Shown here piece after piece: positions 1-64,000 of a stretch of DNA of 64,000 nucleotides; within the stretch, counting starts at the first letter, position 1, and the number at the start of each line of letters is the position of its first letter. Source of the DNA: Candidatus Thiobius zoothamnicola (GTDB taxonomy: Bacteria > Pseudomonadota > Gammaproteobacteria > Chromatiales > Chromatiaceae). The notes below the pieces were generated by a model. The model was given only the letters and a program-made list of their open reading frames with translations. It had not been told where the DNA came from and searched no databases. A program made the translations under genes and the position numbers. The stretch is taken from NCBI GenBank assembly GCA_030826945.1, contig JAPQLC010000015.1:62001-126000 (forward strand). The letters run 5' to 3'.

Positions 1-56
1 CCTTTAAGCATATGCGTACGCGCGTCATCGCCAAACATTACGTCTTTTGCTGCCAT
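1..56 (-). CDS. groEL: GroEL chaperonin, N-terminus only (cut by window edge)
   Basis: The first 18 codons of a minus-strand gene are visible. They read MAAKDV...FG.DAR...ML, the usual GroEL start. An AGGAA ribosome site lies just upstream of the ATG at 54-56. The gene follows groES by 47 bp in the same direction, the standard groES-groEL operon. GroEL is the barrel-shaped ATP-driven folding chaperone of the cytoplasm. The rest lies outside the window. Confidence 0.9.
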   Translation of the reverse strand, partial: MAAKDVMFGDDARTHMLK

Positions 57-103
57 TGGTATTTCCTGAATAGAATGATTAGTGGAATTGAGAAAAGCGG
101 TTT

Positions 104-394
104 CTAACCTTCGATCACGCCCATGATGTCTTCTTCACGCATGACCAATAGTTCTTCGCCATCCAGCTTCACTTCGGTGCCTGAATACTTGCCGAACAGA
201 ACGGTGTCGCCCACTTTCACATCCAGCGGACGGGCTTCGCCATTGTCCAGAATCTTGCCATTGCCAGCGGCGACGATTTCGCCTTGGATCGGCTTTTCAG
301 TGGCTGCGTCTGGTAGCACAATACCGCCTGGGCTGGTGGTTTCTTCTTCTTTACGACGGATGACCACACGGTCATGCAATGGACGAATATTCAT
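104..394 (-). CDS. groES: GroES co-chaperonin (10 kDa)
   Basis: This 96-residue protein is the lid of the GroEL folding chamber. The sequence starts [10 protein letters not shown], carries the mobile-loop region with GGIVLP near residues 22-27 and ends with EEDIMGVIE, all typical of GroES. A longer frame extends six codons upstream, but the ATG at 392-394 has a GAGGAG ribosome site at proper distance and gives the usual family length. It is the first gene of groES-groEL and is preceded by a perfect CIRCE operator, so HrcA control is expected; hrcA itself lies at 22901-23956. Confidence 0.96.
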
Positions 395-443
395 TGCGCT
401 TGAGCTCCTCAAGAATGAGTTTGTTGAAGTATAACTAGCGTTG

Positions 444-470
444 TTAGCACTCAGTAAGAGTGAGTGCTAA
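444..470 (-). promoter_or_regulatory. CIRCE operator (HrcA binding site) upstream of groES
   Basis: TTAGCACTC (444-452), nine bases, then GAGTGCTAA (462-470): a perfect CIRCE inverted repeat with the canonical spacer. It lies between the groES start and the predicted -10 element, so the expected transcript starts inside it. This is the known binding site of the heat-shock repressor HrcA. I found no second CIRCE near hrcA, grpE or dnaK. Confidence 0.96.
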
Positions 471-497
471 TAGTAGGGATGCGATACGGAAAGTCAA
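470..497 (-). promoter_or_regulatory. sigma-70 promoter of groESL
   Basis: Read on the minus strand, TTGACT (492-497) and TACTAT (470-475) are separated by 16 bases. The -10 abuts the CIRCE operator, so bound HrcA would block polymerase. A sigma-32 consensus is not convincing here. Confidence 0.65.
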
Positions 498-526
498 GAC
501 CCGAATAGCCTCAATCTATTCGGGTC
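498..526. repeat. Perfect 11-bp inverted repeat beside the groES promoter
   Basis: GACCCGAATAG (498-508) and CTATTCGGGTC (516-526) are exact reverse complements with a 7-base loop. The repeat touches the groES -35 hexamer. There is no T-run on either side, so an intrinsic terminator is unlikely. It could be an operator or a transcript hairpin for something upstream; its role is unknown. Confidence 0.6.
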
Positions 527-661
527 TAATTCCCGCTTGCTTACGGTGAAAATGCAGCGATTTGTCCAAATTTGGTAACTCTGTTACTTGTGGTGGATCA
601 GTTCATTTCCGACTTGTTTCCGGCTTAATCATGTTTTTTCAGGTGAAAGGATAGGTGTTTT

Positions 662-826
662 ATGAAAACTTATATGTGTGTGGTCTGTGGCTATGTTTAT
701 GATGAGAGCAAAGGAGACCCTGACTCCGGCATTAAGCCGGGCACAAAATGGGAGGAAGTGCCGGTGAATTGGCAGTGTCCTGATTGCGGGGTCAGCAAAG
801 AGGATTTTGAAATGGTCGAGGTCTGA
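662..826 (+). CDS. rubA: Rubredoxin
   Basis: A 54-residue iron protein that carries one electron at a mononuclear Fe(Cys)4 site in the cytoplasm. Both metal-binding pairs are present: C6-V-V-C9 with the following GYVYD, and C-P-D-C-G near residues 41-45. The central [11 protein letters not shown] and the conserved tryptophans are also in place. Length matches the family. A GAAAGGA ribosome site lies upstream and a rho-independent terminator follows at 865-895, so it looks monocistronic. The redox partner cannot be inferred from neighbours. Confidence 0.95.
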
Positions 827-864
827 TGGCTTGTTTTTCCGGGATTCGCCCGGTTCAGTGAAGC

Positions 865-895
865 AAAAACCGGAGTTGATGGCTTCGGTTTTTTT
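865..895 (+). terminator. Rho-independent terminator after rubredoxin
   Basis: AAAACCG-G-AG and CT-T-CGGTTTT form an A/T-flanked hairpin with a short loop, followed directly by a run of seven T residues. Confidence 0.85.
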
Positions 896-1006
896 ATGCC
901 TGACTTTTTATCCATTGAAATATTAGAACATAGTGATATTCTAAATGTGGTTTGATGTTGACATGAATTTCGTCTTGTCCCTGTCGTTGTATTTTAGGAG
1001 TTAAAG

Positions 1007-1471
1007 ATGATGAAACTGCCAATCTTAGTGATGAGTTTAGTCTTCATATCAGCGATGTCGTCTGGTGTGGCGCAGGAAGTTGTCAACGAATATTCGCCGG
1101 ATGGCCAGCCAAGCCTGATTATGAGCGTTGAGTCGGATTATGATTTCAAGACCACGATTGATCGGGTGAAAGAGGCCATTGCGAATAACAATTTCCGTTA
1201 CCTTAAGGAGTCGAGTTATCGGGATGCGAATCGTGAAAGTCGTTCGTTATTTTTTTGTAATTTTGACATGCTGGCACGCGGTGTCGAGCAGGATAGCCGG
1301 GTTGGTGTTGGATTACCATGCGCTATCGTAGTGACGCATGCTGGCGAAAGCGTCAAAATTCAAACCATTGATCCTGCCTTGGCGGCTGCCACGATGGGGG
1401 TGCGATCAATAGCGTTATGCCAGGAATTACGCGGTATGCTGGCGGATGTATTGGATGAAGCGGTGTTGTGA
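1007..1471 (+). CDS. DUF302-family exported protein
   Basis: A 154-residue protein with a hydrophobic N-terminal signal (about residues 1-22, ending near SSGVAQ), so export to the periplasm is expected. The remainder fits the DUF302 fold: M-S-V-E-S-x-Y-D-F-K-T-T start, then I-D-R-V-K-E-A-I, and a C-terminal helix with LRGMLADVLDE. DUF302 proteins are small alpha/beta proteins of unproven function. An AGGAG ribosome site sits 7 bases before the ATG. Its stop overlaps the start of the next gene, so the two are translationally coupled. Confidence 0.8.
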   Translation: MMKLPILVMSLVFISAMSSGVAQEVVNEYSPDGQPSLIMSVESDYDFKTTIDRVKEAIANNNFRYLKESSYRDANRESRSLFFCNFDMLARGVEQDSRVGVGLPCAIVVTHAGESVKIQTIDPALAAATMGVRSIALCQELRGMLADVLDEAVL

Positions 1472-1938
1472 TGAACAGGATGTTCTTATTTGTTGTGATG
1501 GGGTTATTGGGCGTGCTTGCGCATGCGGACGATTCGGGTTTGATACAGGTCGGAGAAGCCGCTTTAATTGAACGGACGACGATCTTGTCTGGGCCGGAAA
1601 CCTCTTCTTGGATCCAGGCGGGTTTGCAAGAGCGAGGCTATGCAATACGCTTTGTTCAGGCGGTGGAAGAGGGTTTGAAGCATTATCATGCGAGTCCTCA
1701 ATATTTACGGGTTATTGTGTTTGACCCGCCGACGACCAATATGCCAGTCGGTGTTGCGGGCGATCAATTGCATGTTTTCGTACCGTTGCGCGTTGCCGTT
1801 GCTGCAGCGCCGCAAGGTGCCAGAGTCAGCTCAATGTCTTACGGTAAAGTGGCGAGTGCTTTGCCGGAAGAGGCGGCGCAAGTCATGTTGGGTTGGCATC
1901 AGGACATTGTGTCGGTGATGACATCATTGCCGGATTGA
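1471..1938 (+). CDS. Exported protein of unknown function, coupled to the DUF302 gene
   Basis: A 155-residue protein I do not recognise. It has a clear signal peptide (MNRMFLFVVMGLLGVLAHA, residues 1-19). The body has no cysteine and no metal motif that I can see. A GTG three bases upstream is an alternative start. The ATG overlaps the stop of the preceding gene by one base, so the two proteins are probably made together and may act as a periplasmic pair; they could be distant relatives of one fold, which I cannot show by eye. Confidence 0.65.
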   Translation: MNRMFLFVVMGLLGVLAHADDSGLIQVGEAALIERTTILSGPETSSWIQAGLQERGYAIRFVQAVEEGLKHYHASPQYLRVIVFDPPTTNMPVGVAGDQLHVFVPLRVAVAAAPQGARVSSMSYGKVASALPEEAAQVMLGWHQDIVSVMTSLPD

Positions 1939-1969
1939 CGGGCGATTCTTTTGCCAGAGAATCGCCGGG

Positions 1970-2398
1970 TTATTTGAGTTTGTGTAAATGCAGCGGATAA
2001 CCCCGGTCCAGGTAGAATTTGTACCTTTCCCGGCTGGCTTGCCGACTGGCATCATCATGATCCACGCATTCCGCCAAACGTTCGTAACGGCTGAAGAATG
2101 TCGGTACCGCCAGATCCAGATTGATGAGCACATCATGCTCGTTTTCGTTTTCACTGGCGTCGCCCACCAAAACGGGATTAAGCGCGGGATCGGCTTCGGT
2201 CAGTAAGCCATGTGGCACGAAACTTTGATCATTGAATACCCAAAGCAAGCGGTTTAAGTGACGGGCCTCTTCCTGATTGCTGGTGTGTAACACGGCGCGG
2301 TTCCCGGCTTGATAGGCTTTATGGGCGACCCGGCAGGCCAGTTGATAGCGGTTGCTGCGCGAATAAGATTCCAGCACGTAGAAATCAATGCGAGTCAT
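1970..2398 (-). CDS. holC: DNA polymerase III chi subunit
   Basis: A 142-residue protein resembling HolC: MTRIDFYVL start, the C-R-x-A-x-K-A-Y-Q-A-G segment, LLWVFNDQSFVPHGL and VLINLD, in the order found in the family. Chi links the clamp loader (through psi) to single-strand binding protein at the replication fork. The frame opens three codons earlier, but MTRIDFY is the family start. It overlaps the end of the upstream gene by 14 bases and is the last gene of a minus-strand run after grxC, hslR and a Cys-rich protein. Confidence 0.9.
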   Translation of the reverse strand: MTRIDFYVLESYSRSNRYQLACRVAHKAYQAGNRAVLHTSNQEEARHLNRLLWVFNDQSFVPHGLLTEADPALNPVLVGDASENENEHDVLINLDLAVPTFFSRYERLAECVDHDDASRQASRERYKFYLDRGYPLHLHKLK

Positions 2399-2864
2399 GT
2401 GAGCCATGGTCGTGTTTGCGGCGGCGAATTCTGCCTTGATAAGCCGCGATGCTTGGCATGATATGGGAGAATGGCATGGCTTTCAGGGAACCGAAGCGCG
2501 CTTCCGCTTGATTCAGGGTTTGTTGAATGTCTTCAATGGGATCGGAATGGTGGATGTCGGGCGTTAATAAGGCGCGGATGCCGCGCATGCCGCCAACCTG
2601 GATTCGCATGGCCTTGCCATGCGGTAATTTGGTGTCTTCTTTAGGCGTGCGCAAAGCAAAATGTGCTTGTTTGCGTAATACATCAAGCAAGTCTAAACAG
2701 CGGGCCTGATGGGCTTTGGATGAGCAGCGAACACCTTCGCGCTCGGCGATGCAAAATTTTTCCGCCTGTGAGCAATCACATTGATGGGTCAATACGCTTT
2801 TTTCAAAGGCGCAAAAACAGTCATTGACTTCCCGATAGGTTTCCCGAAAAGCCTCTTGATCCAT
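2385..2864 (-). CDS. Cys-rich N-terminus protein of unknown function
   Basis: A 159-residue protein I cannot assign. Its first 70 residues hold seven cysteines (C-F-C, C-D-C, then single C residues around FCIAE, GVRCSS and ARCLDLL), suggesting a metal site. The C-terminal half includes G-G-M-R-G-I-R-A-L-L-T-P-D and ends in a His/Arg-rich tail. The ATG at 2862-2864 has a GGAG ribosome site; a GTG 18 bases upstream is possible. It starts four bases after hslR and overlaps holC. A role in metal or redox handling is a guess from the cysteines and the neighbouring glutaredoxin. Confidence 0.6.
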   Translation of the reverse strand: MDQEAFRETYREVNDCFCAFEKSVLTHQCDCSQAEKFCIAEREGVRCSSKAHQARCLDLLDVLRKQAHFALRTPKEDTKLPHGKAMRIQVGGMRGIRALLTPDIHHSDPIEDIQQTLNQAEARFGSLKAMPFSHIMPSIAAYQGRIRRRKHDHGSHDSH

Positions 2865-2868
2865 AGTC

Positions 2869-3279
2869 TTAAGTCTCCGCACGTTTAAAGCGATGGATCA
2901 GACGACGGTCACGCTTTGTTGGTTTATGTTCAGGTTGCGTCTGATTGGCGGTGCGCTCGGCGCGAATTTGCGCCGCTAATTTCTGGCGTTTGGCATGGCT
3001 GGCCGGAGATTCGTAATAAAAATGCTGCGCCTCACTGGCGGGACGGCGTTGTTTCGGGAGTGAGCGAATCTCAATCTCCCATTCAAAAGGCCCTTTGCTG
3101 ATGGAGAGACAACTGCCGATGCGCACGTCTTTGCCGGGCTTGCAGCGCTGACCATTCAAATGTATTTTGCCACCTTGCACGGCTTCTGCAGCCAGGCGGC
3201 GCGTTTTAAAAAAACGGGCCGCCCAAAGCCATTTGTCCAGGCGCATGCGCGCCGTCGGCATGTCGCCAGTATTTGCCAT
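2869..3279 (-). CDS. hslR: Heat-shock protein 15, ribosome-associated S4-domain protein
   Basis: A 136-residue S4-domain protein. The signature M-R-L-D-K-W-L-W-A-A-R-F-F-K-T-R is at about residues 12-27 and G-G-K-I-H-L-N-G-Q follows near 36-44; the C-terminus is strongly basic with K-R-D-R-R-L-I-H-R-F. In E. coli Hsp15 binds 50S subunits that carry a stalled nascent chain. It begins four bases after the grxC stop with no strong ribosome site of its own, so translation is probably coupled. Confidence 0.93.
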   Translation of the reverse strand: MANTGDMPTARMRLDKWLWAARFFKTRRLAAEAVQGGKIHLNGQRCKPGKDVRIGSCLSISKGPFEWEIEIRSLPKQRRPASEAQHFYYESPASHAKRQKLAAQIRAERTANQTQPEHKPTKRDRRLIHRFKRAET

Positions 3280-3283
3280 GGGT

Positions 3284-3535
3284 TTAGTTGAGTAAATGAT
3301 CCAGTTTTCCGCGTGCGTCCAAATCGGCTAAATCATCAAAACCACCGATATGCTGATCGTCGATAAATATTTGCGGCACCGTGCGCCGGTTACTGCGATT
3401 CAGCATTTCGTGCAGACGTTGTTGATCGCGGTCAATACGGATTTCTTCCCAGCGCGCGCCTTTATTTTTCAGTAACATTTTGGCTCTTACGCAATAAGGG
3501 CAAATGGCTGTTGTATAGATTTCTATATGCGGCAT
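3284..3535 (-). CDS. grxC: Glutaredoxin 3
   Basis: An 83-residue dithiol glutaredoxin. The redox motif C-P-Y-C lies at about residues 12-15, followed by the cis-proline segment T-V-P-Q-I-F-I and the glutathione-binding G-G-F-D-D. It reduces protein disulfides and glutathione mixed disulfides in the cytoplasm. The frame opens 10 codons upstream, but MPHIEIYTT matches the family start and length. First gene of grxC-hslR-Cys-rich-holC. Confidence 0.94.
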   Translation of the reverse strand: MPHIEIYTTAICPYCVRAKMLLKNKGARWEEIRIDRDQQRLHEMLNRSNRRTVPQIFIDDQHIGGFDDLADLDARGKLDHLLN

Positions 3536-3735
3536 GTCATTATCATTTTCTTTAAGCAAGCTCATATCCTAACAACTCTGAGCAGGTTTGTGACCTCCAT
3601 AATGAGCGCGCGCTTAGTCACCCGGACCTATATTCAGTATAAATTTTGAGCAACATGTGGGAATATGCAGCGCTTAGTCGAGTGTGCGGTTCGATTGGAT
3701 GCTTAATATTGGCGATATTGAGGTAGCCTGATTGT

Positions 3736-4746
3736 ATGTTTTTTAAACGCTTGGTCTGGCTGATTCTGCTTTTTATCCTTTTGATTGGTTTAGCGGCGGC
3801 GGCTGTATGGCGGCATTATCAGCAGTTCTTACAGACTCCGTTGAGTTTGCCTGCGGATGGCTTGGTTTTAGTCGTGGAGCGAGGTGTCACTTTGAAAAGA
3901 CTGGCCCACGATTTGGCCGAACGCGCCGTACTGGATCAACCGGATTATTTCTATTGGTATGGTCGTCAACGTCGTCAGGCGCATTTGATTCAAGCCGGTG
4001 AATATGCCGTTCCGGTGGATACCACGCCATCGCAATTGTTTGATTTGTTGGTTTCGGGGGAAACCATTAAATATACGTTGACATTGGTTGAGGGTTGGAA
4101 CTTCCGCCAGGTCATGGCGGCGATCCGGGCTGATCCTGTATTGCGGCAAACATTGGAGGGTTTGGGGAATGCGCAGATCATGCAACGCTTAGGCTATGCT
4201 GACCAGCATCCTGAAGGGCGTTTTTTCCCGGACACCTATCATTTCCCGCGCGGTGCGACAGATATTCAGTTGCTGCAGCGTGCTTACCAACGGATGCAGA
4301 AAATAGTTGCGGAGATTTGGCCAGAGCGTGCGCCGGATATCGCTGTCAAAACGCCGGAAGAGGCGCTCATTCTGGCGTCTATTGTGGAAAAAGAAACCGG
4401 TAAGCCCGAGGAGCGGACGCAGATCGCTGGTGTTTTTACCCGGCGTTTGAAGATGTCGATGAAATTGCAAACGGATCCAACCGTGATTTATGGCATGGGC
4501 GAACGTTATGACGGTAATATCCGGCGCCGCGATTTGCGCGAAGATACGCCTTATAATACCTATGTGCATAAAGGTTTGCCACCGACACCAATTTGCATGC
4601 CAGGGCGTGACGCGATTTACGCCGCTGTGCATCCGGCGGCTGGCGACACCTTGTATTTTGTTGCCAAAGGTGATGGCGCGCATCAATTTTCCGCCACTTT
4701 GCGGGAGCACAATCGAGCGGTGCGGAGGTATCAATTGAAGCGATGA
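3736..4746 (+). CDS. mltG: Endolytic murein transglycosylase MltG
   Basis: A 336-residue inner-membrane enzyme that cleaves nascent glycan strands and helps set their length. One transmembrane helix (about 5-24) anchors it. The periplasmic part shows the YceG/MltG core with L-I-L-A-S-I-V-E-K-E-T-G; the catalytic glutamate falls at residue 218, the same number as in E. coli. The conserved Q-T-D-P-T-V-I-Y and N-T-Y-x-x-x-G-L-P-P-x-P-I segments follow. It overlaps tmk by four bases (ATGA), giving the common mltG-tmk-holB order. Confidence 0.97.
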   Translation: MFFKRLVWLILLFILLIGLAAAAVWRHYQQFLQTPLSLPADGLVLVVERGVTLKRLAHDLAERAVLDQPDYFYWYGRQRRQAHLIQAGEYAVPVDTTPSQLFDLLVSGETIKYTLTLVEGWNFRQVMAAIRADPVLRQTLEGLGNAQIMQRLGYADQHPEGRFFPDTYHFPRGATDIQLLQRAYQRMQKIVAEIWPERAPDIAVKTPEEALILASIVEKETGKPEERTQIAGVFTRRLKMSMKLQTDPTVIYGMGERYDGNIRRRDLREDTPYNTYVHKGLPPTPICMPGRDAIYAAVHPAAGDTLYFVAKGDGAHQFSATLREHNRAVRRYQLKR

Positions 4747-5375
4747 AGCCGGGTAAATTGATTACGATTGAAGGCGGTGAGGGCGTGGGCAAAACCACTT
4801 GCCTGCGTTACCTTGGCGCTGAGATTCAGCGGCAAGGTATGGATTTATGGCAGACCCGGGAGCCGGGCGGTACGGCCTTGGGTGAAGCATTGCGCCATAT
4901 CGCGCTGGGGCATGAATACGCGGGTATGACGGAAAAGGCTGAGCTGCTGCTGATGTTCGCCGCACGGGCGGAACATATCCACCGTAAAATTCTGCCTGCG
5001 CTGCAAGCGGGCCAATGGGTGTTGTGCGATCGGTTTATCGATGCGACTTATGCTTATCAGGGGGGTGGGCGAGGTTTGCCGCAAGATCGTATTCAGTGGT
5101 TGGAAAAGTGGGTGCAAGCAGGACTCACGCCGGATTTAACGCTATTGATGGATATGCCGGTCAAGCAGGGTTTGAAGCGCGCCCGTCAACGTTCTGTGCC
5201 GGACCGGGTTGAAAGTGAATCAATTTCGTTTTTTGAGCAAGTGCGTCAAGCTTATCTGGCGAGAGCGGCGCAGGAGCCTGAGCGCATCAAAGTGATTGAT
5301 GCTTCCTGCGAACTGGATGATGTGGAGGCTCAAGTGATGGTGGTGCTGGGTGAGTTCTTTGCCAGACATACCTGA
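4743..5375 (+). CDS. tmk: Thymidylate kinase
   Basis: A 210-residue enzyme that phosphorylates dTMP to dTDP with ATP. The P-loop EGGEGVGKTT is at residues 10-19, the T-R-E-P-G-G-T dTMP-binding segment near 38-44 and the DRF motif at 96-98; the LID region holds arginines around R-A-R-Q-R-S-V-P-D-R. Start overlaps the mltG stop (ATGA) and its end overlaps holB by 26 bases, so the three genes form one operon. Confidence 0.97.
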   Translation: MKPGKLITIEGGEGVGKTTCLRYLGAEIQRQGMDLWQTREPGGTALGEALRHIALGHEYAGMTEKAELLLMFAARAEHIHRKILPALQAGQWVLCDRFIDATYAYQGGGRGLPQDRIQWLEKWVQAGLTPDLTLLMDMPVKQGLKRARQRSVPDRVESESISFFEQVRQAYLARAAQEPERIKVIDASCELDDVEAQVMVVLGEFFARHT

Positions 5376-6333
5376 GCTTCTGCCCTGGCACGCGCCACTC
5401 TGGCGGCAATGGCTGAAGCAACATCAAGCCGGGCGCACGCCGCATGCTCTGTTGCTTAGCGGCCCAAAGGGGCTGGGTAAGCAGCGCTTTGCGGATTATT
5501 TGTGCCAGGGATTGGTTTGCCAACAGAATACTGGGGAGCCTTGTGGCGTTTGCCAAGCGTGCCGTTTAGCGGCGGTGGACAATCATCCTGATGTGAGCCG
5601 TATTCAACCCGCAGAAGCTGGCAAAATGATCAAAGTGGAGGCGATCCGACAGTTGATTCATTGTTCGGGGCTGACGGCCTCAACCCGGCGGGTGTTTGTT
5701 CTACAGTCGGCTGAGGCGATGAATGCGTCGGCGGCGAATGCTTTGTTAAAGACTTTGGAAGAGCCTGCACCGGGCGTTGTGATGATACTGATCACAGCCG
5801 CACCTCAATGGTTGCCAGCGACTCTCCGTAGCCGTTGCCAAGTGTTGCCATTTCGACCCGTCGCGCAAGATCAGGCCCAGCATTGGTTGAGAGGTCAGCA
5901 GGCCGATGTTGATTGGTCGGATATTCTCGCCTTTACCGGTGCCCAACCTTTATTGGCACTGCAAGCGCATGCCGAAGGCTGGTTGGACGCTGCCCGCCAA
6001 ACTTTGCAGTGTTTAATGGATTTACGCAGGCAAGGCGCTAATCCTGTTCAAGCCGCCAAAGTGTTAAGCGAGCGTTCTGTATTGACGGTGATCCACGAAA
6101 TTCACTGTATTTGCAGTGATATGGCGCATATTTTGGTTGCAGATGGTCAGGGCCGGTTGTTTTTCCCCTCTTGGAAAGACTTGGTAGCGCAACCCGTTAA
6201 ACAACTGGATATGAAAGCATTACTTTCTTACATTGATCAGCTCAATGATTTGCGCCGACAATTACCGCGTAATCCTAATCCGACTATGTTATTGGAAAAA
6301 TTACTGATTGATTGGTTTAGGTTGAACCGATGA
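5350..6333 (+). CDS. holB: DNA polymerase III delta-prime subunit
   Basis: A 327-residue clamp-loader subunit. The degenerate P-loop S-G-P-K-G-L-G-K-Q lies at 37-45 and the zinc-binding cysteines at about C57, C65, C68 and C71. The SRC motif is present as T-L-R-S-R-C. Delta-prime stimulates ATP-driven loading of the beta clamp. The start is GTG at 5350, inside the end of tmk, which implies coupled translation. Confidence 0.95.
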   Translation: MSSLPDIPELLPWHAPLWRQWLKQHQAGRTPHALLLSGPKGLGKQRFADYLCQGLVCQQNTGEPCGVCQACRLAAVDNHPDVSRIQPAEAGKMIKVEAIRQLIHCSGLTASTRRVFVLQSAEAMNASAANALLKTLEEPAPGVVMILITAAPQWLPATLRSRCQVLPFRPVAQDQAQHWLRGQQADVDWSDILAFTGAQPLLALQAHAEGWLDAARQTLQCLMDLRRQGANPVQAAKVLSERSVLTVIHEIHCICSDMAHILVADGQGRLFFPSWKDLVAQPVKQLDMKALLSYIDQLNDLRRQLPRNPNPTMLLEKLLIDWFRLNR

Positions 6334-6396
6334 AGAGTGGTGGGCCGCTTTATTTAGGTTGAGTGGTCGTGAGTGCAATCTTATAGGGGAAATCCG

Positions 6397-7023
6397 ATGA
6401 GTATATCAAATAGACCGGCGGGTGAGATGGAAGGTCAGCTTACCTATGACGCAGAAGGTAATGATAATCCAGATAGCCAGTATTTCAGTTGCAGGCCGCA
6501 TGTGCCCGGATCTTGGTCCGGTCTCACCATTGGTCGTGGCTATGATATGAAGTTGAAAAGCGCGGCGAAAATTACTGAAGATTTGGTTCAAGCGGGTGTT
6601 GAGCGGCAATTGGCTGAGAAATTTGCGGGTGCCTCGGGAAAATCCGGGGATGATGCAACCCAATACCTTGCCGAGCAGGATTTGCATGAGGTGACGATCA
6701 CACTGGCACAACAGGAGAAGTTGTTCGCGATTTCTTATGCGGAAATCAAACGGGATGTGAGGCGTCTTTGTGAAAAACCGGATGTCGTGGCGGCCTACGG
6801 CGCGGCGGATATTGACGCCATGCACTATGCCATTCGTGATGTGACCATTGATCTGCGTTTCCGCGGCGACTATACGCCTGCTTCGCGCAAGCTGATTCAG
6901 CGTCATATCGCCAATAATGATTTGGCTGCGTTCAAATCGGTATTATGTGATCGTGCGAAATGGCCGCAAGTGCCTCAGGATCGCTTTGATCGACGCTGCC
7001 AGTATTTGACCAACGCGCAATAG
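6397..7023 (+). CDS. Pesticin/T4-lysozyme-like muramidase without signal peptide
   Basis: A 208-residue protein of the T4-lysozyme-fold, pesticin C-terminus-like muramidases. The diagnostic block is D-A-E-G-N-D-N-P-D-S-x-Y-F-S (catalytic Glu in AEG) followed by S-G-L-T-I-G-R-G-Y-D-M-K (the Thr of the Glu-Asp-Thr triad). The later QQ..LF.ISY segment also fits. These enzymes cut the NAG-NAM bond of peptidoglycan. No signal peptide or lysis partner is seen, so export would need a dedicated route. ATG at 6397 has AGGGGA upstream; a frame opening 24 bases earlier is less likely. An LprI-like periplasmic protein follows 15 bases later, suggesting effector and immunity. Confidence 0.8.
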   Translation: MSISNRPAGEMEGQLTYDAEGNDNPDSQYFSCRPHVPGSWSGLTIGRGYDMKLKSAAKITEDLVQAGVERQLAEKFAGASGKSGDDATQYLAEQDLHEVTITLAQQEKLFAISYAEIKRDVRRLCEKPDVVAAYGAADIDAMHYAIRDVTIDLRFRGDYTPASRKLIQRHIANNDLAAFKSVLCDRAKWPQVPQDRFDRRCQYLTNAQ

Positions 7024-7038
7024 CGGAGGAGTCTCGCG

Positions 7039-7440
7039 GTGCGATCAAGGTTGGCATGCTTTATTGTGTTATGGCTGTGGCATAGTGTCAGCGTGGCGGA
7101 TGAACCAGTTTGTCCGTCGGCGAAAAATCAGCAACAGATGACCGATTGCCTAGTGAACCTGCTACAGCAGGAAGAACGCAAGCTGCGACAGTTGGTGGAT
7201 CAACTGACTTTGAGTGCACAAGCTGAAGATGATAGTTTGAATTGGTCGGCACCCTATAAAAAAGCGCGGTTGTTGGTAGCGTCCCAATCCGCTTGGTGGA
7301 AATTCCGTGATCTGGCCTGTCAATATGAATCATTTGAGGCATTGTCAGGTCGCGCTTACGGCGATTATCTGAGTCGTTGTCAATTAAGGTATACGCAGAA
7401 GAGGTATGCCGATCTGTATTGGTTCTGGCAAAATCCATAG
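7039..7440 (+). CDS. LprI/DUF1311-like periplasmic protein, probable lysozyme inhibitor
   Basis: A 133-residue protein with a signal peptide (about 1-20, ending VSVADE). The mature part has the DUF1311 layout: C-P...Q-Q-Q-M-T-D-C-L-V-N-L-L, a helical middle, then A-S-Q-S-A-W-W-K-F-R-D-L-A-C and a last conserved Cys in L-S-R-C-Q. Four cysteines could form two disulfides. Mycobacterial LprI of this family inhibits lysozyme. GTG start with GGAGGAG upstream, 15 bases after the muramidase gene. I infer it protects the producer's own wall; not proven. Confidence 0.72.
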   Translation: MRSRLACFIVLWLWHSVSVADEPVCPSAKNQQQMTDCLVNLLQQEERKLRQLVDQLTLSAQAEDDSLNWSAPYKKARLLVASQSAWWKFRDLACQYESFEALSGRAYGDYLSRCQLRYTQKRYADLYWFWQNP

Positions 7441-7601
7441 TATCTTGGGCGAGAGGCCCCTAAAAATTGTTTTTTGCCCGGTGCTTCCTCGCCTGACGAC
7501 TGATGATGTCTTGATCGTGCTATACCGTTGATAAATGGGTTTTTATCGTGGCAAGCTTTAGTGGGCTGCCTTATCTTTATTATTAAAACAAGGATTATCA
7601 T

Positions 7602-8375
7602 ATGGGTTTTCTTGCCAATAAACGCGCCCTGATTGTTGGTGTGGCGAGTAATCGTTCGATTGCTTATGGTATTGCGTCTGCGATGTATCGTGAGGGCGCA
7701 TCACTCGCTTTCACTTATCAAGGGGAAAAGTTGAAAAGTCGCGTAGAAGGCTTCGCCAAGGAGTTTGGCTCTGATCTGGTGATGCCTCTGGATGTGACCA
7801 AAGATGATCAAATCACCCAGGTATTTGCTGAATTGGGTGCGCAATGGGATGGACTGGATTGTCTGATTCATTCAGTAGGTTTTGCACCGCGGGATCAGCT
7901 CGAGGGTGATTACGTGGATGCTGTGACCCGAGAGGGTTTTCGGGTTGCCCATGATATTAGCTCCTACAGTTTGGCCGCCCTGGCCAAAGCAGCACGCCCG
8001 ATGATGCAAAGCCGCGAGGATGCTTCTATTGTGGCCATGACCTATTTGGGAGCTGTCAAAACTGTTCCGAATTATAATGTGATGGGGGTTGCCAAAGCCT
8101 CATTGGAGGCGAATGTACGTTATCTGGCTGATAGTATGGGACCGGATGGCATCCGGGTGAATGCTGTATCTGCGGGGCCGATTCGTACATTGGCGGCTTC
8201 AGGCATTTCTGGTTTTCGTGAAATGTTGGCTGAGGCGGAAAAGAAAACCCCATTGCGTCGTAATGTCACCATTGACCAAGTTGGTAATGCCACGGCATTT
8301 TTATGTTCTGACTTGGCTTCAGGTATTACTGGCGATGTGCTGTATGTGGATTCTGGTTACCATATTACGGGCTAG
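7602..8375 (+). CDS. fabI: Enoyl-[acyl-carrier-protein] reductase (NADH)
   Basis: A 257-residue short-chain dehydrogenase-like enzyme for the last step of each fatty acid elongation cycle. The NADH site shows [11 protein letters not shown] at 13-23. Catalytic residues are Y148, Y158 and K165 in T-Y-L-G...Y-N-V-M-G-V-A-K, the FabI-type spacing. C-terminal [12 protein letters not shown] is typical. An AAGGA ribosome site precedes the ATG. It sits alone, about 160 bp after the muramidase pair. Confidence 0.97.
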
Positions 8376-8542
8376 TCTGGAGTGTGTCCTCATGAAGCTG
8401 TTACGCTTTCATGATGACACGTTATTTGCTTCTGTCGTTGGTGGATAACCGATAAATCAGGGTCATCTCATCAAGATTTCTATTGTATTCAGAGAGATAG
8501 GTAAGATTTTCGGGCGTTGTTTTTTTGTCTGGGAGTCGTTGA
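8376..8542 (+). other. Intergenic stretch before IS relic
   Basis: It holds an imperfect hairpin just after fabI (CATGAAGC ... GCTTTCATG, about 8391-8413) without a T-run, and a T7 stretch near 8520. No gene is apparent; the right part may be the worn left end of the ISAs1-like relic that follows. Confidence 0.4.
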
Positions 8543-8764
8543 GTGAATACAGACCAGAACCTGAGCTTCTTTGCTGCCATTTTCGAACAAATCGATGATC
8601 CACGAGTAGAACGCCGTCAGTTGTATTCGCTCAGTGAAATTTTGTTGGTCACACTGTGTGGCATGAGTGCGGGATGCGATGGCTGGGTGGATATTGAACT
8701 CTTCGCCAAAGAGCGTGTGGAGGTTCTGCGCCAATACTGACCTTTTGCACATGGCACGCCCGGC
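8543..8764 (+). pseudogene. ISAs1-family transposase remnant (N-terminus)
   Basis: The first 65 codons read as the N-terminal region of ISAs1-type transposases: F-E-Q-I-D-D-P-R-V-E-R, L-S-E-I-L-L-V-T-L-C-G, C-D-G-W-V-D-I-E-L-F. A TGA interrupts at 8738-8740, where family members normally have Leu, yet the frame continues as P-F-A-H-G-T-P for a few codons and then the similarity stops. The catalytic DDE part is gone, so this is a dead fragment. Confidence 0.8.
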
Positions 8765-8874
8765 TGTTTAATTTAACGGGTTCTTTTCCATCAGAAAATC
8801 TCTCTTTTCCCGCAAGTTGGCATCCAACTAACCGCGCGAAAGTCCCTTCCAATTGTTCTCCTTTTGTTCCACAT

Positions 8875-9000
8875 TCATCTCTTCTGAATATTCAATACCA
8901 CGTCATCCAGCGCCTAATCTGATACTTGGCAATCAGTTCCCTTGGAGAAGTAACACCGCAATAAGTGATTGATCTGTTCATTCGTGCCACGTTGTTAAGG
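8875..9000 (-). pseudogene. IS30-family transposase remnant (C-terminal part)
   Basis: Reading the minus strand from 9000 down gives P-(stop)-Q-R-G-T-N-E-Q-I-N-H-L-L-R-x-Y-F-S-K-G-T-D and, after another stop, A-L-D-D-V-V-L-N-I. This matches the conserved W-Q-R-G-T-N-E-N-x-N-G-L-I-R-Q-Y-x-P-K-G-T-D block of IS30 transposases. Three in-frame stops show it is long dead. It lies head to head with the ISAs1 relic and directly upstream of the NtrC-like sites of the porin promoter. Confidence 0.78.
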
Positions 9001-9017
9001 TGATTGAAATCTCGATT

Positions 9018-9047
9018 TGCACTTGTCTGGTGCATCAGCGTTTTGCA
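9018..9047 (+). promoter_or_regulatory. NtrC-type enhancer sites
   Basis: TGCACT-TGTCT-GGTGCA at 9018-9034 is close to the NtrC consensus TGCACC-N5-GGTGCA. A second 17-base TGCA...TGCA element (9031-9047) overlaps it by four bases. The first is centred about 117 bases before the start point expected from the sigma-54 element at 9118-9133, the normal range for NtrC enhancers. Confidence 0.7.
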
Positions 9048-9117
9048 TTGATCAACGATTGGCTTTTTGAACGGCTAAGCAAGCTAAATACGGGGATTTA
9101 GCCGGTGAATTAAATAT

Positions 9118-9133
9118 TGGCATGAGTCATGCA
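9118..9133 (+). promoter_or_regulatory. sigma-54 promoter of the porin-glnK-amtB region
   Basis: TGGCATGAGTCATGCA matches the -24/-12 consensus TGGCACG-N4-TTGCA at all but two positions, with the GG and GC in correct register. The 5' leader to the ATG at 9175 would be about 30 bases. Confidence 0.7.
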
Positions 9134-9174
9134 TGGAAATGGCGGAAAGATTCCGTATCCGCTTGGAGAATTTA

Positions 9175-9855
9175 ATGAAAGTGAATGCATTACTGACTGG
9201 TTTGGCGCTTTGTGGCGCTGTTTCATTAGCGCATGCCGAGGTCACCGCAAATATGAGTGCCACGAGCAATTACGTCTGGCGTGGGGTGACTCAGTCGAAT
9301 AGCGGTGCTGCTGTTCAGGGCGGTGTTGATTATGCGTTGGATAGTGGTTTTTATCTGGGTGCTTGGGCATCCAATATCAGTAATGGTGAAGAAGTCGATT
9401 TGTATGGTGGTTACGCCGGGGAAATCGGTGATTTTGGTTATGACCTGGGCGTTATTTATTATGCCTATCCCAGCGCGAATCCAGATGCGGATTTCACTGA
9501 GCTATATGGTTCTGTCAGCTATGAGATGTTTTCCGCAGGCATAAGCTATACCGTCGCGGCGGATACGGATGATACGGAAGCGGCTAACCAGACTTTTATC
9601 GAAGGCGATCTTCATTATTCGGTCTCCGCCAGTTTTGAGTTGTCTGACGAATGGAGTATGGGTGGCATGGTTGGTTACTACGACTTCGCGGATGATGGCG
9701 TGGCTGGAACGGATACTTCCTACAATCATATGCAGTTGGATGTGACCAAGAGCGCGGGTGATTTTGGCGATGTGACTTTCTCGATCTCGAAAGCTGGTCA
9801 GGAAAGCGGTGATGAGGATCCTATTGTGTTTATTACCTGGGGTAAGCACTTCTGA
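9175..9855 (+). CDS. TorF-family putative porin
   Basis: A 226-residue outer-membrane beta-barrel protein. It has a signal peptide (1-20, cleaved after AHA) and alternating beta-strands with Gly and aromatic residues; the family block T-S-N-Y-V-W-R-G-V-T-Q-S appears right after the signal, and the chain ends in an aromatic residue (W-G-K-H-F) as barrels do. Members of this family often sit beside glnK-amtB. The frame opens 14 codons upstream, but this ATG has a GGAG site and precedes the signal. It follows a sigma-54/NtrC-type control region, so nitrogen-limited expression is expected; the solute is unknown. Confidence 0.82.
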   Translation: MKVNALLTGLALCGAVSLAHAEVTANMSATSNYVWRGVTQSNSGAAVQGGVDYALDSGFYLGAWASNISNGEEVDLYGGYAGEIGDFGYDLGVIYYAYPSANPDADFTELYGSVSYEMFSAGISYTVAADTDDTEAANQTFIEGDLHYSVSASFELSDEWSMGGMVGYYDFADDGVAGTDTSYNHMQLDVTKSAGDFGDVTFSISKAGQESGDEDPIVFITWGKHF

Positions 9856-9878
9856 TTTTTCCGGCATGGATTAGCTGA

Positions 9879-10286
<408 letters not shown>

Positions 10287-10381
10287 TTTTTTAACGATGG
10301 GTGGTATCGCTTTTCGTTATGCGGAGGCGTAAACACCCAATCCAAATGATGAAATATGCCTGATTTATTGAGGTCAATATC

Positions 10382-11650
10382 ATGGAAAACAACATTTTTG
10401 AACTCCAGTATGCGCTCGACACCTTTTATTTTCTGGTGTGCGGCGCATTGGTGATGTGGATGGCGGCTGGCTTCTCCATGTTGGAAGCAGGTTTGGTGCG
10501 CGCCAAAAATACGACAGAGATCTTAACCAAGAATGTCGCCCTGTTTGCGGTATCCTGCATCATGTATATGATTTGCGGCTATGCCATTATGTACGGTGGA
10601 GATTATCTGTTAAGCGGTATCGCAGGGGATGACCAACTGGTTGAAAGCGCGCTGCAAAGCTCCGCAGAGAATGGATTTGGCGGCGACTCGGTTTATTCGA
10701 CTGCAGCAGACTTCTTTTTCCAGGTGGTGTTTGTCGCCACGGCCATGTCAATTGTTTCCGGTGCTGTGGCCGAACGCATGAAATTGTGGTCTTTTCTCTT
10801 GTTCGCTGTTGTGATGACCGGTTTCATTTATCCGATGGAAGGATCCTGGACCTGGGGCGGCGAAGCCGTGTTTGGTTTATATAGTCTGGGTGATGATTTC
10901 GGCTTTTTGGATTTCGCCGGTTCTGGCATCGTGCATATGGCGGGTGCAGCGGCGGCATTGGCTGGCGTGATATTGCTTGGCCCACGTAAAGGAAAATATG
11001 GTGCGAATGGCCAAATTCACCCGATTCCTGGCGCGAACCTGCCATTGGCGACATTGGGTACTTTCATCTTGTGGATGGGTTGGTTTGGTTTTAATGGTGG
11101 ATCCGTCTTGAAGTTGGGAGATGTCACCAGCGCGAATTCGGTCGCTATGGTATTTCTGAATACGAATGCGGCGGCGGCTGGTGGTTTGGTCGCGGCCTTG
11201 ATTCTGGCGCGTTTGATGTTTGGTAAAGCGGATTTGACGATGGCGTTAAATGGTGCGCTGGCTGGTTTGGTGGCGATCACGGCGGGTCCTGATACGCCAA
11301 GCGCTTCGGTCGCCACATTGATTGGCGCGGCAGGTGGTTTGTTGGTGGTGCTCTCCATCACTTTCTTCGATAAATTGAAAATTGATGACCCGGTCGGCGC
11401 GATTTCGGTGCATGGCGTGGTCGGACTTTGGGGCTTGTTGGCTGTGCCGTTGACGAATGGTGATGCCAGCTTCTCAGGTCAGTTGGTTGGTGCTGCGACT
11501 ATTTTCGTTTGGGTGTTCGCGACCAGTTTCATCGTTTGGTTCTTGATCAAAATGGTGATGGGTATCCGGATTGGTGAAGAAGAGGAATATGAAGGTGCTG
11601 ATTTGGCGGAGTGTGGGATGGAGGCTTATCCCGAGTTCACCACTCGTTAG
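10382..11650 (+). CDS. amtB: Ammonium transporter
   Basis: A 422-residue membrane protein with about 11 transmembrane helices. The two pore histidines are present in G-S-G-I-V-H-M-A-G and in A-I-S-V-H-G-V-V-G, along with the family strings M-W-M-A-A-G-F-S-M-L-E-A-G and W-M-G-W-F-G-F-N-G-G-S. It conducts ammonium into the cytoplasm. There is no long N-terminal signal, unlike E. coli AmtB. It is the last gene of porin-glnK-amtB and is followed by a terminator at 11787-11814. Confidence 0.96.
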   Translation: MENNIFELQYALDTFYFLVCGALVMWMAAGFSMLEAGLVRAKNTTEILTKNVALFAVSCIMYMICGYAIMYGGDYLLSGIAGDDQLVESALQSSAENGFGGDSVYSTAADFFFQVVFVATAMSIVSGAVAERMKLWSFLLFAVVMTGFIYPMEGSWTWGGEAVFGLYSLGDDFGFLDFAGSGIVHMAGAAAALAGVILLGPRKGKYGANGQIHPIPGANLPLATLGTFILWMGWFGFNGGSVLKLGDVTSANSVAMVFLNTNAAAAGGLVAALILARLMFGKADLTMALNGALAGLVAITAGPDTPSASVATLIGAAGGLLVVLSITFFDKLKIDDPVGAISVHGVVGLWGLLAVPLTNGDASFSGQLVGAATIFVWVFATSFIVWFLIKMVMGIRIGEEEEYEGADLAECGMEAYPEFTTR

Positions 11651-11786
11651 TTGTTGAAATGCTAGGTGGTGCGATACGGTGTTAAAAAGGCATTTTGGGA
11701 ATGTTCATTGTCTCGCATCCACCTGAGTGAGTTTCAACATTGGTTGGGCCTTCTCAACTGAGATTTTCCCGCAGGAAAGTGTGGTT

Positions 11787-11814
11787 GGCGGATGTGCGAG
11801 CATCCGCCTTTTTT
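11787..11814 (+). terminator. Rho-independent terminator downstream of amtB
   Basis: GGCGGATG (11787-11794) and CATCCGCC (11801-11808) form a perfect 8-bp stem with a six-base loop, followed by six T residues. Confidence 0.9.
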
Positions 11815-11854
11815 ATGCGCTGGAAAGATAATATAACCACAAAAGGTGGATCTC

Positions 11855-12904
11855 TCAGGTGGGGAAAACAAACGCCTTTTCGGTGTCTACCCGAATATTC
11901 ACGTAATGACCGCGATCCGGTAAAAAGACGCCGGGAACACGCGCCTGTATCTCTATCACGCCGGCTGAGCCGCACTCAGCGGCCAGGCGTAAATGGCTGG
12001 CATTGCCAAGCAGACGGGCATTGAGCACCTTGACGCTGCATCCGGTCTGGCTTTGATTTTTTTCGATTAAAATGCCCTCAGGGCGGATCAATATTTCAGC
12101 TTGATCACCATCAGCCATGCCGTCGGCGGCGAAAACGCCTAATGGCGTTTCCACTTTGCGTTGGGCCACGGTGTGATATAGGCGGTTCACCGGACCGAAC
12201 AAACCAGCGACATAGGCGTTGGCTGGGGTAAAGTAGGTTTCCGCCGGACTGCCTGCCTGCACGATCAGGCCCTCATGCATGACCAGAATACGGTCTGACA
12301 TGAACATGGCTTCTTCAGGATCGTGCGTCACCATCATCGCAGCAATCCCGGTGTCCTGTACCAAGGCTAAGGTTTCTTCACGAACCGAAGCCCGACGGGT
12401 GACATCCAGACCGGAGAAAGGCTCGTCTAACAGTAAGGCGCGCGGGTTCGGCGCTAACGCGCGTACCAGAGCAACCCGTTGTTGTTGGCCACCGGATAAA
12501 GTGTGAGGATAAGCGCCCATCAATTCGGCGATGCCCATGCGTTCGGTCGTCTGTTTAATCCATTGGTCGCATTCAGGCGTCATTTTGGTGACGCCGAAGC
12601 AGATATTCTGCCGCACGGTTAAATGTGGAAATAAAGCAAAGTCCTGAAACATCAGACCGACCCGGCGTTTTTCCGGAGGGACATGGCATCCGTTGGCGTC
12701 GCCGACGATTTGGTTAGCCAGTGATATCGTGCCTTGCTGCACTTGCTCCAAGCCTGCCGCCAAACGTAGCAAAGTGGTTTTACCGCAACCTGAGGGGCCT
12801 AACAGGCACAAAAATTCGCCAGCATGCAATGCCAGACTGACGCCGCGCACGACTTCAGGGCCATTGAAGCGGTGTCGGACATGATCCATGTTAAGTAAAG
12901 TCAT
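11855..12904 (-). CDS. Ferric iron-type ABC transporter, ATP-binding protein
   Basis: A 349-residue ATPase. Walker A G-P-S-G-C-G-K-T-T is at 36-44, the signature L-S-G-G-Q-Q-Q-R at 136-143 and Walker B with L-L-L-D-E-P at 157-162; H of the switch follows in V-T-H-D-P. The C-terminal 110 residues form the TOBE-type regulatory domain of FbpC/PotA-like proteins. The permease gene lies upstream on the same strand, 109 bases away. The pair resembles FbpB-FbpC ferric iron uptake, but a sulfate, phosphonate or thiamine role cannot be excluded without the binding protein, which is absent here. Confidence 0.85.
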   Translation of the reverse strand: MTLLNMDHVRHRFNGPEVVRGVSLALHAGEFLCLLGPSGCGKTTLLRLAAGLEQVQQGTISLANQIVGDANGCHVPPEKRRVGLMFQDFALFPHLTVRQNICFGVTKMTPECDQWIKQTTERMGIAELMGAYPHTLSGGQQQRVALVRALAPNPRALLLDEPFSGLDVTRRASVREETLALVQDTGIAAMMVTHDPEEAMFMSDRILVMHEGLIVQAGSPAETYFTPANAYVAGLFGPVNRLYHTVAQRKVETPLGVFAADGMADGDQAEILIRPEGILIEKNQSQTGCSVKVLNARLLGNASHLRLAAECGSAGVIEIQARVPGVFLPDRGHYVNIRVDTEKAFVFPT

Positions 12905-13013
12905 AAGATGGGGTGTTATCTGCGAAGCGTTCAGAGATAAAGTGGGCAGAGTAGCATGGTGAAGCGAATGAGACGCGCCGCTGCGCGATTCTCAGCGATC
13001 AGCGGAGAAACTT

Positions 13014-14699
13014 TCACTGCCCTGGACGCGAGCCGCGTATGCCCAGACTGAGCAAGATCACCGGTATGATGCCGGTGGCCACAATGGTGAGTGCCGCCAG
13101 TGCCGCTTCTTCCAGCATTTCATCCGAGGCATATTGTTGTACGAAAGTGGCCAGGGTTTCAAAATTGAAGGGACGCAATACAATGGTCATCGGCAGTTCT
13201 TTCATGCCGTCCACAAAAACCAACAGCATGGCCGCCAGAATGCTGCCGCGAATCAGAGGCAAATGCAGCCGTCTGAGTGTACCCCAGGTATTTTGCCCTA
13301 ATGTGCGCGCAGCGCCTTCCATTGATGTGGTGATTTTGTTCAAGCTGGCTTCTGCCGAACCAAAACTGAGTGCCAGAAAACGCACTACGTAGCCGAATGT
13401 GACCGCGACCAGACTGCCGCTGAGTAACAATCCGGTTGATAGGCCGAAATTGGCGCGCATCCAGCTATCCAGGCCATTATCCAGAGCGCCAAAGGATGCC
13501 ATAATGCCGACTGCCAACACAGCGCCTGGCATGGCGTAGCCGATCGAAGCGAAGCGACTGGCTGCGCGCAGTACGGGGGATTGGGACAAACGCACGCCAT
13601 ACGCCAGGAATAGACCGATGGATAATGCGATCAAAGCGGCCATGCCGGATAGCATCAGGCTGTTGCCCAGATAATTGTAAAAATCCGCTTCCAGAGTCTC
13701 CGCGTAGTGTGTCCAGGCATAGGAAGCCAATATGGTGGCTGGCAACAAAAAACCCAGCAAAATGGGCAACAGGCATAACACTAAAGCACCGGTTTTACGC
13801 CAACCTGCCAATGTATAACCTGGTAATGCGCGATAGCGGTTCGTCGCATGTGCATAACCGCGCGCGCCGCGCGCATAACGTTCGGCGGCGAGTAACACCA
13901 AGACGAATGTCAACAACACGGTGGCGAGCTGCGCTGCGCCAGCGATGGAATTCATGTTCAACCACACATCATAGATGCCGGCGGTGAAGGTTTTCACAGC
14001 GAAAAAATCCACCGTGCCGAAATCGTTGAGGGTTTCCATCAAGACCATGCTCAGGCCGATCACAATTGCCGGACGTGCCAAAGGCAAAGCCACGCTGTAA
14101 AAACTTTGCCAGGCGGTTTTGCCCAGCGTCCGGCTGACTTCAATCACGCAGACGCTTTGCTCCAGAAAAGCCGCGCGCGCCAATAGATAAACATAGGGAT
14201 ACAAAGTCAGCGACATCATGCTGATTGCGCCGCCCAAAGAACGAATTTCCGGGAACCAATAATCCCGTGGACTCTGCCAGCCAAACAGATCGCGCAACAG
14301 ACTTTGCACCGGACCTGCGTATTCAAGGATATCGGTATACACAAAAGCGATGATGTAAGAAGGCATGGCCAAGGGCAATAATAAGGCCCACTCAAACCAG
14401 CCGCGCCCCGGAAAGCGGCATAATGTCACCAGCCAGGCGGTGGAGACGCCTAATAAGAAAGCGCCCGAACCCACGCCCAGCATGAGTAACAAAGTGGTGA
14501 TGATGTAGTCATCCAATACCGTGGAGACCAGGTGTGACCAGATATTCTGGTTATCGCCCAAAGTCAGGTACAAAATACTGAGCAGTGGTGACGCAACCAA
14601 CCAGCCAATAATGAATGCGCCCAGGCCCCAGAACCCCAGGTTGCGCCATTGATTAAGCCGACGTAAATTGCGTTGCATGAGTTGCGGGAAATAAGGCAT
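13014..14699 (-). CDS. Ferric iron-type ABC transporter, fused permease
   Basis: A 561-residue protein with about 12 transmembrane helices, formed of two similar halves, each ending in an EAA-type loop (E-V-S-R-T-L-G-K-T-A-W near 195 and E-G-A-A-R-T-L-G-Q-N-T-W near 465). This two-in-one design is typical of FbpB iron permeases. It feeds the substrate from a periplasmic binding protein through the inner membrane using the ATPase encoded next. No binding-protein gene is adjacent, so it must be elsewhere if the system works. The gene starts the operon. Confidence 0.85.
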   Translation of the reverse strand: MPYFPQLMQRNLRRLNQWRNLGFWGLGAFIIGWLVASPLLSILYLTLGDNQNIWSHLVSTVLDDYIITTLLLMLGVGSGAFLLGVSTAWLVTLCRFPGRGWFEWALLLPLAMPSYIIAFVYTDILEYAGPVQSLLRDLFGWQSPRDYWFPEIRSLGGAISMMSLTLYPYVYLLARAAFLEQSVCVIEVSRTLGKTAWQSFYSVALPLARPAIVIGLSMVLMETLNDFGTVDFFAVKTFTAGIYDVWLNMNSIAGAAQLATVLLTFVLVLLAAERYARGARGYAHATNRYRALPGYTLAGWRKTGALVLCLLPILLGFLLPATILASYAWTHYAETLEADFYNYLGNSLMLSGMAALIALSIGLFLAYGVRLSQSPVLRAASRFASIGYAMPGAVLAVGIMASFGALDNGLDSWMRANFGLSTGLLLSGSLVAVTFGYVVRFLALSFGSAEASLNKITTSMEGAARTLGQNTWGTLRRLHLPLIRGSILAAMLLVFVDGMKELPMTIVLRPFNFETLATFVQQYASDEMLEEAALAALTIVATGIIPVILLSLGIRGSRPGQ

Positions 14700-14820
14700 T
14701 AGTGGTGGATCTTCGTTCCGTATTGAAATTTAATCTCTTTGTGTCCAAGTTCCCACCGTTTGTGGCGAAAATGAAAGAGGTTTATCCGATTTGATACCCT
14801 ACTGCTTACGGAAGAGTAGT

Positions 14821-15438
14821 TCATTTACCGTCATCCAGCGAATTCAGGTATTCCGCCAAGACATCACCGTGACAGGCTAAAGGCTTACAATGACATCCTA
14901 GGATTTTTCCTTTTAATTCGAGCGCATCTTCTTTGCTTTTTTTAAGGAATCCTTTTTCAAAATCATATTTGAATTTCCTAATTGCCTCATCTCTACTATT
15001 TTGTTCTTCACCGAGAGATGCTCCGAATCCAACTGCATACGGATTCCCCCAAGGAGTGCCTCGACCAATATAAACATCGAATTTTTCACCCTTATCTTTG
15101 TTCACAACTTTAGTGATATTGGCCTCAATTATTCGCGATCTAATTCCTTGATTCTTCGCATTATCAATCAGAGAGTTGAATGATTCACCGTCATTGAAAA
15201 TAATTGCATGGCTAATTTTACTTAAATATTCTTCATCAATAGGGGATGTGATGGCGTCATTGACTCTAGCATCAGATGATAAATGACGACTGATGAACTT
15301 GTTATAATCAGTCATATATGCGATATAAAACTGATTGAAGTTTGAGAGAATCTTAGATAATTTTCTCTCGAACTTCTCGTAACATAGGAATGTTTTTGGG
15401 TAAGCGATTAGTACGGTGGGTATTTTTCCGGTATTCAT
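14821..15438 (-). CDS. DUF4326-domain protein with extra N-terminal domain
   Basis: A 205-residue protein. The C-terminal 85 residues are a DUF4326 domain: V-Y-I-G-R-G-T-P-W-G-N-P-Y, then L-K-G-K-I-L-G-C-H-C-K-P-L-A-C-H-G-D-V-L-A-E-Y-L. The first 110 residues (V-L-I-A-Y-P start, then A-I-I-F-N-D-G-E-S) look like a Rossmann-like alpha/beta domain, perhaps of the DUF2493/SLOG kind, but I am not sure. Biochemical function is unknown; the Cys/His motif could bind metal or be catalytic. It overlaps the DUF488 gene by four bases (ATGA). The gene is clearly more AT-rich than the flanking genes, suggesting acquisition. Confidence 0.78.
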   Translation of the reverse strand: MNTGKIPTVLIAYPKTFLCYEKFERKLSKILSNFNQFYIAYMTDYNKFISRHLSSDARVNDAITSPIDEEYLSKISHAIIFNDGESFNSLIDNAKNQGIRSRIIEANITKVVNKDKGEKFDVYIGRGTPWGNPYAVGFGASLGEEQNSRDEAIRKFKYDFEKGFLKKSKEDALELKGKILGCHCKPLACHGDVLAEYLNSLDDGK

Positions 15439-15875
15439 ATGAGATGTACTACCTTAATATTCGTATCCCAGTGTTCATTCAAATAGTCAACCACGAGACG
15501 CCTATGGCAGTGATGTGGCTCATGTTCACTACATAATAAGCAACCATGATCTAACAGAGATGAGTCAATTGTACGTTCAATATTTCTTTTAGCCATCAGG
15601 TTAATGAATTTCTCCTCATAGACATTCCAAGTAATTATTTTCTTTTTATAGTCACTGAGAATACTCTTTGTCGGTGCCAACTCGTCCAAGTGAATGTAAT
15701 CAGCACCACACAATTCAGATAAGAAATATCTTAAATCATTCCGTTTGGCAAACCCAGAAAGTTGAGATACATTATTTAGTCTTACATCAATTATTCTAGA
15801 TACCTCATTCCTTCTAAGAAGCGTGAAGAATCTCTTTGCACCTTTCTGAGTAAAACCAATAGTAAAAGTCTTCAT
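15435..15875 (-). CDS. DUF488-family protein
   Basis: A 146-residue protein with the DUF488 hallmarks: T-I-G-F-T at the start, I-I-D-V-R near 28-32 and the C-terminal L-L-C-S-E-H-E-P-H-H-C-H-R-R-L-V-V-D-Y-L motif. The family function is not established. It is the middle gene of an AT-rich three-gene minus-strand cassette, coupled by a four-base overlap to the DUF4326 gene downstream and 102 bases after the dual OB-fold gene. Its Cys/His motif resembles that of its DUF4326 neighbour, which suggests related chemistry. Confidence 0.85.
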   Translation of the reverse strand: MKTFTIGFTQKGAKRFFTLLRRNEVSRIIDVRLNNVSQLSGFAKRNDLRYFLSELCGADYIHLDELAPTKSILSDYKKKIITWNVYEEKFINLMAKRNIERTIDSSLLDHGCLLCSEHEPHHCHRRLVVDYLNEHWDTNIKVVHLI

Positions 15876-15977
15876 TGTGAAGTTTCCATGGGCACCTGCT
15901 TATTCAAATATGGCGTTTTTCAGGTTAGCTTGGTAGACTACTCTCATAAATAAACAGATACTTAATGTGCTTATCTA

Positions 15978-16604
15978 TTATAGAATTGTGGCTACTATTT
16001 TGTAGCATGAGTAATCATCGCCACCTTTAGGGTCATGTTTTTCTCCAAGGCTGATGCAAAGAATTCCCTGGTTGTTAGGCTCCTTAAATTGTTCTTCGAA
16101 ATACGGATCTGTAACGGGAAGATTATAGTGTACTCCAGCATATTGGAACTCAGCACGCCTCTTACTATCATCATTTCTCAGTTGCAGGTTGGTAATTTGT
16201 ACAAGATAGAGAGACTGGCTTATATGAATCTCTCCATTTTCTATTTTCGCATAGTTGACCTTATTGCTTTCTCCCCATAAGCTATTCGGCCGATCTAAAT
16301 AATTTTGGATTTCGTCACCCTGAATTTTGTAATGTTGTCGCCATATTCTGTCGGAAACGAGGTAATTCTCTGGTTGGTTCGGTAATGGTGCAGGACCAGA
16401 CAAGGTCATCTCAATTTTTTGTAATGGTTTTACCTTTGTGAATTTACCGTAGGGATTTTCATATAAACATTGCTTTTCTGATAGCGCGGCTCCTTCCTGA
16501 TTAGAGACTGGTCTTATCCACTTGTGTGAGTTAATGTCTTTTCCAGCGATGCAGTGTTCTCTGTGTTTTACTGAATTTGCGAATATGACAATGGTTGCAT
16601 TCAT
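15978..16604 (-). CDS. Dual OB-fold domain protein
   Basis: A 208-residue protein of the family annotated as dual OB domain-containing. The N-terminus I-V-I-F-A-N-S-V-K-H-R-E-H-C-I-A-G-K and W-I-R-P-V-S are the recognisable features, followed by two beta-rich halves and an ending with D-D-Y-S-C-Y-K-I-V-A. OB folds usually bind nucleic acid or oligosaccharide, so nucleic acid binding is likely but unproven. First gene of the cassette with DUF488 and DUF4326. AT-rich compared with neighbours, and next to an IS30 relic. Confidence 0.78.
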   Translation of the reverse strand: MNATIVIFANSVKHREHCIAGKDINSHKWIRPVSNQEGAALSEKQCLYENPYGKFTKVKPLQKIEMTLSGPAPLPNQPENYLVSDRIWRQHYKIQGDEIQNYLDRPNSLWGESNKVNYAKIENGEIHISQSLYLVQITNLQLRNDDSKRRAEFQYAGVHYNLPVTDPYFEEQFKEPNNQGILCISLGEKHDPKGGDDYSCYKIVATIL

Positions 16605-16737
16605 CAGTCTTTTACTCTTTCCATGTTAAGAAAATGGTTAGATAATTTCGTTTATCCTTCGACATAAAGCATCGTGGGCAATTGGTAATTAGTCAACTTG
16701 ACCTGATAACCATAATATTCTCGGTGTTTGATTGGTA
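16605..16737. other. AT-rich intergenic region upstream of the dual-OB cassette
   Basis: No gene is visible. It should hold the minus-strand promoter of the three-gene cassette, but I see no strong -35/-10 pair. Confidence 0.35.
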
Positions 16738-16905
16738 CTAAGTGACTATAGCGTTATTTTCTGAGTCAGATTGAGTCTTATTCATGATGGCGGATTCAAG
16801 CTGTAAGTGCAACGCAGCAAAAGCACCGTAAGGTACTCGATAACCGAGGTATTTACATGGTCGCTGGTTGATCTCCAAAACCATTTCATCCAGCACTTGA
16901 TTTGT
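16738..16905 (-). pseudogene. IS30-family transposase remnant (extreme C-terminus)
   Basis: On the minus strand a frame reads V-L-D-E-M-V-L-E-I-N-Q-R-P-C-K-Y-L-G-Y-R-V-P-Y, the C-terminal block of IS30 transposases (normally R-P-R-K-x-L-G-x-x-T-P), and then runs open to a TAG at 16738-16740. Upstream similarity breaks by a frame change near 16905. Only the tail remains, so it is inactive. It is distinct from the relic at 8875-9000. Confidence 0.75.
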
Positions 16906-17063
16906 TCATTTGGAAAAGTAGCCTCGCAAAAGTCATCAATTGATTCAATGGTATCCTTGCAGAATTTGAGTATTGTTTTCATCGACGAATGGATTTGCTC
17001 GCGATGATTGAACGATTGCTCTATTCAACGGATGTAACAATCATATCAGAGTGGTTCGGTGTT

Positions 17064-17810
17064 TCATTGGATGGCGAGTTGTTGAACCACTTGCTGCAAA
17101 TCCATCCAGACTTTTGCTTTTTCTTCCGGGCGACGTAATAGATAGGCCGGATGGTAGGTCACCATCAGTGGTGTCCTCGTAGCGGCATATTGATGGGTTC
17201 TACCGCGTAAGCGTCCAACTGGCTGATCGGTTTGTAATAAGTTTTTAGCGGATACGCCGCCGACGGATAGAATCAAGCGTGGTTGGATCAGCGCGATTTG
17301 CCGGTCAAGATAGGCACGGCAGGCTTCGACCTCTTGCGGCATGGGATCGCGGTTTCCGGGTGGGCGACATTTCAATACGTTGGCGATATAGACTTGTTCG
17401 CGGCTTAAGCCAATCGCTTTGAGCATGGCGGTCAACAGTTGGCCGGCGCGTCCGACGAAAGGCTGGCCTTGACGATCTTCCTCGCCGCCTGGTGCTTCGC
17501 CTACGATCATTAAATCCGCCTGCTGGTTACCGACGCCAAAAACGGTTTGTGTACGGGTCTTGCTTAATGCGCATTGACGGCATGTGCTGACGGTTTCAAT
17601 CAGTTCAGACCAGTCGGGTAATGGCTTATCTTGCGTGGTCATTGGCGGGTCGCCAGTATTGGATGCTTGGTTGGCTGAGTGGTGAGCTGACCGATTCTCA
17701 TCAGACAGCCGTTGTTTCTTCTCTTCCACTGGCACATCTGGATGTGTCCTTAGCCGCCATGTCTCAATGCCCATGGCGGTAAGGTAAGCTTTACGCTGCG
17801 CATCCAACAT
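17064..17810 (-). CDS. Family 4 uracil-DNA glycosylase (Fe-S type)
   Basis: A 248-residue enzyme that removes uracil from DNA. Motif G-E-A-P-G-G-E-E-D at 104-112 and P-F-V-G-R-A-G at 117-123 define family 4, and the late Y-H-P-A-Y-L-L-R motif is present. Four cysteines (77, 80, 148 and 164) are placed to hold a 4Fe-4S cluster. The first 60 residues (with L-T-A-M-G-I-E-T-W) are an N-terminal extension seen in proteobacterial members. Its ATG shares one base with the leuA stop, so the two are coupled. Confidence 0.93.
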   Translation of the reverse strand: MLDAQRKAYLTAMGIETWRLRTHPDVPVEEKKQRLSDENRSAHHSANQASNTGDPPMTTQDKPLPDWSELIETVSTCRQCALSKTRTQTVFGVGNQQADLMIVGEAPGGEEDRQGQPFVGRAGQLLTAMLKAIGLSREQVYIANVLKCRPPGNRDPMPQEVEACRAYLDRQIALIQPRLILSVGGVSAKNLLQTDQPVGRLRGRTHQYAATRTPLMVTYHPAYLLRRPEEKAKVWMDLQQVVQQLAIQ

Positions 17811-19363
17811 CAGATCATGGCGTTTTGCGGGTGAGTTTTACTGGTGGAGTCGAATAACTTGTTGCAGCCATTGATATAAGCTTTGGCTGAGGCAACCACA
17901 ATATCGGTGTCGGCCCCTTGTCCATTGACCAGACGCCCGGCTTTTTCCAGGCGTACGGTTACTTCACCCTGGCTGTCTGTACCGCTGGTGATGTTATTCA
18001 CTGAGTACAATTTCAGATCGGCACCGGATTGCACCAGACTTTCAATGGCGCGGTAAGCGGCGTCAACCGGACCATCACCTTGCGCCTGGATGTGATGCGC
18101 CACGCCATCAATCTTGATGGTGACATTTGCTTGCGGTGTCTTGCCGGTTTCTGACACCACCCGCATGGCGACCAGATGCACACGCTCATTATGGTCGTAT
18201 TGGCCGGTCTCGGTCATGAGTGCTTGTAAGTCTTCATCGAAAATTTCGTGTTTTTTATCGGCTAAATTCTTAAAGCGGATAAAGGCTTGATTGAGTGCGT
18301 CTTCAGAATCAAAGTGAATGCCGAGAGATTCAAGGCGTGAGCGGAAAGCGTTACGTCCTGAATGTTTGCCTAATACCATGCGGTTTGCATGCCAGCCGAC
18401 ATCTTCAGCACGCATGATTTCGTAAGTCTCACGGTGCTTGAGTACGCCATCCTGATGGATGCCGGATTCGTGCGCAAAGGCATTCACGCCGACGATGGCT
18501 TTGTTCGGTTGAACAGGAAAGCCTGTGATGTTGGCAACCAATCTTGAGCAGTTGACGATCTGGGTCGTGTCCAAATCCGTTTCGCACCCAAATACATCGG
18601 CACGGGTGCGTACCGCCATGACGACTTCTTCCAATGAAGCATTGCCGGCCCGTTCACCCAAGCCATTGATGGTACATTCCACTTGCCGTGCGCCATTGAG
18701 CACGGCGGATAAGGAGTTAGCGACCGCCAAGCCGAGATCATTATGGCAGTGTACCGAAAAAATGGCTTTATCCGCATTGGGTATGCGTTCGTGCAACAGG
18801 CGGATTGTTTCGCCGAATTGTTCAGGCAAATTATAGCCGACTGTATCCGGGATATTGATCGTACGCGCGCCGGCATCAATGACCGCTTCAATGATGCGAC
18901 ACAAAAAATCCAGCTCGGAACGTCCTGCGTCCTCAGCTGAGAATTCAACGTTATCCGTGTAACGACGCGCTTGTTTCACCGCGCCAATCGCCTGCTCGAG
19001 CACTTGATCAGGCGTCATCCGCAACTTGCGCTCCATATGCATGGGTGAGGTGGCGATAAAGGTATGGATACGGCCTGAGTTGGCTGATTTGATAGCTTCG
19101 CCCGCGCGGTCTATATCCGCTTTTAACGTACGGGCCAAGCCGCATACGGTGGACTCCTGGATTGCTTCGGCAACCGCTTTGACCGCCTCGAAGTCACCTT
19201 GGCTGGCGATTGGGAAACCGGCTTCGATCACGTCCACGCGTAACTTTTCCAATGCTCTGGCGATGCGAATTTTTTCATCTTTGGTCATGGAAGCGCCGGG
19301 GCTTTGCTCACCATCACGCAAGGTCGTATCGAAGATGATTAATTTATCCGATGAATTACTCAT
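17810..19363 (-). CDS. leuA: 2-isopropylmalate synthase
   Basis: A 517-residue enzyme for the first committed step of leucine synthesis: acetyl-CoA plus 2-oxoisovalerate. The catalytic and metal site shows D-T-T-L-R-D-G-E-Q at 12-20 and the H-C-H-N-D-L-G motif near 205; the C-terminal regulatory domain that senses leucine is complete. The frame opens 20 codons earlier at a GTG, but MSNSSDKLI with AGGA upstream gives the family length. A leucine-rich leader reading frame and pairing repeats lie in the 260 bases upstream, suggesting attenuation by charged tRNA-Leu. Confidence 0.96.
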
Positions 19364-19524
19364 GGGTGCTATTCCTGACAATGCATTCCAGCGTGGCAAT
19401 GGAGAAGGAGTTTTTTGCGCCACGCGGATTGATTAAAGTCCCAGGGGCCTTTGACAGCGTCCTGTGTTATTGATGATGGGTGGTGCGACTCTTACTGAGC
19501 CGGGTAGTGTCGATATTTAGCCCC
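19364..19524 (-). promoter_or_regulatory. leuA untranslated leader with alternative hairpins
   Basis: On the minus strand, AGGGGC at the leader-peptide stop can pair with GCCCC inside the leader (about 19531-19535) or with GCCCCT further down (about 19443-19448). Closer to leuA, GCGTGGC (about 19419-19425) and GCCACGC (about 19391-19397) make a 7-bp stem. There is no clear T-run, so if this is an attenuator it may act on translation. Mutually exclusive pairing is inferred by eye. Confidence 0.45.
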
Positions 19525-19623
19525 TCAGGGCAGTAGGGGCAGGAATAGCAAGGCAGGCAGGATAAAGCCCCGGAGGTTGACCGGCACACTAAAAACAGGA
19601 AATGTGGCGTTTTCAGTATTCAT
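19525..19623 (-). CDS. Putative leucine-rich leader peptide of leuA
   Basis: A 32-codon minus-strand frame starting ATG at 19621-19623, ending TGA at 19525-19527. Its last twelve residues are I-L-P-A-L-L-F-L-P-L-L-P; seven of 32 codons are Leu, including two of the rarely used CTA type, and three are Val. It lies 161 bases before leuA on the same strand. The known E. coli leu leader is also short, Leu-rich and uses CTA codons. No strong ribosome site is seen, so expression is uncertain. Confidence 0.5.
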   Translation of the reverse strand: MNTENATFPVFSVPVNLRGFILPALLFLPLLP

Positions 19624-19692
19624 TACGGGGCTTTTGAAGATCATTGAAGCCGAATATAACTGAGCGATTTGGGTTTGCCAAGCGTTTTATTG

Positions 19693-19721
19693 AGAAAACA
19701 AACCGCGCCTTGAAGGCGCGG
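19693..19721 (-). terminator. Rho-independent terminator after mtaD
   Basis: On the minus strand CCGCGCC-TTCAA-GGCGCGG is followed by TTTGTTTT. It sits nine bases beyond the mtaD stop. Confidence 0.88.
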
Positions 19722-19730
19722 AGTTGAGGC

Positions 19731-21056
19731 TTAACGGTTTGGCGTTTCACCATGAATTTTCTCTCGCCAAGTCTTGGCTCTGGCGATGATGGCGGATTCA
19801 TCCATTCGGGTGAGTTGGCCGTTACGAACCAGTTGCTGCCCGGCTACCCATACATCAGTCACTTGCGTTCTATTGCTGCTATATACAATCTGCGACAGTG
19901 GGTTATAGACCGGTTGGCAGCCTAATGTGTTGAGGTCGATGGCAACCATGTCAGCGGATTTGCCAACTTCGAGCGAACCGATTTCCTTATCCAGGCCTAA
20001 GGCTTTTGCGCCATTAATAGTCGCCATATTGAGAACTTGTTCAGCAGGTATGGCGCTGGCGTTTTGCGCGACGCCTTTGCCGAGTAAAGCTGCAGAGCGC
20101 ATTTCACCCAGAATGTCCAGGTCGTTGTTGCTTGCGGCACTGTCGGTGCCCAAGGCGACATTGACCCCGGTTTCCAGCAGTTTTTGCACTGGGCAAAACC
20201 CGGATGCCAGTTTTAAGTTGGATTCCGGGCAGTGCGCCACATGGCTGCCCGCTTCCGCCACGGCGTCGATTTCGCTATCCGTCAGTTGTGTCATATGCAC
20301 CGCAATCAAGGAGGGTGTCAGCAGATTCAGTTTTTGCAGACGTTCGAGTGGGCGCATGCCGTATTGATTCAGGCTCTGCTCAATTTCGTCCTGAGTTTCA
20401 TGCACATGCATATGCACTGGCAAGTCCAGTTCATTGGCCAGGGTGGACATTTTTTGTAACGGTTCATCCGATACCGAGTAAGGCGCGTGAGGGGAGAAAA
20501 TGGTTTGAATCAGTTCTTCCTTGCGGAATGCATCATGTACCTGAATCGCTTTGTTGAGGTAGTCGTCTGGGTCTTTCGCCCAGGCCGAAGGAAAATCCAC
20601 CAGAATTAAACCGACTACTGCGCGCATCCCGGCTTCGGCGGCAACCTGCGCGGTGATGTCGGGGAAAAAGTACATATCATTGAAGCAGGTGACGCCATTG
20701 CGCAGCATTTCAGCGACGGCTAATGTGGTCCCGTCGGCGATGAAATCAGGTTGTATCCAGCGTGCCTCCGCTGGCCAGATGTGGTCGTTCAGCCAGGTCA
20801 TCAATGGCATATCGTCGGCCAAGCCGCGGAACAGGGTCATCGGGCTGTGCGTGTGTGTATTAATCAGACCGGGAATCAGTGCGTGTTCATCCAGTTCAAG
20901 GGTGTTTTTCGCGTGGATTTGTTCGCGTGCTTCATGGGTTGGCAGAATGGCGGCGATGCGGCCTTTATCAATAGCGATACTGTGTTGCGCAAAAATCTTT
21001 CCTTGTGGTTCGGCTGGAATGAGCCAATGTGCGTGAACCAGCGTTTCAACTTGCAT
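19731..21056 (-). CDS. mtaD: 5-methylthioadenosine/S-adenosylhomocysteine deaminase (TRZ/ATZ amidohydrolase)
   Basis: A 441-residue metal-dependent deaminase of the amidohydrolase superfamily. The first metal motif H-T-H is at 68-70 (I-N-T-H-T-H-S-P-M), H-V-H-E-T is the middle motif, V-A-H-C-P-E-S-N-L-K-L-A-S-G and L-G-T-D-S-A-A-S-N-N the last ones; these strings are typical of MtaD-like enzymes. The likely substrates are methylthioadenosine and S-adenosylhomocysteine, though family members also deaminate guanine or triazines. Single gene, with its own terminator. Confidence 0.9.
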   Translation of the reverse strand: MQVETLVHAHWLIPAEPQGKIFAQHSIAIDKGRIAAILPTHEAREQIHAKNTLELDEHALIPGLINTHTHSPMTLFRGLADDMPLMTWLNDHIWPAEARWIQPDFIADGTTLAVAEMLRNGVTCFNDMYFFPDITAQVAAEAGMRAVVGLILVDFPSAWAKDPDDYLNKAIQVHDAFRKEELIQTIFSPHAPYSVSDEPLQKMSTLANELDLPVHMHVHETQDEIEQSLNQYGMRPLERLQKLNLLTPSLIAVHMTQLTDSEIDAVAEAGSHVAHCPESNLKLASGFCPVQKLLETGVNVALGTDSAASNNDLDILGEMRSAALLGKGVAQNASAIPAEQVLNMATINGAKALGLDKEIGSLEVGKSADMVAIDLNTLGCQPVYNPLSQIVYSSNRTQVTDVWVAGQQLVRNGQLTRMDESAIIARAKTWREKIHGETPNR

Positions 21057-21130
21057 GTCGGTTTACCTTTCATTGAGTGATTATCGGCGGCGTAACAACC
21101 TGTTTAACGATTTGCGCGATTCTACAATTA

Positions 21131-21715
21131 AGTCGTCCGCTTTTAAGGTTTAAACCTCCGCCTTCCAGGTGGGTAGCTTTCAGCTAGCGGTTGTATTAGT
21201 GTGAGAAGATGGACTATCGCACAGGCTCGCATACGAAGTACAAGCTGGAATACCACTTTGTATGGGTAACGAAATATCGCTATCCGGTATTGTGTGGCGA
21301 ATTGGCACTTCGGTTGTGGGAATTGATACGCCAAACCTGCCATCAATTTGAGATAGAGATTATACGGGGTGTAGTGAGTAAAGATCATGTGCCTGTATTG
21401 ATGTCAGCTCCACCCACGATGAGTCCAGCAGAGATCATGAAGCGTCTCAAGGGGCGAACATCGATGAAGTTGTTTGAAGAATTTCCGCCTGTAAGAAAAC
21501 GTTATTGGAGCCGTCATTTTTGGGCACGCGGCTATTTTTGCGTGACGGCTGGTGAATTGACGAAACAGATGATTGAGGAATATTTGGCCCATCATTTCGA
21601 GGAAAAGGCCAATCCAAACTTCGAGATTGAAGGATAAACCCGCTTTATCGGGTCTTTGGTGGGACTTTCAGTCCCTTATCCCAACCATCGTCTTTAGACG
21701 GTGGTTGTTAAGTGG
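21131..21715 (+). mobile_element. IS200-type insertion sequence
   Basis: A single tnpA gene (21209-21637) lies between subterminal hairpins. On the left are a 12-base palindrome AGGTTTAAACCT (about 21145-21156) and TAGCT-TTC-AGCTA (about 21174-21186); on the right is CAACCATCGTCT-TT-AGACGGTGGTTG (21682-21707). No tnpB is present. IS200 elements make no target duplication, so exact ends are estimates. It sits between mtaD and gluQ and interrupts no gene. Confidence 0.75.
21209..21637 (+). CDS. tnpA: IS200/IS605-family transposase TnpA with altered HUH motif
   Basis: A 142-residue Y1 transposase. The fold signature Y-H-F-V-W-V-T-K-Y-R, F-W-A-R-G-Y-F and the helix with the catalytic tyrosine (Y125 in M-I-E-E-Y-L-A-H-H) are intact. 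The metal-binding HUH motif, normally D-H-V-H, reads D-H-V-P: H60 is followed by P62, with codon CCT where CAT is expected. This single change should abolish or cripple DNA cleavage. Otherwise full length, so the copy died recently. Confidence 0.9.
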   Translation: MDYRTGSHTKYKLEYHFVWVTKYRYPVLCGELALRLWELIRQTCHQFEIEIIRGVVSKDHVPVLMSAPPTMSPAEIMKRLKGRTSMKLFEEFPPVRKRYWSRHFWARGYFCVTAGELTKQMIEEYLAHHFEEKANPNFEIEG

Positions 21716-21796
21716 GCATTAACTGGAGTGTACAAGTTCATTAGACTACCTCAATTCAATAGGGACTATCAGGGAATAACAGACCCAATTAATCGG

Positions 21797-22690
21797 TTAA
21801 TTGCCAGAATTCCCAATTGTTTTAATGTTTCTTAGCTGATTGACATCCCAATACATCGTCGCCCAGTTCCAGAAATCCGCGACCTGGTCCATGTCAGGTA
21901 TTTGCGTATTTTGTAAAAGATGCCAGGCCGTATTGAGCGTGGTGAGTGGGCGTTCGAGATTAACAGGGCAGGCGGCGTCGCTTTTACTGAGTTTTTTACC
22001 TTGGTTGTCCAGAATGATCGGCGTATGTTGATAAGCTGGCGTGACGTAGCCGAGTTGTTGTTGCAGATAAACCTGTCTTGGCGTCGATAGCAACAGATCG
22101 GCCCCACGGACGACATGAGTGATGCCAGCCAAGTGGTCATCGACCACGACGGCAAGTTGGTAAGCGATGTAGCCGTCTTTGCGACGTACGATGAAATCTC
22201 CAACTTCCGTTTGTAAAGATTGTTGGATGGAGCCATGTAAAGGATCTTGTACATGGATTGTCTGATGATCTGTACGTATGCGTAACGCAACGTCTTCCGT
22301 ATAAGGCCATGCGGCGTTACGGCATATACCGGGATAGACAGGGCCATCAACGCCTACCGAAGCGGTTGCTTGCCATGCCTTACGACTGCAACGACAGGCG
22401 TATAACAAACTTTTGGCTTGTAAATGATCCAGTGCTGTTTGATAAGCTGGCTGCTGTTTACTTTGGTAGCACGCGGCGTTTTCCCATTCAAAACCCAGCC
22501 TCTCAAGGGCGTGAATGATGTGTTTATCCATGCCCGGGATAGTGCGCGTCTGATCAATATCATCAATCCGCAGCAGCCAGGAACCCTGGTGTTGGCGCGC
22601 CTCCAAATAACTGCTCATCGCGCTGGCCAACGAGCCAATGTGCAGCGGCCCAGTGGGGGATGGGGCAAATCGACCACGATAATGAGTCAT
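21797..22690 (-). CDS. gluQ: Glutamyl-queuosine tRNA(Asp) synthetase
   Basis: A 297-residue paralogue of the GluRS catalytic core that attaches glutamate to queuosine in tRNA-Asp. The ATP motifs are F-A-P-S-P-T-G-P-L-H-I-G-S near residues 8-20 and K-L-S-K-S-D late in the chain; the zinc site has C-R-C-S followed by Y-P-G-I-C-R. There is no anticodon-binding domain, as expected. A longer frame starts 7 codons upstream, but MTHYRGRF with GGAAA before it is the family start. The queG gene at 48.7 kb acts in the same queuosine pathway. Confidence 0.95.
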   Translation of the reverse strand: MTHYRGRFAPSPTGPLHIGSLASAMSSYLEARQHQGSWLLRIDDIDQTRTIPGMDKHIIHALERLGFEWENAACYQSKQQPAYQTALDHLQAKSLLYACRCSRKAWQATASVGVDGPVYPGICRNAAWPYTEDVALRIRTDHQTIHVQDPLHGSIQQSLQTEVGDFIVRRKDGYIAYQLAVVVDDHLAGITHVVRGADLLLSTPRQVYLQQQLGYVTPAYQHTPIILDNQGKKLSKSDAACPVNLERPLTTLNTAWHLLQNTQIPDMDQVADFWNWATMYWDVNQLRNIKTIGNSGN

Positions 22691-22750
22691 TAAATGGTTT
22701 CCATGAATCAAAGGTTGCGTATCGCAAATTCGGTTTTACGGTTTATCGAG

Positions 22751-22781
22751 TTGACTTTATTCTCGAAATCCGTGCTATATA
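22751..22781 (+). promoter_or_regulatory. Possible sigma-70 promoter of hrcA
   Basis: TTGACT at 22751-22756 and GCTATA/TATATA at 22774-22781 lie 17-19 bases apart. The -10 region is inside the near-palindrome GTGCTATATAGCGCAC. It is not a CIRCE. The leader to hrcA would be about 110 bases. Confidence 0.4.
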
Positions 22782-22900
22782 GCGCACAGTATGAGTTACA
22801 TGGAGTATAAAAGTGAATCCTGCACGCATTGAAAGGTTTTGTGCATTCATAACAACCTGCTGGCGTGAGGCTACTCTTTAAAGTTCGCCTGTCTGGAAAA

Positions 22901-23956
22901 ATGACGATGTCCCATCTTACCGAGAAAAATATCAATGAGCGGGCCCAGCATTTCCTCAAGGTTTTGATTGAGCGTTATATTCGTGAGGGTCAGCCGATTG
23001 GCTCACGCACGTTGGCGAAAGATTCGGGAATGGAGCTTAGTCCGGCCACGATTCGTAATGTGATGTCTGATTTGGAGGAATTAGGTTTTATTGTTTCGCC
23101 GCATACGTCAGCGGGTCGCGTGCCGACGGTATCCGGCTATCGGTTGTTTGTGGACTCGTTGATTTCCCTGCAACCGATTGAACAAAATTTAATGAGTCAG
23201 GTGCAACAGGAATTAGGCATCACCGAACCATCTGCTCGCATGGTGGAATCCGCTTCGCGTCTATTGTCGGATATGACCCATATGGCCGGCGTGGTCATGG
23301 CACCTAAGCGTAATCAGGAGAAGATTCGCCAGATAGAGTTCGTGCCATTGTCTGAAACCCGCGTGCTGGCAGTCATTGTCACCACATCGGATGAAATTTT
23401 TAATCGCATTGTGGAGACTTCCCGGGTTTTTCAGCGTAGTGAATTGGAGCAATTCAGCAATTACATCACTCAGCATTATGCTGGTCATGATCTTAAAGCG
23501 GTGCGTTATCAGGTATTGGGGGAGATGCGGCGAACCCGGGAGAATATGGATAAATTGATGACCGAAGCGTTGCAAATCGCGCAACAGACTTTTGTTGATA
23601 ATCAGGATGATGACTCGGATATCATTTTTTCCGGGCAGACGAATTTGATGAATTTTGATGAGTTGGCGCAAATGGATCAATTGCGTTCTTTATTTTCAGC
23701 ATTTACTGAGAAACAGGAAATTCTGCATTTGCTGGATCGTTGTCTGGAAGCGGATGGGGTGCAAATCTTCATTGGCGAAGAATCCGGCTACACCACATTA
23801 AAGGATTGCAGTGTGGTGACCGCACCTTATGTCGTCGATGAAGAGATCGTCGGGGTTTTGGGCGTGATTGGGCCAACCCGCATGGCTTACGATAAAGTGA
23901 TTCCGATTGTTGATATCACCGCGAGATTATTAGGCACCGCCTTGAAATCGCGTTAA
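22901..23956 (+). CDS. hrcA: Heat-inducible transcription repressor HrcA
   Basis: A 351-residue repressor that binds CIRCE and releases when GroEL is busy. The N-terminal winged helix contains G-Q-P-I-G-S-R-T-L and S-P-A-T-I-R-N-V-M-S-D-L-E-E-L-G, then H-T-S-A-G-R-x-P-T; the C-terminus has V-L-G-V-I-G-P-T-R-M-A-Y, all standard. The frame opens 12 codons earlier; ATG at 22901 or 22907 are both reasonable, with GGAAAA upstream. It leads the hrcA-grpE-dnaK block. The matching CIRCE lies at 444-470 before groES. Confidence 0.96.
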   Translation: MTMSHLTEKNINERAQHFLKVLIERYIREGQPIGSRTLAKDSGMELSPATIRNVMSDLEELGFIVSPHTSAGRVPTVSGYRLFVDSLISLQPIEQNLMSQVQQELGITEPSARMVESASRLLSDMTHMAGVVMAPKRNQEKIRQIEFVPLSETRVLAVIVTTSDEIFNRIVETSRVFQRSELEQFSNYITQHYAGHDLKAVRYQVLGEMRRTRENMDKLMTEALQIAQQTFVDNQDDDSDIIFSGQTNLMNFDELAQMDQLRSLFSAFTEKQEILHLLDRCLEADGVQIFIGEESGYTTLKDCSVVTAPYVVDEEIVGVLGVIGPTRMAYDKVIPIVDITARLLGTALKSR

Positions 23957-24022
23957 GCATCGCCATATATCCGCCAATATTCTGACCGGATCAACAATAT
24001 CTTCACGGTAAAGAGGTGCTTG

Positions 24023-24694
24023 ATGAGCGAACAGCAGGGTGATACGAAGGCGGCGGCCCAACCAAATGCGGATATGGACGCATCAACTGATAACCAGACG
24101 GAAAGCGGTGCTGAATCCAAAGCCACGGTTGATGGGATTGAATCAACTATAGAGGCATCGGCGGATGCGTCGATGGCGGAAGCAGGCGTCGAACAAGCTG
24201 AAGTGCAGGCTGAACGATCAGCTGAGGAACTGGCGAAATTGCTGGCGGCGGCGCAGCAGAAAGCGGATGAGCATCAAGATCAGATGATGCGTGCGCATGC
24301 TGATCTGGAAAATCTGAAACGTCGCCATGCGCAGGATTTGGAGAAAGCGCATAAATACGCTTTGGATAAATTCGTGAATGAATTACTCAGTGTTTGCGAT
24401 AGCCTGGAGTTGGGTTATGCGGCCTCTCAGGATGCATCGGCGGATGTCGCCAAGCTGCGTGAAGGAACGGAACTCACGTTAAAAATGTTGTCTGACGTGA
24501 TGCAAAAATTCGGTGTCGAACAACATGACCCGAAAGGCGAGATTTTCAATCCGGAATTACACCAGGCGATGTCCATGCAGCCGCGTGATGGGGTGGAGCC
24601 GAATACCGTCATTGAAGTGATGCAAAAAGGTTATAGCCTGAATGGCCGCTTGATCAGACCGGCGATGGTGATGGTTTCGCAGGCAGTTTCTTGA
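24023..24694 (+). CDS. grpE: GrpE nucleotide exchange factor
   Basis: A 223-residue co-chaperone that releases ADP from DnaK. An acidic, Ala/Glu-rich N-terminal tail (about 1-65) is longer than usual, followed by the coiled coil with R-A-x-A-D-L-E-N-L-K-R-R and the C-terminal beta domain with F-N-P-E-L-H-Q-A-M-S and V-M-Q-K-G-Y-x-L-N-G-R-L-I-R-P-A-M-V. ATG at 24023 with AAAGAGG upstream. It lies between hrcA and dnaK on the same strand. Confidence 0.95.
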   Translation: MSEQQGDTKAAAQPNADMDASTDNQTESGAESKATVDGIESTIEASADASMAEAGVEQAEVQAERSAEELAKLLAAAQQKADEHQDQMMRAHADLENLKRRHAQDLEKAHKYALDKFVNELLSVCDSLELGYAASQDASADVAKLREGTELTLKMLSDVMQKFGVEQHDPKGEIFNPELHQAMSMQPRDGVEPNTVIEVMQKGYSLNGRLIRPAMVMVSQAVS

Positions 24695-24769
24695 CGGTGC
24701 TATCCAGAGAAACTTTTTTGTGGGCGTCCCGTAGTGCATCGTTAGGTGAAAAAATCTTCATCTGACTGA

Positions 24770-24797
24770 CTTGCAAAAAAGATAACCAGCCCCACAT
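24770..24797 (+). promoter_or_regulatory. Sigma-32-type heat-shock promoter of dnaK
   Basis: CTTGCAA (24770-24776) and CCCCACAT (24790-24797) are 13 bases apart, close to the sigma-32 consensus CTTGAAA / CCCCATNT. It lies 45 bases before the dnaK start. dnaK thus seems to be under heat-shock sigma control, while groES has CIRCE. Confidence 0.65.
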
Positions 24798-24841
24798 AAA
24801 CGTCAATTCAACGTTTACAGAACAATTAACGGAGACCCCTG

Positions 24842-26785
24842 ATGGGCAAAATTATCGGTATTGATTTAGGCACCACCAATTCCTGTGTCGCAGTCATGGA
24901 AAGTGATGCCGCCAAGGTGATTGAAAATAGCGAAGGTGATCGCACGACCCCTTCGATTATCGCGTATACCAATGATAGCGAGGTGCTGGTTGGCCAAAGT
25001 GCCAAGCGTCAGGCGGTGACTAATCCGCAAAATACCCTGTTTGCGATTAAACGTTTGATCGGACGCCGCTTTACTGATGATGTGGTCAAGCGTGATCAGG
25101 ACATCGTGCCTTACAAGATTGTCGGTGCGGATAATGGCGATGCCTGGGTTGAGGTGAACGGCAAAAAAATGGCCCCGCCGGAAATCTCAGCCAAAGTGTT
25201 GCAGAAGATGAAAAAGACGGCTGAGGACTATCTCGGCGAAGCGGTGACTGAGGCTGTTATCACCGTGCCGGCTTACTTTAATGACTCCCAACGTCAAGCG
25301 ACCAAAGATGCCGGGCGTATCGCCGGTCTTGATGTCAAACGGATTATCAATGAACCAACGGCGGCAGCTTTGGCTTATGGTCTGGATAAAGCGCAAGGCG
25401 ACAAAAAGCTGGCTGTCTACGATTTGGGCGGTGGCACCTTTGACGTATCCATTATTGAAGTGGCTGAGATTGATGGTGAGTACCAATTTGAAGTGTTGGC
25501 GACCAATGGCGACACCTTTTTGGGCGGCGAAGATTTCGATATGCGCATCATTGATTTCCTGGTCGCTGAATTCAAAAAAGATCAGGGCGTTGATCTGAAA
25601 AATGATCCGCTCGCCTTGCAACGTTTGAAAGAAGCGGCGGAAAAGGCCAAGATCGAATTGTCCAACAGCCAGCAGACCGACGTTAATCTGCCTTATATCA
25701 CAGCGGATGCGAGTGGTCCCAAGCACATGAATATCAAGCTGACCCGCGCCAAATTGGAAGGCTTGGTGGACGAACTGGTGCAACGTACCTTGGAACCTTG
25801 TAAAACCGCTTTGAGTGATGCTGGCCTGGCGGCTTCTGAAATTGATGATGTCATTCTGGTTGGCGGTCAGACCCGCATGCCGAAGGTACAGGAAGTGGTC
25901 GAAGGTTTCTTTGGCAAGGCCCCGCGCAAAGATGTGAACCCGGACGAGGCGGTCGCTATGGGCGCGGCCATTCAAGGCGGTGTACTGGGTGGTGATGTTA
26001 AAGATGTCTTGTTGCTGGATGTGACGCCTTTGTCTTTGGGTATTGAGACATTAGGCGGCGTGATGACCCGGTTGATTGAGAAAAACACAACCATTCCGAC
26101 CAATAAGTCACAAGTCTTCTCAACGGCTGATGATAACCAGACCGCCGTCACTGTGCATGTGTTACAAGGCGAACGTGAACAAGCTTCGGGTAATAAATCA
26201 TTGGGTCGTTTTGATCTGACTGATATTCCGCCTGCGCCTCGTGGTTTGCCGCAGATTGAGGTGAGTTTCGATATTGATGCGAATGGCATTTTGCATGTAT
26301 CGGCTAAAGACAAGGCAACAGGCAAAGAACAATCAATTCGTATTACCGCTTCCTCTGGTTTGTCTGATGCGGAAATTGAAAAGATGGTGCAGGACGCTGA
26401 AGCCCATGCGGATGAAGATAAAAAATTCCATGAACTGGTCGAAGCGCGCAATATGGCGGACAGTATGATCCATGCGACGCGTAAATCCATGGAGGAGTTG
26501 GGCGAAGATAAACTGGAAGCGGGTGAAAAAGACGCTATTGAAGCTGCGATCAAAGCGCTTGAAGAAGTCATGAAAGGTGATGACAAGGCTGAGATTGAGG
26601 CGAAAACACAAGCCTTGACCGAGGCTTCAGGCAAGCTGAGCGAACGTTTATATGCGCAGCAAAGTGACGCTGGCGCAGCACCCGGCGCCGCAGAAGACGC
26701 AGGCGGTGCGGCAGGTGCTGATGGCAAGAAAGCCGATGATGTCGTTGATGCGGAGTTTGAAGAAGTCAAAAACGACAAAAAATAA
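24842..26785 (+). CDS. dnaK: Chaperone DnaK (Hsp70)
   Basis: A 647-residue Hsp70. The ATPase domain begins [10 protein letters not shown] and has [10 protein letters not shown] near 195-204 and [10 protein letters not shown] near 340; the linker and substrate domain follow with [10 protein letters not shown]. The C-terminal tail ends D-A-E-F-E-E-V-K, the conserved EEV-type end. It works with GrpE upstream and DnaJ downstream. Unusually, a terminator and a toxin-antitoxin pair lie between dnaK and dnaJ. Confidence 0.98.
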
Positions 26786-26811
26786 GATTGGATTGACTGC
26801 TGTCACAAGCG

Positions 26812-26843
26812 AACCGCGCGCCGATGACTGGTTGCGCGGTTTT
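26812..26843 (+). terminator. Rho-independent terminator after dnaK
   Basis: AACCGCGC (26812-26819) and GCGCGGTT (26834-26841) form an 8-bp stem with a 14-base loop, ending in TTTT. It would reduce read-through from dnaK to dnaJ. Confidence 0.75.
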
Positions 26844-26861
26844 GTCGATATATTCTCTGGC

Positions 26862-26880
26862 TCCCACATGTTACGTGGGA
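26862..26880. promoter_or_regulatory. Inverted repeat before the PIN antitoxin, possible operator
   Basis: TCCCAC (26862-26867) and GTGGGA (26875-26880) flank a 7-base centre, 20 bases before the antitoxin start. Toxin-antitoxin pairs commonly bind such repeats to repress themselves; that role here is inferred. Confidence 0.45.
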
Positions 26881-26900
26881 ACCATAAATGAGAAAATCTG

Positions 26901-27119
26901 ATGTTAAAAGTAGAAACAACCCAAAAAACCATCACACTTTCTTTCAGTAAGGATTTTATGCCGCCGGCAAAGCTGTCGGATTTAATAGAAAATCTGCGCA
27001 TGAAAGAATTACTGGCGAAAAGCCAATTAACTGAACAACAAGCCTTCAATTTAAGTAAGGAGTTAAAAGAAAACTGGTGGAAAAATAACCGCAAAGAATT
27101 TCTTAAGGAGATTGAATGA
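26901..27119 (+). CDS. Antitoxin partner of PIN toxin
   Basis: A 72-residue, Lys/Glu-rich, mostly helical protein with no recognised domain (K-L-S-D-L-I-E-N-L-R-M-K-E-L-L and a C-terminal W-W-K-N-N-R-K-E-F-L-K). Size, position and a four-base overlap (ATGA) with the PIN gene support an antitoxin role. It is AT-rich compared with dnaK and dnaJ, so it was probably acquired. The ribosome site is weak. Confidence 0.65.
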   Translation: MLKVETTQKTITLSFSKDFMPPAKLSDLIENLRMKELLAKSQLTEQQAFNLSKELKENWWKNNRKEFLKEIE

Positions 27120-27532
27120 TTACAACCCATGCAATTACCGTCGATACAAATATAATTTTTTCTGCACTACTCAAGAATCACAGTAACTACTACGACGTAT
27201 TAACAAACAACTCAATACATTTTTTAATTCCCAAGTTTGCTTTTATAGAGTTATTTAAACACAAAGAAAAGATAGTCCGATATTCAGAACATGCTGATGA
27301 TGAGGTGTTGGAAATTTTATATGGCATTATGAAGAATATACAGATCTACGATGAAAATCTTATCTCATTAAATAGCCGGGAAAAAGCTTGGAATCTGGTC
27401 AAGGAAATTGATGAAAAAGATACTGTTTTTGTCGCCTTATGCCTGGAAACTAACAGCCGTTTATGGACAGGTGATAAAAAGCTTATTAATGGTTTAAGGA
27501 ACAAAGGCTTTGATCGGTTTTTTGAAATCTAA
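27116..27532 (+). CDS. PIN-domain ribonuclease toxin (VapC-like)
   Basis: A 138-residue PIN protein. Acidic residues expected for metal binding are D10 (V-D-T-N-I), E45 (F-I-E-L-F), D99/D102 (E-I-D-E-K-D-T) and D120 (W-T-G-D-K-K-L). PIN toxins of this kind cut RNA, often tRNA or rRNA, when the antitoxin is lost. The pair sits between dnaK and dnaJ, normally adjacent genes, and is AT-rich. Not a typical VapB-type partner, so the subfamily is uncertain. Confidence 0.82.
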   Translation: MITTHAITVDTNIIFSALLKNHSNYYDVLTNNSIHFLIPKFAFIELFKHKEKIVRYSEHADDEVLEILYGIMKNIQIYDENLISLNSREKAWNLVKEIDEKDTVFVALCLETNSRLWTGDKKLINGLRNKGFDRFFEI

Positions 27533-27539
27533 AATTATA

Positions 27540-27553
27540 GGACAAATATGTCC
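27540..27553. repeat. Short inverted repeat between PIN toxin and dnaJ
   Basis: GGACA-AATA-TGTCC, a perfect 5-bp stem. Role unknown. Nearby, the 8-base string AATCTGAT occurs just before dnaJ (27565-27572) and also just before the antitoxin (26895-26902). Confidence 0.4.
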
Positions 27554-27573
27554 GGGCAAAAAGTAATCTGATA

Positions 27574-28695
27574 ATGTCAAAACGCGATTATTACGACGTA
27601 TTGGGCGTAACCAAAAATGCCAGTGAGGCGGAAATCAAAAAGGCTTATCGCCGTCTGGCGATGAAATATCATCCTGATCGTAATACCGGTGATAAAGCGG
27701 CTGCGGCGGAAAAAAACTTCAAAGCCGTCAAGGAAGCTTACGAAATTCTTTCTGATGCGCAAAAGCGATCGGCTTATGATCAATTCGGCCATGCTGGCGT
27801 CGATCCCAGTATGGGACCCGGTCATGCGGGGTCAGGCGATTTCAGCGATATTTTCGGCGAAGTGTTCGGCGATATTTTCGGTGGCGGTCGGGGCGGCGGA
27901 TCCAAAGTCAATCGAGGCGATGATTTAGGCTATAACCTGGAACTCAGCCTGGAAGATGCGGTGGCTGGCAAAACCGTGAAAATCAAGGTGCCGACCAAGG
28001 TGACTTGCAAAACGTGCGGTGGTTCAGGTGCCAAGCCTGGTAGCCAGCCGACGACTTGCGGCACTTGTGGTGGAACTGGCCAGGTGCGTATGCAACAAGG
28101 CTTTTTCTCCGTCCAGCAAACTTGTCCGAGTTGTCATGGTAAAGGCTTCACGATTAATGATCCCTGTAAGGCCTGTCATGGCCGTGGGTGGGTGCAGGAA
28201 ACGAAGACCTTATCGGTCAAGGTGCCGCCTGGCGTGGATACTGGTGATCGTATTCGGTTGGCAGGTGAAGGGGAAGCAGGCGCAAATGGCGGATCGCCAG
28301 GGGATTTATACGTCCAGGTGAGTGTGAAGCCGCATCCGATTTTCACCCGTGAAGACAGCCACCTCTATTGTGAAATGCCGATTTGTTTCACTACAGCGGC
28401 TTTAGGTGGTGAGACAGAAGTGCCGACTTTGGGTGGTCAAATCAAATTGAAGATTCCTGAAGGGACGCAAACCGGCAAAATGTTCCGCATACGGGGTAAA
28501 GGCGTGAAGCCAGTGCGTGGCGGCCCCCAAGGTGATTTATTGTGTAAAGTTGTGGTGGAGACACCGGTCAAGTTGACCGCCAAACAGCGCAGGCTGATTG
28601 AAGACCTGGATCAATTACTGGCGGATGATGGCAGTAAACACACGCCTCATTCGCATGGTTGGTTGGGACGAGTCAGAGACTTTGTCGGCTTATAG
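27574..28695 (+). CDS. dnaJ: Chaperone DnaJ (Hsp40)
   Basis: A 373-residue type I Hsp40. The J domain has the H-P-D motif at 33-35, followed by the Gly/Phe-rich segment (about 75-115), four C-x-x-C-x-G-x-G repeats binding two zinc ions (about 145-210) and the substrate-binding C-terminal domains. It delivers clients to DnaK and stimulates its ATPase. The ribosome site before the ATG is poor. dapB follows on the same strand after 53 bases. Confidence 0.97.
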
Positions 28696-28745
28696 GTTAA
28701 TTTAACAGGCAGCGCTTTGTTCTTGGTCTGAATTTATTGGGATAA

Positions 28746-29549
<804 letters not shown>

Positions 29550-29615
29550 TTTTGGGTGCGCGCGGGTGATTTGACTGCTTTTCCACCGCCCATCAGAGTG
29601 TGTAAAGCATCCGAG

Positions 29616-29999
29616 TCACTTGGTGGTGTTACTGTCTGATGCGTTTTTTTCCGCAAGTATGGATAGCGCATGTTGCTCACCCCATTGTTTTAATGCTAAC
29701 AGTACCGGCTGTAAGGTTCGCCCTGTTTTGGTCAAGCTGTATTCCACCTTGGGCGGCACCTGTGGGTAAACTTTTCGGTGCACCAAGCCATAAGCTTCCA
29801 ATTCTCTCAATTGCTTGGTCAGCATGCGTTGCGTCAAGCAACCGATACGCCGTTTGAGTTCATTAAAACGTAGCGTTTCGGTCAGCAGATGGTAAAGAAT
29901 CATTCCTTTACCTTTGCCGCTGAAGAGTTCCAAAGAGGCTTCCACCGGACATGCGCCGCCAGTATATGCTGGGTAACGATTGCGTTTTACAGTATCCAT
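29616..29999 (-). CDS. HxlR-family transcriptional regulator
   Basis: A 127-residue winged-helix regulator. The conserved Cys in G-A-C-P-V-E, L-Y-H-L-L, R-F-N-E-L-K-R-R-I, L-T-Q-R-M-L-T-K-Q-L-R-E-L-E and Y-S-L-T-K-T-G are as expected. The usual G-G-K-W-K motif reads S-G-K-G-K, with the Trp missing. The gene is divergent from a nitroreductase gene and probably regulates it, as HxlR proteins often sense electrophiles through the Cys. A frame opening six codons upstream is possible. Confidence 0.88.
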   Translation of the reverse strand: MDTVKRNRYPAYTGGACPVEASLELFSGKGKGMILYHLLTETLRFNELKRRIGCLTQRMLTKQLRELEAYGLVHRKVYPQVPPKVEYSLTKTGRTLQPVLLALKQWGEQHALSILAEKNASDSNTTK

Positions 30000-30029
30000 T
30001 TTGTGCCTATATGCCAATAATGTGCGTAC

Positions 30030-30057
30030 TTGTCAAAGTGATGTATATCCCTATTAT
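30030..30057 (+). promoter_or_regulatory. sigma-70 promoter of the nitroreductase gene
   Basis: TTGTCA (30030-30035) and TATTAT (30052-30057), 16 bases apart, 46 bases before the start codon. An HxlR operator would be expected to overlap it. Confidence 0.6.
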
Positions 30058-30102
30058 GTGGGGAAATCGAATTTGAAGACATCATGATAGGAAACAATCA
30101 GC

Positions 30103-30759
30103 ATGAACTTAACTGAGATTGCGCACTTTCGTTATGCCACCAAAGTGTTTGACCCGGATAAACGCATTCCGGATCAGCTTTTCGATCAAATAAAAACTTT
30201 GTTGAGGTTCAGCCCTTCGAGCGTCAATTCACAGCCCTGGCATTTCATCATTGCCGATAGTCCTGAAGGTCGTCAGCGTCTCAGTCAGGGTGCGCTGGGT
30301 TCCTATGCTTATAATGAAAGGAAGATTCTGGATGCCTCCCATGTCATTTTGTTTTGCGCTAAGAATGCGATAGATGACGAATACTTGCTGCATTTGCTCG
30401 ACACGGAAGATCAAGATGGCCGTTATGCGGATGCATCTCAAAAAGATTTGGTTCATCAAGTGCGTACAATGTTCGTCAATCTTCATCGTTTTGATTTCAA
30501 GGATGCCCAGCATTGGATGGAAAAGCAGCTCTATTTGAATATGGGCGCGATATTACTCGGAGCCGGTTCATTGGGCGTTGATGCGTTGCCGATGGAAGGT
30601 ATTGATATCCAGGCATTGAATGAGGAGTTCGGACTGCTTAAGCAAGGTTACACGGCGGTCGCCATGGTTGCTTTGGGGTATCGTAAAGCGGGCGATTTTA
30701 ATGCGGCCTTGCCGAAATCCAGGCGCTCAGAGGCGGAGATTTTTACCGTTCTTTCCTGA
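30103..30759 (+). CDS. nfsB: Oxygen-insensitive NAD(P)H nitroreductase
   Basis: A 218-residue FMN enzyme of the NfsB type. The start A-H-F-R-Y-A-T-K-V-F-D, the FMN-binding R-F-S-P-S-S-V-N-S-Q-P-W-H-F and the late L-G-Y-R segment identify it. It reduces nitroaromatics and quinones by two-electron steps, and may act as a dihydropteridine reductase. Divergent from an HxlR regulator that probably controls it. Good terminator downstream. Confidence 0.9.
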   Translation: MNLTEIAHFRYATKVFDPDKRIPDQLFDQIKTLLRFSPSSVNSQPWHFIIADSPEGRQRLSQGALGSYAYNERKILDASHVILFCAKNAIDDEYLLHLLDTEDQDGRYADASQKDLVHQVRTMFVNLHRFDFKDAQHWMEKQLYLNMGAILLGAGSLGVDALPMEGIDIQALNEEFGLLKQGYTAVAMVALGYRKAGDFNAALPKSRRSEAEIFTVLS

Positions 30760-30771
30760 CGGTTTAGCGTT

Positions 30772-30798
30772 GCCGGGTTTGCATTGATCAAACCCGGC
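30772..30798. terminator. Bidirectional terminator hairpin
   Basis: GCCGGGTTT (30772-30780) and AAACCCGGC (30790-30798) form a perfect 9-bp stem with a nine-base loop between the convergent nfsB and purine permease genes. T-runs are short on both sides. Confidence 0.75.
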
Positions 30799-30806
30799 GT
30801 CTGACG

Positions 30807-32102
30807 TTAATTGAACACGAAATGTAAAATGCTCAGTGCCGCAACCAGCAGAACGGCGGGGTTAGCATCTGTGAGTCTCCCACTGGCAATCTTGATCAAT
30901 GCATAAATGATGAATCCAATGGCGATCCCATTAGCAATGCTGAATGTCAATGGAATTAAAATTGTGGTCAAAATCGCAGGGGCATATTCTGTTGCATCTT
31001 CCCAATCGATATGCACCAGATTACTGGTGAAATAAGTAGCGACAAAAACCAAGGCGGGGCCGGTTGCATAGGCGGGGATGCTTTGCGCTAAGGGGGCCAG
31101 CCACAAGCATAGCAAAAACAAAATCGCCACGGTCACGGCGGTCAACCCGGTTCGACCACCTTCTTTGACGCCGGAACCGCTTTCGATATAGGAAGTGGTG
31201 TTGGAAGTGCCCAGCATCGCGCCGGCGACGGTGGCGACTGAATCACTTACCACAGCACGACCAATCCCTTTCACTTTGCCATCTTCACCCACTTTTTTAG
31301 CCAGGTTAGCGACGCTGGTTAAAGTGCCTGCGGTATCAAAGAAATCGACGAATAGGAAGGTGAAAATGACGCCGATCATGGCGGTGGTGAAAGCACCTGC
31401 CAGATCCATTTGCATAAAGGTGGGTGCTATGCTGGGCACGGCACCAAAAGTCCCGCTCAGCTCAGAAGTGCCGGAAATCCAGCCGATAATACTGGTTGAA
31501 ATGATGCCGATGATAATGGCTCCTGGCATCCGCAGACGATCCAGTACCACCATGATGATAAAGCCAACGGCGGCGAGCAGAATGGGCAAGCTGTTGAGGT
31601 CGCCTAATCCAACCAGCGTGGCTGGGTGGTCTGTAATGACGCCGATATTTTTCAAGCCGATAATCGCGAGAAAGAGACCGATGCCTGCGCCAATGCTGTA
31701 CTTCATTGATCCCGGTATGCTGTTGATGATCCATTCACGCAATCCAGAGAGACTGAGGATGAAAAACAGGATGCCGCCGATGAAAACCGCTCCCAGTGCT
31801 TCCTGCCAGGTATGTCCCATGCCAATGACGACGCTATAGGTGAAGAAGGCGTTCAGTCCCAAGCCGGGTGCTAAAGCGACCGGCCAGCCGGCCCATATCC
31901 CCATGATGGCGCAACCAATCACTGCCGCCAAAATGGTGGCGACGAAAACGGCACCGAAATCCATGCCCGTGTTGGATAAAGTCGCCGGGTTGACGACAAT
32001 CACATAAGCCATGGTGAGGAATGTCGCCATACCGGCGATCAGTTCCCGTCCGATTGTGCTTCCCTGCCGGGAAATCCCAAAGAAATTATCTAGCCACTGC
32101 AT
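30807..32102 (-). CDS. NCS2-family purine permease (AzgA-like)
   Basis: A 431-residue transporter with about 13 transmembrane helices. Family strings include F-L-T-M-A-Y-V-I-V-V-N-P near 28-39, A-P-G-L-G-L-N-A-F-F near 76-85, V-D-F-F-D-T-A-G-T-L and L-G-T-S-N-T-T-S-Y-I-E-S. Members import adenine, guanine or hypoxanthine with protons; the exact base cannot be read off. A TTAAGGAAAA ribosome site precedes the ATG. Single gene. Confidence 0.93.
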   Translation of the reverse strand: MQWLDNFFGISRQGSTIGRELIAGMATFLTMAYVIVVNPATLSNTGMDFGAVFVATILAAVIGCAIMGIWAGWPVALAPGLGLNAFFTYSVVIGMGHTWQEALGAVFIGGILFFILSLSGLREWIINSIPGSMKYSIGAGIGLFLAIIGLKNIGVITDHPATLVGLGDLNSLPILLAAVGFIIMVVLDRLRMPGAIIIGIISTSIIGWISGTSELSGTFGAVPSIAPTFMQMDLAGAFTTAMIGVIFTFLFVDFFDTAGTLTSVANLAKKVGEDGKVKGIGRAVVSDSVATVAGAMLGTSNTTSYIESGSGVKEGGRTGLTAVTVAILFLLCLWLAPLAQSIPAYATGPALVFVATYFTSNLVHIDWEDATEYAPAILTTILIPLTFSIANGIAIGFIIYALIKIASGRLTDANPAVLLVAALSILHFVFN

Positions 32103-32423
32103 AACAGTTTTCCTTAATTTATCAATACGAGTGGCGAACTATAGGGAATTTTACTGCTGGAAGTCATGTTAATTTATTGACGCGGATGCATGATAGAGAA
32201 TCCAGACTTAGACTGCATCAGGATGTCTGATCTGGATAGCGTCGATTTTTAAGCTTTTGCTGACCATTTGATGTGATCGCGCAAAATTATTGATGGCAGT
32301 ACTGGCTGCATATCCGTATGGTTATAGATCGCCTGATTACTGCCACAAGTGATTAGTGCTTAACAGAAGCCATCATGGCCTTTGGCGATCTCTGTGAAAC
32401 GTTTCCTAAGGTATCTCTCTCAA
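32103..32423. other. Divergent intergenic region between purine permease and sdhE
   Basis: No gene, tRNA or clear repeat is visible. On the minus strand a TATAGT (about 32138-32143) may be the -10 for the permease. TTGACG near 32178 could be a -35 for rightward transcription, but no convincing partner follows. Confidence 0.35.
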
Positions 32424-32666
32424 ATGCAGACTTCTGAGTTAATGCAGCGTTTACGTTGGCAATGCCGTCGGGGCATGTTGGAGTTAGATTGTATTTTTTC
32501 GGTCTATCTGGATGTTCAGTTTGCTTCCGCCCCGGAGGAGGAGCAACAGCAGTTTGTGCGTTTGCTTCAGCAACAGGATACGGATTTGTATCAGTGGTTA
32601 TTAGACGATGGCATACCTGATGCTGAATTTGAGCGTATTGTTCGTCGCTTACGTCCCGTCATTTGA
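32424..32666 (+). CDS. sdhE: FAD assembly factor SdhE
   Basis: An 80-residue protein that helps attach FAD covalently to the succinate dehydrogenase flavoprotein. The R-G-M-L-E-L-D signature with the key RGxxE motif is at residues 16-22 and the C-terminus has L-D-D-G-I-P-D. A frame opens upstream from a TTG, but ATG at 32424 fits the family length. Its client sdhA is at 57181-58935. The last 18 bases overlap the convergent trhP end. Confidence 0.92.
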   Translation: MQTSELMQRLRWQCRRGMLELDCIFSVYLDVQFASAPEEEQQQFVRLLQQQDTDLYQWLLDDGIPDAEFERIVRRLRPVI

Positions 32667-34058
32667 TGCTCCGCCATCTGAATTTGGATGGAGTGGTATG
32701 TTTTTGCTCTTTATTGGCTGGCTTTCATCCGGCAGTGGCGTTTCCGGACTGAAAAGACGTGTGATTAATCCGAAGTTGTGAACATTCGCCGGTAATTTTG
32801 CTTTCACTGTCCAACCGCTGCCTGGTGCTTTATCCAATGGGCGATTATCCTGATCAAACAATGCTTCTAAGCGAAATTGATGATTACCGGCTGGCGTAAT
32901 CAATTCCAATTCATCGCCAACACAGAATTTATTTTTGACAGAGAGTTCCGTGAGTCCGGTTGATGCGTCATAGGCGGTGACCTCAGCACTGAATTGTGAC
33001 TTATCCGCGACTGAAGCACCTCGCCGATAAGCTTGAAGCTCTTGGCTTGCGTGACGCTCAAAAAAACCATCGGTATAGCCACGGTTAGCCAGGTTCTCCA
33101 GTTCAGCCAGCAAATCCGGGTTGAATGCCTGTCCGGTTACAGCGTCGTTGATGGCGCGGCGATATATTTGCGTGGTCCGCGCCGTGTAATAATGAGATTT
33201 GGTGCGTCCTTCGATCTTCAGACAATCTATGCCAATTTCCGTGAGTCGTTGCACATGTTCAACGGCGCGGAGATCTTTGGAGTTCATGATATATGTGCCG
33301 TGTTCGTCTTCAAAAATCGGCATAAATTCGCCAGGACGATTTTGCTCTTCCAGGTAATACACCTCATCCGCAGCTGGATGGCGCTGAATTTCAGAAAGTG
33401 GAATTTCTGCGATTGGGCTATCGGCAATGGCATCTAACTCGTTTTTGGCGATTTTGTAATCCCAGCGGCAGGAATTGGTGCAAGCGCCTTGGTTGGCGTC
33501 ACGATGGTTGAAATAGCCGGATAACAGGCAGCGGCCTGAGTAAGCGATGCATAACGCGCCATGCACGAAGACTTCAAGTTCCATATCAGGACAAGCGTCG
33601 CGGATTTCGGTGATTTCCCCCAAGGAGAGTTCACGTGACAGAATGATGCGGGTAAGCCCCAGTTTTTGCCAGAATTTGACGCTGGCGGCGTTTACGGTAT
33701 TGGCTTGTACGGATAAATGGATCGGCATGTCTGGCCAACGTTCACGCACCAGCATGATCAAACCAGGGTCTGCCATGATCAAAGCATCGGGCTGCATGTC
33801 AACGACGGGCTTAATATCGTCCAGAAAAGTCTCTAACTTTGCGCCGTGCGGCATAATGTTGGCGGCGACGAAGAATTGTTTGCCCTGCTTGTGCGCCTCC
33901 GCGATGCCGGTGCGTAAATTTTTCTCCATAAAATCATTATTACGCACGCGTAAGCTATAGCGCGGCATGCCGGCATATACGGCGTCAGCGCCGTAAGCGA
34001 ATGCATAGCGCATATTACGTAAGGTGCCGGCAGGGGACAAAAGCTCGGGTGTTTTCAT
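32649..34058 (-). CDS. trhP: Peptidase U32-family tRNA uridine hydroxylase TrhP
   Basis: A 469-residue protein formerly YegQ, needed with chorismate-derived prephenate for 5-hydroxyuridine at tRNA position 34. The U32 signature is E-V-F-V-H-G-A-L-C-I-A-Y-S-G-R-C-L-L-S near 165-183, followed by N-Q-G-A-C-T-N-S-C-R-W and the late Cys, giving a likely Fe-S or metal site. M-K-T-P-E-L-L-S-P-A-G-T is the typical start. Single gene, convergent with sdhE. Confidence 0.9.
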   Translation of the reverse strand: MKTPELLSPAGTLRNMRYAFAYGADAVYAGMPRYSLRVRNNDFMEKNLRTGIAEAHKQGKQFFVAANIMPHGAKLETFLDDIKPVVDMQPDALIMADPGLIMLVRERWPDMPIHLSVQANTVNAASVKFWQKLGLTRIILSRELSLGEITEIRDACPDMELEVFVHGALCIAYSGRCLLSGYFNHRDANQGACTNSCRWDYKIAKNELDAIADSPIAEIPLSEIQRHPAADEVYYLEEQNRPGEFMPIFEDEHGTYIMNSKDLRAVEHVQRLTEIGIDCLKIEGRTKSHYYTARTTQIYRRAINDAVTGQAFNPDLLAELENLANRGYTDGFFERHASQELQAYRRGASVADKSQFSAEVTAYDASTGLTELSVKNKFCVGDELELITPAGNHQFRLEALFDQDNRPLDKAPGSGWTVKAKLPANVHNFGLITRLFSPETPLPDESQPIKSKNIPLHPNSDGGASNDGT

Positions 34059-34198
34059 ACGGTTGTTGACGCATCAATTGGGAATGGCATCCAATGTAGA
34101 TTGTTTTAGGAGTTTTTGTAAACGCTTCATGCCGCATAGCGGCGTTTGTGAGTAGTGCGCCTCCCTTCAATAACCGCCTGTTAAACGGGAATTCCAGT

Positions 34199-34750
34199 AT
34201 GGGTAAGCCATTAACCGCCATATCAGATGAGCTAAAAGCTTTTATTGAGGATCAAAAGATATATTTTGTCGCTACGGCCGCAAGCCGGGGGCGGGTGAAT
34301 ATTTCCCCTAAGGGAATGGACTCTTTGGTCGTGGTGAATTCGAATAGAGTCATTTGGTTGAATGTCACGGGCAGTGGAAATGAGACGGCGGCCCATGTTC
34401 AGGAAAATGCGAGAATGACAATGATGTTTGCCGCATTCTCGGGGAGTCCGATGATACTCAGGCTGTATGGCGATGCTAAAGTGATTCATCGGAATGATCC
34501 AGAATGGCAAACCATGCAGGCTATGTTCAAGCCCTTTCCAGGGGCGAGGCAGATTTTCGATCTTCATGTCGATTTAGTTCAAACCTCCTGCGGTATGTCA
34601 GTGCCTTTGTATGATTATGCGGGAGAGAGGAATCAGCTTTTGGATTGGGCGGAAAAAAAGGGTGAGGAAGGTATTAAAGCGTTCTGGAGAGACCGTAATC
34701 AAACCAGTCTTGACGGTGTGCCAACCCACATCATGGACAAGAATGTTTGA
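34199..34750 (+). CDS. Pyridoxamine 5'-phosphate oxidase-like flavin protein
   Basis: A 183-residue split-barrel protein. The N-terminus F-V-A-T-A-A-S-R-G-R-V-N-I-S-P-K-G is the FMN-binding strand of PNPOx-like proteins, and W-L-N-V-T-G-S-G-N-E-T-A-A-H-V continues it. This subfamily is broad; substrate unknown. A frame opening 17 codons earlier (GTG) is less likely, since GGGA precedes the ATG at 34199. Single gene between trhP and ispF. Confidence 0.78.
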   Translation: MGKPLTAISDELKAFIEDQKIYFVATAASRGRVNISPKGMDSLVVVNSNRVIWLNVTGSGNETAAHVQENARMTMMFAAFSGSPMILRLYGDAKVIHRNDPEWQTMQAMFKPFPGARQIFDLHVDLVQTSCGMSVPLYDYAGERNQLLDWAEKKGEEGIKAFWRDRNQTSLDGVPTHIMDKNV

Positions 34751-34762
34751 TCGTGATGATTG

Positions 34763-34780
34763 AGGCGATGTTTCGCCTTC
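34763..34780. terminator. Weak hairpin between convergent genes
   Basis: AGGCGA-TGTT-TCGCCT, a 6-bp stem followed by TC-rich sequence without a T-run, in the short gap between the flavin protein gene and ispF. Confidence 0.4.
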
Positions 34781-34799
34781 TATGGTAGGGGTGAGGTTT

Positions 34800-35288
34800 T
34801 TAATATCTTTGTTGGTTGGTGAACAATAAGGCCACCGCATGCGCAGCGATGCCTTCGCCCCGTCCGGTATAGCCCATTTTCTCTGTGGTCGTGGCTTTGA
34901 TATTGACTTGTTCGGGGTTGACCAACAGTAAATCAGCCAATTTCTGGCGCATGGCCTCCATATGAGGTGCCAATTTCGGCGCTTGTAAAATCACGGTGGC
35001 GTCCAGGTTGGCGACTTGAAAGTTGCGATCTGAAATTTTTTGCATGACTTGGTTCAATAACAAGGTGCTGTCAATGTTTTTGAAGGCATCATGGGTATCA
35101 GGGAAGTGCCGTCCGATATCTCCCAAGCCTAATGCGCCTAACAGAGCGTCGCAAATCGCGTGGATGAGCACGTCGCCGTCTGAGTGCGCCAATATGCCTT
35201 GAGTATGTGGGATACGCACGCCGCCAATCACGATTTGGTCACCTTCGCCGAAACGATGTGCATCAAATCCATGACCTATGCGCATCAT
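34800..35288 (-). CDS. ispF: 2-C-methyl-D-erythritol 2,4-cyclodiphosphate synthase
   Basis: A 162-residue trimeric enzyme of the MEP isoprenoid pathway. The metal motif G-H-G-F-D-A-H at the N-terminus and [12 protein letters not shown] near 34-45 are intact, as is the late [16 protein letters not shown]. Two ATG codons in a row are possible starts; the upstream gene's stop overlaps them. ispA and ispH of the same pathway are at 49.8 and 51.3 kb. Confidence 0.97.
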
Positions 35289-35980
35289 GAGGTTGTCATC
35301 CCTTCAGACAGGTGGTTGATGACTTTCCAGGATTGGCTGCGTTGGCGTTTAGGGTCACGCGAGCGCAGCAAGGCGTGCATTTCATCCAGCAACTGTGTTT
35401 GTTGCGCAGTTTCAAACAATTCGAATGCACTTTTCGCCGCATCTGGTGATTCAGATAATAGCGTCGCTGCGAGTTGATTGTGTTCAATCAGCGTTTCTGG
35501 ATGCAGTAGATCGGCCACCAAGGGCTGTTTCAGTAGATGGAAGTGTGCAGCACGCGCCTGTTCCTCCATCACCAGTTTTTGCTCTGCGACCGTGTCGCCT
35601 GCTGCTGTCTGGCGCACTGTATGCATAATCACGGTCAGCAAGTCGCGGATGGCTTGTTGGTTCGCCGTTTGGTCATCTGCCAAACCGGCTGAGGTTTCAT
35701 ACAAGCGGTCCAGATGCTGTTTGAGTTCGAGCACCACGTCACTGTCTTCGTTGGGCTTTAGTTGGACAGCTTGTTGAACCAATTGGCTTAATTCGGTGAT
35801 GAATGCCAGCAGTTCCTCGTGATCAAGCCGCTGGGTTTCAAGCAGTTCGTTTTCATCCGGTATGGCGGGCGAATCAAATAATGGGTTATCCAGGCGTCGC
35901 TGGAAATGCCGCTCATGGCGGCCAGGTCGATCACTGAAAGGCAGGTGCATTATGCTTTGCTGGTTTGAGGATAAAACCAT
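35285..35980 (-). CDS. Unknown protein coupled to ispF
   Basis: A 231-residue protein I do not recognise. It is soluble, Gln/Leu/Glu-rich and almost wholly helical, probably with coiled coils ([18 protein letters not shown] and L-K-Q-H-L-D-R-L). No cysteine, no signal peptide. The start may instead be the ATG at 35950 ([10 protein letters not shown]). It overlaps ispF by four bases, so it belongs to the same transcript; no functional link to isoprenoids is evident. Confidence 0.7.
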
Positions 35981-36089
35981 AGGTTATAGAGGGCGCAGAG
36001 CATAGCAAACTTTGGTGGATTCCATGTTATTGTCATTTTAACACTCGGCATATGACGATACTTTCTAACCCAACATACTGAATACATCA

Positions 36090-37199
36090 ATGTCTGGAAA
36101 TACGATTGGAAAACTCTTCAGCGTCACCTCATTCGGTGAAAGTCATGGCTTGGCCATTGGTTGCATTATTGATGGCTGTCCGCCTGGTATGCCATTGTCA
36201 GAAGCGGATATCCAGCCTGATCTGGAACGTCGCCGTCCTGGTAAAACCCGCCATACCACTCAGCGCCGCGAGATGGATGCGGTGCAGATTTTATCTGGGG
36301 TTTTCGAGGGTAAAACCACGGGTACGCCAATTGCGCTCATTATTCACAACACTGACCAGCGTTCAAAGGATTACCGGGAAATTGCGCAGAAATTCCGTCC
36401 CGGCCACGCTGATTACACGTATTTGCAGAAATATGGCTTACGGGATTATCGCGGCGGCGGACGCTCATCAGCCCGCGAAACCGCCATGCGCGTTGCCGCT
36501 GGTGCTATTGCGAAGAAATACTTGCGCACTTGTTACAAGGTTGAGATTCGAGGCCATCTTTCCGCGCTTGGGACGATTCGACCACAGGCATTTGATTCAT
36601 CCGCGATTGAGCAGAATCCGTTTTTTTGGCCGACTTCTGACCAGGTTGCCGAGTTGGAGAATTACCTGGATGCTTTACGTAAAGCGGGCGACTCTATCGG
36701 CGCTGAAGTCACGGTGACTGCGTATGGCATGCCGCCAGGTTGGGGCGAACCGGTTTTTGACCGCCTGGATGCGGATATTGCGCATGCCTTGATGAGCATT
36801 AATGCTGCCAAAGGGGTTGAAATTGGGGCGGGCTTTGCCTCTGTTCAGCAGACCGGTGCTGAACACCGTGATGAAATGACGCCGGATGGTTTTTTGACTA
36901 ATCATGCCGGCGGCATATTGGGCGGTATTTCCAGCGGTCAGGATATCATCGCCAAAGTGGCCTTCAAACCGACTTCCAGTATTCGCGTTGGTGGACGGAC
37001 TGTGGACGCTGCTGGCGAAGCTGCTGAGATCATCACCACAGGGCGTCATGATCCTTGCGTTGGCATTCGTGCCGTGCCGATTGTTGAAGCCATGTTGGCG
37101 ATCACGCTGTTGGATCACGCCTTGCGCCATCGTGGCCAGAATGCCGGTGTCGTTTCCAGTACGCCTATCGTTCCAGCCGTTGCACCAATTCAATCTTAG
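36090..37199 (+). CDS. aroC: Chorismate synthase
   Basis: A 369-residue FMN-dependent enzyme for the last shikimate step. Signatures G-E-S-H-G near 14-18, [14 protein letters not shown]-x-D near 47-62, G-G-R-S-S-A-R-E-T near 124-132 and G-G-I-S-S-G-Q-D-I are all present. The length is normal. prlC follows after 16 bases on the same strand. Confidence 0.97.
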
Positions 37200-37215
37200 G
37201 AAGCATAACGCCATC

Positions 37216-39246
37216 ATGACGAACCCGCTTATCACCTCGGGCTTGCCCCTGTTTTCACATATCCAACCTGCCGATATTGAGCCTGCGATTGATCAATTAC
37301 TGGAGGCCAACCGGAAAAATATCGCCAGTTTATTGGCATCGACAGAGGCTTTCACTTGGGAAAATCTGGTTGAACCGCTGGATGTTCAAGAGGATCAGTT
37401 GGAACGCGCCTGGTCGCCGGTTTCTCATCTGAATGCTGTCGTTAATTCAGATGAACTGCGCGCGGCCTATAAGGCTTGTTTGCCCAAATTATCGGATTAT
37501 GCGACTGAGATTGGTCAGCATACGGTGCTGTTCCAGGCTTATCAGACGCTTTCCGAGCATGGCCAATCATTGAATCCGGCTCAGCGCAAAGTACTGGATA
37601 ACGCATTACGTGATTTTCGCTTGTCCGGGGTTGATCTGCCTGCTGAACATAAAGCACGTTACAAAGCGATTGCGCAACAGTTGTCCCGTCTGAGCAGCCA
37701 ATTTGCGGATAATGTGTTGGATGTGACCAATGCCTGGAGCAAGCACATAGACGATCTGGATCTGCTTGCCGGGTTGCCTCCATCAGCGATTGATCTGGCG
37801 GCGCAAACCGCTGAGCAACGTGGTCAGTCCGGTTGGTTGCTCACGCTGGAGTTCCCATCTTATCAGCCAGTGATGACGTATGCGGAGGACCGCGAATTGC
37901 GTCGTACCCTTTATACGGCTTACGGCACCCGCGCTTCTGATCAAGGACCGCATGACAAAGCCTATGATAATACCCAGATCATGGAGGAAATTCTGGCGCT
38001 CAGGCATGAAACAGCCGAACTATTGGGTTACGCTAATTATGCTGAATATTCGCTGGCCACCAAGATGGCGCGTTCAACCAGCGATGTCATCGCATTTCTG
38101 CACGATCTGGCCCAGCGCAGCCGGATTCAGGCGCAACGCGAACTGGCTGAATTAAAGGATTTCGCCGCCGAACGCGATGGTTTGCAAGATTTGCAACCTT
38201 GGGATGTGGCTTACTACAGTGAAAAGCTTCGCCAACAACGTTATGCGATAAGCGCGGAAGAAATCCGGCCTTATTTTCCGGCGAGCCGGGTGATTCAGGG
38301 GTTGTTCGCGTTGGTGGAAAAACTTTACAAAGTCCGTTTTCAGTCCGTGGCGGATGTGGATACCTGGCATCCCGATGTGCAGGTTTACGCCATTCACGAT
38401 CTTGATGGCCAGGTGCGAGCGCAATGCTATTTGGATTTATATGCCCGTCAGCATAAACGCGCTGGTGCCTGGATGGGTACTTGCCAATCGCGCATGGTGA
38501 CTCAACGGCGGCGGCAAATGCCGGTGGCCTACATCACTTGCAACTTCACGCCGCCGATTGGTGACAAGCCCGCTTTGCTGACTCACGAGGAAGTCGAAAC
38601 CCTGTTCCATGAATTTGGACACGGCTTGCACCATATGCTTACCCGCGTTGATTATCCGGCGATTGCTGGCATTAATGGCGTAGCCTGGGATGCAGTTGAG
38701 TTGCCTTCCCAATTTATGGAGAATTTTTGTTGGCAGCGCGAAACCTTGGATAGGATTTCAGGTCATTATGAAACGGGGGAGCCTATCCCGCAAAGTCTGT
38801 ACGAACGCATGTTGGCCGCCAAGCATTTCCAGTCTGCGATGATGATGCTTCGTCAATTGGAATTTGCGCTGTTTGATTTTCGTCTGCATCAGGAATATGA
38901 CCCGTGTCAGGGTGGACGCATCAGCCAGATCCAACAAGAAGTCCGTGACCAGGTCGCAGTGATCCATCCACCGACATGGCATCGCGTGGCCCATAGCTTC
39001 TCGCATATTTTCGCGGGTGGTTATGCCGCAGGTTATTACAGCTATAAATGGGCAGAGGTTTTATCGGCGGACGCTTTCTCGTTATTCGAGGAACGTGGAT
39101 TGTTTGATGAAGCCACCGGGCAGGCTTTTTTGCAGCAAATTCTGGAAAAAGGCGGCTCTCAGGATGCGGATGAACTGTTCAAAGCGTTCCGTGGACGCGA
39201 ACCGCGAATTGACGCTTTGTTGCGCCATTTGGGTATTGGTGGTTGA
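37216..39246 (+). CDS. prlC: Oligopeptidase A (M3 family)
   Basis: A 676-residue zinc metallopeptidase that degrades oligopeptides and signal peptide fragments in the cytoplasm. The zinc motif reads L-F-H-E-F-G-H-G-L-H-H near 465-475 (HExxH), and the late F-S-H-I-F-A-G-G-Y-A-A-G-Y-Y-S-Y-K-W-A block is typical of the M3A group. The open frame extends upstream through the end of aroC, but MTNPLITSG with TAGGAAG before it is the real start. Confidence 0.95.
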   Translation: MTNPLITSGLPLFSHIQPADIEPAIDQLLEANRKNIASLLASTEAFTWENLVEPLDVQEDQLERAWSPVSHLNAVVNSDELRAAYKACLPKLSDYATEIGQHTVLFQAYQTLSEHGQSLNPAQRKVLDNALRDFRLSGVDLPAEHKARYKAIAQQLSRLSSQFADNVLDVTNAWSKHIDDLDLLAGLPPSAIDLAAQTAEQRGQSGWLLTLEFPSYQPVMTYAEDRELRRTLYTAYGTRASDQGPHDKAYDNTQIMEEILALRHETAELLGYANYAEYSLATKMARSTSDVIAFLHDLAQRSRIQAQRELAELKDFAAERDGLQDLQPWDVAYYSEKLRQQRYAISAEEIRPYFPASRVIQGLFALVEKLYKVRFQSVADVDTWHPDVQVYAIHDLDGQVRAQCYLDLYARQHKRAGAWMGTCQSRMVTQRRRQMPVAYITCNFTPPIGDKPALLTHEEVETLFHEFGHGLHHMLTRVDYPAIAGINGVAWDAVELPSQFMENFCWQRETLDRISGHYETGEPIPQSLYERMLAAKHFQSAMMMLRQLEFALFDFRLHQEYDPCQGGRISQIQQEVRDQVAVIHPPTWHRVAHSFSHIFAGGYAAGYYSYKWAEVLSADAFSLFEERGLFDEATGQAFLQQILEKGGSQDADELFKAFRGREPRIDALLRHLGIGG

Positions 39247-39298
39247 TATGCGTCTGTGGCCGCGCATTCTTGCTGCGCGGCTGACAAATGCTGGCGGG

Positions 39299-39856
39299 TT
39301 ATTTGAATGAAGTCATGCGTAACAGCGTACGGTCTTTATCAATGATGTGGTGTTTAAAGGCGCCAATCATATGTAACGCGACGGCGGCGATGAGCGTATA
39401 GCCCGCCAGTCCATGAACCACATGGCCAATTTGCGCCAATGCGCCATTGAGCGGGATGACTTGTTGTGGATCCGCTGGATCGGGATTGCGGGCCACTAAT
39501 TCAATGCCAAAGAAATCGACACCATGTCCTCCCATCGCCGACATCATGAAGCCGGAGATTGGCATGAGTACAGTGCCGATCAGTAAAAGGTAGTGGACGA
39601 TTTTCGATAATAATCTTTCAATCGCAGTATAGTCGCTGACCGGGGTAGGCCAGCCGTTTTTTATGCGCCAGAGAATGCGTAATATCACGAAAAATGCGAT
39701 CAGCACGCCAAACGACTTATGCCATGGGTAGAGCGCGTAGATTTCATTTTGTTCCATGTACAGTCCGGTCGCCAGCAAGCCGATCATCATGATAGCGACC
39801 AACCAGTGTAAAGCGATGGTGGTCGGGCTGAGCTGGTTGGGCGTGTCTGTTTGCAT
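39299..39856 (-). CDS. Cytochrome b561-type membrane protein
   Basis: A 185-residue protein with four transmembrane helices. Paired histidines expected to hold two b hemes occur in I-A-L-H-W-L near 17, Y-P-W-H-K-S near 46, the H-V-V-H stretch near 145-148 and the late A-L-H-M-I-G. It moves electrons from the quinol pool, in E. coli (CybB) to superoxide. It is divergent from a LysR gene whose promoter region it shares, so it may be that regulator's target. Confidence 0.88.
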   Translation of the reverse strand: MQTDTPNQLSPTTIALHWLVAIMMIGLLATGLYMEQNEIYALYPWHKSFGVLIAFFVILRILWRIKNGWPTPVSDYTAIERLLSKIVHYLLLIGTVLMPISGFMMSAMGGHGVDFFGIELVARNPDPADPQQVIPLNGALAQIGHVVHGLAGYTLIAAVALHMIGAFKHHIIDKDRTLLRMTSFK

Positions 39857-39959
39857 GGGGTTTGATTTCCTCTAGTGATGGTTTAAATGGATTGCGGCGA
39901 GGGTAGGGGGTTGTGTCTGGTCTGTCTAATGCCTGTTTGTCATATTGATTATTCGCTGG

Positions 39960-40886
39960 ATGAATTTACGTACGATTGATCTTAATTTGTTGGTGGTTTT
40001 GCAGCAGCTGTTGCTGGAGCGGCACGTATCCCGTGCTGCAGAGCAATTGGATATGAGTCAGCCGGCGGTGAGCAGGGCCTTACGACGATTACGTCACATG
40101 TTGGGCGATGAATTATTGGTGCGTACGGATTATGGTTATGATTTAAGCGCGCGCGCGGCGATTCTGCTGCCCCAGTTAAATCAATTACTGGAAGGGGTTG
40201 ACCGCCTGATTGCCGGGCCGGTTTTTGAACCCGCGAATTCAACCCGGATTGTTCGGTTTTATGGCCCGGATCCGGATGTCAACCGGTTTCTTCCCACGTT
40301 ATTTGCGCGCATGCGCGAACTGGCACCCTATATGGGACTGGAGGCGCGCAGTGACCCAAAAGATCATTTTGAATTATTGCGGTTTGGCGATGTGCACTTT
40401 GTCTTATCCGCGCTTGAGCCTCGTGCCAGTTCGGCTCAATTGCATCGTATGAGGTTAGCGAAGTTGGAGCTGGCGATTGTGATGAGTGCCAATCACCCCT
40501 TAGCTGGCACCAAATTGACGATGGAGAAATACCTCGCTGCCAGCCATGGGTTTATTGCGTTAACGGGTCGCGGTTCCGCTCTTGTCGAACAAACGTTGAT
40601 TGCCCGTGGCTTGCTGGCGAATGGTGAACGGCTGGATGCGCCATTATCGCTGAGCAGCTTTAGTTCGGTGGCGAGTTTTTGCGAGCGCAGTGATATCTTG
40701 TTTCACCTGCCCCGGCAGTTTGCTGAACAGTTGGCGCAGGGATGGAATTTAGTGGTCCGGGATACTTTGCCGGAGATGAAAACGCCATATGATCAGGTTT
40801 ATTTATACTGGCATGAACGCTACCATAGAGACCCTATGTGTATATGGGTGCGTGAGCAGTTAAAGATCACGCTGAAGTTGAATTGA
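39960..40886 (+). CDS. LysR-family transcriptional regulator
   Basis: A 308-residue regulator. The helix-turn-helix is in R-H-V-S-R-A-A-E-Q-L-D-M-S-Q-P-A-V-S-R-A-L (about 25-45), and the start D-L-N-L-L-V-V-L is typical of the NodD/LeuO/Nac-like branch. The effector-binding domain follows. ATG at 39960 preferred over a frame opening five codons upstream. Divergent from cytochrome b561, convergent with a TSUP permease. Effector unknown. Confidence 0.88.
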   Translation: MNLRTIDLNLLVVLQQLLLERHVSRAAEQLDMSQPAVSRALRRLRHMLGDELLVRTDYGYDLSARAAILLPQLNQLLEGVDRLIAGPVFEPANSTRIVRFYGPDPDVNRFLPTLFARMRELAPYMGLEARSDPKDHFELLRFGDVHFVLSALEPRASSAQLHRMRLAKLELAIVMSANHPLAGTKLTMEKYLAASHGFIALTGRGSALVEQTLIARGLLANGERLDAPLSLSSFSSVASFCERSDILFHLPRQFAEQLAQGWNLVVRDTLPEMKTPYDQVYLYWHERYHRDPMCIWVREQLKITLKLN

Positions 40887-40970
40887 CGAACTTACTACCT
40901 GAATTCGACGGGTTTCGGGGTTATTTTTAACGCGGTATTGTGCTGTATGCGTCGGGGTTTTAATCATTTT

Positions 40971-41720
40971 TTAAGACAGTAGCAGTTTGATGGATATGGC
41001 GATGGAGACAAAAAATAATAATGGTCTGATCAGGCTTGCGCCATGTTTCAACACCAAATGCGAGCCGATCCAGGCACCGACTATTTGGCCTAATCCCATG
41101 CATAGTCCGACGACCCATAACACTTGTCCACCCAGTGCGAAGAATAATAAGGAGGCCAGGTTACTGGTGAGGTTGAGTAATTTGGTCGCCGCCGTGGCGC
41201 GGTATAAGTTATAGCCCAGTAACAGAACAAAGGCGGCGGTCATGAAAGTGCCGGCACCGGGTCCGAAGAAGCCATCGTAGAACCCGAGGCTGAAACCCGC
41301 TAATAAGGCGAATTGCGGATAGCGGATGCGTTGTTTGGCGTCTTTATCGCCTAATTGCGGCGAGAAGACGAAATAGCAGGCAAAACCGATTAACAAAACA
41401 GGTGCCAGTTGATTGAGCCATTCGCTGATCAGATATTGCACCGCTAATGTGCCACATACCGATCCGCAAAAAGTCCAAATCACGGCGGTGACCAGTTCGC
41501 CAGGTGCTAAAGCGTTTTGACGCATATAGTTGAAGGTTGCGGTGGCGGTGCCAAAGCTGCCTTGCAGTTTGTTGGTGGCAAGCGCTTCCACGGGAGGAAC
41601 GCCAGCCCAAAGCAAAGCAGGTAATGCGATGAGGCCGCCGCCACCAGCGATTGAATCGATGATGCCAGCCAGCGTGGCAGCCATTACCAGGATGGCTAAT
41701 ATTTCGGGTGTGATATCCAT
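40971..41720 (-). CDS. TSUP (TauE/SafE) family membrane permease
   Basis: A 249-residue protein with about eight transmembrane helices. The family motif G-G-G-G-L-I-A-L-P-A-L appears near 27-37 and a second G-F-Y-D-G-F-F-G-P-G-A-G-T near 150-162. Family members export sulfite, sulfoacetate or related anions. In a sulfur oxidiser a sulfite role would make sense, but nothing nearby proves it. Single gene. Confidence 0.85.
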   Translation of the reverse strand: MDITPEILAILVMAATLAGIIDSIAGGGGLIALPALLWAGVPPVEALATNKLQGSFGTATATFNYMRQNALAPGELVTAVIWTFCGSVCGTLAVQYLISEWLNQLAPVLLIGFACYFVFSPQLGDKDAKQRIRYPQFALLAGFSLGFYDGFFGPGAGTFMTAAFVLLLGYNLYRATAATKLLNLTSNLASLLFFALGGQVLWVVGLCMGLGQIVGAWIGSHLVLKHGASLIRPLLFFVSIAISIKLLLS

Positions 41721-41816
41721 TATTTTTAGATAGTGCCGCTAAGAGGCCGTGTTTTGTGGCCTTTTGTTTTTAACTTGTCTTTGATGACTCCATCACTTAA
41801 TGGCGATGTATTAATT

Positions 41817-42743
41817 GTGAAAGCACTGCATATCGAACAGTTGACGAAAGTTTATCCCAAAGGCGTGCAAGCCTTGTCGGGCATTGATCTGCGTGTTGAG
41901 CAAGGTGATTTTTTTGCCTTGCTTGGCCCGAATGGCGCAGGGAAATCGACCGCTATCGGAGTGGTTTGCTCATTATTGAATAAGACCAGTGGCAAGGTAC
42001 GGATTTTTGGTCACGATTTGGATACGGAACGTGAAGCGGCCAAAGCCTGTATTGGCTTGGCACCGCAGGAATTTAATTTCAACATGTTCGATCCGGTGGT
42101 TGAGATTTTGACTAATCAGGCCGGTTATTATGGCATCCCTCATGCAGAAGCCGCTGAGCGTGCTGAAAAACTCTTGAGGCAGTTGCATTTGTGGGACAAG
42201 CGTCGCGTGCAGGCCAGGTTGCTGTCGGGCGGAATGAAGCGACGTTTGATGATCGCGCGTGCGCTGGTTCATCATCCGCGTTTATTGATTTTGGATGAGC
42301 CGACGGCGGGCGTGGATATTGAGATCCGCCATTCCATGTGGGCATTTCTGCGGGAAATCAATCAACAAGGCGTGACCATCATATTGACCACGCATTATCT
42401 GGAAGAGGCGGAAAATCTCTGCCGCAATATCGCGATCATTAGTCAGGGTCGGATTGTTGAACAGACTCAGGTGCATGAATTATTGCGTCGCTTGCATCAG
42501 GAGGTTTTCGTCATCGATACTGCTCAGGCGCTGGATAAAATGCCGTCGATTGAGGGTTTTAAACTGGATAAAGTCGCCGATCACCGTATGGAGGTGTCAG
42601 TGTCGCGCGAGCATGGTTTGAGTCAGTTGTTCGCGGGTTTGAATGCCGCCGGGGTGGAAGTGGTCAGTTTGCGTAATAAGCAGAATCGTTTGGAGCAATT
42701 GTTTATGGATGTCGTTAACCACTCGCGGGGGACTGGCGTATGA
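41817..42743 (+). CDS. yadG: ABC transporter ATP-binding protein, YadG type
   Basis: A 308-residue ATPase. From the GTG start, Walker A G-P-N-G-A-G-K-S-T is at 37-45, the signature L-L-S-G-G-M-K-R-R near 135-143 and Walker B L-L-I-L-D-E-P-T near 157-164. The GTG gives exactly the length of E. coli YadG; an ATG at 41784 and earlier starts are also open. It overlaps the permease gene by four bases. The substrate is unknown. Confidence 0.85.
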   Translation: MKALHIEQLTKVYPKGVQALSGIDLRVEQGDFFALLGPNGAGKSTAIGVVCSLLNKTSGKVRIFGHDLDTEREAAKACIGLAPQEFNFNMFDPVVEILTNQAGYYGIPHAEAAERAEKLLRQLHLWDKRRVQARLLSGGMKRRLMIARALVHHPRLLILDEPTAGVDIEIRHSMWAFLREINQQGVTIILTTHYLEEAENLCRNIAIISQGRIVEQTQVHELLRRLHQEVFVIDTAQALDKMPSIEGFKLDKVADHRMEVSVSREHGLSQLFAGLNAAGVEVVSLRNKQNRLEQLFMDVVNHSRGTGV

Positions 42744-43516
42744 CGTTCAAAATGACCTATTGGGTTGCCTTCCGCACCATTGTGATGAAGGAAATGCTGC
42801 GTTTCATGCGGATTTCAGCGCAAACTTTGCTGCCGCCAGCCATTACGACTGTTTTGTATTTCATCATTTTCGGCGAGCTGATCGGCGCGCGAATTGGTGA
42901 TATGGCGGGTTTCCGCTATGTTGATTTTATTGTGCCGGGTTTGATACTGATGGCGGTGATTTCCAATAGCTATGCGAATGTGGTGGCTAGCTTTTATGGC
43001 AGTAAATTCCAGCATTACGTCGAAGAGATGTTGGTTGCGCCGTTGCCGAACTGGGTGATTTTGTTGGGTTTCGTCAGTGGCGGCGTGGCGCGCGGCGTTA
43101 TGGTAGGTATTGTGGTGACGCTGGTCGCTTTGTTTTTCTCAGATATTCAGGTGCATAGCTATGCTGTGACCTTGGCGGTGTTTGTGTTGACTTCCATTTT
43201 GTTTTCTTTGGCCGGCTTTATTAATGCAGTTTATGCCAATAGCTTTGATGATATCTCGGTTATCCCCACTTTCGTGCTGACGCCTTTGACCTATTTAGGC
43301 GGCGTATTTTATTCCATTACGTTACTGCCTGAGTTTTGGCAGAATGTTTCCTTGGCCAATCCCGTCTTGTATATGGTGAATGCATTTCGCTACGGTTTGC
43401 TCGGCGTTTCGGATATTTCATTGACCTTGGCGTTTGCCATCATTATCGGCTTTATCGCGCTGTTATCCGCTTATTGCATGCATTTGCTTAACCGTGGCGT
43501 TGGCATTAAAAGTTAA
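42740..43516 (+). CDS. yadH: ABC-2 type permease, YadH type
   Basis: A 258-residue membrane protein with six predicted helices. The ABC-2 motif region has F-V-L-T-P-L-T-Y-L-G-G-V-F-Y-S-I near 185-200, and the N-terminus E-M-L-R-F-M-R-I-S-A-Q-T-L-L-P-P is typical of YadH. It forms an exporter with the ATPase encoded just upstream (ATGA overlap). Confidence 0.88.
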   Translation: MTFKMTYWVAFRTIVMKEMLRFMRISAQTLLPPAITTVLYFIIFGELIGARIGDMAGFRYVDFIVPGLILMAVISNSYANVVASFYGSKFQHYVEEMLVAPLPNWVILLGFVSGGVARGVMVGIVVTLVALFFSDIQVHSYAVTLAVFVLTSILFSLAGFINAVYANSFDDISVIPTFVLTPLTYLGGVFYSITLLPEFWQNVSLANPVLYMVNAFRYGLLGVSDISLTLAFAIIIGFIALLSAYCMHLLNRGVGIKS

Positions 43517-43787
43517 TGTTTTGTTACAGTTGGCGTCTTTGTTGATTGTTGAAAAAGATTATCATGGGTCGGCGCAAGCGCTGTTATGCTCAGCACATGC
43601 CCGGTTGAGCGCGGCCCATGTGGCTTTGGACGAGTGATGAGGCCGGGATTGGCGGCGATGGCTAAATGATAAGATATGGTGCTTTGCAAGCATCAACAGC
43701 GTTTAGTGATCGTGAAGAAATCAAAAAAGTCCAGGACGGACTTTTACAGCAGCTTATTCAGCTTCGTAACAGGTAAGGAGAAGTCGC
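43517..43787 (+). other. Intergenic region between yadH and oadG
   Basis: The region contains open frames but no convincing long gene. A 36-codon frame at 43666-43776 is listed separately. An open stretch without ATG (about 43494-43637) encodes a helical, Ala/Leu-rich sequence ending A-H-V-A-L-D-E, which might be a relic. Confidence 0.35.
43666..43776 (+). CDS. Possible 36-residue small protein upstream of oadG
   Basis: ATG at 43666, stop TAA at 43774-43776 inside the oadG ribosome site (GGTAAGGAG). The sequence M-I-R-Y-G-A-L-Q-A-S...L-L-Q-Q-L-I-Q-L-R-N-R is amphipathic. No good ribosome site is present. It could be a coupled small protein, or chance. Confidence 0.2.
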   Translation: MIRYGALQASTAFSDREEIKKVQDGLLQQLIQLRNR

Positions 43788-44030
43788 ATGGCGGATTTAT
43801 TGATATCAGGTTTGGAACTTATGCTGCTCGGTATGGGCATCGTGTTTGTCTTTTTGACGACTCTGGTATTCACTTTACATGGCATGACTAAATTGGCGGA
43901 AAGATTTCACCAGACGGAGTCGCAGGTGCAAAATCCGGCGAAATCCGTTACCGATGTTGGTGCCGCTGGTTCGACTCATTTAGCGGTGATCAGCGCCGCG
44001 ATCATGCGTTATCGCACGGCTCGCACATAG
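43788..44030 (+). CDS. oadG: Oxaloacetate decarboxylase gamma subunit
   Basis: An 80-residue protein with one N-terminal transmembrane helix (about 5-31: L-E-L-M-L-L-G-M-G-I-V-F-V-F-L) and a polar C-terminal tail. This is the usual OadG design, which tethers the alpha subunit to the beta channel. A strong AAGGAG ribosome site precedes the ATG. The alpha gene follows after a 305-base gap, longer than usual. Confidence 0.88.
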   Translation: MADLLISGLELMLLGMGIVFVFLTTLVFTLHGMTKLAERFHQTESQVQNPAKSVTDVGAAGSTHLAVISAAIMRYRTART

Positions 44031-44335
44031 CGCTTCATCTGTCAAAGAGGCTCTCCTGATACCGGGGAATTAAGATGACGGCGTGGAATTGAGTCCTCTT
44101 TTTGAATTGGCTATGGCGTATGGGTTTTACCGACACCTTGCCGAAAAATTCTTTTGTTCCTCAATGATTGTGAAAAGGTGGTGGCGGAAAAGGGTCTTTC
44201 CGCTTTCTCTGGAGCTTATCGTGCTTAAAATTCAATGGCCTGATAGGTTCTGATAGCGCTTTGATGCGCCATAAAGAACGGTTTTCGACTGTTCTTTTGA
44301 CAGATTGTCAATGCTTTGACTCAGGAAAAGTAAGA
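44031..44335 (+). other. Gap between oadG and oadA
   Basis: No gene is visible. It contains a terminator-like hairpin at 44184-44206 and then about 130 bases leading to the oadA ribosome site, probably with a second promoter that I cannot pinpoint. Confidence 0.4.
44184..44206 (+). terminator. Terminator-like hairpin inside the oad operon
   Basis: GCGGAAA (44184-44190), loop AGGGTC, TTTCCGC (44197-44203), then TTTCTC. It may lower oadA expression relative to oadG or be an old operon end. Confidence 0.5.
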
Positions 44336-46144
44336 ATGATGAATCAGCAAAAACTGGCTATTACTGATGTGGTGTTGCGTGATGCGCACCAATCTCTGTT
44401 TGCAACCCGCATGCGTCTTGATGACATGCTGCCAATTGCCGAAAAACTGGACCAGATTGGCTTCTGGTCCCTTGAGTCCTGGGGTGGAGCGACTTTTGAT
44501 GCTTGTATCCGTTATTTGGGTGAAGACCCCTGGGAACGTTTGCGCGAGCTGAAAAAGGCTATGCCGAATACGCCGCAACAGATGTTATTCCGCGCCCAGA
44601 ATATTTTGGGTTATCGGCATTATGCGGATGATGTGGTTGAGAAGTTTGTTGAACGCGCCGCCGTCAACGGCATTGATGTGTTCCGCATATTTGATGCGAT
44701 GAATGATCTACGTAATTTGGAGACCGCCGTCAAAGCCGCCTTGAAGGTGGGCAAACATGCCCAAGGGGCTATGTCCTATACGGTCAGCCCGGTGCATGAT
44801 TTGGCTTATTGGTTGCAGATGGCGACTCGCTTGGAAGCCATGGGCTGCACTTCCATTTGTATCAAGGATATGGCAGGTCTGCTCAATCCCTATACGGCTT
44901 ATGAGTTGGTCAAAGGTTTGAAGGAAAAGGTCAGCGTACCTATCGCGCTGCATTCGCATGCTACGACCGGTATGAGTACGGCGACCAACATCAAAGCCGC
45001 TGAAGCTGGTATTGATATGGTGGATACAGCGATTTCCTCCATGTCAATGACTTATGGGCATTCGGCGACCGAATCCGTCGTGGCGATCATGCGCGACACG
45101 GAACGTGATACCGGCCTTGAATTGGAGCGGCTTGAAGAGATTGCGGCTTATTTCCGCGATATACGCAAGAAGTACGCCAAATTTGAAGGCTCTTTAAAAG
45201 GCATTGACTCCCGTATTTTGGTTGCCCAGGTGCCTGGTGGCATGTTGACCAATATGGAGAATCAATTGCGTGAGCAAGGCGCGGCGGATCGTTTTGATGA
45301 TGTACTGAAAGAAATTCCACGGGTACGCGAGGATTTGGGTTATATCCCTCTGGTGACGCCGACTTCTCAGATTGTGGGTACCCAGGCGGTGCTGAATGTG
45401 TTGTCTGGTGAGCGTTACAAGAACATCACTAAAGAAACCACCGGGGTATTGAAAGGCGAATATGGCGTGACGCCGGCCCCGGTTAACCAAACTTTGCAGG
45501 AGCGTGTGCTGGAAGGCCAGGAGCCGGTTACTTGTCGTCCGGCTGATTTATTGAGCCACGAAATGGACAATTTGACAGAGGAATTTAACGCGCTGGCAAA
45601 AGAGCATGAACTGCGGGTTGCTGACGAGGCGGTTGATGATGTATTGACTTATGCCTTGTTCCCACAAGTGGGTTTGAAATTCCTGCAGAACCGCGACAAT
45701 CCGGAAGCTTTTGAACCGGCGCCGGGCAGTGAACCTGAAGAAACTCCTGTCACTCCGAAAGCAGCGGCAGCAACAGATCAAGGGCCTGAGACTTATCAGA
45801 TTACGGTGGATGGTCGCACTTATCAGGTGATGGTCGCGCCGGGCGGTGAAATTATGTCAACCGCCGCACCACCGCCACCACAACCTCAGCACCAGCAGCC
45901 TTCGGCGGTCGTGCATGCACCGTCAGGCGAAGCGCATAATGTGCAGGCACCATTGGCGGGCACGATTTTCAAGGTGAATGTCACCGAAGGCCAGATGATC
46001 CGCTCGGGAGATGTGGTCATGGTGCTTGAAGCCATGAAAATGGAGACCGAGGTGCGTGCGCCCGCAGATGGCCGGGTGCAGACAATTTTGGTCAGGGAAG
46101 GTGATGTCGTGCAAGTTGGCGACAGTTTACTCACTCTTGGATAA
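44336..46144 (+). CDS. oadA: Oxaloacetate decarboxylase alpha subunit
   Basis: A 602-residue biotin enzyme that transfers the carboxyl group of oxaloacetate to biotin. The carboxyltransferase domain has [12 protein letters not shown] near 9-20 and the metal histidines in [10 protein letters not shown] Pro/Gln-rich linker (about 500-540) leads to the biotinyl domain with E-A-M-K-M-E-T-E-V near 570. ATG at 44336 or 44339 follow AGGAAAAG; the open frame upstream is not needed. With oadG and oadB it forms a sodium-pumping complex. Confidence 0.95.
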
Positions 46145-46149
46145 AGCTC

Positions 46150-47445
46150 ATGCAAGCAGGATTTGAAGCACTTTGGCATTCCATGGGAATTGCCAATCTG
46201 GCGTGGGACCAGAGTTTAATGATCGCGGTTGGCGCATCGTTAATATTCTTGGCGATTCGTAAAGGATTTGAACCGCTATTGTTGTTGCCGATCGGTTTCG
46301 GCTGTGTTCTAGCCAATATACCAATAGCGGGTCTGGCGGAAGATGCGGTCGGTCAGTTATTGCTGGCGGCTGACCCCGCGCATATGCAGGCTTTGGCGCA
46401 AACCTTGAAGGTTCCAGTGGAGCAATTGGCGGCGGCGTGGAAACAGGCCACAGGTGCTGAAGTGTCGGCGGGTTTGGCGTTGGCCAGGGATTTAGGCTAT
46501 GCCCCAGGCATGTTAAACATGTTTTATGAAGTGGCGATCGCCTCCGGTGTGGCACCTTTGCTGATTTTTATGGGTGTTGGTGCGCTGACCGATTTCAGCG
46601 CATTGATTTCCATGCCGCGCACCTTGCTGCTTGGGGCAGCGGCGCAATTCGGCATTTTCATGACGTTGATTGGCGCTCTGGCGTTGAATGCGGTCCCTGG
46701 GTTTGATTTCACGCTGGAAGATGCCTCCGCCATTGCGATTATTGGCGGCGCAGATGGACCGACTGCGATTTTTCTGGCATCCAAACTAGCGCCGGATCTG
46801 CTTGGTGCCATTGCTGTCGCGGCTTATTCCTATATGGCTTTGGTGCCCATCATACAGCCGCCCATCATGCGTTTGCTGACGACAGAAAAAGAACGCATGG
46901 TGGAGATGTCACAATTGCGTCCGGTCAGTAAGTTGGAAAAAATACTGTTCCCGCTCACGGTGCTATTGCTCTGTTTATTGTTTTTACCATCTGCCGCGCC
47001 TTTGATCGGTATGCTGACCTTTGGTAATTTGCTGCGCGAATCCGGTGTGGTTGATCGCCTGAGTAAAGCGGCGCAAAATGAAATCATCAATGTCGTCACC
47101 ATTATTCTGGGTTTGGCGGTAGGTTCCAAATTGCAGGCGGACAAGTTTCTCAGCGTGGAGACATTAGGCATTCTGGCGTTAGGCGCATTCGCGTTTGCGA
47201 TTGGCACGGCGGCTGGCATCATGATGGGTAAAGCCATGTATAAGCTGAGCGGCGGCAAGGTGAATCCGTTGATTGGTGCAGCTGGTGTTTCCGCTGTTCC
47301 AATGGCGGCGCGAGTGGTGAATAAGGTCGGCCTGGAGGCGAATCACCATAATTTCCTGCTGATGCATGCGATGGGGCCAAATGTTGCTGGCGTCATTGGT
47401 TCGGCAGTCGCAGCGGGCGTATTGCTGGCGGTGGTCGGCGGTTGA
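46150..47445 (+). CDS. oadB: Oxaloacetate decarboxylase beta subunit (Na+ pump)
   Basis: A 431-residue membrane protein with about nine helices that decarboxylates carboxybiotin and exports Na+. The functional region has [12 protein letters not shown] (Asp of the cation site) near 197-208 and [14 protein letters not shown] near 375-388, then [17 protein letters not shown]. It starts five bases after oadA. A strong hairpin follows. Confidence 0.95.
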
Positions 47446-47452
47446 TTGGCGT

Positions 47453-47481
47453 AATATCCGCCGTTTTTAGCGGCGGATATT
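47453..47481 (+). terminator. Hairpin at the end of oadGAB
   Basis: AATATCCGCCG (47453-47463) and CGGCGGATATT (47471-47481) form a perfect 11-bp stem with a seven-base loop. No T-run follows, but position and strength suggest a transcript end. Confidence 0.7.
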
Positions 47482-47546
47482 GCTTGCATCCAGTATGGAG
47501 ATGCGCTGATGGAGGAAAACTTTTTAGATAGATCGGTTTGACCTGA

Positions 47547-48722
47547 TTAATTGGTAGGTGAAACCCTTAACCATGTAGCGATCCTCTCCATGGCTTCCTG
47601 TAGATTCGCCATCGAATTGGCATAGCTGAAACGGATATGCGCTTGATGCCGATAATGTCCAAAGTCCTTGCCGGGAGCTACCCCCACCATCGCCTCATGC
47701 AGTAATTTGAGCGCCAATTCATCACTCTGATCGGAGAGGCGGCTGCTATCGGCATACACATAAAAGGCACCGCCCGGTATGCAGGGCACGGCGAAGCCAA
47801 GATCGCCTAATGCGCTGACCAGAAAATCACGACGTTGTCGTAATATCGTGCGGCGATATTCAAATTCCGCTTGCGCTTCCTGCGAGAATGCTTGCAGGGC
47901 GGCATATTGCGCGGGCGTATTGGGGGAGATAAACAGGTTTTGCGCTAATTTTTCGATATCCGCCTGATAAGCTTCCGGCGTGACCATCCAGCCAAGTCGC
48001 CGGCCGGTCATGCCGTAATATTTGGAGAAGCTGTTGATGATGAAGATGTCATCGCCTGCATGTAAGGCGCTTTGGATTTTCGCCTCATAAACCAAGCCGT
48101 GGTAAATCTCGTCCACGATTAGGACGCCGCCGAGTTGGCGTACCGTTGCAGCAATACGTCGCATTTCCTCATCAGGGATAATGGAGCCGGTTGGGTTCGC
48201 TGGCGTGCCAAGCAGTACTGCCCGGGTTTTCTCCGTCCAGTGTTGTCGGATGCTTTGTGCATTCAGTTGGTAATGCGCGCTGGCGTCCGTGGGTATGGTT
48301 TTGGGAATGCCGTTATAGCATCGGATGAAATTCTGGTTGCATGGGTAGCCAGGGTCAGCGAGTAAGACTTCATCACCGGGGTTCAATAAGCAGGCGAATA
48401 CCAGTTGCAGGGCGCTGGAAGAGCCAGTTGTCACGGCGATCCGTTCAATTCCAGGTCGATAAGCGGGTGGGTAATATTCAGCGATGCGTTCGCGTAATGG
48501 TGGAATACCAAGTGCTTGGGTGTAGCGGGTCTGGTGAGCTTTCAATGCTTCAATACCAGCTTGGGTGATCACTTCGGGCGTGGGGAAATCAGGTTCTCCA
48601 ACTTCCAGGTGAATGATGTTTTGCCCCTGAGCTTGCAGACGGTAAGCCTCGCTGAGAATCTCCATGACATGAAAAGGCCGGATGTGATCAAGCCGACGTG
48701 CTTTGATGACATCATGATTCAT
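47547..48722 (-). CDS. Class I/II pyridoxal-phosphate aminotransferase
   Basis: A 391-residue fold-type I aminotransferase. V-G-E-P-D-F-P-T-P near 40-48, N-P-T-G near 173-176 and the Schiff-base lysine in F-S-K-Y-Y-G-M-T-G-R-R-L-G are all present. It resembles aspartate/aromatic aminotransferases, exact substrate unknown. The ATG at 48722 overlaps the queG stop as ATGA; a start two codons upstream is possible. Last gene of a minus-strand series with queG, ispA and xseB. Confidence 0.88.
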   Translation of the reverse strand: MNHDVIKARRLDHIRPFHVMEILSEAYRLQAQGQNIIHLEVGEPDFPTPEVITQAGIEALKAHQTRYTQALGIPPLRERIAEYYPPAYRPGIERIAVTTGSSSALQLVFACLLNPGDEVLLADPGYPCNQNFIRCYNGIPKTIPTDASAHYQLNAQSIRQHWTEKTRAVLLGTPANPTGSIIPDEEMRRIAATVRQLGGVLIVDEIYHGLVYEAKIQSALHAGDDIFIINSFSKYYGMTGRRLGWMVTPEAYQADIEKLAQNLFISPNTPAQYAALQAFSQEAQAEFEYRRTILRQRRDFLVSALGDLGFAVPCIPGGAFYVYADSSRLSDQSDELALKLLHEAMVGVAPGKDFGHYRHQAHIRFSYANSMANLQEAMERIATWLRVSPTN

Positions 48723-49834
48723 TGACATATTCCAATCGCTTCAGCGCATTCGGTGGCATTGCCTGATGATGTGTGTTGTTCTTTCATTTGTTTTTGTTGC
48801 TGCATAGCCCAATGCACGTGTTCACGCACCATGTCGGAGGGATGGTCGGCTCGTTGTTTCAGCGCCTGATAAATTCGCGCGTTTACTGGCGCATTACCTA
48901 ATGCGACCGCGATATTGCGTAGCCAGCGCGCATGTCCGATCCGCCGGATCGCACTGCCTGTGGTGAAGCGTAAAAAATCCGTTTCAGTCCATGCAAATAA
49001 TTTCAGCAGAGTCGCCTGATCCAGGCCATGACGCGGCGAAAAATCGGTGATTTCAGTTGGCGTGGCGAACCGGTTCCAGGGGCAGCATTGCTGACAATCG
49101 TCACAACCATAAATCCGGTTGCCGATTAGCGGACGTAATTCAAGCGGGATCGCACCTTTCAATTCAATCGTCAGATAAGAAATGCAGCGTCGCGCATCGA
49201 CTTGATAAGGTGCGACAATGGCCTGAGTTGGGCAGCAGTCCAGACAGGCTGTGCAATCACCGCAATGTTCCTGTACGGGCTGGTCTATGGGTAAAGGTAA
49301 GTCCGTATACAGTTCACCTAAAAAAAACCAGGAACCGGCATTGCGGTTAATCAAATTGGAGTGTTTGCCAATCCAGCCGAGTCCGGCTTTTTCTGCCAGA
49401 GCTTTTTCCATGACCGGTGCTGAATCCACAAATGCGCGATAATTCAGTGTCCCAACCTGTTCGCTGATGCGTTCAGCCAGTTTTTGCAAACGCTGACGTA
49501 AGACTTTGTGATAATCACGGCCCAGCGCATAACGTGAAACAAAGGCCTGCTCAGGATCTTTCAATAGCGCTTTGGGATCAGGTTCCTCAGGTAGATAATC
49601 CATGCGTACGGAAATAATGCGCCGTACACCAGAGATTAATCTGTCGGGATGTGTGCGTTTAGCACCATGTTTGACCATCCATGCCATTTCACCGTGGAAC
49701 CCCCGGTTTAGCCAGTTGCGCAGATACTTGTCAGCTTGGCTCAGTTCAATATCCGTAATGCCCACCTGTTGGAATCCGAGCGCTTTGCCCCATTGTTTAA
49801 TCTGTCGCGCCAGGGCGACATAATCAATATTCAC
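48719..49834 (-). CDS. queG: Epoxyqueuosine reductase
   Basis: A 371-residue cobalamin and Fe-S enzyme for the last step of queuosine formation in tRNA. Two 4Fe-4S motifs are seen: C-G-D-C-T-A-C-L-D-C-C-P-T near 190-203 and Y-G-C-D-D-C-Q-Q-C-C-P-W near 245-256. The C-terminus carries a HEAT-like repeat (R-W-L-R-N-I-A-V-A-L-G-N). The GTG at 49834 is preferred; a TTG at 49843 is open. It overlaps the ispA end, so translation is coupled. Confidence 0.94.
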   Translation of the reverse strand: MNIDYVALARQIKQWGKALGFQQVGITDIELSQADKYLRNWLNRGFHGEMAWMVKHGAKRTHPDRLISGVRRIISVRMDYLPEEPDPKALLKDPEQAFVSRYALGRDYHKVLRQRLQKLAERISEQVGTLNYRAFVDSAPVMEKALAEKAGLGWIGKHSNLINRNAGSWFFLGELYTDLPLPIDQPVQEHCGDCTACLDCCPTQAIVAPYQVDARRCISYLTIELKGAIPLELRPLIGNRIYGCDDCQQCCPWNRFATPTEITDFSPRHGLDQATLLKLFAWTETDFLRFTTGSAIRRIGHARWLRNIAVALGNAPVNARIYQALKQRADHPSDMVREHVHWAMQQQKQMKEQHTSSGNATECAEAIGICQ

Positions 49835-50726
49835 GTTCAACAATGTAATAGGCTAAGGCTCGCAATGGTTCGGCACTTTGGCTGAAGGATTGGAGGTTGT
49901 CCAGCGCGTCTTCCAATAATTGATGCGCCATGTCACGCGCGCCGTCCAGGCCCAATAGGGCGGGGTAGGTGGGTTTGTTCGCCATAGCGTCTTTGCCTTG
50001 GGTTTTGCCGATAACATTGGGGTCGCCAGTTACATCCAATATGTCATCACAGACCTGGAAAGCCAGACCAATGCATTTGGCGTAATGATCCAAGTGGTGA
50101 AAATAGGATGCATCAACGTTTTTGGCGCATAACATGCCCAGACGGACACTGGCTTTGATCAAAGCGCCAGTTTTATGGATATGCATGTTTTCCAGTTGGG
50201 CGAGATCAATTTCCCTGCCCGTGGCATCAATGTCCAATGCCTGTCCACCCGCCATGCCGCGCGAACCGCTTGCTGACGCCAATTCATCGATCATTTGCAG
50301 CCGTACCGCAGCATCCAACTGCATGTTTGGGGCGTGCGCCAACAGGTGAAATGCCAGCGTTTGCAATGCATCGCCTGCGAGGATCGCGGTTGCTTCATCA
50401 AAGGCGGTATGACAGGTTGGACGCCCCCGGCGCAGCGCATCATCGTCCATCGCTGGTAAGTCGTCATGCGCCAGAGAATAAGCGTGTATCAATTCAACTG
50501 CACAAGCGGGAATATCTAACTGCTTATCTTTGGTGCCCAAGGCCTCGCCTGCGGCATACACCAACATAGGACGGATGCGTTTGCCTTCTCCCAGCACGGC
50601 GTAGCGCATGGCTTCATGAAGACATTGAGGGGAGTATTGGGATTGTGGGAGGTATTGGTCCAAGGCGGATTCAACCCGCTGGCGACAATCTTCCAGGTAG
50701 AGAGGTAAATTACAATCAGTTTTCAC
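49824..50726 (-). CDS. ispA: Farnesyl diphosphate synthase
   Basis: A 300-residue prenyltransferase. The first Asp-rich motif reads H-D-D-L-P-A-M-D-D-D (DDxxxxD) and the second D-D-I-L-D; G-E-G-K-R-I-R-P is also present. GTG at 50726, within the xseB end, gives the E. coli length; the frame is open further upstream. Makes C15 precursor for ubiquinone, undecaprenyl phosphate and hopanoids or carotenoids. The xseB-ispA order is common. Confidence 0.95.
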   Translation of the reverse strand: MKTDCNLPLYLEDCRQRVESALDQYLPQSQYSPQCLHEAMRYAVLGEGKRIRPMLVYAAGEALGTKDKQLDIPACAVELIHAYSLAHDDLPAMDDDALRRGRPTCHTAFDEATAILAGDALQTLAFHLLAHAPNMQLDAAVRLQMIDELASASGSRGMAGGQALDIDATGREIDLAQLENMHIHKTGALIKASVRLGMLCAKNVDASYFHHLDHYAKCIGLAFQVCDDILDVTGDPNVIGKTQGKDAMANKPTYPALLGLDGARDMAHQLLEDALDNLQSFSQSAEPLRALAYYIVEREY

Positions 50727-50991
50727 GGTCAAATGGCTCCAGTTCCGCATCCGGCGTATTCTGCATAAGGACTGCAACCTTTTGTTCAGCTTGGTTTAAG
50801 GCTTCCTGACATTGGCGGATAAGTCTCACGCCGCGCTCAAAATCCTGTAATGCTGCTTCCAATGTCATTTCACCGGACTCCATGCGCTCAATAAGGGTTT
50901 CAAGCTCAGTTTGCGCCGTTTCAAAATCCGGTGTTGTCGTGTCCTTTTTTTGCACCTGTACATACCTTGGTTGTGATCCTGCATGACTCAT
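50716..50991 (-). CDS. xseB: Exodeoxyribonuclease VII small subunit
   Basis: A 91-residue helical protein. The core F-E-T-A-Q-T-E-L-E-T-L-I-E-R-M-E-S-G-E-M-T-L-E near the middle and L-I-R-Q-C-Q-E-A-L-N-Q-A-E-Q-K-V are typical of XseB. With XseA it degrades single-stranded DNA. The ATG at 50991 is a compromise: the frame is open 39 codons further upstream, and a GTG inside may be used. Overlaps ispA. Confidence 0.92.
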   Translation of the reverse strand: MSHAGSQPRYVQVQKKDTTTPDFETAQTELETLIERMESGEMTLEAALQDFERGVRLIRQCQEALNQAEQKVAVLMQNTPDAELEPFDREN

Positions 50992-51330
50992 CCAGAGCTT
51001 ATCAAGATCCGTTATAGCCTTTGCCACACCGTTAAGGCTTTTGCCGGTGCATTTTAACCATCCATACTGTTTCACGCAGAATAAGTTTCCTGGAGAAATC
51101 CCAGCCAATCCTATTTCAATTCAATCTTGACTCCCTGCCGATTACGACGAGCGCAAAACTGATAGGGTTTCTCAGGGGAAGAAGCGGGGTTATTTCTTTG
51201 GGTTGTTGCCTTAAGTGACAAATAATCCCGGAGCGGCTCATGCTCAGTATATGCCGTAACATGTACTTATCTTATAATTCTTGTTCGTGATTAAATTTTT
51301 GATGGTCCGCCATCCATATATTCCCGCCTT
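50992..51330. other. Divergent promoter region of xseB-ispA and ispH
   Basis: A TATAAT at 51273-51278 is a likely -10 for ispH, with only a poor -35. The leftward promoter for xseB is not obvious, since the xseB frame stays open to 51108. No RNA gene recognised. Confidence 0.4.
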
Positions 51331-52284
51331 ATGAAAGTGATACTTGCTAACCCACGCGGCTTCTGCGCCGGTGTTGATCGTGCGATTGAGATTGTGGAAC
51401 GTGCTTTAGCGATATTTGGCGCTCCCATCTATGTGCGTCATGAAGTGGTGCATAACCGGTTTGTGGTGGATGGTTTGCGTCAACGTGGCGCTGTTTTTGT
51501 CGATGAACTGAGTCAAATACCGGATGGAAACACGGTCATTTTCAGCGCTCATGGGGTATCGCGCGCCGTCCGTGAAGCCGCTGAGCAGCGTGACTTACAG
51601 ATATTTGATGCAACTTGCCCTTTAGTTACCAAAGTACATATGGAGGTCATGCGTCACTGCAAAGCGCAGAGAGAGGTCATTTTAATTGGTCATAAGGGAC
51701 ATCCCGAGGTTGAGGGCACAATGGGTCAGTATGCTGCTCAGCCCTTTCAAGGCGATATTTATTTGGTGGAAAGCCCACAGGATGTGGTTGGGTTGGAAGT
51801 TAATCATCCAGAGAACTTGGCGTTTGTCACTCAAACCACTTTGTCAATGGATGATACGATGCAAGTCATTGATGCATTGCGGGAGCGTTTCCCGAGTATT
51901 CAGGGGCCGCGTAAAGATGATATTTGTTACGCTACGCAAAATCGTCAGGATGCGGTGAAGCGTTTGTCGGAGCAATGTGATTTGGTTCTGGTGGTGGGTT
52001 CGACCAATAGCTCAAATTCAAACCGTTTGAAGGAAATTGCTGAGAAGCAAGGGATTCCCGCTTATTTGATTGACGGGCCTGAGGATATAGACCAGAGTTG
52101 GCTGCAAGCGGCTGGAACAGTTGGGGTCACCGCAGGCGCGTCAGCTCCTGAGAAATTGGTTAGAAATGTTCTTGGCCAATTAACGGATTGGGGAGCGGAC
52201 TCGATCCACGAGAGCAGTGGTCGGTCAGAAACCGTCGTTTTTGCCTTACCCAAGGGCTTGGTTGAACCAATTCAAACGAGCTGA
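51331..52284 (+). CDS. ispH: 4-hydroxy-3-methylbut-2-enyl diphosphate reductase
   Basis: A 317-residue Fe-S enzyme, last step of the MEP pathway, making IPP and DMAPP. The three cluster cysteines are C12 (G-F-C-A-G-V), one in D-A-T-C-P-L-V-T-K near 97 and one in D-I-C-Y-A-T-Q-N-R near 195; S-T-N-S-S-N-S binds the diphosphate. Divergent from xseB-ispA, convergent with dsrS. Confidence 0.97.
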
Positions 52285-52308
52285 TGAGTGGCGTGTTGGA
52301 GGGGTTTG

Positions 52309-53418
52309 TTATAAGGGGGTTAGGTGGGCTAATTGCAGATGCAATCCTTCCATGATTGGCGAGAGTTTTTTACGCATTAGGCTGCCTATCGCCGTTGTGT
52401 CTTTCAGTATCGGGCGTACTACGCCATAGCTCATGCCTGATAGTACCCGGCAAGCCAGAATCGCATCAGTTAAGTCTGTGCGGAGTTCTAATATCGTTTG
52501 GGCATCGTTTGAGGTTTTAATCCATTCAGTGGCTTCTTGAATTAATTCATCCAGCGTGTCATCGGCAGGCACATGGCGCAGGGGAGAGAAATGCAGGGCT
52601 ATTTGGTCTAGTGTGGCATTCACCACATATTGATCAGAAGGTTTATGAAGGATTTTCAATAAGGTTTGTAAATAAGCCTGGCCAGTTGGGGAAAATATTT
52701 TGCGAAGTAATTCTGCCATGAGGTTACCGGCATCGGCCAGTGATTCTAAGTGATCCACGCATTGTGCATAAATAGGGTGTGCTTGAGCCTGGCTGGGAAT
52801 TTGATCGGGTCGGGCAGCGATAAAGCCAACATAGAAGATAGGTTTTCGTGCTGCTCTATGCCATAAATTCGTACAGGTGTGTTCGTCAATAAGTCCTGGT
52901 TGTAATATGAGTCGAATGGTCTCGATTTGTTTGTCTGATTCGGTTTCAAAAGGTAAGTGTTCTACCAAGTAGTTCGCCAGCACTTTCCCCATGCCGCTTT
53001 GACAAATCGCCGTTTTATGTAGCATCTGACGCGCATTCTCAGCATCCTCCATGGCCCACCAAGCGCGTCTGGCCAGTTCTTCAGTTAACCCTGGTGCGCA
53101 GACGGCTGCGACGACTGCTTCTGGCTCCCCGAGCAGCAAAAGTTGTTCCAGACTGTCATCTCTCATCTGCCCCATACGGGTCCAACGTTGCAAATAAACA
53201 GGATAACCGCCAGGCGAACCCAGAATATGTCCGGATAGGAGTTCTTTGATCTGTTTGATATATTGTTCGTCAGAGCAATTCGGTTTAAGCACAATTTTTG
53301 CTTCGCCTTGCGCTGATAGGGCATGTACAACCATCCGGGATTGATCAATCCGAATCGCTTGAGGTTGATTGGCGAGCAACACATTCAAGCGTAGGGTGTC
53401 TTCAGGCGATAATGCCAT
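52309..53418 (-). CDS. dsrS: DsrS-like sulfur oxidation protein
   Basis: A 369-residue soluble protein that I recognise as DsrS from its start (S-P-E-D-T-L-R-L-N-V-L-L-A-N-Q), G-S-P-G-G-Y-P-V-Y-L and L-G-E-P-E-A-V-V-A-A-V, and from its place after dsrN and dsrR. DsrS is the last gene of the dsr cluster of purple sulfur bacteria such as Allochromatium; its biochemical role is unknown. The gap to dsrR is eight bases. No other dsr gene is in the window. Confidence 0.78.
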   Translation of the reverse strand: MALSPEDTLRLNVLLANQPQAIRIDQSRMVVHALSAQGEAKIVLKPNCSDEQYIKQIKELLSGHILGSPGGYPVYLQRWTRMGQMRDDSLEQLLLLGEPEAVVAAVCAPGLTEELARRAWWAMEDAENARQMLHKTAICQSGMGKVLANYLVEHLPFETESDKQIETIRLILQPGLIDEHTCTNLWHRAARKPIFYVGFIAARPDQIPSQAQAHPIYAQCVDHLESLADAGNLMAELLRKIFSPTGQAYLQTLLKILHKPSDQYVVNATLDQIALHFSPLRHVPADDTLDELIQEATEWIKTSNDAQTILELRTDLTDAILACRVLSGMSYGVVRPILKDTTAIGSLMRKKLSPIMEGLHLQLAHLTPL

Positions 53419-53426
53419 GATAGGGA

Positions 53427-53741
53427 TTAATGTGCGGCGGCTGGGGAATAATTCGCATCTTCCGGGTTAATGAAGATGAATTCGGATTCGCCAGATTCCA
53501 ACTGGGCGAAATCCAGTGTTGTGTGATCCAGTAAAGGCGCATATTCGGGGGCCATGATGATTTCAATGCTTTCCGTGTTGAAGCGGATATCCTCCTCCGT
53601 GATTTCATCAAAACCCATCCGATAATCAAAAGAGCCATCGGGCTGTTTGTGCGCCGCTAATCGTAACGCCATGCCTTCGGCTCCACTTTGTTGGGCCGCC
53701 TGACGTACTTGGTTGGCTGCTGCTGCGGTTACTTTAAACAT
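53427..53741 (-). CDS. dsrR: DsrR, IscA-like protein lacking cysteines
   Basis: A 104-residue A-type carrier-like protein: M-F-K-V-T-x-A-A-A start, L-R-L-A-A near 26-30, Y-R-M-G-F-D and late S-E-F-I-F-I-N-P. The three conserved cysteines of IscA are all absent; the protein has no cysteine at all, as is known for DsrR. DsrR is thought to aid assembly or maintenance of the reverse dissimilatory sulfite reductase system. It lies between dsrN and dsrS with gaps under ten bases. Confidence 0.85.
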   Translation of the reverse strand: MFKVTAAAANQVRQAAQQSGAEGMALRLAAHKQPDGSFDYRMGFDEITEEDIRFNTESIEIIMAPEYAPLLDHTTLDFAQLESGESEFIFINPEDANYSPAAAH

Positions 53742-53750
53742 CTTGATCCC

Positions 53751-64000: not shown

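Follow-up and report, generated by a model that had tools for sequence, protein, structure and literature searches.

A mobile three-gene cassette from Candidatus Thiobius zoothamnicola is a variant of the phage defence candidate PDC-M45 with an exchangeable dual OB-fold subunit

We analysed a stretch of 64,000 nucleotides of the Candidatus Thiobius zoothamnicola genome (the window), in which positions 14821-16604 carry three intact open reading frames on the minus strand in the order DuOB, DUF488 and mSLOG-DUF4326 (Table 1). A preliminary description had recognised three tightly packed genes here, and the reading frames, the 4-base overlap between the second and third genes and the 102-base gap between the first and second were all confirmed. 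The cassette is an exact fit to the Pfam families DUF488-N3a (labelled 'active'), mSLOG and DuOB, while an NCBIfam scan of the three proteins returned nothing significant. The SLOG-like domain that had been suspected in the DUF4326 protein is real and corresponds to the Pfam mSLOG family, a minimal SLOG.

Table 1. Features of the cassette and its flank (window positions) and examples of DuOB subfamily B at other loci (locus:positions).
Feature	Position	Strand	Basis or remark
DuOB (gene 1; exchangeable subunit)	15978..16604	-	208 aa; ORF, Pfam DuOB 7e-49, PADLOC PDC-M45A 7.5e-40
DUF488 (gene 2; constant subunit)	15435..15875	-	146 aa; ORF, Pfam DUF488 5e-23, DUF488-N3a (active) 4.5e-10, PDC-M45C 1.7e-68
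mSLOG-DUF4326 fusion (gene 3)	14821..15438	-	205 aa; ORF, Pfam; 4-base overlap with gene 2
mSLOG domain, residues 7-112	15103..15420	-	Pfam PF22565 8.4e-33
DUF4326 domain, residues 112-196	14851..15105	-	Pfam PF14216 1.3e-19
DUF488 motif C112-L-L-C115-S-E...C123-H-R-R126	15498..15542	-	invariant in 11 aligned members
DUF4326 motif L180-G-C182-H-C184-K-P-L-A-C189-H-G-D192	14863..14901	-	C182, C184, P186, C189, H190, G191, D192 invariant in 41 members
IS30-type transposase C-terminal remnant, flanking, no functional part	16786..16896	-	reading frame, weak tblastn, dispersed repeat
DuOB subfamily B examples	L003:5286-5987, L018:9293-10000, L020:2146-2853		
DuOB subfamily B examples, further	L037:9300-10004, L044:8653-9381, L109:9282-9980		

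The cassette had been described as AT-rich, and its GC content of 0.374 was far from the average of the genome (mean 0.499, sd 0.033, from 1078 overlapping cassette-sized segments covering ~350 kb), with ~0.1% of these segments equally low. The mSLOG-DUF4326, DUF488 and DuOB genes had GC contents of 0.369, 0.354 and 0.394, respectively. Two further AT-rich patches lie in the window at 59401-60600 and 27001-27600 (GC 0.33-0.40), and an IS200-like transposase gene (21209-21637, plus strand; Y1_Tnp, 5.6e-39) lies ~4.6 kb from the cassette. The description of the neighbouring frame as a dead IS30 tail is supported: IS30-family transposases were its best annotated matches, though weak ones (E 0.1-0.9), and ~110 bp of it recurs at three other sites in the genome with 70-75% identity. 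A Pfam scan of its peptide found no recognised domain. Relatives retain the leuA-UDG synteny but not fbpB as a neighbour, which prevented a clean reconstruction of the empty site. A search of the host for a particulate monooxygenase gave no match, and its control search was equally without a match.

The cassette was compared with its nearest relatives, loci L014 and L016. The DNA aligned to both at ~75% in the two enzyme genes and at 70% in DuOB, and these alignments were confined to about 14824-16604, with unrelated flanks. Because similarity ends at the edges of the cassette, the cassette moves as a unit, and the alignment edges independently placed this unit where the preliminary description had drawn it. 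Its settings elsewhere are varied. A 4167-bp mobilizable plasmid of Klebsiella and Citrobacter (L006, L007) holds the complete cassette and little else, which makes it a handy natural construct; on larger plasmids the cassette lies beside restriction-modification or toxin-antitoxin genes, and in P2-like and other prophages it lies beside tail-completion or terminase genes. In E. coli SC487, the only one of 5426 E. coli genomes to match the query used, its neighbours are icd on one side and an integrase on the other, and e14-type remnants with mcrA adjoin this site.

Linkage among the three genes was conserved whichever of them served as the anchor. We collected 140 loci from plasmids, viral contigs, and named and whole genomes, most of them found via DUF488 and some of them near-duplicates, and profiles built here detected a complete three-gene set in 125. 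The layout of the window, DuOB followed by DUF488 and mSLOG-DUF4326, occurred at 50 of the 140 loci, and DuOB followed by a long DUF488 and then DUF488 occurred at 44. A divergent DuOB (subfamily B) heads the same two layouts at 13 and 3 loci, respectively. Changes of gene order leave the linkage standing, as at six cyanobacterial loci (long DUF488, DUF488, DuOB) and at one locus, L117, ordered mSLOG-DUF4326, DuOB, DUF488. Stand-alone genes were also found, both for DUF488 (L015, L045, L067, L069, L090, L093) and for mSLOG-DUF4326 (L012, L142).

A DuOB-anchored sample consisted of 369 genomes of the class, picked regardless of the cassette. DuOB was present in 11 of these (3%), and DUF488 or mSLOG-DUF4326 adjoined it in 10 of the 11, the exception being an orphan DuOB (L131). 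When the same 369 genomes were searched for the third protein, a full-length or clearly partial copy was found in six, the genome of the window included, and all six were among the 11 with DuOB; a seventh (G267) had the DUF4326 part only. With the genome of the window excluded, all five mSLOG-DUF4326 genomes fell within the 10 DuOB genomes of 368 (hypergeometric P 4.6e-9), although two of the five belong to one genus and the events are therefore not all independent. The cassette occurs in many unrelated bacteria across a broad range of phyla, and it is both horizontally mobile and conserved.

The preliminary description had assigned all three proteins to families without known function, which was too strong for two of them. 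DuOB and DUF488 already appear in PADLOC as PDC-M45A and PDC-M45C (7.5e-40 and 1.7e-68), parts of one of the uncharacterised 'phage defence candidates' (PMC12482510), and the operon logic is alike; the DUF4326 protein matched no PDC model significantly. PDC-M45 also includes PDC-M45B, a long DUF488 of ~205 aa. The cassette of the window has no second DUF488 and carries mSLOG-DUF4326 instead. It is a variant form of a defence candidate that PADLOC already lists.

What is new here relative to the listed candidate is that DuOB is swapped wholesale, for which we found no published description in the accessible literature. Among pairs of loci whose DUF488 proteins are 95-99.5% identical, the partner enzyme had a median identity of 95%, and DuOB had a median of 56% and a minimum of 27%. 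The sharpest cases compare L105 with L112, L107 and L101 (DUF488 95-97%, partner 82-89%, DuOB 26-27%). The prophages of L105 and L112 are colinear over ~12 kb, with upstream and downstream stretches of 7.4 kb at 82% and 2.4 kb at 81%, respectively; homology breaks off at ~8583 in the flank and resumes at 10001, which is the start of DUF488, and the replaced block holds DuOB. The same downstream edge was seen between L105 and each of L107, L101 and L032. It recurs between L096 and the E. coli copy, whose match starts only at the end of DuOB next to DUF488. Between L017 and L020, identity is 87% for DUF488 and 82% for the third gene, but only 25% for DuOB, which is of different subfamilies in the two. 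On a DUF488 tree (123 rows, 146 columns, many forks poorly supported), the partner, be it mSLOG-DUF4326 or long DUF488, required three changes and the DuOB subfamily 12, and the occurrences of subfamily B with mSLOG-DUF4326 were as scattered as shuffled labels. The drop in DuOB identity and the changes on the tree together indicate that the two enzymes travel together and that DuOB is the exchangeable part. HsdS of type I restriction offers a possible analogy, as a recognition subunit that is exchanged while the enzyme subunits stay; HsdS has no sequence relation to DuOB, however, and exchanges target-recognition domains, whereas DuOB is exchanged as a whole gene. The diversity of DuOB might alternatively have arisen through evasion of phage inhibitors and not through choice of target.

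For the structural comparisons, plasmid rows were left out of the alignments used for prediction. The AlphaFold2 model of DuOB (pLDDT 95.9, pTM 0.91) was compared to the PDB with Foldseek, and its best matches were the HIN-200 proteins IFI16, AIM2 and p202, tandem-OB sensors of cytosolic DNA (E 1.2e-4, probability 0.93-1.0), followed by Teb1, LEF-3 and RPA, which likewise bind nucleic acid through tandem OB folds. TM-scores of these matches were only 0.25-0.41, so it is probably the pairing of OB folds that is common, rather than the whole arrangement, which favours tandem-OB nucleic-acid binding and not HIN kinship. For HIN-200 in particular, the matches have 6-12% identity and TM 0.26-0.41, and DuOB lacks the PYRIN partner. 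A viral fold library returned weak OB and LEF-3 matches only, and none of the cassette proteins had a relative in a sequence search of solved structures. The suggestion that the dual OB-fold protein binds nucleic acid gains support from this comparison of models, and DuOB is probably a DNA-binding protein. Eight residues (S11, K13, C18, A20, G21, W29, R31, K202) do not vary among 60 members, suggestive of a common ligand pocket beneath a variable surface.

Some loci appeared at first to have no DuOB, a reading that we rejected: they carry the divergent subfamily B (Pfam DuOB up to 2e-12), whose profile alignment to DuOB spans the full length and which the PADLOC PDC-M45A models miss. Subfamily B has the signature TDLTRF...GECIRPMPYL and stands ahead of the same enzymes. 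At five loci (L011, L026, L035, L072, L135) DuOB is split, interrupted or has in-frame stops and the adjoining enzyme genes look intact, a hint that active DuOB can be costly.

The two remaining proteins look like enzymes. DUF488 keeps C112, C115, E117, C123, H124, R125 and R126 (11 aligned members), and DUF4326 keeps G125, R126, W130-P133, C182, C184, P186, C189 and H190-D192 (41 members), so that a conserved active-site Cys motif is present in both, as in the RapZ-C/DUF488/DUF4326 clade. A 2023 paper reportedly defined this clade, with a predicted role in processing DNA ends within conflict systems. The same group placed DUF4326 in the rhodanese-phosphatase superfamily, predicted that it acts on ADP-ribose derivatives and described its fusions to SLOG, Macro and NADAR domains (PMC9503650); DUF4326 has also been linked to DNA modification (PMC7824862). 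Our literature search found no experimental study that joins DUF488 or DUF4326 to defence. A fold search with the AlphaFold2 model of mSLOG-DUF4326 (pLDDT 90.8, pTM 0.84) returned nothing significant (best E 8e-3), and matches to low-molecular-weight (LMW) phosphatase and Rossmann folds were set aside at E about 0.01. One stand-alone mSLOG-DUF4326 gene (L012:7926-9353), with neither DuOB nor DUF488, immediately precedes a Sir2-family gene, a further hint of NAD-linked chemistry. DUF4326 alone was present in 1756 out of 50,697 phage records; many of these phages have large genomes, and in some the gene lies beside nucleotide-reductase genes.

A defence role had been put forward as plausible, and the genomic context supports it: the cassette belongs to a PADLOC candidate family, travels as prophage and plasmid cargo and has defence genes for neighbours. 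We took the two nearest ORFs on each side and found 252 PADLOC families matched at E <= 1e-12 for 130 neighbouring ORFs against 22 for 130 random chromosomal ORFs; families rather than proteins were counted, the PADLOC models are redundant and the control was not host-matched, so these counts show a strong tendency but should not be read as a calibrated enrichment. Copies of the cassette adjoin Gabija, BREX, CBASS, type I restriction-modification and DarT genes, and the named neighbours include GajA, GajB, BrxHI, HerA, RmrA, AriA, pAgo, a CBASS cyclase, capP and a type I methylase. In Agrobacterium, a CBASS cyclase and HORMA lie 3-5 kb upstream; in Klebsiella, a NotI-family restriction-modification system lies directly downstream; and in the mussel-symbiont relative (L016), HsdS, a UvrD helicase, DarT and an ADP-ribosylglycohydrolase are near. 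The cassette is thus associated with both defence genes and mobile elements, as a defence system is expected to be.

We give about an even chance to the reading that the three genes form one mobile, functional anti-phage module, in which DuOB would be the reader and the other two proteins would be Cys enzymes. The tandem-OB fold, the Cys motifs and the published predictions for DUF4326 favour this division of labour, with mSLOG as a ligand sensor. As the recognition subunit, DuOB would use its two OB folds to bind a feature of the invader's nucleic acid (an end, a single strand or a modified base), and exchange of DuOB alleles would change the target that is recognised. DUF488 and mSLOG-DUF4326 may be paralogous enzymes of the rhodanese/Cys-phosphatase type, whose substrate would be either the nucleic acid that DuOB recognises or a nucleotide derived from it. 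The mSLOG part would probably serve to sense or position a nucleotide ligand, for instance a derivative of ADP-ribose or NAD. The assembly of the three proteins into a complex, like its activity against phages, is our proposal.

The same cargo on plasmids and prophages could instead serve the element and not the cell, as counter-defence that clears host immune signals such as ADP-ribose derivatives or mends ends that host defences have cut. DUF4326 is common in phages, for which it is predicted to process ADP-ribose derivatives (PMC9503650, PMC7824862). However, the cassette's types of DUF488 and DuOB were absent from all cultured phage records searched, although separate DUF4326 is common there, and many chromosomal copies of the cassette lie beside defence genes, so that we consider counter-defence fairly improbable. 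A further possibility is a pathway for stress or for nucleic-acid repair or modification that is not aimed at phages, with DuOB binding damaged DNA or RNA ends and the two enzymes processing terminal phosphates or sugars. The Cys-phosphatase-like motifs, a tandem-OB fold common to RPA and Teb1 and the broad range of phyla would all suit such a role, but rarity in the class, mobility, the company of defence genes and exchange of DuOB would be unusual for a repair pathway and make it improbable. That the cassette is an addiction module that keeps plasmids, with one harmful component restrained by another as in toxin-antitoxin pairs, is highly improbable: it does occur on very small plasmids that carry little else and close to toxin-antitoxin genes on several plasmids, but wholesale exchange of one subunit is atypical for such modules, and the loci with broken DuOB and two intact enzymes (L011, L026, L035, L135), together with the persistence of stand-alone DUF488 or mSLOG-DUF4326, mean that none of the three genes acts as an antidote that the others cannot do without.

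Returning to the anti-phage reading, a bolder form of it, which we hold to be possible but rather unlikely, is a new class of bacterial immune complex in which an interchangeable HIN-like or RPA-like dual-OB 'reader' would direct two paralogous Cys enzymes to mark or cap the ends of foreign nucleic acid chemically, its specificity changing as the reader gene alone is exchanged horizontally.

PDC-M45 itself represents one version of a modular system whose slots are interchangeable, one taking either of two DuOB subfamilies and the other long DUF488 or mSLOG-DUF4326. DuOB alone is exchanged at high frequency, and this yields natural chimeras that combine closely related enzymes with unrelated readers, so that the contribution of each part can be tested directly in laboratory E. 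coli. Should DuOB prove to be a DNA reader, it would be a bacterial recognition subunit with the tandem-OB layout of animal DNA sensors.
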